A DNA stretch of 64,000 nucleotides from Aphrocallistes beatrix (taxonomy: Eukaryota; Porifera; Hexactinellida; Sceptrulophora; Aphrocallistidae), in assembly GCA_963281255.1 (NCBI GenBank), contig OY725503.1:3348001-3412000 (forward strand), read 5' to 3'. This document shows, in pieces, positions 1 through 64,000 of the stretch (its first letter is position 1; each line of letters opens with the position of its first letter). Both the position numbers and the translations under genes were made by a program. The notes beneath the pieces were generated by a model, which was not told the DNA's origin, ran no database searches, and saw nothing but the letters and a program-made list of their open reading frames with translations.

Positions 1-293
1 ACCCCACAAGACCAAGCTGGTAACGGAAAAGTTGGAAAGTCTGAGAGTTGTAGAGCTAGATCATCCTCCCTAATCACCAGACCTCGCTCCATGCGACTTT
101 TGGCTCTTCCCTAAGCTGAAGAAACACCTGTCAGGGAGGGAATTCGAAAGTCGGGCTCACCTCGGATCGGCGATTTTTCTGTATATGAAAGGTATACCAC
201 GAGAAGACTTCAAAACATTTTTTTTGATTGGATTAAGAGGCTAAAACTAGTTATACAGCATCAAGAAGAGTATTTCGAGAAATTGCAGCATTG
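1..293 (+). pseudogene. mariner transposase C-terminal relic
   Basis: The last part of a mariner-family transposase, cut by the window start. In the frame covering about 49-215 one reads the block ending SPDLAPCDFWLFPKLKKHL, which carries the third catalytic aspartate of mariner enzymes. The usual tyrosine codon before SPDLAP is a TAA stop. Around 218-224, in a T-run, the frame shifts; the next frame gives FDWIKRLKLVIQHQEEYFEKL and stops near 291, matching the usual mariner C-terminus. It is therefore a dead copy. The left end lies outside the window and I could not place the right terminal repeat. Confidence 0.8.
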
Positions 294-430
294 ATATTAA
301 TTATATTACTAGTTTGGGGAAAGTATACTATGATAACGATTACTTATTGAATGCCCGTAATATATCAGAGCAATTACAACGATGTATGAATCACAGATTT
401 CAATATTCATTTACTAATATGTCATGAAAT

Positions 431-691
431 ATCTGCATACACTTTCTACTAGACCTAGGATACATAGGCGCCGGAGCCGGTCTAGCGGGCACCGGGCCAA
501 TGTTTACGCCAAGTTACTTCATAGTCACATTAAATACACTAATTTCGATGGATCTGGGCATATTATACAATATATGTTATCAGCTTCCTTGGTTACCCGG
601 ATCACTGCGGAAGTGCTTCCGGCGCCCCTCTTACATAACTCCATTATGGAGGTTTCACTGTTCTAGTTATGGAAGTGGCGGGCAATCTTAA
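431..691 (+). CDS. possible membrane-protein fragment, unrecognised
   Basis: An open stretch reading LLDLGYIGAGAGLAG, then a hydrophobic segment (PSYFIVTLNTLISMDLGILY) and an Arg-rich tail ending in TAA. The glycine-rich hydrophobic block resembles a transporter helix such as those of the MFS class, but it is too short for assignment. It may be an isolated exon, a relic or chance. The segment 420-660 is less AT-rich than its surroundings. Confidence 0.2.
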   Translation: MCIHFLLDLGYIGAGAGLAGTGPMFTPSYFIVTLNTLISMDLGILYNICYQLPWLPGSLRKCFRRPSYITPLWRFHCSSYGSGGQS

Positions 692-1018
692 TCCTTAAGT
701 GGGCCACAAATCTGTCAGTTCTTGTTAAGAAAAATGCCAAAGTGGCGCAGTAGTGTATCATGGTGTTCGTTAAAAGTATACTTCAAGGTGCACACCCCAG
801 AATCCGTGCCAGAATTTCATCAATTATCCTTATAGTTTTGTCAGGAGAGATATTAAGCGGAAAACCCTAATCATTTCAATATACGTACTGGTAATTTACC
901 ATAGAAAGTTCATTAGAAAAATATATGGAAACAATGTAACTAAAATTATACGTACTTATAAAAGCAAAAATAACTAAGTAAAATAAATTGAATCATTATA
1001 TAATGATTATAGAAAATA

Positions 1019-1723
1019 CACTACCCGGACAAAAGTATTTGCACCCTTCATTATCTTACGTGCATTTAATACTAAAATGGGTCTATTCATGAAGATTAAA
1101 ACTCCGAAACGGTAAGTGATACAACTAATCGGGTTTCAAATTTTGAATCTTAAATCAGACTCTTAATAGCTCTTAGAGTTTGAATACTTTTCCCTTCATG
1201 AAAAGATCAATTTAGTACTATTTGTATGAGGAATAATATAGTGTACAAATACTTTTGTCCGGTTAGTGCAGTGTTTCCCATCCTTTCTCTTTGTAACGCC
1301 CCCCTAAAGTGCTTGAAACTTCCAGAAGGCCCCCCCATACTACGATGTATGCAAGCAGCATTATAGGTGGTCAAAGATAATTTTAACGTGTCTACTAGTA
1401 TCCTGGGTATTATTATTGAAATGACATTGTATAATCCATTTTTAGAATTCCTTGCTTAAGAAGCCATCTGTAACTGTTGATCCAAAACCGAGACATATAA
1501 CACTTTGGATATATTCTGATTGATGAATAATTTTTTGGGCAGCTTGTAATTGAGCAACACAACAATGTTACAATGATATTTACATATATAACAATAAATT
1601 CTCATTCAGTGCCCCCTTCTCAACGCTCCCCACAACGCCCCCTTCCTCTCCAGCGCCCCCCTGAGGCAAGCAAATGCCCCCTGGGGGGCGGTAGAGCCCC
1701 CGTTGGGAACCACTGGGTTAGTG
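1019..1723. mobile_element. Tc1/mariner-type MITE, split by a hAT MITE
   Basis: The left terminal repeat begins CACTACCCGGACAAAAGTAT after TA at 1017-1018. The right terminal repeat ends CTTTTGTCCGGTTAGTG. The hAT MITE at 1269-1715 inserted within the last eight bases (GGTTAGTG) and duplicated them, so the true right end is at 1723 and is followed by TA (1724-1725). Taking out the insert gives about 258 bp with TA target duplication. It belongs to the same group as 2139-2629 and 39677-40116. Confidence 0.75.
1269..1715. mobile_element. hAT-type MITE, 8-bp TSD GGTTAGTG
   Basis: Ends CAGTGTTTCCCATCC and GTTGGGAACCACTG are typical hAT terminal repeats. The 8-bp duplication GGTTAGTG lies at 1261-1268 and 1716-1723. 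C-runs (CGCCCCCC type) fill the sub-terminal parts. No coding capacity is seen. Confidence 0.85.
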
Positions 1724-1744
1724 TATATTGATATTCAGCCTCAA

Positions 1745-1872
1745 TTTCACACCAAAATTAGGCGGGGCCATTTTGTATTACAATCACTAACACGCGGGTC
1801 CCATAATAGAGTGTTTGAAAAGAGTCGCGACCCATCAATTTGGTCTCGCGGGCCCCAGGTTGCCCACCGCTG
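1745..1872. mobile_element. possible right end of another hAT MITE
   Basis: The sequence ends GCCCACCGCTG near 1872 after GGTCTCGCGGGCCCC, a common hAT right-end style. I could not find a matching left end or target duplication. 1873-2136 holds nothing I recognise. Confidence 0.3.
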
Positions 1873-2138
1873 AGTTATGATGTGGGGAATTACATTCCTA
1901 TAGATTGTCTTTGCTTTTTGCTCTTTGATTTCTAACTAGAGTAATTATTCTTGAAGATCTATTCCTCTATGTATTAAATCAGAATTAATTGATACTTAAT
2001 TGTATTGGAATTATGTTTATAAAACAATAAAAGAACTTAGTTCACTTCTGCTTCTCACACTGTGGATGTACGTGTACGTATATTTTAAAATATGTGACTA
2101 GTAAATCAAATTAATCCCTATGACCATGCATGCACATA

Positions 2139-2629
2139 CACTGTCTGGACAAAAGTATTCGTACACCCCAAAGTTACCATACAAATAGTTATAATACTAA
2201 GCTAATTAGCGAGTCAAGGGCTTTTAATTTGTAAGAGATACGCTTAATTTAACTTATTTCAGAATTCGAATTCTCCACATTCGGATTACTAACTTTATAT
2301 TCTTTCCACTCAATTACTCTCTCAAAAACGATTAAACATTTTCAAACTGTGCCACCTCGTACCACGAATACCATAATAATAATATACAATGGTGATAACT
2401 CGTGATATGTGGCATAGGGTAGCAAATGCTGAAAATACTATATCTTGAAGGAGAGTAATTAGGTTGAAAGCTTACAAAGTGAGTATTTTGAATGTGAAGA
2501 AAACGAATTTGAAGCCAGATTTAGTGTATCTGTTACTAATCGAATGTTTTTAACTTCACGAATTGATTACAATTATAACAATTTGGATGGAAAATATTGA
2601 GGGGTACGAATACTTTTGTCCAGGGAGTG
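2139..2629. mobile_element. Tc1/mariner-type MITE, TA target site
   Basis: Starts CACTGTCTGGACAAAAGTAT after TA at 2137-2138 and ends ACTTTTGTCCAGGGAGTG before TA at 2630-2631. The inverted arms extend inward (GTACACCCC against GGGGTAC). It is 491 bp and non-coding. Confidence 0.8.
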
Positions 2630-2776
2630 TATATTGTAACGTTCATCAAATTATCGCGCCAAATGAAAGCAGCTACTTTATCATTATACTAAGTTAGAAT
2701 CCTTTGAACCAAAAGATTATACGATTTACGTATATAAGAAGCATCTCCAAGATGTGGCTAAAAGGATGAAAAGTAG

Positions 2777-2966
2777 CACAGGTGGCTCCGCTTATTCGGG
2801 ACACTGTGGATATGTTGTCCCGATTAAGCAGAGTTTCCAATTAACCAATGAAATCTACAAGTAGTATTCTAGCTTCTATGCTTGGGAACTATTCCGTTCC
2901 TGGAGACTTGTCCCAATAAAGCGTTTGTCCCAATTAACTGGTGTCCCGATTGAGCGGAGTTGACTG
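2777..2966. mobile_element. pogo/Tigger-like MITE
   Basis: The right end, GAGCGGAGTTGACTG followed by TA, is the usual Tigger-like terminus. The left end (GTGGCTCCGCTTATTCGGG) is a diverged partner. Internal CCCGATTAAGC and CCCAATTAAC motifs repeat in both orientations. 2630-2776 holds nothing I recognise. Confidence 0.55.
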
Positions 2967-3850
2967 TATTTTAATGCATAGAGAAATATCCATATTGAGA
3001 ATTCTAAATATGGAATTTGATAGTGGAATAACTCCCCATTTAACCGTTGAGTTCTCAGGTATATCATAAAATATGACTATAACTTATATAAAAAATATTA
3101 ATAGAAAGTTATCAGAGGCGGTGGTATCATGTGAAGTAAATAAATTCTGGTCCGTTGCAAGTTTCCCTCTATCTTATCAGCAAGTCGCCACAAAGCCATC
3201 CGAACTTGATAAGAGAGAATAAAATTCTGATATATACGCATATATGTACATAGAATCTAACCATGAATATAGCAATTATTAATTAGCAGTAACATAATAT
3301 CAGAGCAATATCATTGACCATATTAAGAGCTCAAATGATCAAGTCTACTCAACATACCACCTAATTTGAAGCTATGTATTAGTATGATCTAACATTACAT
3401 ATTATAGCATGCCTTCATATAACAGTTTAGAGAGAATAAGAATACTCCAGAGCTATTATTTCCATCAATTCATTGACTGAATGCGAATTAGTCCTAGATT
3501 GAAACAACATAATTATATATGCGCAGTATCACTGGAATTAAGGAAGTCAACAGATTGTATCAGATTGTAAGTGGTTAATACCTTGATTACACCATGCATA
3601 AGCCAATATTGCAACTAGTAAGGCATATATTTCCCAATTGGTTATCATTAGCCATTATATTGTAATAATAGCCTCTTTTCCATATACGAGAATAATTAAA
3701 TAATAACAGCAATTTAGTGTGCATACACATTGTAGACATATCAACTACCATCACTTGTATCAGGAGTATATAAAGGATAGAATATTTACTTTGCAATATA
3801 CTCAACCAATTTAAGATAATTGTCTTAATTCAAATTGTTTTTCCGCTGAA
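2967..3850. other. intergenic, no feature recognised
   Basis: AT-rich sequence without a convincing ORF or repeat family. It contains whatever promoter drives the small gene at 3851. Confidence 0.4.
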
Positions 3851-4210
3851 ATGTCGATTAATATATCGGGAAGAAGACAAATTAGGAAGCCGAACTTCGC
3901 GAAGAGAAGTTCTAGAAAAAGAGTCCTTGATGTGAACGTGATCTCACCCTACCTCATTTCAGGATGGGAAGAAAAACTCGAAATCAACCCTCAAATGATG
4001 TACAATGAAGAAGTTCTAAATCTTGTCAAGGTAAACCTGAAACAGCCGATCGTAAACCTTATTCAGATAGAACACCTGAAATATTTTTTAGGCGATTACC
4101 TCTCAGAATATTTGCAAAATGTTTCAGATGCAATGAGTTTAGAGAGAGAAAAGAGAGACTTGAGATTGAAAGAAATTTATGAGAAACGTAAATTATCTAC
4201 CAAGAAGTAG
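3851..4210 (+). CDS. 119-aa basic protein of unknown function
   Basis: A clean single-exon frame with an ATG start, 119 residues. The N-terminal 25 residues are strongly basic (SGRRQIRKPNFAKRSSRKR). The centre (about 30-85) is a mixed hydrophobic region with NLVKVNLKQPIVNLIQIEH. The C-terminal third is a charged, helix-prone stretch (SLEREKRDLRLKEIYEKRK) likely to form a coiled coil. No signal peptide or membrane helix is evident. A canonical AATAAA lies 66 bp after the stop, which supports a transcribed gene. I do not recognise the family; the basic tail would fit a nucleic-acid or microtubule binder, but that is only a guess. Confidence 0.6.
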   Translation: MSINISGRRQIRKPNFAKRSSRKRVLDVNVISPYLISGWEEKLEINPQMMYNEEVLNLVKVNLKQPIVNLIQIEHLKYFLGDYLSEYLQNVSDAMSLEREKRDLRLKEIYEKRKLSTKK

Positions 4211-4275
4211 TTATGTATACAGCTGGGATAAATACACATATTAAAGTGTGCTTAAGTTTAATTAAAAGTTATTAA

Positions 4276-4281
4276 AATAAA
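4276..4281 (+). promoter_or_regulatory. polyadenylation signal AATAAA
   Basis: AATAAA in the AT-rich stretch just after the stop codon of the small gene at 3851-4210. The position suits its 3' end. Confidence 0.5.
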
Positions 4282-4414
4282 AACTTTATTTACTTTACCA
4301 CTCAATTACAAAAAATCGCAGGCATTCATGATTCTTGAACTATAAACTAAATCACACACATATGGTGTGAGCGCTGGTGCATGGCCTGGGACAGTGCTAA
4401 CACACTTACTAGTA

Positions 4415-4590
4415 CACTAAGTCCTCTCTAATTGTCCACCATTGGGTAATGGGATCCTAAGTGGACAATTTGAGAACCCTGGACAATTAGAGAATTCGAA
4501 GTGTGTGTGCACATAGTACTCCTATTCTGGTAAGTGGACAAATAGAGAATCTGGACAATTACAGAAGTAGACAATTATAGAGGACTGACT
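4415..4590. mobile_element. small MITE, pogo-like
   Basis: Inverted ends: AAGTCCTCTCTAATTGTCCAC on the left and GTAGACAATTATAGAGGACTG on the right. Internal copies of GGACAATT(A/T)GAGAA occur in the body. It is about 176 bp with no coding. Confidence 0.6.
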
Positions 4591-6226
4591 GAACTATTTA
4601 CTGATTAGCTATGGTTTGCTATTATGGCTTACAGACACTAATTTTCTTCTGATGCATTAAACTCATTATATGCAGGTGGTGCATACTGAAAGTAAGGTCA
4701 TTATAACAATTTGAATATATTAGATAATTATTAATATTTTTTAATTTACATGATTTAATTTGTTAGCAAATGCATGCTCAAAAATGGGATTGAACTAGTT
4801 GAGCAATTGACTTAAAAGTGTGGTACAACCTGATCTCAATTCGGAGGGAGGGATTGATGGATCAGACTGGGTTGGGGTTACTTTGGTGTAGGCTGATTCA
4901 ATTGTAAAATGATGATGCAGAATGTGATTCACCTGCTAGTCTGGAGCAAGAGGCATAAATTAAATCTTGTCGACTCATTTTGTCTTGAACAAACAAAAGA
5001 GAACAAGTTGACTAATATATAGTGTCCATATATTACATGAAATGGCTACAAGTTTCTGCTAAAAAAATACAATAAAAAGGCTACAAACACTATAATTCAA
5101 AACCTGTGTCTATAACCATAAATATCTTTATCATCAAAAATTATAGCAAACAAGTCTATTTCAGCTTTTGAACCTTCGTACTATTCCTTAAATAACTAGC
5201 ACCAAAGACAAATAGAAATAAACTGACTACTACAAGTATTATGCATTAATGCATAATATCTGTGATGCATGTGTAATATAATATATGTATGCAGGAATAA
5301 GTTAATGTTTATTAATTTCATCTAGTAACTAGGTATATGAAGTAAGTCCCTGATGCTAATACGAGTGTAGCTTACAAATGATTTTTCAAATTTAGTTCAT
5401 ATTAATTCATGTTTTTTAGAAGGAAGTAAACTCTAAGGGCAAAGTACTTGAATAATGTAAGAGATTTCATAATATTATTTGGTAGAAATTTTAGTTGTTA
5501 ATGCTAGAATTAGTCCTAACTTTAGCTTTAAATTAATTTAATACTAATATTATTGCAAACGACGTAATGTTGTTGAACTTTTTTGATTACATGTAAGCAT
5601 GTTGTGCAAACCTGAGAACCTTACACTCAGTCAGATCTACGTAGGTTGAGTAAGAATTATTCCAAGTTAGCGAGAGCGGCTTAGAAGTCTGATTAACTCT
5701 GAGAATTGGTCACAAATCTAGTAAGCATACGTACGTATTCATTGTATTAAATTAGCAACTGTAAGACATGATAAGTAGTATATATCTACGTAATTAATTT
5801 ATAGCTAACATGACAGCATTTCATCAAAATTGACGAACTGAAATCGGAAACAGATGATCAAATCAACTAAGAGAATAAAATCTGGAATCTCAACCTTTCG
5901 AGGAGAGGTAATGAGAAATTCTTCTGTTGTGTGATTTTGAATTTATTTACTAGCTCAAGCCTCAGGGAAGGGAGCTTCAATATTTGTCATTCAAAAGGAG
6001 TCAGTTAGGAAAAGGTAATTATGGGAGTTTCTCTAGAGCTTGAATTGAGAAAATCGGTGGTAGTTAAGAATATTGGGGTAGAGTATTTGGTCTAAAATAT
6101 TACTAACTTTTCTTCAGAGCCGTGACCTAATGGCTATATAGTATATTTAAAACAAAAAACACAAGTCAATTGGGATTTGTATACATTTTAATTAAATACA
6201 AAGTGTACACAAATATCCAAAATATT
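4591..6226. other. intergenic, no feature recognised
   Basis: AT-rich sequence with no convincing ORF, RNA gene or terminal repeats. Confidence 0.4.
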
Positions 6227-7298
6227 CTACACATGATTGGCGTAGTTCCCATATTTGACTCTTAGGAGGTTGTTATGGTATTTCTGAACAAGAGGCTTGA
6301 TCTTAAGATTGATATTAGTTAGCTGTCTTTGCTGCCTGCAGTACCTGGATAAGAGCATGGCGATGACGTAAAGGTAGTTGATATTCAGGATTACAGTATA
6401 AAACGCGTACATGAGAACAGACACATCCTCAAAGTAAGCGAGGATATTCAGAAAACTAGACCTAGCATGTGGTGATGCTAGAACAAAGAAGTGAGCCAAA
6501 ATAGATAATACACCATAAATGGAATGAGGAATTGTGATACAAAATATCGCAATTGAAACTAGAATAGATGCTATTTTGAAGCACAAAGAGATCTCTCAGT
6601 GTAGTAGGATGCCCTGTCTTTAAACAGTCTGGCTTCAATCTCTCTACTCTTGAGTTGTTTGTACAAACGGCGGGAGTAGGACAAATATGTCAGAAAATCA
6701 GATAAGTATGCAATTGCTAGTACTGCATCTACTAAGATTAGTAACTCACTCCTGTAAGAAGGAATACATTCTGAATGGGACAACTTGTATAGGCCTGCAA
6801 TAACAACGCATCTAATCGCTGTGTAGGCCATCCATCGGATAATGGTGCATTTGTAAGGACTGTGAAGGTAAGCCAGCCATAACACCTTAAGCAAGAGGCA
6901 CAGAATTGGGAAGTGACAGTTGTAAGATATCAATGCGACATAATTGAAAAGGGAAGAATACTTTTTTAGAATGATTAAGAATCTCAGATTCGAATCGTTG
7001 CCATAGAATCTCCATGATGGAAGGTCATAGAAAAATTCTGCTAAATTAAAAATTATTTCCAATGTAACAATCACAATGATAAAATTAGATATAATGGCTT
7101 TAATTTTTAGGTTTTTTGATGGTTTTGAAAACTAGGAAGCATAAGTTTGTCAAAATGTATGCTCTTGATCTCGATAAAGAGATTATACCTTCGTCTAATG
7201 TAGTAGACTAGTATAAACACGGCAAACAAACAGAAAGAAAATGTTAATAAAGAAATGCTATTGTTTTCTATTTCATATATACGAGATGAAGTTTTCAT
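6227..7298 (-). pseudogene. seven-helix receptor-like gene with two frame changes
   Basis: Three adjacent minus-strand frames together describe a seven-helix protein of about 330-350 residues. An ATG at 7298 starts MKTSSRIYEIENN and helix 1 (LTFSFCLFAVFILVYYI). After a frame change near 7105-7130 come helices 2-5 (IISNFIIVIVTLEIIFN; CHFPILCLLLKVLWLAYL; WMAYTAIRCVVIAGLY; LILVDAVLAIAYLSDFL) and a basic loop. A second change near 6585-6592 leads to helices 6 and 7 (FKIASILVSIAIFCITIP; YTVILNINYLYVIAMLL) and a polar tail ending NYANHV. Helix count and the large loop before helix 6 fit a GPCR-like receptor, but I see no family-defining motif such as DRY. It could be a pseudogene or carry assembly errors. 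An ORF at 7384-7569 on the same strand could be an upstream exon. Confidence 0.5.
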
Positions 7299-7948
7299 TG
7301 TTAGTTTCCTAATTTCAAGACCTAAAATGTATACTGATGCTACGTATATATATATCAATAAGATTTGATAAAACGCTCATCCATTAGTGTACTTGAGCAT
7401 TTAGAAATGCTAATCCACTACTAACATTATTGCTGAGTTGTAGTGAATATGCATCTGTGAAATGTACAGATGGTATAATGATCATTTTAACATTAGTTAA
7501 CATAGAATTAGCATTAGTAATATACTTGCACTTGTGTTGGAATGTTTCATAAAGGAAAATTTGCTCCAATACTAGATTTCATTTTCATCAGTGTGTTGCA
7601 TAAAATACAAGCTATGTGGAACTAGCGAGACAGTACCCGAATTAAGCTCGGGAGATCGAATAACATTGTAATTACTATACTACGTACTATGTTACAATAC
7701 AAAATCATCTTGATGTCTACAATTAATGCTTAGGTGATAATCAGGAGGAATTAAATCCACATTTCAAATTACAAATCCATGACACAAGTATGAGGAATTC
7801 AGTGGAGTGTATGGCGTATAGCATAGCAAGACTATTGCATAATGTAGGTTGAAATGCACCGTATCTATGTTGTATTACCATATATACAACATATTTCGTA
7901 TGCAAGTATGTTATAGTTTTGGAATAGGTTTAGCAATATAGACTATTG
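7299..7948. other. upstream region of the receptor-like gene
   Basis: Contains a minus-strand 61-residue open frame (7384-7569) rich in Asn and Ser. It might be an N-terminal extracellular exon of the receptor-like gene, but I could not find a matching splice pair. Nothing else is recognised. Confidence 0.25.
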
Positions 7949-7956
7949 AAAAACAT

Positions 7957-8174
7957 CAGGGCTCTTTACAAGTTACCAACTCTGATGATTGGAGTAACTG
8001 TGAGTCATCTGACTCAGCCCAAACTCTGATAACTCAGTCACCGAGTCATCTGGCCCATTCCAAATTCTAGAAACGATTACTCTAGTCATCAAGCCATGAC
8101 TTTAGTCATCGAGTCATGGCTTGATGACTAGAGTCATCGTGTCTGACTCGATTGCTCGTGATAACTCATAAGTC
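7957..8174. mobile_element. hAT-type MITE made of GAGTCATC motifs
   Basis: Begins CAGGGCTCTTTACAAG. The flanking 8-bp direct repeat AAAAACAT is at 7949-7956 and 8175-8182. The body is a series of GAGTCATC, GACTCAG and ATGACT words in both orientations, including a palindromic pair around 8080-8120. The right terminal repeat is degenerate. Confidence 0.6.
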
Positions 8175-8182
8175 AAAAACAT

Positions 8183-9769
8183 ATATATCAGTTTAGGCAG
8201 TCATTAGTAAAGCAAAAAGCAAACTCAATAAGTATATCAATATCTACCGAGAAAATTCCAAAAATAAAAAGTTTTATTTTTCATTTCAGAAAATACCTAT
8301 GAATACTCAAATTGTTACAAAATATACTCTTTTTTTGTATAATATTCCAAATAGAGTTCTTTAGCGTAGCTTTTGCATGGCTATACTCTATGTGTATGTA
8401 CGGTATATGGCATCATTCCATCAACGAGATCCTAAAGATCTAGTAAACAGATTTGTACCAAATTTGGACCGAATAATCCTTAAAGTTTTAGATGTCATTT
8501 TCATTAAATATTTGTTATTCGAATTTATCTTAGCCCAATTTTAATGAATTAATGGTATTTATTCCATTTTGACCGAATATAGAGAGAGTAATCGTAAATA
8601 ATGAAAGCCTTCGTTACGGACAATGAATAACTTATCCATAACTTGAGTACATTCTCAACACTTATTTGGAATTTTTCTGAAAAACTTGAGTAGATTTGGA
8701 ATTTTCTTATCTTGGATTTTGGAATTTTCTCTTATCTACAATATATTATTCTTTGTTACTTTAGAGGGTTAGATAATAACGGTGAAATGTTCTAATCTGC
8801 TAGAAAGCAGACAGACAACTATGAAGCCCTGTATGCATATTTATACAGACAAATTAATAACAAATATTTCAGTCTTTAGACAGATTAACATTAATTCTGC
8901 TATATCATACAATTTTTATCCTCGATGATAATAGGTTGCTTTTCCATCATAAATATAGATTAATTGTAGTAGGCTATGGTTATGCAGAACCCATCGAATT
9001 TTCTAAGGTAAGTGCATCAAGTTAAGATGACTGATGGATATCCATGGTGTGTGTCAAGTTACGATGAAACAGGTCTACAATCCATAGACCTTTCTAAGAT
9101 TTGGAACGTAGACATTTTTATATACAATTAATTGCATTATTAAGGTCTGCAATTCATCGATTTTTCTAAGGATTGGAATACGTCGAACCTACATTTGTAA
9201 ATTACAATCTCAACTAAATTCACTCTACCTTAAATGCCATAGAGCCACCGATGGAGACTGAAAATGGGCCGAAGGACACCCTATGACCTGTTTCTCCGGG
9301 ACTTTTGAATTCGCAGTATTTCATTGTTTCAATTCTTGCTTAACACCTGAAGTCTCTTCTATTCTATCCATCTACCTAAAATACTATAGAGTCCTCACAT
9401 GAGACTGAATAAAGTAGTGAACACTTTACTCAGAACCACTTTAATCTGATGTTAATATTGTGTCACTCTCTGATCTAATAATATCTTAGCGAGCAATTAA
9501 AATACGCCAGATTAAATTGATTTGATGAGAACTATCAAATCGATTCAATCTGACGTATTTTAAATGCATAATGCTTAAAACCGATTTCAGGTAATCAAGT
9601 GTGACATCTTTTACCAAGAGCCCCCCCTTTACGCTCGCTTTTAGCCCTGCTGGCTTTAGCGCCCGGATCCGATCCTGGACTACGAGATAATCTGAGCCTA
9701 AATGAGCAGTGGTCACACCTGCTTCAAACCCTTCCACCACTACTGGTTGAGGCTAAACATTAAGTATGG
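8183..9769. other. intergenic; weak repeat of a TTTCTAAG unit; one odd G/C patch
   Basis: Around 8989, 9073 and 9146 three imperfect copies of a unit with CCATCGA...TTTTCTAAGG occur. At 9600-9740 there is a less AT-rich patch with a C-run and a minus-strand 84-residue open frame (9486-9740) whose product I do not recognise. No RNA gene could be assigned. Confidence 0.3.
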
Positions 9770-10711
9770 TCATATTAAAATCGACTTGCATCTATGGAAT
9801 CTAGCACCTTTCTAGTATAGAAATGAAATCAAGTCATGACGCAAAATATTTTTTTAGTTCGAAAACGACTATTTTCTCTTGATTAAATATATTTATATCT
9901 TCCAATATTCAGTTATCAATTCAATAGACTAAAATATGAAGTATAGTCATATAATGTACCTGACATTTAATATTTTTTTGAGATATTTCTTTTTCCTAAA
10001 CACATAGACATTTATGACCCACCTGTAAATATATTAGGAATTTGGACTGTAAAATAATCTTTACTATTAAAACTCGATAAATGTTTGTGCGTGAATATAT
10101 ATATAACTCTGTAACGAATTGATTGAAGAAACTGCCAGGCACAGAGAGCTGATTTTCGGCATGTGGGAGTCTTTTGGCTATGGCTCCACTAAGTTCTGAC
10201 ATCAGACGAAAATGTCGACTCATCACGGAATTATGACATCATTGTCACCTTTTTTATAATTAGAAATTTCAGTTTTTCGGCTATAACTCAGCCATTTTTG
10301 GTGCTAATTAGAAGGCTGAAATTTTAATAGAATGTGTATACTAATATTATTCACATGTGAGACAGCTATTATCAAAAAATGATAACTCATCACTCTGTAA
10401 TGACATCATCATTACGCATCAAAAATTTAAAAATTGACAAATTTGATGATTTATCGAGTGATATCGATTTTAGCAGTGAGACAAACATATTTAGAGTTGT
10501 ATCTCCCTTATAATTAATCAATGTGAGCCCAGACGTCCAAAGGGCGTCTCTGGCGGACACAAAGTGTCCGCCAACCGCGCAGTGCAAGCAAGCGAAGCGC
10601 GCTTAAAATAATCCTTATTATTTTCAAGTAAAATTAAAGTGGGATATTAAATCCACATGTGTAAGTATAATGCATCAGCAAAATTCGTTGCAGAACCTTT
10701 GAAGCACCCTG
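9770..10711. mobile_element. relative of the 49431-50022 MITE, interrupted by a Helitron-like insert
   Basis: The blocks AATCTAGCACC(T/C)TTCTAG at 9800 and AACCTTTGAAGCACCCTGTA at 10692 match the element at 49431-50022 in order and orientation. The Helitron-like copy at 10058-10604 separates them. The left terminus is too diverged to place, so the start is approximate. Confidence 0.5.
10058..10604 (+). mobile_element. non-autonomous Helitron-like element
   Basis: Starts TCTTTACTATTAAAACTCG after A, like Helitron 5' ends. It ends in a GC-rich block (CCGCGCAGTGCAAGCAAGCG) able to pair as CGCGC/GCGCG or CAAGCG/CGCTTG just before the end. No TIR or target duplication is seen. Shared landmarks with other copies: GAAACTGCCAGGCAC, CACTAAGTTCTGA, GACATCATCATTACGC and GACACAAAGTGTCCGCC. 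Other copies: 38677-39203 and 50612-51144 (full), plus fragments. The terminus CTTG differs from canonical CTRR, so the class assignment is inference. Confidence 0.6.
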
Positions 10712-10824
10712 TAGACTAATCAGAGGGCACACAGCAAGTAAACGAAGTTTTATTAACAACAAAAATCCGCAAGATCTAACCTAAAACGAATTAAATGATG
10801 TCTCTGATGTGAAAAAATTATATA

Positions 10825-11602
10825 CAGGGTGGCCCATAAGTTCTGTCCCAAGCTTCATTAGGTATAAAATTTTTTATACTCAAACAGTCTTAGTTATTAT
10901 GGTCTTTAGAGATTGTAATTCGAATACTTTCAACGATTTAAAAAGATTTTTCGAGTCTGAGACCTAAAACTGTGTTTTGTATGGTGAGTTTGGTGAATAA
11001 AAAATGTGTCCTGGTTCGCAGCGAAAATCGCAAATCAGGTCCCGCTGCTTCTGTATAAATTGTCTACATAATCGATGTTCCATGACGATTTAACACCAGA
11101 TACCTTTCATTCACCATAGAAATATTTCACGAATCCACTGAATTCATTTTCAGACATAAGAAAAAGTTATTCATTCGCAGTTCAAATTAGGTATATTTTG
11201 CAAAATTCCCTAAATGGCACTTTTTTTCACATCACAAAAAAATCTGATCCAATTTGTCCCCAAAATCCACTGATCTTCACATCGTACATGTATATTTCTA
11301 CAAATTTAGTGTGTTCGAGGAAAATGTGAGAGCTATTTTTTCCGAGAATTTGAAGACTCTAGAAAGATAATTCGAAAAGCAGTGGCCTCTGATTCGCGAT
11401 TTTCGCTGCGAACCAGGACACATTTTTTATTCACCAAACTCACCGTACAAAACACAGTTCTAGGTCTCAGACTCGAAAAATCTTTTTAAATCGTTGAAAG
11501 TATTCGAATTACAACATCTAAAGACAATAATAACTAATATTGTTTGAGTATAAGAAATTTTATACCAAATAAAGCTTGGGACATAACTTATGGCCCACCC
11601 TG
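10825..11602. mobile_element. long-TIR element with TA target site
   Basis: Ends CAGGGTGGCCCATAAGTTCT and AACTTATGGCCCACCCTG, flanked by TA at 10823-10824 and 11603-11604. The inverted arms run for roughly 230 bp each and include AAATGTGTCCTGGTTCGCAG and its complement. It is 778 bp, non-coding, mariner-like. A decayed copy lies at 31985-32655. Confidence 0.8.
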
Positions 11603-11759
11603 TATATTTGTATACCTCCCAAATCAATTTATGTACTTATATGTTCTTGGGGGTTTGACAGTCAGGTGGAGGTACTAAACTACTGATAGTTGCTGAATGG
11701 ATGCATTGATGGCTTGATTGCATGAAACAAGTGATGTGTTTCAAATTCTCAGCTATCAG

Positions 11760-12165
11760 TAGCAAGAAAAATAATACCTCTTTTTACTTTCGGATGACAT
11801 CCTTAGTGATTTCAGTTCACTAAGGTTCTACAAGAGTGTAGATTTACACTACCAATGCAATATAATAGAGCATGAAAGCAGTGATCATAGCAAGCTTCGA
11901 ACCAGGGACCTAGGTCTCCAGTTGCAACTCGCTTAGGCTAATAGCCACTATACCAGAGTGGACCATGGGTCACTAGGTCATGGGTCATGGGTCATGGGTC
12001 ATGGGTCATGGGTCACTTGGGTCACATAAATCGCTGGGTCAGTTGGGTCATGGGTCACGTACTGGGCCACTGGGTCATGGGTCACGCATGCAATGGGTCA
12101 GATGGGTTATGGGTCACTGTAAGTGACCCATGGTCCACTCTGCACTATACCACTCAAGCAGATAA
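11760..12165 (-). mobile_element. tRNA-derived SINE, interrupted by a minisatellite MITE
   Basis: On the minus strand, leaving out the insert at 11955-12142, the head reads GAGTGGTATAGTGGCTATTA (A-box-like) and then GGTCCCTGGTTCGAAGCTTG (B-box-like), spaced as in a tRNA gene. The body continues toward 11760; its 3' end is not clear. The pol III boxes define it as a SINE rather than a working tRNA, since the rest does not fold into a cloverleaf that I can see. Confidence 0.6.
11955..12142. mobile_element. MITE filled with an ATGGGTC minisatellite, 9-bp TSD
   Basis: Ends AGAGTGGACCATGGGTCACT and its exact complement are inverted. The 9-bp word CACTATACC flanks it at 11946-11954 and 12143-12151, inside the tRNA-like SINE head. 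The interior is an irregular array of ATGGGTC/CTGGGTC words (about 17 copies). A 91-residue plus frame here is just the repeat translated. A 9-bp duplication would suit the Mutator-like group, but the transposase class is unproven. Confidence 0.75.
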
Positions 12166-12227
12166 AAATATTCATATTTTTTTTTTAGGTATAAAATTTA
12201 AAATAATATACAGTATGTTCCTAATAT

Positions 12228-12590
12228 CAGGGTTGGGTTCAAGTACTTTTGAAAGTACTTAAGTACAAGTACAACGAAAAAATGGCGAAAGTACTTAGGT
12301 ACAAGTACAAGTACTTCCAAACTCTTATTATTAATTTCTCGTATTAAGGGTGCAAAATAGGTTACATACAATCACGGCAAAAAGTCTGGAATATTGTATG
12401 TAAAATATGAATATTCTAGTTTTAGCAAAAATAACAAATTTTAATATTGCAGAATATTTAGAAGTGAAGGATAACTAGCAAGTACTTGAGTACAAGTACA
12501 AGTACAAAGGAAAAATGGCGATAGTATTAAGTACAGTACAAATACTCAATGAAAATGTACTTAAGTACAATTGTACTTGAACCCAACCCT
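12228..12590. mobile_element. hAT-type MITE of AAGTACTTGAGTAC words, 8-bp TSD
   Basis: Starts CAGGGTTGGGTTCAAGTAC and ends GTACTTGAACCCAACCCT. The target duplication CCTAATAT is at 12220-12227 and 12591-12598. The arms consist of repeated AAGTAC/GTACTT words. A half copy of the CGGCAAAAAGTC MITE (see 32286-32515) sits inside at about 12370-12463. Confidence 0.85.
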
Positions 12591-12598
12591 CCTAATAT

Positions 12599-12753
12599 AG
12601 TAGTATAAATTGAACTTTGGTAATATGGATACGAATAGGTATTTTATCCCCACACGGTGGAAATTGTATGTAAATTACTCCTGTTAATACGAATCTGGAT
12701 AATTCGAAAAAAATCCGAGTATCCCCGGTGTTTGTGCTAACGAGGCTCTACTG
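12599..12753. mobile_element. Tigger-like element end
   Basis: The right end GCTAACGAGGCTCTACTG followed by TA (12754-12755) is a pogo/Tigger-type terminus. The interior carries AATACGAAT and GGATAATTCG. The left end is not clear, perhaps because of the neighbouring hAT insertion. It cuts off the coding fragment that follows. Confidence 0.55.
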
Positions 12754-12991
12754 TAGTATATCTCTTGTATTTATGTTCTCCAATCATTTTCTCCAACTCT
12801 TCGAACTGCTTCTTTCTCAGTTCTTCCTTGTTCACGTAGTCTAGCTTCACGTCGACGAGTTGCTGGTGAAATTGATCTCTTTTGATAATCACTTGTCTGA
12901 TGATTGAGTCTAAGAATACTTTGATATTTTGTTCCACTCTTACAAACGTGTACGATGGATTATCGATCGGGTGTGGGTATATTACCGTCAT
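12737..12991 (-). pseudogene. truncated coiled-coil gene fragment
   Basis: ATG at 12991 opens an 84-residue frame. The real-looking part is about 71 residues, with a helical, heptad-like charged stretch (KRDQFHQQLVDVKLDYVNKE; ELRKKQFEELEKMIGE). The last residues come from the Tigger-like terminus, so the gene is cut there. The stretch resembles the start of the coiled coil of the NHL protein at 52867 (arginine-valine-glutamate motif followed by a long helix), so it may be a remnant of a second gene of that type. That relation is inference. Confidence 0.4.
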
Positions 12992-13489
12992 TATGCCTTA
13001 GAATTATGTCCTATTGTTAGATAAAACACAATCGATGAGATTATTTATATCAGTGAGATATCTGGTTGTATCAATATGGGAATGAGATGTGACATTGGAC
13101 CTGAAGTATGAAATAGATATGAGGCATGTTATGTCTCGAGTTTCTTTGTTAGGGATGACTGCGTAGGTTGAGCTCTGGTAAAAAGGTGTGAACACTTTTC
13201 AGAATTTGCACCCAGGTTCAAATGACCCATAGTAACAGTTCTCATTTCTATCGTAAAATATGAACTATTGTCAAATGTGTTAAAATATGTACAATTTTTT
13301 GTGCGAAAGTACACAGCAATAATTGTTTTGTAAATAATTTTTTCATGAATTGAGCATTGAGTCTAGTGTGTTGATTATAAATATTTATAACAATTAATTT
13401 GGAAGAAATCAAGCTTTAGGGATACCTTTTATTTTCATGGAGTTGAACTATCGAGCTGTCGACCGAAGAATTTTCACGAAGCATAAACT

Positions 13490-14836
13490 TTAATAGAACC
13501 ATTGCATTATCAATCCAGTCAAGCAAATAAACGCATAGCCTAGAAACACTATATCAGATCCCAAATACTCGACTAGCAACGGAACAATTAATTGATTTAA
13601 GCATTCAGCCACGTAATTTGAGAGTGTAGCAATTCCAGCTGAAACTGCTCGGTGCCTCGGGTGTAAAATCTCTCCATACAACCACCAGACTATTGAGGAC
13701 CATCCAACAGCTACTGTGAATCCATAAGCGATGATATCCAGTATAATAACACATTCTAAAACAGTGCATTGAGGAGCTGAATCAAAATTGTTTTCGCAGT
13801 TGTATTTTCTCATTGAAAGGAACATTGTCAGTGCCAAAATTAGATTAGCTACTATCTGAATGGCTGTCGTTACCATCAGTAACTTTTTCCATTTTACTCT
13901 GTGAATAATTGAAATGAAAACGATGCATCCAATTAATTGGGAAGTCATATAAAAGGAAGATGCAACTTTAGAGTCGAAATTCACAACACTTTGCAATATG
14001 TGAGCACAAAATCCATTCAGTAACAAGTATCCTGAGCAGGTTTTCAACACTTGTGTGCTAATACATATTAGCAAAGGCCGGATGATGGGCCATGACATGA
14101 AACTGGAGAGTTGTCTTGGCAATTCCTTATCAGGTGAGCAGGATGGTGGGAGTGAGCATGAAGTTGTCTCAAAATGTGGTTCTGATATACAATTTTCCGT
14201 TTTACCGTAATATTTTTCGGCTTCAATGCTTTTATCTGTCCAACCTTTGCTCTTCAACCACTGAGGACTCTCATAGGGGAAAAGTAAGTTGAATGTAACA
14301 ATCAATAGAAAAATCACATAGGTTACAATAAGCCATCGATATTCAATCCAAATCCCAAGGATATAGCATAAAATAAATCCTGACCGAATTGAGAGACCCA
14401 AGAGAGAACCAAATATTTTTCTGATAGAAGAAGTTGAAACTTCTGCATTAAAAACAGGAACAACTGATGCAAGAAAGCCGAAGAATAAGCCTAATAGAAA
14501 CCTCCCCGCAATTATCAAAATACCATTGAATCCCCAAATAATTAGAAATGACCCCAAGCCGGCTAAGGGGGAGAAGATAATAAGAGTGTGTTTGTTACCC
14601 AACCACTCGCTGATTGGGCCTGAAATGGAACTCGTGAATATAGCTCCTAAGTAAAGAGCAGATACAAATACAGGATACGTTTTCGCCGTAAGTAGACCTT
14701 TCTGCAGTATTTCTTCTTCGATTGGAGAAGTGGTGGCTTGTAAGAAAGTCATTGACATGAAAGCAAGTGTTGTTGTCATACAAGCGTGTATCGCCAGTAA
14801 GGGGAAATTATTATTATTAAGGATTTTGAACTTCAT
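13490..14836 (-). CDS. MFS sugar transporter, SLC2/Tret1-like
   Basis: A single-exon 448-residue protein that should move hexoses or trehalose-like sugars across the plasma membrane. About twelve hydrophobic helices are visible. Family marks in order: helix 1 with AIHACMTTTLAFMSMTF; loop 2-3 motif GPISEWLGNKHTLI (a variant of G-x3-D-x2-GRR, lacking the double arginine); GRFLLGLFFGFLASVVPVF with a following glutamate; FPYESPQWLKSKG (PESPRWL type) after helix 6; a long central loop rich in Ser and Cys; WWLYGEILHPRHRAVSAGI (the E-x6-R motif) in the second half. It ends at helix 12 and lacks the usual PETKG tail, so it is slightly short. The frame is undamaged. Neighbours give no functional hint. 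Substrate cannot be read from sequence. Confidence 0.8.
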   Translation of the reverse strand: MKFKILNNNNFPLLAIHACMTTTLAFMSMTFLQATTSPIEEEILQKGLLTAKTYPVFVSALYLGAIFTSSISGPISEWLGNKHTLIIFSPLAGLGSFLIIWGFNGILIIAGRFLLGLFFGFLASVVPVFNAEVSTSSIRKIFGSLLGLSIRSGFILCYILGIWIEYRWLIVTYVIFLLIVTFNLLFPYESPQWLKSKGWTDKSIEAEKYYGKTENCISEPHFETTSCSLPPSCSPDKELPRQLSSFMSWPIIRPLLICISTQVLKTCSGYLLLNGFCAHILQSVVNFDSKVASSFYMTSQLIGCIVFISIIHRVKWKKLLMVTTAIQIVANLILALTMFLSMRKYNCENNFDSAPQCTVLECVIILDIIAYGFTVAVGWSSIVWWLYGEILHPRHRAVSAGIATLSNYVAECLNQLIVPLLVEYLGSDIVFLGYAFICLTGLIMQWFY

Positions 14837-15870
14837 AGCGAGATAATTATACTTGTATAGAATTAATTGGGTCTATTTAGGTGTCTTGAATAAATACGAC
14901 TGTATATACTCGAGGTGTATATATATAACTTCTGTTCCATGTGATTATTGATTTTTAATTTGCAAGATGTGCTTGTAAGATATCTATATATTTCTAATAT
15001 TAAATTTTAGCTTTGCATATTATTGTAGAAACAATACACGTACAATTTCTAATGCATTGTTAATACTAACCTCTGAATTTCTAATGATTTACAAAGCATT
15101 TTTAAATTTCATTTATGATTCTTCTTGAGATAAAATTGCTCCATAAACTAACCACATCATTTAGGATTTTAGGTTCTCTTAAAATGCTGTGTAAGTTGTG
15201 TAGCTTTGTTTTGATATGACTGGCTGGAATGCCCACTATTATGTTGCACACGGGGCGAGAAAATTAACACATATTCATAGCTCAAAACTAGCAGGAATAA
15301 CAATTCGAGACTGAGTTCATTAGATTCCTCTTGCAATTTCAAGGTTAGGTGCGTAATCAACTTCTTTCTACCGTGAATATTTTTCCATTAACTTTTCTGA
15401 GTATGTATTGAAGATCCAAGTATGAAATATGGCTTCTGTTGAAGAAATCGACTCGGATCCCTTAAATGATCAGAAATTATCTTGAATGCAAAAATCTTAA
15501 TGATTGGATTATTTTAGAAATTACTTTCAAAATACATTTGAGGCAATTCGATTTCGCAGATTGAATATGTCATAAAAATTGTCTTTTGAAAATAAGTATT
15601 TGATACTTTTACATTGAACTACGTACCGATCAAGTATCATAGTTACATGTAGCAGCTGCAAGTTATTAATTCATAGAAGAATCAGGATGAACTCACAGTA
15701 GTAGATAGTATTACAATTCTAAATTTAGTAATTTAGTATCTATTAAGACAATTGTCTAAATGTCGAAATCAAAATGGTTCCATTAAATTACCATAATTAC
15801 AATTGATATGCACTGATACATATATACTGAATTAACTACACAGGTTACAATTCAAACACAGACTCACAAT
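14837..15870. other. intergenic, no feature recognised
   Basis: AT-rich. A minus-strand 63-residue open frame at 15169-15360 looks accidental. The sequence just before 15871 contains CACAGGTTACAATTCAAAC, which could be a splice acceptor or 5' leader. Confidence 0.35.
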
Positions 15871-16464
15871 ATGTTTACAAGTGATGCTATTTTCCTAATT
15901 AAACTAGCTTCAACTTATTGTGGCTTCAACAAAACAAACTTAATAATCCTGCTATGCACATCTGTGTTTTACATCCTACTTTTCTTGGTAATGCTACCGA
16001 TAAACATCCGTCTAGCAGGCCAGCTCATAATGCAGGTTTTCAAGTATAGATACATCGTGAACAACCATGCAACAGATACAGACCACAAAGTAATGGCTGC
16101 GTACTACCAACACTTTAAAATTATACTCGGGATAGTGTGTTGTATGATTGGATTCAATGCATTCAACACTCTCTTCAACATATATCTCTCTGTATCTGTT
16201 TCTACAGAAAAATTGGAACAATCAATTTCAGATGAAATACGCTCTGGGTTCACTCACCCTTGCATTCCAGGAAGGGATAGTCATATCTTCCAGATACAGG
16301 TCTACCCTTGGCTTTTTCTTACAGCAATATACTGGTTTGATGTCGTTGTTCGGCTTATCTTCGTTTTCAGTTTTTTAAAGATGACATTAAGTGTGGCGCG
16401 TATGGAGATACGGCTCTACATCAAGCCGTGCGTATTAATGCTGGAACATTCATCTCTACACTAG
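15871..16464 (+). CDS. small multi-pass membrane protein, unrecognised
   Basis: A 197-residue frame with ATG. Three clear hydrophobic helices: about 24-46 (NLIILLCTSVFYILLFLVML), 83-106 (FKIILGIVCCMIGFNAFNTL) and 143-166 (YPWLFLTAIYWFDVVVRLIF). The last 30 residues overlap, in another frame, the first recognised ankyrin exon of the next gene, and the acceptor of that exon lies inside this frame. It may be a partial receptor with its later part lost, an upstream gene ending here, or an exon spliced differently. It resembles the second half of the seven-helix fragment at 6227-7298 in composition only. Confidence 0.35.
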   Translation: MFTSDAIFLIKLASTYCGFNKTNLIILLCTSVFYILLFLVMLPINIRLAGQLIMQVFKYRYIVNNHATDTDHKVMAAYYQHFKIILGIVCCMIGFNAFNTLFNIYLSVSVSTEKLEQSISDEIRSGFTHPCIPGRDSHIFQIQVYPWLFLTAIYWFDVVVRLIFVFSFLKMTLSVARMEIRLYIKPCVLMLEHSSLH

Positions 16465-19400
16465 TGGAATTCGGGGCAAATTATTTGTAAGTATTTTTTC
16501 AATAAACTGATAAAATCCCATTTGAAAAACTCATTCACAATTTCACACCCCATGGAATTCCCATTCCCATGTCAACCCTGTTACGTGTCTCCATTCCCCA
16601 GTTATAATTATAATAGTATATCCATAAATGGTTAATCATAGAACCATACTTTTTAGTCAATTAGTATAAACATTATCTCAAACGCTTAATATATATATAT
16701 ATATTGGTCACTTGACTATATTTTGAAATATTTTTTCCTAGCAACGCAGGAATGTGTCAAGAATGTAGCAACATTCCATACTCAAATATTTTTCCTAATC
16801 ACATTGAGTGATTCCTTGTTCGAGAGAGATTTACTTATCACAGCTAATAATACTTGGGAGTATTGTGAAAAATCAGGTAGTTTAGAAGGTCGATATGTGC
16901 ACCCAGCTAGCTGAGCGGGAATCGAACAAGGGGTCTCGATATCGATATGGTTAGGGAAAAAATAAGGGAAAAATGAGAATGGAATGGAATCCTGACACAT
17001 TCCTGCGTTGCTAGGGAATTCAAATATAGTCAAGTGATCACTTAAACGAAGAGAAATTTTACGCTGATTACGAATATCGTAACTGTAGAAGTTTATGCAT
17101 TTTAACACCTTAAAGTGTGCCCGAATGTGGCACTTAAAGTGGCATTTAGGGATATTCCACCGAAGGGATCTTTGGGGTTTTTAATATGTTGCTTAACCCC
17201 GCCTATACCAGGAATGTGTTGCGCCATTTCCTGTTTAAGCCATTTTGGGCGGGGAAGCCATATAAATTTGGTGTCCAGACTATAAATAGAAAAGATCCCA
17301 GGTAAAAGTGTCATTAAGTACCTTCCCTCGTTCATTTACCATTGAAATAAATTATGTTGCAATTTGTTCCAACTGGACCAAAATGTTTTCGTAGATTGAC
17401 TGGACTATTATATGCAGGTGAATTATAATGCGAAAGTTGACAACGGGATAAGTGGACGTTATGTACATATATGTATAACGCTGTTAGCATCTCATCAACA
17501 GAGTATTTTGTCACTGGCTCTGACGAGAAATATCAAATCATAACAGATTTATAACATCATTATCGCATTTTTATAATTAGAATTTTTGGGCATAGCCTGC
17601 CATTATAATTGATAAAAAGTTCCAATTTAAATGACAAGTATATAATCCTTACTGGATGATACTATCATGATCCGAAATGATAAATCATTATTAGGAGTTA
17701 TAATTAAAAGAAGGAAATCATTAAATCTTGTGCCATCATGATGATTTAGCATATTTTTAAATTTTCAAGTAATTATCTTTTTTAAACTGTGGCTATGGGA
17801 GGTATTACTGCCGGGTATCACACTCATCTTAGAACTGTGCACCTATACTATTATTATATAGGATCATAGATCCTAAAGTATATACATAGGATGGGAAACA
17901 CATTAAAAATTGTTTGTCTCAGTTTTGTTTATTCATTTGTTTCCTAATTAGTGAAGTCAATGCAGACGGAGACACAGCTCTGCACCTCGCACTCAAGCTT
18001 CCAAATTTTAACGTAACTGAAAAGATCCTGGAGCATAAGGATGCAGGGAAATTAGCTACAATTAAAAATTATGAAAATCTGAAACCGATACAGTTGGCAG
18101 TTAGATACAATAAAATAGATGCAGTAAAAAGGCTGTTTGAGGCAAGTGAATCTTGTGAATCAAATTCCTGCCAAAATTTAAAGGACGAGATGTCTAATTT
18201 ACTACATATTGCAGCTGAATATGGACACGTGCATTTAGCAAAATTAGCGATTGAACATGGTTATAAAAAAGGTGAGTTTAATGCTTCGTTTATAACATCC
18301 TTATACTAGCCATTTACAGTATAACGAAATGTCAGAGTTCCAATTAAGGCGATATCACTTGTAGTATTGTAATGGTACATTAGGACAGTAGGACAGTATG
18401 GTACATTAGGACAGTATAACTGGATATTTCATTCTATCACTCAACTGTAAACTTGCATTCTAAAGGTTAATATATTAATTTATGTAGGTAAAAGCATCAT
18501 CAATGATTATAACGAAAACAATATCACTCCACTCCACCTGGCAGCCAAAAACGGTCATAAAGAAGTGGTGAGGCTTCTACTAGACTACGGAGCAATCCTA
18601 CATCAATGTCCTATTGGCGGTACGCCTGTAGTATCAGCAGCATATGGCGGTTACCTCGGGATAGTTCAGACTCTCATTGAACTATTTCCATATTCCAAAG
18701 ACTATAATACTCGATCTGGTGACTCTCCTCTACATGTAGCAGCGATTAGAGGCCAAGCAGACATTGTGGTGTACCTATTAGAACAAAATGCCAAGATTAC
18801 ACTGAATAATGACGGTAGTACGTTCTTCTACGATGCTGTCATTAATGATCATATTTCTGTTGTACAAAATACGCTGAAACACAGACGTTGGAAAGAGGCA
18901 TTAGATATTCTGCCAACTTCAAGAGAACCCCCGTTCGTGGCTTTGATCATTCGCATGCCATGCTTTGCTAAATTGGTGTTAGACAAATCGATCGAGAAAT
19001 CATCTTTCAGCGATGCGAAGAGGGATTACTGGATTAAATACGATTTTAAATATTTATTTCCTCCGCTTAACATTCCCTTAATAGCCCGATCTGAAAGCAA
19101 TTCACTCACAGACAGCGACACGAATTATAACTCTATTAGTTTCTCCATCAGCACAATGCTACAACCAACTGAGAGAATGTTCGAATACAAGAAAGTGGAT
19201 AAAATGTACATCTTGGACAAGATGAGGAAATTTGACCGTGGACAGCTGCTAACTCATCCCTTAGTCACCCACTTCTTGCAGGTTAAGTGGTATCGGTATG
19301 GCAGTAAATTCTATGGGATCATTCTGTTCACATTTCTCGTTTATTTATTGCTTCTCTCTGTCTTTCCTAACATCTATCAACCAGGAGAATCTTGTGAGAG

Positions 19401-20504
19401 TGACAGTTATACGTCTCTAAACTTTTCGAACCGTCAAAATACAACCTATTACAACACAGTTTCTTCGTGTATCGATCAGTGTTGGAGGCTTTGTCATTGA
19501 TCTACCTAAGCCTATTCTTAATTGGATCATTCTTGGCGAAGCACAAACTGTGTTATATTATCTCGGTTCATTCTATCGTCGAGTTACTATGCTATGTGTC
19601 CACACTCCTTTTCCTCCCAATACACACTCCTTGCTTAAATTGGGGAGCAGGTGCGTTTGCGCTATTTTTCGGTTGGACAACATTCGCATTTTACCTCGGG
19701 CAATATGGATTATTTGCTCTTTACACTCGGATGCTGATCGCCGTATTTAAAACGGTTATTTTTATGCTCCCGCTAGTGTGTATCATTCTTCTATCATTCG
19801 CGTTTGCATTCCACATCTTCCTGACTTCAGTCATCACAGAGCATGAGGAGCTAGAGAGGTCGTTACTCATGGTGTTCCAAATGCTGATTGGAGAGCCAGG
19901 CTTCGATGTAGTCACTGACTTTGCTTTTGGAGTTGGTCAACTTCCAAACAAGGGCATTATTTATTTCTTCTTCGTGCTAGCTGGCTTGGCGGTTACCATA
20001 ATGCTGACCAACCTCCTAATCGGCCTGGCTGTAGGGGATATCGCAAACGTTAGGGAGGGCGCTTACCTTCAGCGCGTGAAGGATCGAATTATCTTTTTCG
20101 GTAATATGGATAGGGCGATTCCTTCATGGATAAAACGAGATGAGAATAATGTGAAAATTTTAGTTTATCCAAATAGACACAGATTAGGACAAATCTATAT
20201 AATCTGGAAGCAGATATTAGAACTTGTATACCCTGCTCACAAACAAGAAATAGATGAAGTATTGGTGAACGATGAACAAGCACTGGAGACGAGATTGGAA
20301 TCAGTAGAGAGGGGAATAAACGAACTGAAAGAGATGTTTGCAAAACAATTTAACGGACCGAGTAATGTATGGAATCAGGAGCAAAAACTAGAGCAGAAGG
20401 CATCAAAACCATATGATCCAATTGGAAGGAGCTTTTTAAAGGTTAATAAGCGTACCAAGCGGAATCCATTGATTCAATTTAGCTATTCACATGATAATGT
20501 GTAG
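16371..20504 (+). CDS. TRPA-like ankyrin cation channel (three exons, one frame change)
   Basis: A non-selective cation channel of the TRPA type, expected at the plasma membrane in sensory-type signalling. Exons: 16371-16486 (acceptor TTCGTTTTCAG, donor GTAAGT), 17952-18271 and 18488-20504; phases join correctly. Ankyrin repeats are seen as GDTALHQAVRINAGTFISTL, DGDTALHLALK, NITPLHLAAKNGHKEVVRLL and GDSPLHVAAIRGQADIVVYL. Then come the S1-S6 helices, the pore segment (FQMLIGEPGFDVV) and the S6/TRP-like stretch LTNLLIGLAVGDIANVREGA, closely like TRPA1. A C-terminal coiled coil (ETRLESVERGINELKEMF) follows, as in TRPA tetramers. The frame changes near 19461-19500, in the S1-S2 loop region. No short GT-AG intron restores it, so the copy is broken or the assembly has an error. 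N-terminal exons upstream of 16371 were not found; family members usually have many more ankyrin repeats. Confidence 0.8.
16704..17045. mobile_element. MITE in TRPA intron 1
   Basis: Inverted ends GGTCACTTGACTATATTT and AAATATAGTCAAGTGATCAC, with CTAGCAACGCAGGAATGTGT and its complement inside both arms. An AT dinucleotide run precedes it. A B-box-like GTTCGATTCC on the minus strand near 16920 has no A box partner. Related CAACGCAGGAATGT words occur in the hairpin at 44077-44730. Confidence 0.65.
17175..17312. repeat. dispersed repeat (CCATTTTGGGCGGG family)
   Basis: Contains GTTTAAGCCATTTTGGGCGG, GCCATATAAATTTGG and CTATAAATAGAAAAGATCCC. Copies lie at about 34040-34145, 56280-56360 and 60995-61090, and a reversed one near 31510-31615. 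No terminal repeats or pol III boxes were seen, so the class is open. Confidence 0.5.
17490..17790. mobile_element. decayed Helitron-like fragment
   Basis: In intron 1 of the channel gene; shares the order of landmarks of the Helitron-like family in decayed form (GTCACTGGCTCTGA, then TATAATTAGAATTT, then ACTATCATGATC). Low similarity, assigned by pattern order only. Confidence 0.3.
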
Positions 20505-20870
20505 CATACACATATGTACATGCATTCCTATGATTAATTCTTCTCTTGAAATATTATACTTCATGATGAATGAAATAGAGCACATTTAAGGCGTATGTAT
20601 TCATGTACATATAATATAGATAGAGCTGTACGATTATTGTTATTAACAATCTTTGCTACCTGATATAATAAGCAACAATATAATTTAGTTAATCCTATAA
20701 ATTCGATGTAAATGTACAAGCAGAAATTCCTCCTTCTCGGTTGATGTATGTTTAATTTCGATGAGAGGATTTCGAACAATCAATCAATATAACAGTCAAA
20801 GGTAAAATGGGCAACTTGTAATAATATACGAGGACGGGTCAAAGGAAAATATTTCATGAATATATCTTAA
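20505..20870. other. downstream of TRPA gene, no feature recognised
   Basis: AT-rich spacer after the channel stop codon. I did not find a convincing AATAAA. Confidence 0.3.
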
Positions 20871-20873
20871 GCC

Positions 20874-21000
20874 ATAGCCTACTGCATATAAGGCCTCACA
20901 GTAACTTGCGGATTTTGGACTAGGGATGTGGTAGAAGATGGTTGAAGCTGCCTTAAATCATTAACTACGCACAATAGAGGTTATGAATGTATTACTAGGA
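20874..21000. mobile_element. P-like MITE end (CATAGCCTACTG family)
   Basis: Starts CATAGCCTACTGCATATAAG, continues with GGCCTCACAGTAACTTGCGG and GGACTAGGGATGTGGT. The same head occurs at 22184, 24952, 31384, 43985 and 59664. It shares the CATAG start and the GGACCAGGGAT block with the P-superfamily element at 35895-38245. 21001-21490 holds nothing recognised. Confidence 0.5.
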
Positions 21001-21492
21001 TATATAAATATGGTGTCCAAGTACCCATATCCATTGTTAAAATTTAGATTAGTCACCATATGATTGGACAATAGGTTATATTTATGACGAATTTAGTTTT
21101 TCAGAGTCGGTTTAAGGACACTTCTGAGTGTTTTTATTATAATTTTTTTCGCATAGAATTGAGATGTGAATGGGTTAAACATTTTCACACATACAGCCTG
21201 TCCGATAATTACTTACACATTTTTTAGCAGATTTTTTGACAAAACTAGAGGGAATATCGTTTTGATACTTTACTGCGAATAGTCAGCTAATATAAAATTA
21301 ATAATTTATATTCCTCCCTTCATGCAATGACAAGCTGACAACGCGGCATTGAAGATCAATAATTTTTCAAGAATGGTCCATCGATGCCCCTCCCCTAAAT
21401 ACTGGTTAGATAACCTTTCAGCTGTTTAATTGATTTTGGAGCACGCTTTACAAAGTTTTCTTTGATCCATGCGAATAAATTTTCGATTGGAT

Positions 21493-21720
21493 CAGGGCTG
21501 TATAAACTCATTTTGAGTTGGTAAAAAAAATCATTTTCTAGGCACCAACTCATTCATTTATATTGTACCAACTCATTCATTTAGATGTAACCAACTCATT
21601 CAATTCATCCAGCTTTATGTAACCAACTCATTTCAAAATGAGTTGATTCAATCAACTCATTTAGAAACGAGTTGATTGTAACCAACTCATTTCTAAAACT
21701 CATTTCAACTCAAAGACTCC
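21493..21720. mobile_element. hAT-like MITE built of CCAACTCATT words
   Basis: Starts CAGGGCTGTATAAACTC and is made of repeated ACCAACTCATTCATTTA and its complement (GAGTTGGTTA type). The right end appears cut by the Helitron-like pieces next to it, and no target duplication was found. Confidence 0.5.
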
Positions 21721-22182
21721 TACATACCAAAAATCAGCTTTCTGCGCCTTGCAGTTTCTTCAACTAATTCGTTACAGATATCCTTACTATTAAAACTCGA
21801 TTAATATATATATATATATGTAATGAATTGATTGAAGAAACTACCAGGCACAAAAAGCTATTTCTGGCATGTGGGAGTCTTTTGGCTATGGCTCTACTAA
21901 GTTCTGAGCTCAGATGAAAATGTCGACTCATCATGGAATTATGACGTCATTGTCACCTTTTTTTATAATTATAAATTTTAGTTTTTCCATTATAACTCAG
22001 CCATTTTAGGCGATAGAAGGCAGAAATTTTAACAGAATGTGTATATTAATAAATCTCACATAAGATACAACTATCATCAAAAAATGATGACTCATCATTC
22101 TGTCATGACGTCATCATTACGCATTAAAAAAATTAAAAATTGATTATTTTTCGAATGATATCGATTTTAACAGTAAGACAGA
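21721..22182. mobile_element. two Helitron-like pieces in opposite orientation
   Basis: 21721-21780 is a reversed internal fragment (GCAGTTTCTTCAACTAATTCG). 21781-22182 is a direct 5' part starting TCCTTACTATTAAAACTCG and ending after GATATCGATTTTAACAGT, where the P-like MITE begins. The 3' GC-rich terminus is missing. Confidence 0.6.
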
Positions 22183-22183
22183 C

Positions 22184-22265
22184 CATAGCCTATTGTATAT
22201 AAGGCCTCACAGTAACTTGCGGATTTGGGACTACGGATGCGGTAGATGGTTGAAATAATACATGG
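22184..22265. mobile_element. P-like MITE end
   Basis: CATAGCCTATTGTATATAAG head followed by GGCCTCACAGTAACTTGCGG, GGGACTACGGATGCGGT. Abuts the truncated Helitron-like copy. Confidence 0.5.
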
Positions 22266-22369
22266 GCTGCCTTGCGAAATATTGTACAAATCGGACGGTT
22301 AGATATCGCAGCAGCGCGCATATGTTCATACATACCTACATACATAATACCTACATCTATGCTATAAGG

Positions 22370-24710
22370 CAGGGGTCGGCAAACTCCGGCCCGCGGGCCA
22401 GATGTGGCCCGCGAGGTGATTTTATCCGGCCCTCGACTCTTTCAGAAATTATTCTACTTTTCAGGCTTTTTCAAATATAATCCAAAATTGTTCCAGAAAC
22501 ACTTATAATGGCCTCTACGACAATTGTTTTGTAAACACTAATTATGGCCTCTACGGCAATTTGGAGGCCATATTTGAAAGAATGAATGAATGGAAAGATA
22601 AATGAGTGTGTTAGTGATGTCACACAAATGTATTCTGACACTATTTAGGTTTGATCTCAGCATAATATACTATACTAGTATGTGCATAAGTTTAGATAAA
22701 TACGTATATCAATAGAAGTTTCAATACTTAGATCAAATTTTCAAATTCATTGTGAATTAAATAATGGCATCAGTATCTAAAAAACGGAAAGTAGATCTTG
22801 AAAATCGCGTATTCAAGGAAAGTTGGACGGATCAGTATTTTTTTATCAGGCAGGGAAAATTGCCCATCTGCCTTTTATGTGCTGTATCTCTTGCTGTGAT
22901 AAAAGAGTTCAATTTGAAGCGACACTACCAGACGAAGCATTCGGGAAATTTCGATTTTCTTCCTGGTGCCGCGCGAAGGAGTAAGATCGAATCTCTGCAA
23001 AGATTTTTAATTGAGCAACAGAGTAAATTCTTACAGCATACTTCTGAGTTAAAGAATACTACACGTGCTAGTTTTGCTGTTAGCGAACTCATTGGGAATC
23101 GAATGAAACCTTTACTGATGGTGAATTTGTGAAGGAGTGTCTTCTAACTGTGGTTGATATTTTATGTCCAGATAAAAGAGATCTTTTTGGTAAGATTAGT
23201 CTGTCTGCAAGAACCGTTGCTCGAAGAATTGAAGATTTGTCTTCAGATATCAGGACAACATTACAAAAGCGTGCACAACAATTTGAATTCTATGCAATTG
23301 CACTTGATGAGAGCACTGATGCGACTGATATTGCTCAGGTTCAATTTTTGTGAGAGGATTCAATGCAACGTTTGACATTCCAGAATAATTGGTAGGTTTG
23401 GTTTCACTAAAGGATACCACTACTGGTGAGAATATATTCCAAGGAATCATGAGTGTCATGGGTAGCCTGGGCTTAAATCTAAGTAATATTTGTGGGGTAA
23501 CGACATATGGTGCTCCAGCAATGGTTGGAAAGGTAAAGGGAGTGGTTTCTTTGATAGAAAAAGAAATGAGAAATGCTGGCATTGAAATAAAACTGGTAAG
23601 AACACATTGTATAATCCATCTCGAGGCCTTGTGCGCAAAATCTCTGAAGATGCAGGAAGTAATTCGGGTAGTCATAAAATTTGTGAATTTTGTGCGTGCA
23701 AGAGGATTATATCATCGTCAATTTCAACATATGTTAGAAGAGATGGATAACCAATATGGCGATTTGTTATATTATTGCGAAGTGCGCTGGTTAAGTAGAG
23801 GTGCAATGTTGCAAAGAGTTCAGTGATGCGAAATGGATGACAGATTTTGCCTTTCTGGTGGACATCTCTAATCATCTAAATATGCTAAATTCGGAAATGC
23901 AAGGAATGAATCAGTTCATCAATGTCCTCTATGAACACATTTATGCATTTGAAGTTAAGTTACAACTATGGGAGCTTCAATTGAAAGAGAGTAATTGTAT
24001 TCATTTCCCTACACTTCGCTCACACCAACCATGTGATGTTTCTTATTACGCCAAATTCATATCTGATCTGAAAAATCAATTTAACGCTCGATTCGCAGAT
24101 ATGGATGAGCATCGTAAGTATTTTAGCTACTTCGCCGCCGTATTTGATGTTGAAATATGTGACTCCCCAGAATATTTAGTGGAACTGATTGAGCTCCAAA
24201 GTTCAAGTGAGCTCAAATCAAGATTTCGAGAGGTACCTTTACTCGAATTCTATCAACATTATTTAACTCCTCAAAGATTTCCTTCAATAGTGAAACATGC
24301 AAAGGAGGTTGCAGTTCTTTTTGGGAGTACATACGTTTGTGAACAACTCTTCTCAAAGATGAATTACGTAAAAGCAAGTTGCGCACACGGTTAAGCGGAA
24401 ATCACCTAGATAGTGTGCTACGATTGGCAACCTCTAACCTAAAACCAGACATAGAGGCATTATCCAAAGCAGGGCAGCAGCATCCATCTCATTAACATTA
24501 ATATTTTTTGATTGTCTAATTTTACAATGCAAAATAGTTATCATAAACAAATAAATATTCTAAAATCTAATTGCATAATATAATAGTGGTATTTAATCAG
24601 TCGATAAATTACAAAAATCTAAACGAGTTTTCAATGGCATCCCATCTGGCCCGCAGTCTTATGGAATTTGTCTATTTTGGCCCGTTTGCTGGAAAGTTTG
24701 CCGACCCCTG
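22370..24710 (+). mobile_element. full-length hAT transposon, TSD CTATAAGG
   Basis: Ends CAGGGGTCGGCAAACTCCGG and AAGTTTGCCGACCCCTG are imperfect inverted repeats. The 8-bp duplication CTATAAGG is exact at 22362-22369 and 24711-24718, so insertion is recent enough to be unblurred. It is 2,341 bp with one transposase reading direction. The sub-terminal GGCCCGCGGGCCAGATG block is typical of hAT/Charlie elements. Confidence 0.95.
22764..24495 (+). pseudogene. hAT transposase (GTF2IRD2/Charlie8-like), broken
   Basis: Begins MASVSKKRKVDLENRVFKES. A BED-like zinc finger is visible (CLLC followed by KRHYQTKH). The catalytic core follows, with FYAIALDESTDATDIAQV carrying the first aspartate region. 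The C-terminal dimerisation block reads CEQLFSKMNYVK and then, in another frame, LRTRLSGNHLDSVLRLATSN. Frames change near 23110-23130, 23345-23385, 23815 and 24370, so at least four shifts separate it from a working enzyme. The element's own ends are intact, so it could still be moved by a relative's enzyme. Confidence 0.85.
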
Positions 24711-25107
24711 CTATAAGGGCATCTCCAATAGCATACGTGCCAACTAGGCAGGATAAAGCGGGATGCGGTGCTGAAATTCGCCAGACATTGCTGGTAGCAA
24801 AAAAGCATAATACATGAAATCCAAAAAGGGGACAGAATGGGGATATGTATGTAAAAAAGGGATAATTTCATGAAAGTTAACGCAATGAAGGAATGAAAAA
24901 GCAGTATGAGTTATAATCCAGGTTCAAGCATGGTCAAAGAAAATACTAAATCATAGCCTACTACATACAGGCCGTTTCACTACTTTAGACCAGGGATAAG
25001 ATAAAGTCGAGTTTTCTCCCAACAATAATGATATTACTGACTGCTGGCATAATTTAGTTGACGGACAAGGAATACTACATAAATATATAGGTGTATATAT
25101 ATATATA

Positions 25108-25470
25108 CCTAAGTTGACTAATTCATTAAAAAATGGCAAAGAATTATGAATTATTCGAATAATTCATAATTCAAGCATGAATTAGTCAACCAATATGCTA
25201 GGTTTACTAATTCATGAATTATTAAAAAATTCGAATAATTCAAAATTCCTGAAATATGATCTATTCGAATAATTCATAATTCAGGAATTATGAATTGTTC
25301 GAAAGCTCAGAATCATGAATTATGAATTATTTCAAAAATTCATTCATATAATTTATGATATTTCCTTGTAAAAAACTTTCTATTTTGAATAATTCTTCTC
25401 TGGCTTGATGAATTATGAATTATTCGAATAATTCGAATAATTCATTAATTCATGAATTAGTCAACTTAGA
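25108..25470. mobile_element. palindromic AT-rich MITE of AATTATTCGAATAATTC words
   Basis: Ends CCTAAGTTGACTAATTCATT and AATTCATGAATTAGTCAACT are inverted. The body is a series of self-complementary words built on TTCGAATAATTCATAATTC. It is non-coding and highly prone to form hairpins. Confidence 0.7.
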
Positions 25471-25482
25471 TATATACATATA

Positions 25483-26852
25483 TTAATTAGAGGTAAGTTT
25501 AAGTATCTTCCTTTGAGTATCTTTGGGACAAGAGGTGGTAGAAGTAATATTCTTGGCCTTGTTGTTGAGTAAACAGTTACTTGAAGTCATTAAAATACAA
25601 CGTAGCATATCTTTTCCGTCATTACAGCAATCAGTACACTCAAAATCCCAATCCTCACATTCTTCATCCTCAATTTTTAGAATAGCCAACTGAGCCTCAT
25701 CCAAATGCTCCAGGTGCGTATCGAAACTGGGCGAGTGGACACATGTTTCATCAACAAATGCCTGTACATTCGGACACCCTCGTAGAGCCTGGTCTACCGC
25801 TCGCTGATAGGTAGCCTGTGAGTTTGACAATCCAAAAGGCATGCGGTTGAATTCAAACTGGCCGCGAGTTGAAACAAACGCAGTGAACTCCCTATGCTTT
25901 TCCTTCACAGGAACGCTCCAGTATGCGGATGCCCCATCCAGTGTAGAGAATACAGTTGCCCTCACATCGTTGAGATCCCGGTAATCTACGGAAAATCGAT
26001 GGGTCCCGTCCTTTTGCTTCACTAAGATCACTCGAGTCGCCCAAGAGGAAGAAGAGGGACGTATGATCCCATTCTCGAGCATTTCATCTATCTGCTTGGA
26101 TACCTCCGCCTCAATTTCCGGAGAAACACGCAACGGCCGGCTTCTGATCGGCCGCTCATCCAGAAGAGTGATAACGTGTTCCGCGGTTCCAATTTCGCGC
26201 GGGCTCTTCGGGTTCTCCGCGAAAACGTCTTTCCATCTCGACAGCACCTTGCGTATGGCTGTCTCTTCTCGCGGTGATAGTTTCGGGTTTATATCGAACC
26301 TGGCCTCCAAGCTATCTCCCTCCTTTCCCATCTCAGTCTGCATAATTTCTGCTCTAGTCGCCGCGTATCCCCCGCGTGCCGCAGCTAAAGAGATTTTCTA
26401 ACAACCACCTAGCCTAACTCTCATGTTTTCCCAATCGAAAGTAGTATTCTTGAAGCGCGCGAGGAACCTTCGCCCCAATATAACCACCCTATTGTTAGTA
26501 TCGAGTACTTCGATTTCGTGTTCTAGTGGTCGACCATCCCCCACATCTATCGCCACGCAGGCCGTACCCAGACCGCAAGCGCTGTCCGCCCTAGCCCATA
26601 CACTTGACTGTACTTTGTGCTGTAAGGGATATTCATCTTTTGTATAGCGAACCTCGTGTCCTCTTTCGCCATATTTCGCACAGTGCCGTTCCGGGCATTG
26701 GGCCATAAAGTGCCTGTCCGAGTCGCAAATAAAGCACCGACCCTTCTTAGGGAATTGGCTTGCCGGATACTTGTAGGTCCATCCCGCCTCCCCATTGCCC
26801 CTTTGCTGCGTGGCGCATCCTTATATGTATAGAAACAGTTGAGAGCTAACAT
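25483..26852 (-). mobile_element. Ty3/Gypsy retroelement fossil
   Basis: An old LTR-retrotransposon piece on the minus strand. Parts seen in order: a zinc-knuckle-like stretch, a protease-like stretch and a partial reverse transcriptase with family blocks such as EMLENGIIRPSSSSWA and FEFNRMPFGLSNSQATYQ. Integrase and RNase H are absent, and no long terminal repeats were recognised on either side. It is broken, with a few breaks, and incomplete. It lies between P-like terminal repeats. Confidence 0.75.
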
Positions 26853-27186
26853 TCAAGAACAAATACAACGTAAAAGTAAAAAGGAACCATATAGCAGAGA
26901 AAGAAAATAGCCATAACATTGATATTAATTTATTGGAACGTAGACTAGTTTCATATACTTAGGCATCAAACAAATGATGAATTAGATTAGGAACAAAAAT
27001 TATTTATTCATATTATGGGTGCGTAAGAAAATCCACTTTATCTTATCCCTGGTGCCATGGAAAATTGTTCAGTGAAAAGGCCTTATTGTAGTAGGCTATG
27101 ATGTATGATACTTTTCTACGCGCCCCGTCATGTCCCGCGAAATCAACGGCGCGTCAGCTTATCATGGCCAAGTCGACATGTATAAT

Positions 27187-27759
27187 ATGAGGTGCCTGCA
27201 TTTGTTAGAATTTTGAAGTTGTCATTTGTTTGAATGATCTCAACAGTCACTTGTTAGAATCGTTTTTCTAGACTACTGTCACTTGTTAGAATCGTTTTCT
27301 AGACTACTGTCATTCCTTGTTAGAATCGTTTTTCTAGACTACTGTCACTTGTTAGAAATTTAATATCAGATATTTTCCAAGACATTGATTCCCATAAGTA
27401 GTTTCCTGATTTAATTAACATACATTAAAATATTGAATATTGGATATGAGAAATAGTTTTGAGATTCCGTTCTATGTAGTAGTACGTATATACTTTTAGG
27501 TGAGATGAATTAAGATTTAATTGATTTTAAGTAAGCTGAAACATAAATCAAGAATAAATAAATTGAACTATGAATATGATGAAAAAACATGGAAATTTAA
27601 TTGACTTCAGCTTGTAAATATTTGGAAACGGCTTTCGATTATAGAACGGCATACAGGAGGACAAGGGTACTAAAAAACGATTCTAACAAGTGACAGTAGT
27701 CTAGAAAAAAGATTCTAACAAGTGTCAGTTGAGATCATTCTAACAAATGACACTTCCCC
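27187..27759. mobile_element. foldback iteron element 1, 6-bp TSD TATAAT
   Basis: Starts ATGAGGTGCCTGCATTTGTT, with TATAAT at 27181-27186 and again at 27760-27765. The left arm carries about four units of roughly 33 bp around GTCACTTGTTAGAATCG and TTTTTCTAGACTACT; the right arm carries two to three inverted units. A 250-bp AT-rich centre has no ORF. Architecture and terminal words match 59819-60324 and 61443-62010. Confidence 0.8.
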
Positions 27760-27765
27760 TATAAT

Positions 27766-28720
27766 ACAGTCAAACCTCTTATAGTGAGCTCTCAGCTGGC
27801 GGATGGCATTCTTCACTACTGCATCGTCGCTCTGGGTCCGTGTAGGATTCACACAGCGATTCTCTGTTGATACCTACAGCAAAAACTTGTCTTCCATTTC
27901 CCTGACTTTTCCTTTCTGACCGAAATAGTGTATAGTATACGTATTCCTCTAGCTCGAGAATCCATCTGGCGGATGTTCTTCGTGAGTCTTTTTGGTTGCG
28001 GAGCCACCTTAACGGACAAATAGCTGTTTTTTTGTCTGAGCCAACTCTGGGATATGCGCCCGATCCCCCTCTGAAATAATTTGTCCCCCCCCCGGCCCTT
28101 ATATTTTGAAATATTTGGACCCCTCTCAGAACTCATATTTAGTTATACTGAAATATATGTATCACTCTGAAATGATTGGTCTCCCTTTGGTGCTGGAATT
28201 ATTTATTCCCTCAAATCTTATTATTTATTCCAAATATTATTTATTCCAAGAAATATTATTGTAATAAAACACGACTGAATTGCAGCTAAGAGGAATACAG
28301 TAGAACTGCTATCGGTCCCTCTATATAGTGGCCACTCGTACATAATGGTCACTTAAAATTAGTCCCGTGATCGACTTTCCTTGACCTCTGTTTAACGGTG
28401 GTTCATATTTGGTATGGTGGAAATAGTTCGAAAAAAACCCCGGAAATAGTTGACATAAAAACCACCATTAATCCTAATAATAAAAAGTCGATCTATTCCC
28501 TAAATCTGCAATTCTAACTATTTCCTTTTTCGAAAAGTCCAACAATTTCCGCATTACCCATATATTTCAGTATAACACCGAAATATTGGTTCCGAGGGGG
28601 TCCAAATATTTCAAAATATAAAGACTGGGGGGGGATCAATAATTTCAGAGGGGGTTCATATATTCCAGGAGAAACCATTCTGTGGGGGATCCAAATATTT
28701 CGTGGCATTGCCCTACCTGC
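27766..28720. repeat. Tigger-like end and a G-run inverted repeat element
   Basis: CAGTCAAACCTCTTATAGTG at 27769 is a Tigger-type left terminus. Arms at about 28055-28150 and 28575-28700 are inverted: TTTTGAAATATTTGGACCCC on one side and GGTCCAAATATTTCAAAATA on the other, each next to a run of seven or more C or G. The boundaries of the second element are approximate. Small ORFs here are translations of the repeats. Confidence 0.45.
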
Positions 28721-28779
28721 ACAAACTTCGATTTTTAAAAATATTTGCTAGGGGAGGAACCATTACTGGTCCTGGACTA

Positions 28780-28975
28780 GTTATGGCACCCAGACCAGGA
28801 AAAGCGTATCAGACCCTTTTGCCAAATAATTGATACAATATTTCACACAATAATTATCCTTCTAATATTATTCCTTTAATTCAATGCTAAATACCAATGT
28901 CGGGTAAACATCAATTTGAAATTGATGCCAATAATTAAGAAACGAATTGGAAATATTTATAAATTGGTTGGTCTG
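28780..28975 (-). repeat. remnant of Rac-gene intron 1 without exons
   Basis: The blocks AATTCAATGCTAAATACCAA and GAAATATTTATAAATTGGTT match the intron-1 ends next to R2 exon 1 (about 45540) and R3 exon 1 (about 52035-52125). No exon follows where one is expected to the right. This is the ghost of a further duplicated copy. Confidence 0.6.
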
Positions 28976-28986
28976 TGTGTTGCGAT

Positions 28987-29340
28987 ACTCCCGCTAACAC
29001 CCACGGTTGTACAATCGTTAGACAATCATGGAATATAATGGAATAACTAAATCAAGTTGGGCATACAATACAAGCCGAATACCTGATATAATTATACGTA
29101 TAGAGAATGAGAAACCGCTGGTGAAGTCCTACACTGATCTACACCGTAGGCGGTACCAACATAGCTATAGTAAGCAAGATCGGCTGAAGCAGCTGTAAAG
29201 TGGTCAGGCCTCCTACGCCTTTTTAAACCTCAACATAAGTGGTCACTGGTCAGGCCATGGCCTGACTGGCATTACCACTTTCGCCGGTACTGCAGTAAGG
29301 TACTAGTAGCTAGTAATCTATTACTCTAACATAATATGTA
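28987..29340. repeat. dispersed repeat shared with 33441-33610
   Basis: AACACCCACGGTTGTACAAT, GTAAAGTGGTCAGGCC, AAGTGGTCACTGGTCAGGCC and AGTAATCTATTACTCTAACA occur in the same order at 33441-33610. In both places the repeat sits in Rac intron-1 sequence. The copy here is longer, with about 170 bp of extra sequence inside. Confidence 0.6.
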
Positions 29341-30180
29341 TACTTCTTCTATATTAAAATGCTAGGATTTTTGTTCGTTTGTCCGAATTGATTGAGGAAT
29401 TGGGAAGTTATACTCGTAGAGATGTGAAAATTGGCATGTAGGTGTCAAATGATATTCCTACGCGTAAACGGAAAATTCGTCGCATGGAAAATCTGTGGAA
29501 ATTTACGATGAAATGGTGCTTTTGAGTTTGCAATTGTTGAAAAGTGAGCGAATTGATGAGTTTTGGTTCGAAACTGTTGAAACGGAAGCGGAATCGGGGC
29601 TTTTGATTGGGAATTGTTGAAACGGAAGGCGAGACGGTGACTTTTGATTAGGAAACGGTTGATCGGGAAGCGGAGGACGGTGCTTTAGGTTTAGAAGATA
29701 CTGAAACGGGAGGAGTGGTCCAGGCATTTTCTGGTGAGCGAATTGGTTGAAAGGCGGGTCGATTGGGAATTTATGACGAGCGAATGGGATCCAGGTGCGA
29801 ATTGTAGGATTTTTTGGTTGTTAGGTTGTGGTTGCGGAATGTGGTAAGGTGGGCTTTTAGGAACGGAACGTTTGGAATGGAGGAGGATAGTGGGCGCTTT
29901 TAAGTTTGGAAGATATGGTTTGGGAGGGCGGTTGCTAATGCTTTTTCGGTTGGAATGTTGATATGGCGAGGTGGAAGTGGAGCGTTTTCGGACGAGGCAG
30001 TTTGCCTCAAAAAATGGGAAAGGTGAGTGTTTTTGCGGCGGAATAGAAATAGTAACGAATAGATGCAACGATTTTTCCCGCGACGAATTTTCCATGCGAC
30101 GAATTTTCCTGCTACGAAACTTCCGCCATTCATGACTACAATCAAGTTCTAATATCTAAGCGAAATTTTCACATCTCTGC
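29341..30180. repeat. purine-rich degenerate minisatellite element
   Basis: GGAAAATTCGTCGCATGG at 29470 and CCATGCGACGAATTTTCC at 30090 are inverted. Between them are about a dozen degenerate units of 45-60 bp around GATTGGGAATTGTTGAAACG and GAAGCGGAA. The plus strand is strikingly rich in G and A. Pro/Ser-rich minus-strand frames are simply the repeat translated. AGATGTGAAAATT and AATTTTCACATCT near the outer ends may be the true termini. Confidence 0.55.
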
Positions 30181-30577
30181 AAAAAATGGAAAACAATTTT
30201 TCACACCTTTTCTATACAAAATAAATGACTACACTATCACAATAGAAATCATTGTACGACACTACAATAGATCGTCATTGTTATTAATAATACTTCAAAG
30301 CCACAACTTATGTTTGATATCTTAATTAAATGTATTATAGTGTATGGCAATAAAAAAGATTATGTTGCTACGTAGTTAGTTAGATACTAGTTGATTGAAG
30401 TACCAGGTAAGTTAGAGAAAAATACATTATAAGAAAACTAACAATGTTTGCCTAATGCAAGAGTATATACGTACAAGTATAATTAACCAAAGGGTGTATC
30501 TAATGGGTGGTCCAGACTTTTCAAGTAATAATCACCAACAATCTAATAAAATTCACAAACTATGTATAACATTTGTG

Positions 30578-33500
30578 TTAAATCAAGCTACAACATTTGT
30601 TGCAGCCATCTGATTTTTTTCTTTTGTTGCGCTTCTGTAGGACAGCTCTTGTTGCCTCTTCAAAAACTTCCTTGACTCCTGTGTGAGTTAGAGCTGAGCA
30701 TTCTAAGTACTTAGCTGCTCCCACTTCCTCCATCATGGTTAATCCCTCTACGTACGAGATGGGACCTAACTCACTGCCTCTTAAGGTCTGTACAAACTCC
30801 GCATCCTCTCGTAGGTCCAGTTTAGTGCCCACTAGGATTATGGGGGTGTTGGGACAATGATGAGACACTTCTGGGTACCACTACATAAAGAAGACATGGA
30901 TGGAATTACTTGTAGAATAATTTGCTATTGTCATGCTTGGTCATGCGTATCTTATCCGAAATGTCTGCAAAATCGATGATATTGTCTACTTACCTTGTCT
31001 CTCACGTTCGCTAATGAGCATGGTGAGATAAGAGAGAAACATATGAGGAACACATCTGTTTGGGGGTAGGAAAGTGGCCGCAAACGGTCGTAATCACTTT
31101 GTCCAGCTGTGTCCCATGGAGAAAGCAGCACTGATAGACCATCTACATTAACGGTCACACTATAACTATCAAATACAGTTGGAATGTAATCGCTTGGAAA
31201 CGAATTGGTGCAGTAGCTTGCGATGAGACAGGTCTTGCCAACCGCTCTGGAGGAAATTGAGATTTGAATAGGGCTTAGATACAGTAATTAATATACATCT
31301 TTTAAAGTATTTTCAAGCTGATACAATGAAAACTGCCGTTTTCGATTTTCTTTCGACTCACTATGACATCATGATAATGAAATATGGCTACTCAAATCAG
31401 GCCTCACGGTAGAATGGTAAATTTGGACCAGAGATGCGGTCGGAGCCGATTGATAAATACAAGATAAGCTTAAAGTCGTTAATTAATAAATATCCCTTAA
31501 ATTATCTGGGGTCATTTCTATTAATAGCAGACCCCACACTTCGAAGGTTTCCCCGCCCAAAATGACTTAACCGGAAATGAGTTAGCAAAAATCTGGCGCC
31601 ATTGAAGAGTTAAGAATCCAGAATAGACCTTTGAGTATTTGATATATATATATATAAATGGCGTCAAAGTATAAATTTGACAACGGGCATTCTATTAAAA
31701 TCTCAACCTTCTACCACCTAAAATGGCTGAGTTAAGGCCGAAAAACTGAAATTTCTAATTATAAGAAAGGTGACAATGACGTCACAATTCCATGATGAAA
31801 AGACTCCCACATACCAAAAATCAGCTTTCTGTGCCTGGCAGTTTCTTCAATCAATTCGTTACAGATATATATAGATAGATAGTGATATCGCGGATGTCTT
31901 CAGCCATTTTCAATGGGAAAGAAGCCATAAAGTGATACCACTGTGGTACATTTCGGTAGTCTTAGGTTAATAATAAAATATTTTTTGAGACCTGGAACTG
32001 TGTTTTGTATGGTGAGTTTTGTGGAGAAAAAAATGTATCCTGGCAGGCAGCGAAAATCGCAAATCAGGCCCCACTGCTTCTGTAAAATGTTTCCGTAATC
32101 GATGTTCCATAACGATTTAGCACCTTTCATTCACAATGGAAATATTTCACAAATTCATTGAATTCATTATCAGAAACGGGAGAAGGTTGATATTTCGCGA
32201 GTTAAAACACTCAAAAAATTTTTTCACATCGTCAAAAAAGATTATCCAAAAGATTCTCAATATGTACTGATCTAAACATCGTATACAGTCCCGGCAAAAA
32301 GTCAATTTTTTTTGAATTTACCCGGTAATAAACATATAATATATTTTAATTAAATATTTCATACTTTTCGTGTTATAGAAAGAGTAGATACTAGATTTTC
32401 ATCGCATTAAATTAATAAAAAATATTCTGCAATATTAAAATTTGTTATTTTTGCTAAAACTAGAATACGTTATTCATATTTTACATACAATATTCCAGAC
32501 TTTTTGCCGGGACTGTATTTCTACAAATTTGTGTTCGAGGAAAATAATTTTTCCTAGAATTTGAAGACTCTAGAAAGATAATTTGAAAAGCAGTGGGCCC
32601 TGATTCGCGATTTTCGCTGCGCACTTGGACACATTTTTTCACCACAAAACTTACAAAATCTTATTGTCAACACACAAGAAAACCAATCGAAATATCCCAG
32701 AGTTTGCACTGCTACTTTCGAGGATTTAAGAAAGTAATATAAATCAGACATTTCCAATGTCCTAAAGAGGGATCCTAGACTAACTTCTAAAGCCTGTTGG
32801 TCATCAAAATTAGAAAGACAAATGTAAAGTTAGTACTTAGGACATTTCATGAATCTACATATTATGGATTGAAAGTAAATTTGGAAAATTAACACCGCAA
32901 CCTTTTACGAGCTTTAGGTATACCTGTATGGCATTGCCATTACTAGTTAATCGACTCACAAGTGAATGCAATTTCCAATACTTGTTAACTGCTAGAATTC
33001 AAAATGGCCTCTTAGAACATCACTTCGGACTCTATAAACAAATGTCTGGCAGCCACTACCATATTACCTATACTCAAATACTAAAGAGTGAAAGAAGACT
33101 CCAACAATCAAATATTCTAAAATTGTTTCTTTAAAATTATCATCTGAAGAGGGTCCAATTTCATTGAAAATTATTTGAATACGTTTGTCGAAAATGTTAG
33201 TGATCAAGACTCAAATTCTGATCAATTACAATATTTCTTGGAAACATTACAATTTATTCCCGATATTCAGATAAGTCCTTCACAGCTTGAATGCCTTACG
33301 TATGTTGCTGGTTATGCCGTGTTTTCGTACATGAAAAAAACTAATATATGTACCAATTGTTACAATTACTTAACGACTGATAAACAAATGGAACTTTTAA
33401 ATGATGTTGGTTCTCAATATATACTTGTTGATTCATTATGAACACCCACGGTCGTACAATCATCAGCTGTAAGGTGGTCAGGCCTCCTTGGCCTTTTTAT

Positions 33501-33697
33501 TCCTTAACATAAGTGGTCACTGGTCAGGCCATGGCCTGACTGGCCTTTCCATTTCCGCCGGCACTGTAGCAGGTAGTAACTAGTAATCTATTACTCTAAC
33601 ATAATATGTATATTGTTATATAATATACGACCAACATAATAAGACCAACTCACCCATCTCCAACCACAACACATTTGACTGAATACGGACAATTCAT
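30578..33697 (-). CDS. Rac-like small GTPase R1 (three exons)
   Basis: A Rho-family GTPase that would cycle between GTP and GDP at membranes to control actin. Exons: 33654-33697 ([18 protein letters not shown]), 30994-31246 and 30578-30880; donors GTGAGT and GTAAGT, acceptors CCTCCAG and TATGTAG. The joined protein is 199 residues. P-loop GDGAVGKTC, switch [12 protein letters not shown] with T35, switch [20 protein letters not shown] with G60 and Q61, G4 TKLD, G5 ECSAL, Rho insert and polybasic KRNKRKK before CAAX box CSLI. All key residues are conserved, so this looks like the most Rac1-like and functional copy. Intron 1 (about 2.4 kb) is filled with element remains. Confidence 0.85.
31384..31500. 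mobile_element. P-like MITE end in R1 intron 1
   Basis: ATGGCTACTCAAATCAGGCC, CACGGTAGAATGG and GGACCAGAGATGCGGTCGG follow the pattern of the CATAGCC family in decayed form. Confidence 0.45.
31505..31875. repeat. reversed GGGCGGG-family repeat and reversed Helitron-like fragment
   Basis: 31510-31615 is the reverse of the CCATTTTGGGCGGG repeat. 31690-31875 is a reversed internal piece of the Helitron-like family (CTCCCACATACCAAAAATCA, GCAGTTTCTTCAATCAATTC). Both lie in R1 intron 1. Confidence 0.55.
31985..32655. mobile_element. decayed copy of the long-TIR element of 10825
   Basis: The arms GTTTTGTATGGTGAGTTTTG and GATTCGCGATTTTCGCTGCG match the element at 10825-11602, though outer ends are lost. 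The 230-bp MITE at 32286-32515 is inserted within. Confidence 0.7.
32286..32515. mobile_element. CAGTCCCGGCAAAAAGTC MITE, TA target site
   Basis: Ends CAGTCCCGGCAAAAAGTC and GACTTTTTGCCGGGACTG are perfect inverted repeats, flanked by TA at 32284-32285 and 32516-32517. A solo half sits at 12370-12463. Confidence 0.85.
32690..33440 (+). pseudogene. P-superfamily transposase relic in R1 intron 1
   Basis: A block read from about 32765 gives [20 protein letters not shown], then a stop; a shifted frame continues [17 protein letters not shown]. At 32928 the frame gives [20 protein letters not shown] and at 33175 the C-terminal [20 protein letters not shown] followed by a Cys pair. These match the order of the P/THAP9-like enzyme and the fragment at 37088-37489. 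Several stops and shifts; termini not recognised. Confidence 0.7.
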
Positions 33698-33724
33698 TTG
33701 AATGGATTGCTCATCGATACCATT

Positions 33725-33890
33725 ATTTATATAGTAAGATATCTCCTAATTCGACTATACAACATGTACGCATATTTATTATGAAATTATAGGAGTTACA
33801 TCTAAATTAAGAATAGTCTATAAATAGATTCAGAATGCTATTCCACATATAGCTTATGATTGAGTGTCTATTATTTATCAAGTAATAAAA
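33725..33890 (-). promoter_or_regulatory. conserved 5' flank of R1 with CTATTTATAG
   Basis: Blocks of this flank are conserved in R2 (45735-45875) and R3 (52230-52380): ATTTACATCTAAATTAAGAA in R2/R3, and the block CTATAAATAG followed by ATTCAGAATGCTATTCCACA in all three. On the gene strand the core reads CTATTTATAG, a perfect match to the MEF2 consensus and also TATA-like. It lies roughly 120-140 bp upstream of the start codon. Function is inferred from conservation only. Confidence 0.45.
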
Positions 33891-35085
33891 ACGATCAGAA
33901 AAATGATCGAGATTTGGATCGCTGAACATAATATCAGCTAAGATGGAGAATCAGGATCGTGATCTTTTTCACAATCGAGTAATGCCCTACTAGTAACTTA
34001 TAAGTTATAATGATTCTTGCTTATGGCTATTAAAAACCCTTCGTTGCCCCAGGAATGTGTTACACCATTTCCGGGTTGAGCTATTTTTAACAGAGAAGCC
34101 ATACAAGTTTGTGGTAGTTACTATAAATAGAAAAATCCCAGGTGTAAATAGTGAATATATTATTAACACTTTCGAAAACTCAATAATGTATATAGTGATC
34201 CTAGAAATAGAATAGGATTTAGAATCAAAATAGAACCATCAAATAGCACCATCAAAATAGAACCATAAAATCATCATGTTTTCTGAAATATCATTCTGTA
34301 ATAGGAATTACAAGTTGCATAATATTAGATCAGAGCTTGCTAAGGCTTCTAAGCGAATGTCTCAGAAGTTCACGCAACAGAACTACCATTAATTAATCTG
34401 AATAAATTAAATTAAATGAAAGTTATTAGCATTCTCAGGATTTTAGTGATTATGTTACTAGTTTATTGACCAGTAGAGAACAAATACAAATAAGTATAGA
34501 TACTACTGACTACTTTACCCTAGCCTAGGTTCTAACTGAACACGTACTTCTAATCCCTAAGGTTCGGTACTTAGGGTGATCATACTCGTAACAATTATAT
34601 GCTCCAACTGGTTCCTGCGAATTCAGTAATTAATCCAGATTTTATTGATTACTTACTACACTCATTCCAAGAGAAATTGACGTTTACAGTGTAAAGAAAT
34701 GATTCAACTCTATATGACCGAGATAAATAGCCAACCCTTTAGAAAATATGATTTTGGTGAAAAATGACGTTTAACCATCATCGATGCAAAGTGGATTTTT
34801 GGTCAGTGAGGAGACAACTTAGTAACATCGAAAAATGTAGTCCTTTTCGTTACTAATGCTGTATAAAATAACCCTATTACATATTTTTACTGCTGCTTCC
34901 TCGATTCATAAAACCTTTGTCCCTTCTTGCTTCCAATCTAAGTTGTGTAGGTTAAATATGTGGCCAGTAACCGATATGTAACGGGAACTCAATCACAAAG
35001 GCCGCTCCATGTTATGTCATAATGCTTTATTATTCTATTCCGTTGTAGTAAGTCCGTATCATATAGAGTGATATTATGATAGTAT
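33891..35085. other. spacer between R1 and R2 flanks; one dispersed repeat
   Basis: Holds a copy of the CCATTTCCGG/ATAAATAG repeat at 34040-34145. The remainder is AT-rich without ORFs or terminal repeats that I recognise. Confidence 0.35.
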
Positions 35086-35139
35086 TCCAGTAATCACACA
35101 TGTACTATTATATCAATTTAGTGTGAGTTATCTGTCCAT

Positions 35140-35286
35140 AGGAGCCGAACCCGGGGGGGCTGGGGGGCTCAAGCCCCCCCCTGGATTCGAAGATGGCCCA
35201 TAGACGCAATACAAATTTTATAGCTAAGCCCCCCCCTAGAACTACAAATTTGCCCCTAAATTTCGAAGAGTTCGGCGCCCCTGTCT
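35140..35286. mobile_element. small G/C-run MITE in R2 3' flank
   Basis: AGGAGCCGAACCCGGGGGGG at the left and GTTCGGCGCCCCTG at the right are inverted. The R5 3' flank (58850-58875) has the same surrounding sequence without the insert, which marks it as mobile. The target duplication is unclear (TCTG at least). Confidence 0.55.
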
Positions 35287-35509
35287 GAGTCATTATCTAA
35301 TCCAAATGGCTCCTTGAATTTATTGTCTTTACTTCCCCCACTACCGACTTACTTCTGGAATGTTCCATTACAATCGAATTTGAATAATTTTTTATTAAAT
35401 AAATCGTACCTAAGATTGATACAATTTTCACACAAATTCCATAAGGACTCTTCAAGTAATAATCACAAACAATATAACCAAAGTTCACAAACTATGTGTA
35501 ACATTTGGG

Positions 35510-38500
35510 TTAAATCAAGCTACAACATTTGTTGATGTTATCTGATTTTTTCCTTTTATTGCGGTTCTTTAGGAAAGCTCTTATTACCTCTTCAAAAACT
35601 TCCTTTACTCCTGTCCGAGTTAGAGCTGAGCATTCTAAGTACTTAGCTGCTCCCACTTTCTCCATCATGGATAATCCCTCTACGTACGAGATGGGTCCTA
35701 ACTCCCTGTCTCTTAAGGTCTGTACAAACTCTGCATCCTCTCGTAGGTCCAGTTTAGTCCCCACTAGGATTATGGGGGTGTTAGGACAATGATGAGACAC
35801 TTCTGGGTACCACTACACAAGGAAGACATGGATGGAATTATAATAATTTGCTATTGTCAAGCTTGGTCATGCGTATCTTATCCTTAAGTCGATGCATAGC
35901 ATTCTATACACGAAGGCAATGGCGCGCTTAACATTTTTGGGACCAGGGATTGGTTAGTTATTTAGATTGATGTTGATATTTTCTACATCGTCTTGGGAAA
36001 TTTGAAATTTGATGTTAAATTTATTAACTCCACCACTTATAAGACATCTTATAAACCATATCATAATATTTTTGAATCCATACTTTAATATTTCACTTTT
36101 ACGTTTTATTACAATTCCAATATTCCATTAATATTTAAGAAATTGACGCCATAATGATTGTGAAAGAAGTTTATCAATCATTATGTCTAGTGATGATTTA
36201 ATTAAAGTATAATACAAAAGCTAAATAATATTTATTTTTAATTAAACATTATTTGACTTGTGCAGATTTTACTTCGTGATATCACTTCCCACATCAAAAC
36301 AATCAAGTACAGCTTGGAATGCAATTTGTTTTTTATCCACCCATAATGTATATTTACAAAATTTATATCAATACCTTAGAACGTTCTATTTTCATTACCA
36401 CTTTCATCCTCTACTTACTACTTTCAACTCAGGGCCGTAGCAAGCTCATGAAAAGTGGTACGGCCATTCTTGGTGGATCAGACCGATCGTAGCGAGCAAC
36501 CATATGGGGTCTTGCGGGCTTGCCCGCCACAAATATTTTGAACCTTGTAGGCTCAAATATCGATATCAGCAGTTCTTATCAAGCAACAATAGTTCATTTT
36601 TGTAAATAGTACTATTAGGTATTTAGGTTCACTTATTGAATACAAAATCATTAAGATGTAAGGGCCGTAAAAGTGGTACGGCCTTGTTTCAACTACAACT
36701 TATTTTGACTATTCAGATGTCCTGTCTTGTCCCAGGCTGCAGATCTAACCATTTGGGCGAAGATAAATCAACTTCAATTTTTAATTTTCCCAAAGATGAG
36801 TGATTGCGAACAATGGTTCAGAGCCATTCCCAGACCAAGGAAGGATTATGAAGACAACAAACATATGAAGTACTCAATTGGAATTATTTATTTATAGTTT
36901 TATACCGTATATAGAATTCCAATTGTACCTATAGGTATGCATCAATTCGTAACAATTGGCTAAATCTAAACGATTTTGAAAAGACATATATCCCAAGTTT
37001 GATGACTGTACAAAATATTTACTAACACAATCCGCAAATCCATCTTGCACTCAGTTAAGAATTTCTGTACCTACTGCCAATATTATTTTGAATGCCACGC
37101 AACTGACGAAGTCTAGTTATCCCCCAATAAGTTATGCAGCATTTGACGATCTTAGAACCCTGTTCAAAGCTAACAAATTTTATGTCATTAAGAGAGCCCC
37201 AAAATTGACCTCGAAATCATGTTGGCCATCTCATTTAGAGCGACAAAATGTAAACTTGGCTTTGAAAATTTTTCATGAGTCTACAGTTGCAGGTCTTTCT
37301 AATTTTATTAATCATACAAACATTGGTAAAACCCATCAAACCGTTGATTTCCCCAACTTGATAAATCATATCTGGAGCATTTTCAATGTTAATTGGGTAG
37401 GAAAAGACATTCGTTTCAATAATCCATATCTAGCCCCACTGCACCACAACGACGAAAGATTATTGTTTTTGGAAAGCATCGTTAAATGACTTAATTGTTG
37501 GAGAGCTATTTCATCAACTAGGGGTAAGCTTACACCTCAACGAAATATTCAGTAAGATCCTATTTTAAGTCGTCGATTTTATGAGGGACCCTGCCGTAGA
37601 AAATTAGTTGAGATTACACTACTTGAAATTGAGAGAAATTCCAGCGATATCTGGAGGGGGGTGGTGTGTGTGTATGACATCAAAATTGGATATTCTTAAG
37701 AAGTTATCCACAACAGTCGCAAATTGCATTTTATCTAAGAAAGTAAAAAAAATTATAAACACTGTTATTGATCGCGATAACTTCAGAAATTTGCTTCCTA
37801 ATTCTTCTTTCTTCTAGATATTCAACTTAAATAGTGCCAAAGTTCACAACAGCTTTTACCAAAACTAGACGATGATCGAAACCAATTAGTTAAGAAACGC
37901 AGCTCTCACAGCTAGGCGAGGACAGAATCTTTCTATTTCAAGAAATACTATTCATCAATACATACTAAATACTACATTCTACATCATTGTTATTGCTTGT
38001 TTTATTATTACTGTACTTATATTTATCATTCTTCGTTTGTAAAAAAAGGTGTAGAAAACATCTCTGATATGTTTCTAAATTATTATAACTTAATGGTAAA
38101 GGCGATAAACCTAGTTATTATGATCGAATATTCACCAAAAACAATATATATTATAATCGCATATGGCAGATTCCTTAATTAACTAACCAATCCCTGGTCC
38201 CAAAAATGTTAAGCGCGCCATTGCCTTAGTGTATAGAATGCTATGGTTGATGATATTGTCTACTTACATTGTTTCTCACGTTCGCTAAAGAGCATGGTGA
38301 GATAAGAGAGAAACATACGAGGAACACATCTGTTTGGGGGTAGGAAAGTGGCCGCAAACGGTCGTATTCACTTTGTCCAGCTGTGTCCCATGGACAAAGC
38401 AGCACTGATAGACCATCTATATTAACGAGCACACTATAAGTATCAAATACCATTGGAATGTAGTCGCTTGGAAACGAATTGGTGCAGTAGCTTGCGATGA

Positions 38501-41500
38501 GACAGGTCTTGCCAACCGCTCTGGAGGAAATTGAGATTTGAATAGGGCTTAGATACAGTAATTAATATAAATCCTTTAAAGTATTTTTAAGCTGATACAA
38601 TGAAAATTGCCGATTTCGATTTTCTGTCAACTCACTATGACATCTTGATAATGACGTTAGCATGATATTGTAGATATCCTTACTAAGTATTAAAACTCGA
38701 TTAATATGTATGTGTGTATATATATATATCCCTGTAACGAATTGATTGAAGAAACTGCCAGGCACAGAAAGCTGATTTTTGGCATGCGTCTTTTGGCTAT
38801 GACTCCACTAAGTTCTGAGCTCAGAGCAAAATGTTGACTCATCATGGAATTATGACGTCATTGTCACATTTTTGAAAGTTAAGCAACACAGTAATTCGAG
38901 TATAACTCAGCCATTATAGGAGATAGAAGGCTGAAATTTTAATAGAATATGTATACTAACATACCTCACATATTTTGCAACTATCATCAAAAATGATGAC
39001 TCATTACTTTGTTATGACGTCATCATTACACATCTAAATTTTCTAAATTTACAAATTAGGTGATTTTAACACCAAGATGGACATATTTTGAGATGCTAAT
39101 CTCCCTTATAATTAACTAATGTGACCCTAGGCGACCGAAGGGAGCCTCCGGCGGATACAAAATGTCCACCAGCCGCGTAGCGCAAGCAAGCGAATCGCGC
39201 TTGTATCTACCATATACTTTTTGGCTGCCAAAATGGTCCTCCATAGCTAAATTTAGTCTTCCCGGACCAAATTTGGTCCGGGGACCAGTTTAAGTGAACT
39301 TTCTGTAGAGAGATGCCCTTATGGCTAGGACGGCCGTACCACGCCAATCTATATGTATGTATGTATCTCCGTACGCTCGCCACTGCGAAATTTTATACTT
39401 TGATTTTTACCAAATTTCGCATCTTCCGGATTATTTATGCGTACTACTATATTCATATTTTAACTCTTTGATAATTTAACACTCCACTACAAACCTTTGT
39501 TTAAAGATATACTAAGTAAGAACTCAACGATTAATGTAGAGCACTTTGAAAGTAATGCTTTTTTATGAGTTATTAAAATAACTATATAGTGTACATATTT
39601 TCACATCTTTTATACAGTAGAACCTCCACCAACAGGGTCTGTTGAAACGGGGTGTATATATATATATATATATATACACTAGCCGGACAAAAGTATTCGA
39701 CCACCACGAAAACCGCCATACAAATAGTATTAAAGTGAGTTTATCAACATTGAAATATGTACTCAAACTTTAAGAAATACTCTGCTTTTGATCTCAAATT
39801 AATAATCTACACATTCTAATTAAGTTAAAAACAATCTACCTCCGATACCTGATGCTACTTGTCCCTAGTTAGGGCCATTAAATATGACGGCGATTAGTGA
39901 CACAAAGTGGCACACGTTGATAATTTTCTACATTGGAACTAGTATTTGTGTTGAAAGCTTCAAAAATGGGTAATTTGGATGTGGAGTTTACGAATTAGAA
40001 ATCAAAAATATAATATTTCTTACAGTTTGAGTACATATTCCATTATAAATAGAGCCACTTTAATACTATTTGCATGGAGGTTTTCGCGGTGGTCGAATAC
40101 TTTTGTCCGGGTACTGTATATATATATATATATATATCTGCAACTTATTGATTGAAGAAACTGCCTAGCTAATTTTTGGTATGTGGGAGTCTTTTGGATA
40201 TGGGTCCACTAAGTTCTGAGCTCAGACGAAAATGTCGACTCATCATGGAAATATGACGTCATTGTCACCTTTTTATAATTAGAAATTTCAGTTTTACGAC
40301 CATAAATGATGATTAATCACTCTGTTATGACGTCATCATTACACATCAAAAAAAAAATTAAAAATTACGAATTTGTTGATTTTTTCGTGCGATATCGATT
40401 ATAACAGTTGGACAGACGTATTTCTGATTGAACTTTGGCGTATGGCAGATTGTTTCTAAGCTAATGTGATGTTTATTGTAGTATTTCTAACTAGAACCTA
40501 GACGGGATGGGAAGGGGATAAGCCTGGATATCCTATGTTTCGACTAAAATCGTAGTATAAAGCTTCACATTTAATAAAGGAGATACACTTCTAAGAGCAA
40601 GCTATAGATTTCATGCCTTACTGGAGTAGTTCTGCGCCAAGTAAGAATATCCCTACTTGGAGTTTTTGAAATATTCCTACATTACTGCGCAAAGTTGAAA
40701 TTACATTTATTTACAATTTATTTCGGGGTTTACAAGCATTATCGGGGTTGCATATGGATAGTATAGGAACATATTTTGTTAATCGAGAAATGTATAAATA
40801 TTAGTATTGTTACGGCTAAGTACGACAAGTTAGTATCAGATGAAGTGAACTTTAATATTACAATTTTGAATGAATACAGAAAGTAAATAATAGAGTAATA
40901 AGTGAGCAACGGTATATAAGAGGTATCCTACTTGTATAATCTAGTTGGGTGGTCGAATACAGTTGGTATCTAAGTAACGAAGTGTAAACTAAATAACTAA
41001 TCAAGAGTGGGAACTAATACTCAACTATAACAGTATAATGGACCTCTTTTGACAGATATTTTACCACGTTCGAAACGAAAATAACTTTCACTTCCTAACT
41101 TCAACTCCACTAGCGTTCGTTCAGTTCGTTCACCAGTCTAGACTGTGTCGTCCCGCCCGTGCGAAGATGTCGGAAGATCTTCGTGGTTATTAAGTACAAC
41201 AAGCAGACATGAGTCCACGATAGATGTCTGGAATTAGCACCCTTAATGATCTATTTCTATATTATTTAAAATGTTTATCATTATTCAGTTCACGTTCAAC
41301 TGCCGTTCGGCAACCGCTGGCGTTCGTTCAGTTCGTTCAGTGTAAATCCCTTAAGAGGTTTGCGTTCAGTTTGTTCAGTTCAAGTTCAATAAATTTGTTC
41401 GTGAACCTTTCATTCCCTGGATAATAGGTAGTGATATTATTTCAGGTCACTACATTTTCCGTATCCCAGAAATAAAGAAAGTCGGCACCAATGAAACAAT

Positions 41501-44500
41501 GCAACATCTGCAAATTGTGGCACCTTGTGAAATTTTACTAGATATTACTCGCTTACATTAAGTATCCTACTAAGACTCATATAGGCCATGGACGGCAGAT
41601 TGCAAGTGATGAACCAGGTGCTGACTGAAAGATGGATTTGTTATTTGCCCTAATACTGCCTGGGATTATCCATTTCCGGGAGATCCCCAACTTACCAAAG
41701 AAAAATTTTCAAATTTTTCACAAAATCTGGGAGGGAGAATTCGAATCAGAGTTGCACGCGGGTCGAAATTTGTAACCGCGGCCCGCAATTTTAAGTTACC
41801 AACTATAAACATAATAAGTAGACTACACTTAGGGAATCCTTTTATGGGAGTGAATTTCTGTAAACACAAATAAGTGGAAACTAACAAAGTACCATTTACG
41901 TAAGTATTCCTTAATTGGTATCTCGTGACAATTAAAAATATCGTCTCGGTTGCCATCGTGGGGAGTCCTGCCAAGATTTCCGGCCCGCGGAGCCCGCAAA
42001 CTATTATATTCGGCCCGCGTGCAACTCTGAATCGAATGCACTGAACCTATGGGAGTTGAATGTGGACAAGTACAATTTGTTTGCTCGTCCCAATGTAGCA
42101 TCAAACTAAAGTGTGTAAGGGATCCATTTTTTCAGAGCTATCAGAATTGATAGGTTGCGTCTAATATGAAACATAGGATATCCCAGGTTTATCTCCTTCC
42201 CGTCCCTTTAATTTTATCCCCACAAAAACGAACCTCTACAAAAGGGGAATTCATTGATCTTAGGTAGGAATTTTCAAATAATTTCCCCTCCGAATTTCAT
42301 ACTTATAAACCCTTTGCTCATCCTTCTTTGTAATCCCATTGGAAACTAAAAATCACTAAAATATGCCCTAAAGTATAATTATCAATAATGTCTATAAAGT
42401 TCATATCAATTTACATATACAATCTGTCACATAATTATTTAGAATTTTTCAATTTTAAGCCAACCATTATTATGAAGGTATTTCATAATCAGGGTTACTA
42501 AAACCATTTTCTTCACAAAGAGAAAAGTTTATGAATAAGATATTTTGATTTATTTATTCTCTAAGATTAATATTTCAAAAAAATTTATGATGCTACCTCA
42601 TAATAGTATTCTTTATTGCTTATACATATTTTTACTTATCTTCTCGAATATATTTCTACATAATAGCTGACTATTAACGCCCAAAAATGGCTCAAATGAA
42701 AAAGCGTGAAGATATAAAGTTATTATTAGACACTAACAGGTTTTCGCCAAGACAAATCGCCCAACAGTTGGATGTCGGAGTGGCTACTGTCTACAATGTG
42801 AGGGCCCGCTGCAACAAGAATGTTGGATTATGCCACTCTAAAGGCGCAGGAAGGTCAAATACCCTGAGAAAGTCTATTTGCAGATCAATCATTCAAAAGA
42901 TAAGAAGAAAACCATATCTATCCCTCCGAACACTAGCCAAAAATGCTTCCCCTCAAGTCTCCCATGAGACTGTCCGCCGTGCTTTATCTAGCCTCGACTA
43001 TACCAAACGTTACCCATCTAAATGTCCAATGCTTAGTGAAAAGAATCGATTAACTCGTCTTTCATGGGCAAAGAAGTTTAAATACCCTAAAAAAGCATGG
43101 GCACGAACAGTTTTCTGCGATGAAATGTCAATCTGGCTCTCTCGAGGGAAAGTAAAATGTGGACAAAAAGTGACAAAAAAATGATAGCTCTAACTACCAA
43201 ACACGCTCCGAAAATCAACGTGTGGGCAGCTTTTAGCTCAATGGGTACATTCCCAATATGCATATTTACGGATAATATGAACAGCCAGATGTTTATCAGG
43301 ATTTTGGAAGGTCATTTGCTGAGACAAGCAGAAATTTTTTTTGAAAATGAGTGGCGATTGGTCAAGGATAATGACCCAAAACATACCGCGAAGACCGTCA
43401 AGAAGTTTATCTCCGAAAAAGTCCCAGAAGCATTACCTTGGCCCTCTCAGAGCCCGGATATTAATCCGATCGAAAATCTTTTTGGATGGCTTAAGCAAGA
43501 GCTCTTAAAGAGATCTCCTTCTACTATCAGAGAACTGAAAATGGAGCTAGAAACCATCTGGGAAAACATAAGTCCGGAGTTTCTTAAGCCCTACTGGGAT
43601 TCCATGGTCCGTAGGTGCAAAATGGTTATCGAAAATGAGGGTTACTCGATTAATTATTGACTTAGAATGTTTGTACTTTATATAGAATTCAATATAGATC
43701 AGTTGCTAATTATTTCAGTGGCTCCAGCATGATTGAGAAATTCTAAATAATTATGTGACAGACTGTATACAGTCTGTCTCAGAAAAATCTGGAATTTCGA
43801 TTTATATACAGCCATAATATTCCTTTTATCAAAGATAGTGATATTGGTTAATTCTCTCTTCGAATATGCGTGTAAAGAGTAGTCTTCATTCTAAGCATCA
43901 TTTTAAAGGTTTTTTCCAAAATATTTGCTCTTTAATTATGATTACGTCATCATAACTTATTTTTGCTCCTATTTATTGAACCATAGCCTACTCTAATAAT
44001 GCCTCACAGTAAATAACCAAGGATGCGGTAATAGCCGAATGGATTAATACACGGTTACCCTAAAAGCGTTAACCATGGTCATTTTAAGCACTATTTTGGC
44101 AATTTTCTAAGCTGATTTAACCCTATTTCTAAATGGTATCAAGGTGTGATTTTTGTATAGAACCAAGATTAGTACGAGTTGATTTGAAAAATTTAGAATT
44201 TTTCAATGGAATGTTGCTACATTCCTACGTTGCTATAGTAAACCATTTTGGTCAGTTTGAGCCATATCCTGCAAACTGTAAGAACTAGGTCTTCAAATTT
44301 GATCGTATTTGATAGGCAATTGACTACTTCCTATTAGGTAATAATACAATTTAAACTTCTAAATGCACAGACTATAGAGTTATGCGACAATTTAGTGTTT
44401 TGGCCACATTCTTAAAATCAACCCATAACTCAAAACTCGTTGAATTTAGAAGTTCAAGTTGTATTATCACCTAATAGGAAGTAGTCCATTTCCTATCAAA

Positions 44501-45694
44501 CACGATCAAATTTGAAGATCTAGTTACTACAGTTTACACGAAATGGCCCAAACTGGCCAAAATACTTTACCATAACAACGCAGGAATGTAACAACATTAC
44601 ATTGAAAAATTCTAAATTTTTCAAATCAACTCGTACTAATCTTGGTTCTACACAAAATCACACCTTAATACCATTTAGAAATAAGGTTAAAACAGCTCTA
44701 AAAATCGCTAAAATTGTCCTTAGAATGACCTGTTGCGCAATGATATGATGACTAATCGAAATTTTTCCAACGGATATATGTACTTTGATACAATGTCTAT
44801 ATATGCTGGTAATACATTCTTAATGCCTATTCTGCATGGTTAATGCAGAATAGGCATTATTAAGAATGTATTAATAATTTGGCAGCCAAAACTGGTTCCC
44901 TGACAAAATTTGACTGTCAAAACTTGTCTGGGGGAACCAAATTTAGCTAGGGGCTCAGTTTTGGCAGCCAAAATTGGTCTCCTGGACCAAGTTTGACCCG
45001 GACCAGGTAAGGCGGAACAGGTCCTTTTTATGGATCCCAAGTGGCCCGCTTTAGGCGGGTCAGGTCCGCATTTGAAGATGGAAACCCGCTGACCCGCATT
45101 GGTAGTAAAACATTCGCGATGAAATATGAATTCCTGACAGATACGTAAATCTGATAGTCATAAAAAGATAGATTTCATTATAATCAGCTCGAATTATCAA
45201 ATGTATAATCATAAAATGTCATTTGTAAACAAGAACAATTCGATTTGACTCGGAAAACTTTCAGAATTCAAGAAATAGCATTTCAGGAGGAATAATTTTT
45301 TAAAATTGCTTGAGACATGGTCAGGATCCCCTAGTATCTCACATCTGAAACGCAAATAATTCTTAATATAGAAGCCAAGATTTGGAAAATACTAATACCA
45401 AACCAGGGGTAAGGCAGGTTCGGCTCTCTGAATCATAACTTAGTGACTAACTCCGTGACCCGCATTGGGCTTGGGACTTATGCATTGTGCCAGTTATCAT
45501 AATTGCTACAATAAGTGACAATAAGCTTCTAAATTCAATCCTAAATACCGATGTCGGGTAATCATTAATATGGAATTGTTGTAATAATTGATTTGAGAAC
45601 AAACTGGAATTATCTATGTATATGCATATTGTTATATAATATACAGAGCAACTCACCCATCTCCAACCACAACACATTTGATTGTTGAATACAT
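35510..45694 (-). CDS. Rac-like small GTPase R2 (three exons, long introns)
   Basis: Exons: 45657-45694 ([13 protein letters not shown]), 38268-38520 and 35510-35812; 197 residues once joined. The P-loop [35 protein letters not shown] and CAAX CSLI are intact. Switch I reads [11 protein letters not shown]: the conserved T35, which binds the Mg ion and gamma-phosphate in the GTP state, is methionine. That predicts weak effector coupling. Intron 2 holds a 2.35-kb P-superfamily element and intron 1 (7.1 kb) many elements. The exon 1 assignment relies on order and phase; it lies far away, but no other exon 1 lies between. Confidence 0.75.
36430..36686. mobile_element. hAT MITE nested in the P element, TSD TTTCAACT
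   Basis: Starts CAGGGCCGTAGCAAGC and ends AAAGTGGTACGGCCTTG; TTTCAACT at 36422-36429 and 36687-36694. An internal AAAAGTGGTACGGCC near the left end pairs with the right end. Confidence 0.8.
36717..37820 (+). pseudogene. THAP-type P transposase, broken
   Basis: ATG at 36717 gives [18 protein letters not shown] then IFNFPKDE, the start of a THAP zinc finger (C-x4-C and the FPKD motif), and a stop. A shifted frame continues [17 protein letters not shown]. The frame at 37088-37489 gives [20 protein letters not shown] and [19 protein letters not shown], typical of P/THAP9-like enzymes. A later part to 37817 is weakly similar. Several stops and shifts; no working enzyme. Confidence 0.75.
38677..39203 (+). 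mobile_element. Helitron-like element, full length
   Basis: Starts TCCTTACTAAGTATTAAAAC after A, has an internal TA run, and ends AAGCGAATCGCGCTTG before T. Same landmark order as 10058-10604. It lies in R2 intron 1. Confidence 0.65.
39204..39660. other. R2 intron-1 sequence with a GGACCAAATTTGG motif
   Basis: 39220-39310 carries TTTGGCTGCCAAAATGG and GGACCAAATTTGGTCCGG words also found at 44880-45000. The rest is AT-rich with no ORF. Confidence 0.35.
39677..40116. mobile_element. Tc1/mariner-type MITE in a TA run
   Basis: Ends CACTAGCCGGACAAAAGTAT and ACTTTTGTCCGGGTACTG with TA on both sides. The arms extend about 60-110 bp inward with few differences (GACCACC, AATAGTATTAAAGTG). It sits in a long TA run next to a Helitron-like fragment. 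Confidence 0.8.
40117..40430 (+). mobile_element. Helitron-like fragment
   Basis: Begins in the TA run, then TTGATTGAAGAAACTGCC, GTTCTGAGCTCAGACGAAAA, GACGTCATCATTACACATC and GATATCGATTATAACAG. Lacks both ends. Confidence 0.6.
40501..42204. mobile_element. inverted-repeat element with nested MITEs
   Basis: GACGGGATGGGAAGGGGATA with GGATATCCTATGTTTC at 40501-40542 is inverted at 42168-42204 (GAAACATAGGATATCC, CTCCTTCCCGTCC). The inside includes a GTTCGTTCAGTTCGTTCA array at 41110-41422 ending TTTCATTCCCTG (a hAT-like right end) and a clear hAT MITE at 41747-42029. No coding region was found. Confidence 0.45.
41747..42029. mobile_element. hAT MITE, TSD ATTCGAAT/AATCGAAT
   Basis: Starts CAGAGTTGCACGCGGG and ends CCCGCGTGCAACTCTG, a perfect 16-bp inverted pair. 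Target duplications differ at one base (41739-41746 and 42030-42037). CGGCCCGC words lie near both ends. Confidence 0.85.
42420..43765 (+). mobile_element. full-length Tc1-like transposon, TA target site
   Basis: Ends CAATCTGTCACATAATTATT and ATAATTATGTGACAGACTG, inverted over about 30 bp; TA at 42418-42419 and 43766-43767. It is 1,346 bp with one transposase. Immediately to the right, CAGTCTGTCTCAGAAAAATC looks like a terminus of a relative. Confidence 0.9.
42687..43660 (+). pseudogene. DD34E Tc1 transposase with a single frame change
   Basis: ATG at 42687 begins [20 protein letters not shown]. An N-terminal helix-turn-helix pair ([40 protein letters not shown]) binds the ends. Catalytic residues are D in [13 protein letters not shown] in [11 protein letters not shown] and E in [15 protein letters not shown], with 34 residues between the second and third: DD34E. 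One frame change occurs in an A-rich stretch near 43150-43170; the two frames overlap there. Apart from this it looks complete, at about 320 residues, which is near the usual 340. Confidence 0.9.
43985..44076. mobile_element. P-like MITE end in R2 intron 1
   Basis: CATAGCCTACTCTAATAATG then CCTCACAGTAAATAACC and AAGGATGCGGTAATAGCCG; CATAGCC family head directly before the hairpin element. Confidence 0.45.
44077..44730. mobile_element. long near-perfect hairpin element
   Basis: Arms of about 270-290 bp in opposite orientation separated by about 85 bp. The ends are GGTCATTTTAAGCACTATTT and its diverged complement ending CTTAGAATGACC. Matching blocks include GATTTGAAAAATTTAGAATT, CAACGCAGGAATGT and CCTAATAGGAAGTAGTC. 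It is non-coding and would fold into a very stable stem. Confidence 0.75.
44810..44873. repeat. 64-bp palindrome
   Basis: TAATACATTCTTAATGCCTA on the left pairs with TAGGCATTATTAAGAATG on the right around a four-base loop, with one three-base slip. Confidence 0.7.
44880..45656. other. R2 intron-1 right part
   Basis: 44880-45020 holds GGCAGCCAAAACTGG and GGACCAAGTTTGACC words (also at 39220 and 51470). 45520-45656 is the original intron-1 end shared with R3 (AAATACCGATGTCGGGTAAT, GCATATTGTTATATAATATA). Confidence 0.4.
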
Positions 45695-45897
45695 TCTGAC
45701 AATTAATTTGAATGAATTGTTCACTGAGAGAACATATTTATGTAATAAGATATCTCTCATTCGCATAATTAAAACATGTACGCATAATAATTCTGAATCT
45801 ATACGATTTACATCTAAATTAAGAATAATCTATAAATAGATTCAGAATGCTATTCCACAATTAGTTGTTATTTGAGGTTATTTATATCTCGTGTTCT

Positions 45898-46290
45898 AAA
45901 TAGAAAGAGCTAGAAAAATAATAAAGCAGTGCATTCGTTTCTCTAATGGGTTACATAATGAAAGCATTTTCTCCGATGAGAAATTGTCCCCAGTCCAGGA
46001 AGTGAAAACCCATTGAATCTGTCCTGTTATGGTTATGGTGAGACTTACTTCAATACGCCAGATGCCTTTGATTTTTATCCAACAAGGAGTCAAAGGCAAC
46101 CAAAAAGGTGTATAGAGAGACCATTCCTGGGGAAGTTCTAAATCCCTGAGTGCACACACACTCATGGATTATCCAACAGGACTCTGCACCTGTATGTGAA
46201 TCGCTATCCATTCTGGTTGAGCACGTGCACCCAAAATGACTCAGGGTCGTATTTACAGGAGTATGTGCTACCATGTATGCTTTGAACCAC
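45898..46290 (+). pseudogene. Tc1/mariner-superfamily transposase relic
   Basis: Plus-strand pieces in different frames line up with a transposase core: IIKQCIRFSNGLHNESIFSD with EKL, then MPLIFIQQGVKGNQKG, VYRETIPGEVLNP and WIIQQDSAPVCESL. The SDEKL and QQDSAP blocks surround the first two catalytic aspartates of the superfamily. Several stops and shifts are present and no terminal repeats were found. It lies in the upstream flank of R2, just beyond the conserved 5' block. Confidence 0.65.
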
Positions 46291-47035
46291 CATGAATTTT
46301 AGTGAAATAAATTCAATAGAAAGTTAGCCAACACGATCTGGATATTCGATTATATGCTGCAGCCCAGGGACGGATCTAGAATATATCTTATGGTGGGGTT
46401 GCATACGTGTCAACCGTTCCGTTTTAGGCGGGGCGTCCCACTTGTTTACTCTTCTATTGAGCTAATTTTCGTAAGTGTCCCGCTTTTACATGAAATTTGC
46501 CCATTATGTCTCGTTCGACCAACGACCTTGTATAATCAACCAAAAACTAATTCATACGTTCGAATTCCTAAAGACTAGGACAAAAACTTAGGACTATGTA
46601 AAAAGACCTGGGAAAGATCTTCACTACACCTCATCATAGTCGCTGATCAGAATATTTCCAGTGCTGTCGGATAGAACCAAATTGAACATTGAACATGATC
46701 AGCAATGTTAGGAAGTTTGCTGTTGAGTAACATTATTTCTCACAAATTTCATTTGAACCCTTTAAGTGCTGGTCTTCATGTCTCACTAAACTAGTGTCAG
46801 ATGACAATACGATAACCTTCCTATTCCTTTAGTCAATATCTCCATTTGTACCAATATATACAACACAGATATAGATTCAACCCTAATTTCTGAGAAGTTT
46901 TGTCCTGAATTGATAATCTGCTCTTCCTTCATATCGGATCTATCCTAATACAAGTACTTGTAGCAAGCAATATCATACGAGAATCAACAGTTCAATTTCA
47001 AAGATTGAAAATGAATCAGAATGTTTGTGCTTCAT
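46291..47035. other. spacer; possible hAT MITE left end at 46370
   Basis: CAGGGACGGATCTAGAAT at 46370 looks like a hAT left terminus, but no partner was found. The plus-strand frame at 46354-46578 is not convincing. Confidence 0.3.
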
Positions 47036-47069
47036 TAATATACATTTACAAATTATGCTAACATTTTGA

Positions 47070-50000
47070 TTAAATCAAGCTACAACATTTGTTGTTGTTA
47101 TCTGATTTCTCTCTTTTGTTGGGCTTCTGTAGCACAGCTCTTATTGCCTCTTCAAAAACTTCATTTACTCCTGTGTGAGTTAGAGCTGAGCATTCTAAGT
47201 ACTTAACTGCTCCCACTTCCTCCATCATGGTTAATCCCTCTACGTACGAGATGGGACCTAACTCCCTGTCTCTTAAGGTCTGTACAAACTCTGCATCGTC
47301 TCGTAGGTCCAGTTTAGTCCCCACTAGGATTATGGGGGTAGTAGGAGAATGATGAGACACTTCTGGGTACCACTACATAAGAGGACATTGATGGAATTAA
47401 AATACAAAATTCACCATTGTTCGTCACGCGTATCTTATCCGAAACGCGTGCAAACTCAATGATATTGTTTTCTTACCTTGTTTCTTACGTTGGCTAAGGA
47501 ACAAGGTGAGATAAGAGAGAAACATACGAGGAGCACATCTGCTTGGAGGTAGAAAAGTGGTCGCAACCGGTCGTAACCATCCTGTTCAGCTGTGTCCAAA
47601 AGTGAAAGCTGCACTGATAGACCATCTACATTAATGTCCACAGAATAACTATCACATATAGTATAGTTGGAGTATGTAAAGTTGGATAGAGTTTGAATGT
47701 AATCGCCGGGAAACGAAATAGTCTGGTAGCTAGCCAGGAGACAGGTCTTTCCAACCGCTCTGGAGGAAATTGAGATTTGAATAGAGCTTAGATACAGTTA
47801 ATATACACATTTAATATTATTTTCAAACTGATACAATGAAAACTGCCGATTTACGCTTTTTGCCGACTCACCATGATATCTTAATGATGACGTTTGCATG
47901 ATTTTGTAGACTTCTATACTCAACATCAACCATATGTCCACTTGTATCATTTCATCTTATTCGTGATACATATTTCTTATGTATTAGGAAATTATGACGA
48001 GGTTTATCGATTTTTGCTAGTCATTATGATTTTGTTAACATATGATGGTAGATACACCTCTGCTGAACATTGTATTACTCATCAGTTTTAAGCTACCTCT
48101 TTCAATTCGTGCCTTTACATCCTAAGTTAGTTAGTAGTTACACAAATATTTATATTTGTGCGTAAACATGGTGATTAGCAGATTTAGGAAAATTATATGC
48201 GAATTATGTATTTATATATATATATTGCCCCACCTCCACAAACCTTTAGAGTGATTATCTTAAATTTTGCTCAAGGAATCATTACTGATCCTGGACTATA
48301 CTAGTTGTGGAACCCGGGCTAGGTATAGCATAACAGGCCTGTCACGAAAAATTTGGTTTTTCAAATCCAAACGCCTAAAAAGGGTCGATCATTTCTTACA
48401 TACTCCTAAACCAGGGGTTTCACTCGTTAACCTATGTACTTATGGCTGCCAAATCGTTAAATCATTGGCACCTTATCATATTTCTATAAGTGGATTTATA
48501 AAATAATTTGAAGAAACTTGGTTGGTAGTTTTCATCCATTTTGTGGAATGTATTCGACTAACACACCTACTGTCCTAGAACGAATAATCATCTGGAGGGA
48601 TGGCATAATAAATTAAAAATAATAGCTCGAAAAGTGCATGTAATATTTCTACGAAATAGTATAAATATTCAAACAAGAGCAGCATATAACCTTACTTGTA
48701 ATTGTCAACTGGTGCTAAGCTCCAGTATAAACGGAATTTCATTATAACAATATTTTAACAAGTTCGTTTCATATTATTATTGATTTAAATTTTTATATCC
48801 GCTTTTATTATTATTACAAGCGCGCTTCGCTTGCTTGCGCTGCGCGGCTTGCGGACACTGTGTATCCGCAGAGTAGTCCTGCGGGTGCCTCGGAATATTT
48901 AAGAAACGGTGGATTGTTTTCTCGATTCCTTAGTAAAAAAATGTCATTCATCTACGGTTAATCGTGAATTCAGAACTGGAGAAGAAAATAAAGTTTATGA
49001 TAAAAGGAATTTCCATAATCCTGAATGTAATGTCAATTTGAAACTACAAAGTTCACATTATAAATATTATTATATTTGATCGACTCGAACAACTTCAGTC
49101 GAGTAACGTCGACAACAATCGAGGAACAGTATATGTGTTATGTACTATAATCAATCATTTTGATCATAAAATAACTTTGAATGATTAAAATAGCTGTATT
49201 CAATCATCCTTACTATTAAAACTCGATTAATGTAGTATATATATATGTATACAGTGAAGATTGGATATAACGACAAATCGCAAATAGTGACCATTTTTCC
49301 TTGCCCAGAGCGAACTAAGCGTATATTGTGTGTGTGACCCTAAGATCGGATATAGTGACATATCGCAAATAACAACATTTTTCTCTGCCCGTTGGTACGT
49401 CGTTATATCCAATATTCACTGTATATATATAGGGTGTCTCAAAAGTCCTGCAACAACCAATTTTACTTTGTTAATTTGACTAAGATCACTTGATTGTATT
49501 CCAAATTAGCCTCCATAAATGAAATCTAGCACCCTTCTAGCATAGAAATGAGCTCAACTCATTACGCAAAAAACATTTCTTATAGAATTTTAAATAATTA
49601 CATATCAATTACTCCAAAATTTGGAGCTCAAAAGTGTCAATTTTGAAGATCACTATTTTTCTGATGAAATATTACATTAGTCACTTCTATATTCTGTAAT
49701 TGATTCATAATACTAAAATAATATTATTACTTTTGATTTATGTAACGGAAATCTTCTATAAGAACGCGAGTATTTTAAGTATAGACGTCAAATGTACTAT
49801 GGATATGAGTTTTTTTATTGAGATAAAAAACATTCTTTACTAGACAACGATAAATATGATCCAACATTGCAAATAAATTGAGAAAAGCAGGCCATTGGGA
49901 ATGCAAAATAATTAAGATAATCCTCCCTATTTTTTGATTAAAAAGAGGTATCGGATATTCGATCTATTTATCTATGTATAATGCATTAGCAACATTTGTT

Positions 50001-52203
50001 GCAGAACTTTTGAGACACCCTGTATATATAGGGCCGGCGCCACCTCATTTGAAGTGGTCCGGTTGAACTTAACTACGAAAGTTCAGTTCCTAGCAATGGC
50101 CAGGAATGTGAAAAAATTCCAGCCCGTTGCTATGCACGGACATCCAAAAGATTCTCCAAATATGGTCAATATATATATCAAATTGCTGGAAATTTAGTAC
50201 TGAGCACGAATTTAGCATTAAATGATGATCTAACATGGTTCAAAGAAGCTATTGATCTGGGATTCAGGCGTATACTATCGAATGTGGTTATTTTTCGGTG
50301 GCCAGTCATCAAAGCACAACAGTAAGTATGTGGAAAAATTTGTTCTATACTAGTAGTAAACAGTTGTCATCACATTGGCTACCTTAGTACAATCAACACT
50401 CTTTCTTACTAGATGTAGACATTATTCAATCTTATTGAATGAAGTGTATGATCTAGCGTATCCTATTAAAAGCGCAACAACCGGACCTAACCGGACCTTT
50501 CCGGACCACTATTAAAAGTGGTCCGGTTTTACCGGACCACTTTAGCTTTTTCTTAAAAGTGGTCCGGTAAAACCGGACCAACCGGACCGGTGGCGCCGGC
50601 GCTGATATATATCTTTACTATTAAAACCCGATTAATGTTTATATATGTGTATATAGTATATATATCTGTCTGCAACGAATTGATTGAAGAAACTGCCAGG
50701 CGTATAAAGCTGATTTTTGCCATGTGGGGGTCTTTGGGCTATGGCTCCAGCAAGATCTGACCTCAGACGAAAATGTCGACTCATCATGGAATTATGACGT
50801 CATTGTCACCTTTTTATAATTTGAAATTTCAGTTTTTCGATCATAACTCAGCCATTTTAGGTGATGAAGGCTGGAATGTAAATAGAATGTGTATTTTAAT
50901 ATACCTCACATAAGTTGCAACTATCATCAAAAAATAATGACTCATCACTTTGTTATGACGTCACCATTACGTATCAAAATTATAAAAACTGATAAATTTG
51001 GTGGATTATAACAGTAGGACAGACGCATTTAGAGATGTTATCTCCCTTATAATTAATCAATTTTACCCTAGGCGCCCACTGGGCGTCTCTGACGGACACA
51101 AAGTGTCCGCCAGCCCCGCAGCGCAAGCAAGCGAAATGCGCTTGTTTATATGAAATAGAATCGTATAAATCACATTATAAAAACCTGATAATTCGCTAGA
51201 ACCAATGAATTTCAATCACAAATAGTCCCTTCGATTGTATTCATTGTAAATCAAGTTACCACTGTTTAGATCCCAAAACATTTGTATTATAAAAGAAACG
51301 AATTTCATTGGTCAGCACAATTTGTCACCTATCTCAGCGAGGTGTGAAGATTTCGCTTAGATCTTCGAACTTAATCCTAGACTCATTATTACATGTATTT
51401 ACCTGTGTGCCAAAATTCACATTTCTAGCAACTCCCAGTTCCTCACCAAAATTCCATGGAAAATTGGTCCCCCAGACCAATTTTCCAGTGACAGGCCCTT
51501 TTTGCCAGCTAATCGATACGATACTTGACACCAGTGGCGTAGCTAGCATTACGCACAGTACGCAGGTGCGTACTAAAATTACGAAGCTAGGGGCGCAGAA
51601 TATGAATCATGGCAACAGAACTATTTTTTGAACCTGTCTTTTTCAGTAGAATTAATGAACCACATACATTTTCCTTATTATATCAGAGTTCGACAGACAA
51701 ATGTAATTAATGATCACTAGTTTATAAGCAACACAATGTGTCAAAGCCGTTTGACCGGATTAGCACTGATGCATCTACACCGGAATGTTGATGTTGATGT
51801 GTCGAGCGTGTTCTACGCGACTTTGATCCACTGAGTGATAGGCGCATTCTCCTCGCATTTGATTACCCAATTATAATTGAACAATTGATTAGTACATTCA
51901 GAAAAAATAGCTATCAAAATTTTATTTTCAGGTGGAAGTGGGGCGCCAATTTCGAGAAGTGCTTAATAATTTAAAATATCTAGCTACGCTCCTGCTTGAC
52001 ACAATAATATTCTAATATTTTTTCCTTTAAATTCAATGCTAAATACAAATGTAGAGTAAACATCGATATGAAATTTCTACTAATAATTAAGGAACAAACT
52101 GGAAATATTTATAAATTAGTTGATCAATGTATATGCATATTGTTATATAACATACAAGAGCAACTCACCCATTTCCAACCACAACACATCTGATTGAATG
52201 CAT
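47070..52203 (-). CDS. Rac-like small GTPase R3 with enlarged switch I
   Basis: Exons: 52169-52203 ([12 protein letters not shown]), 47477-47759 and 47070-47372; 206 residues. The middle exon is 30 bp longer than in other copies, adding ten residues in frame within switch [21 protein letters not shown] instead of [10 protein letters not shown]. The P-loop is GNGAVGKT (D11N) and switch II is [13 protein letters not shown], so G60 is glutamate while Q61 is kept. G4, G5 and CAAX CSLI are intact. The frame is open and splice sites are canonical, so it may be expressed, but GTP handling and effector choice must differ from Rac1. Intron 1 (4.4 kb) is packed with elements. It is head-to-head with the NHL gene, start codons 664 bp apart. 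Confidence 0.75.
47760..48815. other. R3 intron 1, left part
   Basis: The first 130 bp match the corresponding introns of R1 and R2 (TTTGAATAGAGCTTAGATAC; CTGATACAATGAAAACTGCC). 48240-48340 resembles 28730-28800 (CATTACTGATCCTGGACTA). No genes. Confidence 0.4.
48818..48895 (-). mobile_element. Helitron-like 3' terminal fragment (reversed)
   Basis: ACAAGCGCGCTTCGCTTGCT then GCGCTGCGCGGCTTGCGGAC; complement of the family 3' end, with host T after CTTG. Confidence 0.55.
49208..49250 (+). mobile_element. Helitron-like 5' end carrying TA-run insertions
   Basis: TCCTTACTATTAAAACTCG followed by a TATATATA run, in which the MITE at 49252-49421 and then the one at 49431-50022 lie. The rest of the Helitron-like copy is not seen here. 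Confidence 0.5.
49252..49421. mobile_element. pogo-like MITE, TA target site
   Basis: Ends CAGTGAAGATTGGATATAAC and GTTATATCCAATATTCACTG; TA on both sides; 170 bp. GACAAATCGCAAATA and GACATATCGCAAATA repeat inside. Confidence 0.75.
49431..50022. mobile_element. AGGGTGTCTCAAAAGT MITE
   Basis: Ends AGGGTGTCTCAAAAGTCCTG and GAACTTTTGAGACACCCTG in a TATATA context. About 590 bp, non-coding. Same family as 9770-10711. Confidence 0.7.
50030..50604. mobile_element. hAT-like MITE with GGTCCGGTTTTACCGGACC words
   Basis: Left AGGGCCGGCGCCACC and right GGTGGCGCCGGCGCTG are inverted. The target is a TA run (GTATATAT/ATATATAT). The right arm repeats AAAGTGGTCCGGT in both directions. Confidence 0.65.
50612..51144 (+). 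mobile_element. Helitron-like element, full length
   Basis: Starts TCTTTACTATTAAAACCCG after A and ends AAGCGAAATGCGCTTG before T; 533 bp. Internal landmarks as in 10058-10604 (GAAACTGCCAGGCGT, GACGTCATTGTCACC, CGGACACAAAGTGTCCGCC). Confidence 0.65.
51532..51994. mobile_element. hAT MITE, TSD CTTGACAC
   Basis: Starts CAGTGGCGTAGCTAGCATTA and ends ATCTAGCTACGCTCCTG; exact 8-bp duplication at 51524-51531 and 51995-52002. The remnant at 28830-28860 shows the same intron without the insert. Confidence 0.85.
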
Positions 52204-52329
52204 TCTGACAATTAATTTGAATCAATTGTCCACTGAAACCATTATTTATGTAATAAGATTTCTCTCATTCGCATAATTAAATATGTATGCATATTGATTC
52301 TGAATCTAAACGATTTACATCTAAATTAA

Positions 52330-52360
52330 GAATAATCTATAAATAGATTCAGAATGCTAT
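52330..52360 (-). promoter_or_regulatory. conserved CTATTTATAG element upstream of R3
   Basis: Same block as upstream of R1 and R2, about 135 bp from the R3 start codon and within the 664-bp spacer shared with the NHL gene. It matches MEF2 (CTA-W4-TAG) and is also TATA-like. Confidence 0.4.
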
Positions 52361-52866
52361 TCCACAATTAGTTTGTGATTGAGTTTATTTATATCCCTCG
52401 TGCTCCAAATAGAGCGTGTTATAAGCTACTACTCATAAGTTGATCATGTATATTCACTATATACTTGTAGATTTACTGCATTGATCGATACTACCTACAT
52501 CAAAGCTGTATAAAATTTGGTCTTCCGGACCATGTTTCCATGTAAACATTGGTATCCCGGACAATTTTAAATTCCATAGGACGCTTCAAGTGTTGATCTT
52601 CGACTCTGTCACTGATAAGTTGCTGATGCGACAACTGATGTAAGTGGTTACGAACTGTAGGCGAAACTATGCACAAAATACAAAGTTTATAGTCAAAGTT
52701 TTTTAATAAATTTAGAATTATTATTTATGAACCACAGAACCATTCAAAGAATGATTTGCTCGAACATATTTCCGTGTAGAATAGACAGATATATAAAGCT
52801 TTATAAAATGATTGAATATATACTATTTGCTATTTGAAAGAACTGAGTGAGTTTGACTGTGAAGAA

Positions 52867-54102
52867 ATGGCTAGTGTTAGTGTGTTAAGCGAGGATAGGT
52901 TTCGGTTGAAAGTAGAGGGATTGAGAGAGGAAATAGGAAGAAAGTTCGCTAGAGCTCACCAGGTGCTGGGAGAGAGGGAGATCGAACTTCTCTCAGAATT
53001 GGATCAGCTAGAGGAGCGATACAGAGGGGATGATATTATTGAACAGATTGAGGACTTGAATCAACTGAGAGAGGTTCAGTTAGCTACATCAAAGGTAAAT
53101 AAAAACAAAGATCTAGTAATGCAGCACGTTTCGGAGTTGAATGATCGTGTGAGGTCGCTAAGGAAAGATTGGGAGAAGAAAAGAGCAAGAATGGGGAAAG
53201 TAGAGTTGGAGTGGGATACAGAGTTGGAAGCTAGATTGAGGGAGGTAGGAGTGATTGGGATGAGTGCATTTCGGGATTATACGCAAATAAAAAACCCAGT
53301 AATGGTAGCTGGAAAACACAGTGAAGAGATATCTAAGTCAGATGGAATGTTCTGTTGTCCCCATTCAATCACTATTCATCCTGAAACAAACAATGTTTAT
53401 GTATGCGATGCTTGGAATCATCGTGTCCAAGTCTTTAGCAAATCTTTGCAGTTCTTATTCGATTTCAGTGAAGAGATGTACTTTCCATCTGATTTGTGTA
53501 TCCGTAACAAGTCAGTGTATGTTACACAGTATGCGGGCCATTGTCTGAATGAGTACACTGCTAAAGGAAAACTCTTGAAGTCAGTCGGGAAAGAAGGAAA
53601 GCAGAAATTGGAATTTGTCTTTCCTCATGGTGTTGCTGCCTCCAAGGATAAAAAGAGAATTTATATATGCGATAGTAACAATAATAGAATTCAATGTTTG
53701 TATTTGAACCTTGCATTCAATTCAATTATTTCAGATATTCCTGAACCTCTCGACATCAAGATAACAGCTGAGGAGATAGTAGTGCTGACAAAAGGAGAAC
53801 ATTGGATTCGCTACTATAATTACACTCATCAGCTGATTAGGAAGATAATTCCACGTGGAGAAGGTGAGCATGTGACAAAACCATACCATTTCTGCCTGGA
53901 TGCTAAACACAATATCCTAATAACTGATTCGAAAGCTCATTGCGTCCTAATATTTACAAGCAAAGGAGAGCTGATGCACAAGTTCGGTAGAGAAGGAACA
54001 GGAAGAGGAGAATTCTCTACCCCTAAAGGAATAGCTGTCGATTGTGAAAATAGGATTATAGTAGCTTCTAATAATCCTGATTACTGTCTTCAGTTGTTCT
54101 AA
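52867..54102 (+). CDS. coiled-coil / NHL-repeat protein (TRIM-like without RING)
   Basis: A single-exon 411-residue protein starting MASVSVLSEDRFRLKVEGLR. Residues about 5-140 form a long coiled coil (EIGRKFARAHQVLGEREIEL; LLSELDQLEERYRGDD; VELEWDTELEARLREVG). Residues about 165-411 carry NHL-type beta-propeller blades: CCPHSITIHPETNNVYVCDA with WNHRVQVFS, FVFPHGVAASKDKKRIYICD with NNNRIQCL, and STPKGIAVDCENRIIVAS. Such proteins act as scaffolds or RNA binders; TRIM-NHL relatives add RING and B-box domains, absent here. An in-frame stretch before the ATG lacks another methionine, so this start is preferred. The coiled coil matches families abundant in sponges, as I recall. The stop is followed at once by a CTCTCCTACT microsatellite. 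Confidence 0.8.
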   Translation: MASVSVLSEDRFRLKVEGLREEIGRKFARAHQVLGEREIELLSELDQLEERYRGDDIIEQIEDLNQLREVQLATSKVNKNKDLVMQHVSELNDRVRSLRKDWEKKRARMGKVELEWDTELEARLREVGVIGMSAFRDYTQIKNPVMVAGKHSEEISKSDGMFCCPHSITIHPETNNVYVCDAWNHRVQVFSKSLQFLFDFSEEMYFPSDLCIRNKSVYVTQYAGHCLNEYTAKGKLLKSVGKEGKQKLEFVFPHGVAASKDKKRIYICDSNNNRIQCLYLNLAFNSIISDIPEPLDIKITAEEIVVLTKGEHWIRYYNYTHQLIRKIIPRGEGEHVTKPYHFCLDAKHNILITDSKAHCVLIFTSKGELMHKFGREGTGRGEFSTPKGIAVDCENRIIVASNNPDYCLQLF

Positions 54103-54190
54103 CTCTCCTACTTTCCTGCTCTCCTCCTACTCTCCTACTCTCCTACTCTCCTACTCTCCTACTCTCCTACTCTCCTAATCTCCTAATCCA
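54103..54190. repeat. CTCTCCTACT microsatellite at the NHL gene 3' end
   Basis: About seven to eight tandem copies of a 10-bp CTCCTACTCT unit, pyrimidine-only on the plus strand apart from A, starting right at the stop codon. Confidence 0.85.
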
Positions 54191-55400
54191 GTTACTTTAT
54201 TAGTTAATGACCATGTTACCAATTTGCTGTCTTAAATTTGTTCCATACATTATGTATCTCATTTGTGTTTAATTTTATTAAGTCATCTAGTATGTGACGT
54301 AATTCTTTGGAAAGGAATCGGATGGACATATAAATATTGTTACAGTCAAAAAATGGATCGAAAACCGCTACGCTGTCCATTAAAAAGTTTTACCAAAAGA
54401 CTAAAATTTTAAATATAAAAAGGGTAAAAATGAAGGTCTTAATCCGTGATAACTATGACATTTTTGTCTGAAACTCGAATTTGCACGATGCAATTCCAAA
54501 ATATTCCCTAACTGAAGTCCTTCAAAAAATTCGAACTGTTATGCAGTGTAGTCGTTCTAGGAGATTATGAGCGAGATCCTGTTAACGGGGAATGGAGAGA
54601 AGTGTCACCATATCTTGTGGTGTCTCTCTATTCACCTAAACCTCCTGAAACACTTTTACTTCAACAACATGAAAATAAACAAAAATAAAAACAAATGAAT
54701 ACTAGTTTTCAAGGTTATTCCATTCAACCATCTCTAAAAGTGGAATCCATTATAGACAACTTTTTCACATCTCTATCATAGAATCAATGCATTTTTCTGA
54801 GCCCGACCCGTCGCTAGCTTTGGGATTATTCTGTGAGAGTGAAGCAGTGTTTCACGATTTACTTGATCAATTGGAATGTCAGGTTCTATCCCAAAAGCCG
54901 AAATTATTTGAAATTTCTGAAAATGTGCCTTTACTCTTGAGCGTACCAAATCATGCACAATTTCCACTAAGCAGAACCATTTTCATTGGTTGAGAAGAGT
55001 GATCTGATTGATGACGTCATTGACTTAGCACACGAAGACATTGATGAATGATATGATGAATGGGACGTGATTACAATGACCTGGCCATTTACCCCCATTT
55101 TGTGGTAGATAATATGTTAACTTGTATCATTCCATTCGATATACATATGTTGCTATGTTGGTGATTTGCTGTGAACTTTGTGTTTGGTTACTATTTTTAC
55201 TTTTGTTACTAATATTCCATGTCCACATATGGTTCTAAAGATGGTTAATTTCTTAATCTATCAAGCTTCGCTTAAATTTTACTCAACCAATAGTTCCCTA
55301 TATAATTTGAAAATGTTCTGGAGTTTGAATAATGAATAAGAATAAAAGTGGTTTATGTCGTGTAACACTATCACTAACCAATCTTGCAAGATTAGTATGA
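54191..55400. other. spacer, no clear gene
   Basis: A plus-strand 68-residue frame (54787-54993) and its antisense look accidental. 54560-54620 shows a short inverted word around GTGTCACCATATC. Nothing else is recognised. Confidence 0.3.
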
Positions 55401-55404
55401 ACAA

Positions 55405-55680
55405 TGTCACTGATAAGTTGCTGATGCGACAACTGCTGTAGGTGGCTACGAACTTACACGAAACTATGCACAAAACAACCAGCATGATTTTATATTCAAA
55501 GAAAGTTCTACTAAGTTTAGAATTATTCTTTATAAACCACGGAATCATTCAAAGAATGATTTTTTGCTTTTTGTTTTAGTTCCAATTGGTACTGGGAAGA
55601 AATGGATAGTGTTAGTGTGTTAAAAGTGAGGATAGATTTCGATCGAAGGTAGAGAGAGTGAGAGAGAAAATAGTGTCTAG
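55405..55680 (+). pseudogene. partial copy of the NHL gene promoter and 5' end
   Basis: CACTGATAAGTTGCTGATGC, AAACTATGCACAAAA, ATTCAAAGAATGATT and GAAATGGATAGTGTTAGTGT match 52605-52960 in order. The coding part starts MDSVSVL and then leaves the parental frame within a few codons. Similarity ends near 55675. It records a duplication that included at least the first 100 codon-bases of the NHL gene. Confidence 0.8.
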
Positions 55681-55682
55681 GA

Positions 55683-55880
55683 GCGTGAATATTGGAATAT
55701 TACCCAATTTACCTTCTAAATGTATTATAATGCTATTAATCGATTTAGGCGTTTGAAAATGTATGGGTTTGAGACTAGGAGCGTCTCTCTGGAGGGCTGT
55801 ATAATACCTGGCCTCATGTGACAATTTTGGTACCCAATAAAAGTGGGGCGGCCATAGCAGCCTCAGCTGCATGTTGCGTT
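55683..55880. repeat. dispersed duplicated block shared with 62240-62420
   Basis: TTACCCAATTTACCTT, GCGTTTGAAA and CTGGAGGGCTGT occur in the same order near 62240-62350. Both copies lie in the 3' flank of B-type Rac genes (R4, R6). Confidence 0.6.
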
Positions 55881-56439
55881 ACCTCAACTATGTGTGGAAT
55901 ATGAGTTATGTAGTTTTCAGACTTGTTTTTCACAGACTTGATAAATTTTGGTGATACTCTTACCATTTTTATTAATGTATGATTAAAATATTCTAAAACA
56001 ACCCGTCACTATCTTGATTTTCTGTGAGAATGAATAATCAATAACGCTTTAAAATGTGTTTTAAACTGGTCAGAATCTCGCAAAAATTTCACAAATCTGT
56101 GAAACCAGGTCTGAAAACAACATGATCATGTCTAACTTGAGTGGATTACGAGATATAATAAATTACACAATGGATCCTAGTTCTAGGACCTGAAATTGAA
56201 AGCCTACAGTCCTTACTTAAAGGAGTCTATGTCCATACTCAACATTTCATTAACCACGGAAAACTTTGAATTGTGATTACTCATTTCCAGTTTAAGCCAT
56301 TTTGGGCGGGAAGCGATATAAATTTGGGTCATTACTACAAATAGAAATGATCCCAAGTTGTCGCTGGTTAATCATATGTCTTTTATCCACTTTTATCCCT
56401 TGTTTTGAGTGAGATACGAGTATTAGCCTTCGAATATGC

Positions 56440-56780
56440 ACCTAATGCCACTTATACAATTATATAGGATCATAGTCCTTACATAATCGTATATGAAGCA
56501 CACTGAAAATATATGCGAGAGAAATGTGTTTACTTCAAAGTAAGGAGCTCTTGGTGTTTAAATATTACTGCTGGGTCTAGTTTGTTGTTCAATATATTCT
56601 GTACATAATTAGTTAAAGGATACAAAAGGATACAAGACACCATCTGACACTACAAATTGATGTCTATCTGAATATAGAAGAATAATTTCAATTCAAAAAC
56701 TGTTGATCTGAAATCCTCTCAAGAAGGAAAAAGATTCAACTTAAACTTCTTTAATACACAATTATAAGCTATCCTTTTGT
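56440..56780 (-). other. 3' flank of R4, homologous to that of R6
   Basis: TTCGAATATGCACCTAATGC, ATAGGATCATAGTCC, GGGTCTAGTTTGTTGTT and TAATTAGTTA match 62480-62540 plus 63498-63700. The 957-bp MITE interrupts the R6 version. Confidence 0.6.
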
Positions 56781-56781
56781 G

Positions 56782-57467
56782 TTAAATCAAGCTACAACAT
56801 TTGTTGCTGCTATCTGATTTCTTTCTTTTGTTGCGCTTCCATAGCGGAGCTCTTATTGCCTCTTCAAAAACTTCCTTGACTCCTGTGTGAGTTAGAGCTG
56901 AGCATTCTAAGTACTTAACTGCTCCCACTTCCTCCACCACCTCTACGTACGAGATGGGACCTAACTCCCTGTCTCTTAAGTTCTGTACAAACTCTGCATC
57001 CTCTCGTAGGTCCAGTTTAGTGCCCACTAGGATTATGGGGACGTTAGGAGAATAATGAGACACTTCTGGGTACCACTACATAAGAGGGTATTGATGGAAT
57101 TAGACTACATAAGAGGGCATTGATGGAATTAGAATACAAAATTCGCCATTGTCAAGCTTCGTCACGCTTATCTTATCCCAAATGCGTGCAAACTCGATTA
57201 CATTGTTTTCTTACCTGGTCTCTCACGTTGGCTAAGGAACAAGGTGAGATAAGAGAGAAACATAAGAGGAACACATCTGTTTGGGAGTAGGAAAGTGGTC
57301 GCAAACGGTCGTATTCACTCTGCCCAACTGTATCCCATGGGTAAAGCTCCACTGATAGACCATCTATATTAACGTCCACGCCAAAACCACAATATACAGT
57401 TGGAAGGTAATCGCCTGGAAACGAATTGGTGTGATAGCTTGCATAGAGACAGGTCTTGCCAACCGCT
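56782..57467 (-). pseudogene. Rac-like GTPase R4, no exon 1 found
   Basis: Exons 57215-57467 and 56782-57075 are open, with a canonical acceptor and donor. They encode [20 protein letters not shown], switch I LPTVYCGFGV with T35, switch [20 protein letters not shown] (A59V, Q61 kept), then G4, G5, polybasic tail and CAAX CSLI. The last exon is nine bp shorter, losing three residues after SYVE. A first exon with the P-loop start was not found between 57468 and the next gene, where Helitron-like debris begins. It may be a pseudogene, or exon 1 may have diverged. The sequence from 57063 to 57135 repeats the exon-3 upstream stretch (CTACATAAGAGGGTATTGAT) twice. Confidence 0.7.
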
Positions 57468-57494
57468 CTGGAAGAAATTGAAATTTGAATGGGG

Positions 57495-57770
57495 CTCAGA
57501 TATCCTTTTTTTTAAACTCGATTAAAGTGTGTCGATATTATATATATATATATACACGTATATATATCGACTATAACTCAGACATTTTAGGTGAAAGAAA
57601 GCTTAAATTTTAATAGACTGTGCATATAATATATTCGCCACATATTATCCAACTATCATCAAAAAATGATGACAGTTTGAGTGATATCGATTATAACAGT
57701 AGATCGGAGGTACAAGTATTTAGAGATGTTCAACCTTACAATCAATGTGAGCCTTTTAGTCACGGAGAAT
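57495..57770 (+). mobile_element. Helitron-like fragment in the R4 upstream region
   Basis: CCTTTTTTTTAAACTCGATT, a TA run, CATCAAAAAATGATGACAG, GATATCGATTATAACAGTAG and TTAGAGATGTT follow the family order in shortened form. Confidence 0.5.
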
Positions 57771-58700
57771 TTTCGTCCCCTGAAATACCCCTTTCACACC
57801 TACTTATTTCCAAAATGGATGAGCAATGACATTATAATGTTTATACAGACTAGCGTTAATTTGCGCGATCTAATCAATATATTAATTGGAGAATTTGGAA
57901 AAATAAAGTAAACCAGCTCTAAAAGATGCCAAGAAATAATATTACATTACAATCTTAGGCAAGGATAAAATCCTCAGAATTTCTGGAAATGTTTTAAAGA
58001 AATAATTCCAAGAAAATCAATAATCAACCATACAAATCAGACTATAGGATATCGTAGTATTGAAAAAGAATCTAGGCGATTACCCAAATGTTTAGTGATT
58101 ACTTTTCAAATACTGCTGAAGAAGATATAGATGTCAAAATTTATTTAACCTAGCATTTTCAGCAAGCGAACTTTTCGTAATTCCAGCTATCTGTAAATAT
58201 TTTGTCTTCAAACAGCTTGTATCATAACAGAACTAAACATCGGATTGGAACATTTAGACTCTAGAGAAGAATTATTATACTTTTGAGTTGTCTGTTTTTG
58301 ACATTAGAGCATTATAATTCCTAAATTTAAAAAGACTGATTTGCAAAACTTCACAACAAGGTAGCAAATAAATATATAATTCATGTGGATCTTAAAACAA
58401 AACAAGTAAGTAGTATGTTAATATAATATAAGTAATATGGTTGCTTAAAATTAGTTTAAACCCTGGAACGACTTTGGGGTCAAAGGTATAAATAGAAATG
58501 ACCCCACTTTCATTTTCACTTTCAATTCACTTTCACTTTCACTTTCAATTTCCCAAGTTGTTCCAGGGTTAACCACGAATTCTCTACAGTGCCATCCTCG
58601 AACCATTTTGAAGAAAATCGATGTAGAATCAATGAAAAGGATCATTATATAATATACGAAGTTATATACTAGCATAATCAAACCATTTTCAGAAAAATTA
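57771..58700. other. spacer between R4 and R5; simple CACTTT repeat
   Basis: 58503-58553 is a CACTTTCA/CACTTTCAATTC microsatellite within a short stretch having AAACCCTGGAACGAC on one side and GTTGTTCCAGGGTT on the other, i.e. a small inverted element at about 58458-58572. No gene. Confidence 0.45.
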
Positions 58701-58763
58701 ACTTAGCTCGTTTAACCAATCTATGGTCCAGAAAAAAAGGTCTGCGCCATTGCCTTAGTGTAT
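58700..58763. mobile_element. solo P-element-like terminal repeat
   Basis: AACCAATCTATGGTCCAG, GCGCCATTGCCTTAGTGTAT and ACAATGCTATG match the right terminal repeat of 35895-38245 with changes. No partner end was found. Confidence 0.65.
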
Positions 58764-59100
58764 TACAATGCTATGATCCGAATCGTAACTGAAGGGAACG
58801 CCCCCCAAACCATCACTGATTATTCCAGTAATCACAAATATATAAGTACATGTATATCAAGTTATCTGAATCAATATCTAACCAGATGGTTCCTACATTG
58901 TATTGAGTGTCTTTACTACCATCACGACCGAATTGTTTCTGGAATATTGCATCACATTTGAAATCAAATAATTAGTCATTTAATAAATCTGTAGCAAATG
59001 TTGAAACAATTTTTACGCAAATTCCATAAGGACTTTTCAAGTATCAATCACTAACAATCTAACTAAAATATACATTCACAAACAATGTATAACATTTAAG

Positions 59101-61354
59101 TTAAATCAAGCTACAACATTTGTTGCTGCTATCTGATTTCTTTCTTTTGTTCCGCTTCCATAGCGCAGCTCTTATTGCCTCTTCAAAAACTTCCTTTACT
59201 CCTGTGTGAGTTAGAGCTGAGCATTCTAAGTACTTAACTGCTCCCACTTCTTCCATCATGGATAATCCTTCTAAGTACGAGATGGGACCTAACTCCCTGT
59301 CTCTTAAGGTCTGTACAAACTCTGCATCCTCTCGTAGGTCCAGTTTAGTCCCCACTAGGATTATGGGGGTATTAGGAGAATGATGAGACACCTCTGGGTA
59401 CCACTACATAAGAGGACATTGATGGAATTAGAATAATTTTTTATAGTCCATCTATTGTCGAGAAAATGTCGAGAAAACTGTGATCGTAAAACTTTTGGGT
59501 GTGGATCCAGGATGGGATTTTGCCATTTTCTGTGAACATTCCTTCCATTATCCGCAAGAAAAAAACTACTCAGGACAAAAAAATAAATAGCAAATCAACT
59601 TGAGTATTTGAAATTGAAATATTATATATTAAATGACCAGCTAATACTAATACAAGATCAAAGCATAGCCCTCTGTATATAAGGCCTGCAATCTAAATCT
59701 CAAAAATGGACCAGGGATGCGGTCGAAGATGGTTGATCTGCCTTAAATCATACCATCGGCTGGCGTGGGATTTTTATACCGCATCCATGGTCCATTTTTT
59801 TATATTTAGATAGCAGGCAGAGGCGCATTCATTTTTCGAATCGATTTTTGGAATATTGTCATTTGTCCGAATCGATTTTTAGAATATTGTCACTCGTCCG
59901 AATCAATATTTGGATTGACTGTAACTTGTCCAAATGGGAACGCTACATTTTTCAGAATCTTGAAGTAGTCATTAGTCAGAATTTCCTTTGCAGGCGTTGG
60001 TCAGAATAGGATTTCTAGTAGATGGCACTCAACCCCCTCGTCTCGAAATTAAAATGAAATTAAAATCCCTCACACTTTTCTGATATATATCAAAATGTTG
60101 ACTTTCAATCTCATTCGAAAAAAAAACTAAAATACCTCAACCACCTTCTCACGTAACTAGAGTAGCACTCGCATTCTGACAAAGTCAGAACTCGATAAAA
60201 TTTATTCTGACAAGCACCAGCAAAGGAAATTCTGACTAATGATTACTTCAAGATTCTGAAAATGCAGCGTCCCAATTTCGGACAAGTGACAATATTCCAA
60301 ATTACGATTCGGACAAATGCTGCGGCAGGCCTTATATACAGAGGGCTATGCTCAAAGATACTGTTCACTTACCTTGTCCTTCACGTTCGAAAATGAACAA
60401 GGAGAGATAAGAGAGAAACAAATGAGGAATACATATGTATCGCAGTAGTCATTGACCCGCAATCGGTCATAATCACTCCCTGCAGCTGTGTCCCATAGGC
60501 AAATGCATGCTGAAATACCATCTACGTTAACGTCCACACAAAAACCACCATAAACAACTGGAATGTAATCGCCTGGAAACGAATTGGTGTGATAGCTTGC
60601 AAGGAGACAGGTCTTGCCAACCGCTCTGGAAAAAGGAATTTAACAACCTTAAAAGTACCAAAATCATAGGCGCCCAACTCGGGGGGCAACAATGGTACTT
60701 AATGAGAAATTTAGCTACTAGTAATAGGCGGCGCGCTCTTATTTTTGAGGAGCGCACTCCTTTTAATAAAATTAGTTCCTACAATTTCCCCTGATATCTA
60801 ACAATTTTTCTCAACATTTCCTACTGAAGTTCAATTAGGGTAAATTAAAATTAGAATATGACATAAAAAAGAAACTCAGATCTTATTCTTTTTTAATATT
60901 GTTTGAATTTTATAATAAATTTCATCGCATTATCAATATTCTCCAAAAAAATTAATTATTTTAAAGGATCGGGATCCTATTATAGGTAATTATCCCTAAG
61001 TTGCCCCAGAATGTGTTACGTCATTTCCAGTTTAAGCTATTTTTAACAGGGAACCCATACAAGTTTGGGGTAGTTACTAAAAATAGAAAAATCCCACGAC
61101 AAATTAGGGGTAAAGAGCGCGCCCTAATTTTCAGGAGCGCTTAATGCTCTGGTAATACTCGTAGAAAACTAATTTTGAGTAAATTATGCTATCAGGCAAA
61201 TCCTGCTAGATACAAAGTACATACATATACATCCCTCCCATAAATAGCAAATGAATTGTTTTTCTGTGTCTGTAGTATTGTTACTACCCAATCGTACAAA
61301 TTATTCAGTAATAACTCACTCATCTCCAGCCACAACACATTTGAATGAATTCAT
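59101..61354 (-). CDS. Rac-like small GTPase R5 with altered catalytic residues
   Basis: Exons: 61320-61354 ([12 protein letters not shown]), 60373-60625 and 59101-59403; 196 residues, frame open, splice sites canonical. Joining gives GDEAVGKT, so the P-loop G12 is glutamate. Switch I reads [11 protein letters not shown] (T35 to V). Switch II reads [19 protein letters not shown]60 to A, Q61 to G, and the usual RPLSYPQ is lost. The last exon is conserved, with TKLD, ECSAL, a polybasic run and CAAX CSLI. A protein still made would probably hydrolyse GTP poorly or not respond to effectors and GAPs normally. Intron 2 carries a P-like MITE with a foldback element inside. Confidence 0.75.
59664..60350. 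mobile_element. P-like hairpin MITE hosting a foldback element
   Basis: Ends CATAGCCCTCTGTATATAAG and its complement. Removing the insert 59819-60324 plus one copy of GCAGGC leaves a MITE of about 175 bp: left arm with ATGGACCAGGGATGCGGT, right arm with ACCGCATCCATGGTCCAT. Flanks share TCAAAG. It lies in R5 intron 2. Confidence 0.75.
59819..60324. mobile_element. foldback iteron element 2, 6-bp TSD GCAGGC
   Basis: Starts AGAGGCGCATTCATTTTTCG, with GCAGGC at 59813-59818 and 60325-60330. Units ATTGTCATTTGTCCGAATCG and TTGTCACTCGTCCGAATC repeat on the left; inverted GATTCGGACAAATGCTGCG closes the right. A second inverted pair (CTTGAAGTAGTCATTAGTCA; TGACTAATGATTACTTCAAG) is nested further in. 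Confidence 0.8.
60630..61315. other. R5 intron 1 with a GAGCGCGCC inverted motif and dispersed repeat
   Basis: GGCGGCGCGCTC at 60727 with TTATTTTTGAGGAGCGCACTC, and AGAGCGCGCCCTAATTTTCAGGAG at 61114 (written here in two parts of the same motif), suggest an element of about 470 bp starting TAGGCGCCCAACTCGG. The GTTTAAGCTATTTTTAACAG repeat is at 60995-61090. Confidence 0.35.
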
Positions 61355-61442
61355 TCTGACAACTAGCTTGAATAGATTGTACAAGTATCTACAAAAGATA
61401 CATAGTTGAAACTATTATTTATACAACAAAATACCTATCTCT

Positions 61443-62010
61443 TAGAGGCGCATGCATTAGTTCGAATTCTGTATGTAGTCGTTAGTTCGAATTCTGCATG
61501 TAGTCGTTAGTTCGAATTCTGCATGTAGTCGTTAGTTCGAATCGAATTTGGACATGTAGTCGTTAGTTCGAATCGAATTTGGAGATGTAGTCGTTAGTTC
61601 GAATCGAATTTAGTAATGTAGTCGTTAGTTCGAATCGAATTTGGTAATGTAGTCGTTAGTTCGAATTAGAATTTGGACATATACTCATTATCATTAGCTC
61701 TCTATAAGACACTCAACTACCCCCTTCGTTCAGAAATGCTTTTTTCATCCTCAATTTTCTACTATTCTCTAAAGAAAATGCTTCTTTTCCCTCAGTTCTT
61801 ATAACTACTCTTCCAAATGCCACTCAATGACAGTAATACATTGAAAATCTATTCGAACTAATGCTGCGCCTCCACAAATTACAACTCCCTATTTATGCCC
61901 AAATTCGATTCGAACTAACGACTACATGCCCAAATTCGATTCGAACTAACGACTACATGCAAAATTCGAACTAACGGCTACTTTGAAATTCGAACTAATG
62001 CTGCGTCCCC
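61443..62010. mobile_element. foldback iteron element 3, 6-bp TSD ATCTCT
   Basis: Starts TAGAGGCGCATGCATTAGTT and ends AACTAATGCTGCGTCCCC; ATCTCT at 61437-61442 and 62011-62016. The left arm has eight to nine tandem units of 25-31 bp around TAGTCGTTAGTTCGAATC; the right arm has three inverted units plus an extra internal end-like block (AACTAATGCTGCGCCTCC at 61860). It sits in the 5' flank of R5; R2 and R3 flanks show the empty site. Confidence 0.85.
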
Positions 62011-62239
62011 ATCTCTCATTCGCATAATTACAATTATTATCTAAATTAAGAATATTTAGGAATAAAATATTCATTCAGCATAATCTACAGCCGAGTATGT
62101 CTAAAAAGTTGCATTTCATTGGGAGCGCAGAAATTCCTACACTGATATCAGAAAATATCCTACACTACACTCAATCAAGGGATTATCTAGTAGCGCGAGA
62201 CGCTCCTTTAGGCGTATGATTCTAAGCCCGAAAGTGTTT

Positions 62240-62540
62240 AAGAGCGTGAAGTTAGAATGTTACCCAATTTACCTTATAATGTCATTTATCAATTGAAGCG
62301 TTTGAAATTTCAAGGGTTTGAAACATAGCGTATTTCTGGAGGGCTGTGTAATACCCTGCACCCAATGTAGGAACATGCCCCACAGATTGTGGCGACCAGC
62401 ATGAAGAATGGATATAACGGTATTTTATGGGAGGAATAGAACCCAATACTGGATTATAAAGGTAGGATTTTGGGGACTTTCGAATATGCATCTAATACCG
62501 CCCATGCTATTATACTACCATAGGATCATACGTAGTTCCT
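62240..62540. repeat. duplicated 3' flank block of R6
   Basis: Homologous to 55683-55880 and 56440-56480 (see those entries). A B-type Rac 3' flank. Confidence 0.55.
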
Positions 62541-63497
62541 GTAGGGTTCTATTTGGGGGTACCCAGCCCCCCAAATTATCAAATTAATAAGAATATTTGG
62601 GGATCACCTCCATTTTTTGGCGGGGACCCCCATTTATATACCTCTGATTTCATTTGGGGGAGTGCCCCTCCCCCCAAATTTGGAGGAGACCTGCCCAATT
62701 TGACAAATTCATTTTTTGTTCCTAAATTCACTTTTAAAACTATAATTTAATGTTCCATCTTCTTTTTTCTTCACATTAACACTAATAATTATTTCTCTCC
62801 ATTTTAATTTTAAATAAGGTACGTATACGTAATTACGTATGCGTAATTATTACGAAGTAAGTAGGAATTTCGCGCCAAGTAGGATAGTCCCTACTTGGCA
62901 GATCGGAGTATTTTGTACGGCGCAGATCCAAGTAATTAGAGAAATTCCAATGGTTTATACATAAATATTCTGTACATATTACTGATGAAGGCCATAATCT
63001 AAAATTCAATTATATCTGTATAGCTGGATGAATACAACTTTCTACCATGTTAGAATTTTGGTTTAGCTTTTCTGCGTTTCAGTTCACTTAATTATATAGA
63101 CGAATGTGTACTACAAACTGTGCTAATTCTGCACATAAATGTTAATCATGAAATAACTGAAATTAGAACGAATCTTCTTAGGCAATAGTGCTGACATGTC
63201 GCGACTGTTGCTGTTCCTCGTGACAAACAATTGCAGAAAATCGCAGAAAATAAGGAGTTTAAAAAAAGAAGATAATAGTCTAATACGTAAAAATAATACT
63301 CGTTCAAAATCACAAATTTGAGTTAAATAAAAAGTAATAGTATTCCCACAAAATAGAATATTGTGGAGAGTTCCCCCCCAAATGAAGCCCAGAGGCTGTG
63401 TAAATAGGGAGGGTCTCCTATAAAAATGGGGGTGACCCCCCCAAATATTCCAATGAATTTGTTAATTTTGGGGAATCCCCCCCAAATAGAACCCTAC
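62541..63497. mobile_element. GGGTTCTATTTGGGGG element, 7-bp TSD AGTTCCT
   Basis: Ends GTAGGGTTCTATTTGGGGG and CCCCCAAATAGAACCCTAC. AGTTCCT at 62534-62540 and 63498-63504. The sub-terminal regions, about 150 bp each, are inverted and carry several G- or C-runs of four to eight. The centre is AT-rich and includes TACGTATACGTAATTACGTA. No ORF of interest. R4's flank shows the uninterrupted form. Confidence 0.8.
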
Positions 63498-63710
63498 AGT
63501 TCCTATAATGCAATAGAGTAGGAAACACACTTAAAAAATAGATGTGAGAGAAAGTATTTTTTTAAGTAAGGTTTATTGGAGCATGAATAGTGCTGTTGGA
63601 TCTAGTTTGTTGTTTGAAATGTTCTTTAAATGTAAATAATTAGTTAGAAGATAAATATTTACTTTTAAATTCATTAATACACATTACAATTTACAAACTA
63701 TCCATTTGTG

Positions 63711-64000
63711 TTAAATCAAGTTACAACATTTGTTGCTGTTATCTGATTTCTCTCTTTTGTTGCGCTTCTGTAGGACAGCTCTTGTTGCCTCTTCAAAAAC
63801 TTCCTTTACTCCTGTGTGAGTTAGAGCTGAGCATTCTAAGTACTTAACTGCTCCCACTTCCTCCATCATGGTTAATCCCTCTACGTACGAGATGGGACCT
63901 AACTCCCTGTCTCTTAAGGTCTGTACAAACTCTGCATCCTCTCGTAGGTCCAGTTTAGTCCCCACTAGGATTATGGGGGTGTTAGGACAATAATGAGACA
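63711..64000 (-). CDS. Rac-like small GTPase R6, last exon, cut by window end
   Basis: Encodes the C-terminal part from [20 protein letters not shown] through ECSALTHTG to the polybasic KRNKREK and CAAX box CNLI. The exon should start at about 64013, outside the window, so earlier exons are not visible. It is near-identical to the last exons of R1 and R3. Confidence 0.8.

Follow-up and report, generated by a model that had tools for sequence, protein, structure and literature searches.

Foldback elements of Aphrocallistes beatrix with core-sharing tandem arms as probable non-autonomous transposons of the Mutator superfamily

The window, that is, the whole 64,000-nucleotide stretch of Aphrocallistes beatrix DNA that was analysed, carries three foldback elements. 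The initial annotation had located them from the letters alone, and the positions given there hold to within 2 bp; the termini, the inverted arms, the tandem units and the common core described there are likewise real. The features of the focal element and of its two companions are as follows.

61437..61444, + strand: left target-site duplication of the focal element, ATCTCTTA, 8 bp, one mismatch against the right copy
61445-62010: focal element (an earlier start at 61443 was corrected)
61445..61467, + strand: left terminus, GAGGCGCATGCATTAGTTCGAAT, 0 mismatches
61445..61680, + strand: left arm, with the terminus core and 7 further cores at spacings of 25, 25, 25, 31, 31, 31 and 31
61681..61850, no strand: non-coding centre, from the frame scan and the A+T content
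61851..61873, − strand: inner right-type terminus, GGAGGCGCAGCATTAGTTCGAAT, from the terminus scan; an inner copy is also present in seven other focal-family loci
61899..62010, − strand: right arm, from the core spacings and the inverted-pair alignment
61988..62010, − strand: right terminus, GGGGACGCAGCATTAGTTCGAAT, 0 mismatches
62011..62018, + strand: right target-site duplication, ATCTCTCA, from the flank comparison
27189..27759, + strand: element 1, a foldback with 32-bp units and the core GTCACTTGTTAGAATC (an earlier start at 27187 was corrected)
27181-27188 and 27760-27767: duplications of element 1, TATAATAT and TATAATAC, one mismatch
59820..60324, + strand: element 2, a foldback with 31-bp units, the core GTCATTTGTCCGAATC and an inner arm pair of a second unit type; its right end is apparently truncated

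Elsewhere in the window, we observed a Tc1-like transposase in two overlapping frames (42678-43660; HTH_Tnp_Tc3_2 in the first, the second recognised by eye), a frame with a reverse transcriptase domain representing a retroelement fragment (25483-26397; PF00078), and ankyrin repeats followed by a channel region matching TRPA1 (18451-20504).

The two ends of an element are unequal, the left one being GRGGCGCATGCATTWG and the right one GGGGACGCWGCATTWG, and the terminal word itself holds the iteron core, as had been annotated. The focal unit is composed of the core GTCGTTAGTTCGAATC and the spacer GAATTTGG. When the core GTCNYTWGTYMGAATC was searched for with at most 2 mismatches, 26 matches were found in the window, 24 of them within the three elements; 1.6 are expected by chance, and the largest number in a shuffled sequence was 7. 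For the focal element, the longest ungapped inverted pair spans 83 nt and matches at 96%; element 2 reaches 60 nt (92%) and element 1 reaches 83 nt (94%). The centres had been described as AT-rich and free of open reading frames. The latter part stands for the focal element, which no stop-to-stop frame longer than 45 aa overlaps; the former does not, the A+T contents of the centres (0.66 for the focal element, 0.65 for element 2 and 0.73 for element 1) being little above that of the window (0.64).

Inner termini form a separate observation. An inner right-type terminus with a conserved flank occurs in all 8 of the focal-family copies examined (61851-61873 in the focal element; L002-L008). Inner mirrored right-type termini are paired with a second unit type in element 2 (59936-60275; inner core CATTAGTCAGAAT) and in its relative L016 (338-649), and no duplication was seen by eye at the mirrored pair of either. 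It looks as if both arms had been rebuilt jointly.

According to the initial annotation, all three elements are flanked by exact 6-bp direct repeats. For the duplications we examined 30 elements, namely the 8 best focal-family matches (L001 being the focal element), 20 elements in 19 chosen loci, and elements 1 and 2. The 19 loci were chosen from the listed termini, L009-L018 being picked for having both ends listed; the sample is one of few-mismatch termini with partly pre-paired ends and is not random. L028 (C2:4568399) was dropped from the count, since the partner of its left terminus is absent in the 9.2 kb downstream, and the left boundary of L006 was moved one base inwards after inspection of the flank. 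With repeats anchored at the termini and at most one mismatch allowed, duplications touching the termini were found in 25 of the 30 elements (8 bp in 19 and 9 bp in 6; 18 exact), against 3 of all 870 mispaired flanks at the same score. A 6-bp duplication anchored in this way fits none of the 30 (control, 3/870). The five elements without a touching duplication are L003, in which an 8-mer sits 3 bases away from the terminus, L004, L019a, L019b and element 2, whose flanks are AGCAGGCA and GCAGGCCT and whose right terminus seemingly lacks its last bases. The 8-bp duplications adjoin GAGG and CCCC at the focal element, where ATCTCTTA and ATCTCTCA are a mutated 8-mer, and at element 1. The 6-bp repeats noticed at the focal element and at element 1 are the unmutated parts of duplications that are 8 bp long in both cases. 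The copies lacking consistent 6-bp duplications, which the annotation had itself named as evidence that would count against it, did turn up. Its view that the elements transpose survives on other grounds, because 8- or 9-bp duplications at 25 of 30 dispersed copies need insertion events. An additional element on C9 has an exact ATCTCAAG on both sides. The L019 region (C8:4327500-4337000) carries two similar short foldbacks 2.3 kb apart without clean duplications, and this pair is perhaps a segmental duplication.

The arms of the same 30 elements were characterised by the core-to-core distances of up to 80 bp (n = 288). Spacings of 24, 25, 31 and 32 account for 248 of these distances (48, 52, 107 and 41, respectively; others, 40), and, going inwards from the end, a spacing of 24 or 25 usually comes first, often with 25 once more after it, before 31 or 32 is repeated. 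Among nine unit consensuses, which rest on 1 to 41 units each (two on one unit and one on two), columns 2-18 have a between-family identity of 0.74, columns 19-30 one of 0.47 and columns 25-30 one of 0.28. From the composition of columns 19-30, an identity of 0.31 would be expected for the last range; the column ranges were picked after the units had been seen. Every one of the nine consensuses has a T in columns 22 and 24. The units were collected by a pattern of 11 core bases with at most 2 mismatches, so the conservation of the core is partly selected, while the divergence of the spacers is not. The annotated contrast between differing spacers and a retained core is borne out: one core, set at preferred spacings, recurs in all nine unit types, whose spacers have diverged, and this is one of two less ordinary features. 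The retention of the core across unit families fits the earlier idea that the arms may have grown by amplification of a putative enzyme-binding site. The word GTTCGAATC, which we take to resemble a tRNA B box, was considered as such and rejected, since the other unit types lose the likeness (GTTAGAATC, GTCCGAATC); ARAGORN found no tRNA in the window, and an Rfam search of the window at the gathering threshold gave no matches.

The genome searched comprises 100.5 Mb in 28 contigs. DNA searches with the focal element, element 1 and element 2 gave 183, 182 and 137 matches, respectively, often in several pieces per copy, from 40 scored candidates for each query. For the left terminus word, 411 matches (199 + 212) were obtained when up to 3 mismatches were allowed, and its reversed control had none; the right-type word has 201 + 156 at up to 2 mismatches (control, 0 + 2); the two sets may overlap in places. 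The three window elements are thus multicopy.

Longer relatives encoding a transposase, for which the initial annotation had proposed to look, were found, and the transposase is that of the MULE (Mutator) type. Searching the genome for the MULE domain yielded 121 matches, and one of them, on C3, is only 1 kb away from one of the listed termini. This coding relative (L079/L080) has the left terminus GGGGTGCATGCATTAGTTCGAATC, an arm of 31-bp iterons with the unit consensus TTGTCATTAGTTCGACTCGGTTTTACTAAGG, and a right arm ending in the right terminus GCAGCGTCCCC; a MULE/DDE transposase lies between these shared ends, in an element whose units are not of the focal type. The MULE domain (PF10551, 39.6 bits; cut-off, 27.6) is in a 432-aa frame, in which D197, D259 and E377, picked by eye, form a candidate catalytic triad; that of Muta1 is given as D214, D283 and E419 in the available text of its report (PMC5225508). 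A 140-aa frame, overlapping the MULE frame in another frame, has a RING finger (PF13920, 43.5 bits; cut-off, 27). In the part of the literature available, FLYWCH together with MULE defines the Phantom subclass (PMC3169594); the FLYWCH match of L079 reaches 20.7 bits, below the Pfam cut-off of 23.6. The L079 flanks, TACTTGAT and GTCAAAAG, show no duplication, and an NCBIfam search with the two frames gave no matches.

The foldback L012 connects this coding element with the non-coding ones. It aligns to positions 1-338 (89%) and 2236-2624 (85%) of L079, its first 79 bases are 100% identical to the end of L080, and the 8-bp duplication around it is exact; L012 is the L079 element minus about 1.9 kb of coding interior. 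A second C3 copy (L083) encodes a protein 97% identical to that of L079 over residues 1-348. Its right-type terminus, the only end read, lies beside the 5′ side of the gene, opposite to L079, which suggests that the interior was flipped between the arms. A run of 200 N, being an assembly gap or a masked stretch, occurs inside its long iteron array (L083:363-562). On C4, a decayed MULE (L081) is preceded by the element-1-type terminus GGGGCGCATGCATTTGTTAGAAT and three more cores; its right end was looked for there and not found, and a Tc1-like transposase sequence, recognised by eye, follows directly downstream (L081:1718-2500).

The association between the termini and MULE genes was also examined genome-wide. 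The L079-type iteron word TTGTCATTAGTTCGACTCGGTTTT has 136 matches at up to 1 mismatch (control, 0). Among the 25 places obtained from 100 listed matches, some are within 1.5 kb of 5 MULE loci, and such places flank 3 of these loci on both sides in inverted orientation. Listed termini are within 2.5 kb of 5 of 81 MULE entries. Shuffling gave 0.78 on average, and 4 of 2000 shuffles reached 5 or more; this test drew on the 200 listed terminus matches out of 768, and the lengths of five contigs in it were guessed. For two of these 5 entries, the gene is not clearly enclosed by the terminus: the C8 terminus belongs to a neighbouring foldback, and that at C4:4597812 meets the match edge.

Several other candidates were set aside. 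A MULE-RING pseudogene directly adjoins a focal-type terminus at L053, but the arm of the latter points away from the gene, and no duplication was seen by eye in the flanks; this locus was rejected as the focal parent. At C9:2832384, the supposed coding element is a separate foldback (L086/L087) with the exact ATCTCAAG duplication, and a second, divergent terminus leads towards the MULE match. Merlin-type transposases also make 8-9 bp duplications. As a source they were rejected, since their 20 matches (PF12762) have only weak terminus-like words, with 5-6 mismatches, at L073 and L077. In the scan of 50 loci with 1.5-kb flanks (30 MULE and 20 Merlin-type), a true terminus was found at one, the MULE locus L053, and weak words with 5-6 mismatches occur at the MULE loci L029 and L050. 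Among the coding copies found in the genome search, none has units of the focal family itself, and the link of the window families to the MULE is drawn from the shared termini, the core and the similarity of the arms, which is 74% between the focal and L079 arms across 224 bp.

The second less ordinary feature is that a RING finger often accompanies the MULE. With the L079 RING frame as query, a protein search returned 104 matches, which merge into 97 loci. A match follows downstream within 1 kb, on the same strand, at 37 of the 81 MULE loci obtained by merging 106 matches; the remaining 44 have none, and no match lies upstream or on the other strand near any of the 81. At C9:2278403-2279947 (535 aa) and C1:9739935-9741527 (545 aa), the MULE and RING matches have the same stop-free frame length, which suggests that the two are fused in one frame at these loci, though the RING match of the latter is weak (29% identity). 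The solved structures nearest in sequence to the L079 RING are those of the CGRRF1, MGRN1, cIAP, MDM2 and MYLIP RINGs. In the available text of one survey, the most complete MULE of the Ghost clade, whose ends are not known, is given a 420-bp RING ORF, and a C3HC4 ring finger is named for one Phytophthora MULE (PMC6446971). No further reports of a RING with a MULE were evident from titles and the beginnings of abstracts, subscription journals lying mostly outside this scope, and we claim no priority; RING as a whole word is absent from the main text of a 2026 arthropod MULE survey (PMC13359780).

From these results, we consider the three elements to be non-autonomous foldback transposons of the Mutator superfamily, moved via a staggered cut by the MULE transposase of longer relatives (probability, about 0.92). 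The duplications (8 bp in 19/30 and 9 bp in 6/30) fall in the 8-11 bp range reported for MULEs in the accessible part of the survey (PMC6446971), and a terminal motif followed by arms of variable tandem-repeat number, as in foldback-type MULEs, is present. The initial annotation had left the superfamily unnamed, with Dada and IS3EU mentioned among those that make 6-bp duplications. Dada makes duplications of 6-7 bp and IS3EU of 6 bp, and exact 6-bp matches do flank the three window elements. Since anchored 6-bp duplications are unsupported, with 8 or 9 bp fitting 25 elements and 6 bp none (control, 3/870), this pointer is unsupported too, and the MULE domain in a coding relative whose ends are of this kind also speaks against it; we regard such a membership as highly improbable. 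Equally improbable is an origin of the elements by recombination alone, as satellite tandem arrays and hairpins that are not mobile units. The variation of unit number between arms and the L019 pair, with its two similar copies 2.3 kb apart and no clean duplications, would agree with it, but duplications at 25 of 30 dispersed copies require insertion.

A slightly better, still very poor, prospect is a Galileo-like foldback of the P superfamily, having transposase-binding repeats in long arms and moved by a THAP transposase. Such foldbacks make duplications of 7-8 bp. A weak P-type transposase fragment is present in the window (36980-37489; GTP-binding domain PF21788, E 0.00069, below the cut-off), but no terminus or core match occurs within 7 kb of it in the window, and the coding element that has both termini and iterons (L079/L080), the one coding copy read whole, carries a MULE domain and no P-type THAP transposase between its ends. 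According to the consulted portion of its description, Galileo resembles the present elements in its foldback-like arms, the tandem repeats of which hold transposase-binding sites located from a footprint, and differs in its THAP/P transposase (PMC3688188).

Among the known systems, as far as the available text of the reports extends, the window elements, which belong to several Mutator/foldback families, are closest in plan to Muta1 and Tm1; the plan is thus not unusual. Muta1 of Aedes aegypti, a type 2 foldback whose MULE DDE transposase carries a FLYWCH finger at its N-terminus, likewise has duplications of 8 or 9 bp, a short terminal motif followed by tandem subterminal repeats, and numerous non-autonomous derivatives of variable repeat number; in contrast, its repeats are 12 bp long with 3-4 bp spacers (31-32 bp units here), its terminal motif is an imperfect 10-bp palindrome (left and right ends unequal here), and here the FLYWCH match is weak and a RING often follows in the coding relatives (PMC5225508). 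Tm1 of root-knot nematodes shares the asymmetric terminal motifs (A1/A2), the variable number of tandem repeats, the 8-10 bp duplications (mostly 9), a MULE coding copy (with FLYWCH, for which the match here is below the cut-off) with many non-coding derivatives, and one element with A2 at both ends; most of its units measure 14 bp, each species has a single core consensus instead of nine unit types with a common core, and no RING is mentioned for it in the part of the report available (PMC3169594). In the Ghost element that is most complete, the transposase ORF is truncated and the RING ORF has the same size as the 140-aa RING frame of L079, a likeness by description rather than by DDE-domain phylogeny; in the accessible text, TIRs are reported as undetected in the Ghost clade, though some TIR lengths are tabulated for a cnidarian sub-group, and duplications as not found for its most complete element, whereas both ends and duplications are defined here (PMC6446971). 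Tandem-TIR MULEs also occur in plants, according to the available part of another report (PMC3310237).

The preferred Mutator reading implies the following mechanism. Each element carries two short unequal terminal motifs and arms of a repeated core, approximately TTGTCAYTWGTTCGAMTC followed by a T-rich patch, spaced at 24-25 bp in the outer part and 31-32 bp in the inner part. A MULE transposase supplied by longer relatives elsewhere in the genome, many of which have a following RING, would most likely bind the cores via a putative N-terminal FLYWCH-like finger, pair the two ends, and cut at GRGG/CCYC. The elements would then move in trans by cut-and-paste, with an 8- or 9-bp staggered cut at insertion; this mobilisation is well supported for the L079 family and probable, by extension, for the three window families. 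Non-coding copies would arise by loss of the coding interior, and the arms may grow, shrink and become homogenised when units, or the two arms, undergo unequal exchange or conversion with one another. A further and more doubtful proposal is that the coding parents constitute a MULE lineage in which the set of FLYWCH-like, MULE and MDM2/cIAP/MYLIP-type RING domains is common and combined with foldback arms, that the core, spacing and spacer may act as a two-part address, in which a docking site common to at least nine sibling unit types is joined to a part specific to the family, and that the RING, its activity in these elements being presumed from the domain match, could serve as a ubiquitin ligase on the transposase or host chromatin.

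By counted duplications and a coding relative, foldbacks that had been left unclassified are placed in the Mutator superfamily. They join the foldback arms of Tm1 and Muta1 with the RING-bearing MULE of the most complete Ghost element, features found reported apart in the accessible parts of those sources. In 2013, the repeats of Foldback and Phantom were called untested as transposase-binding sites, in the section of the source available (PMC3688188). The sibling families of this genome, in which the core is common and the spacers are not, provide a natural series for testing the repeats in that role.
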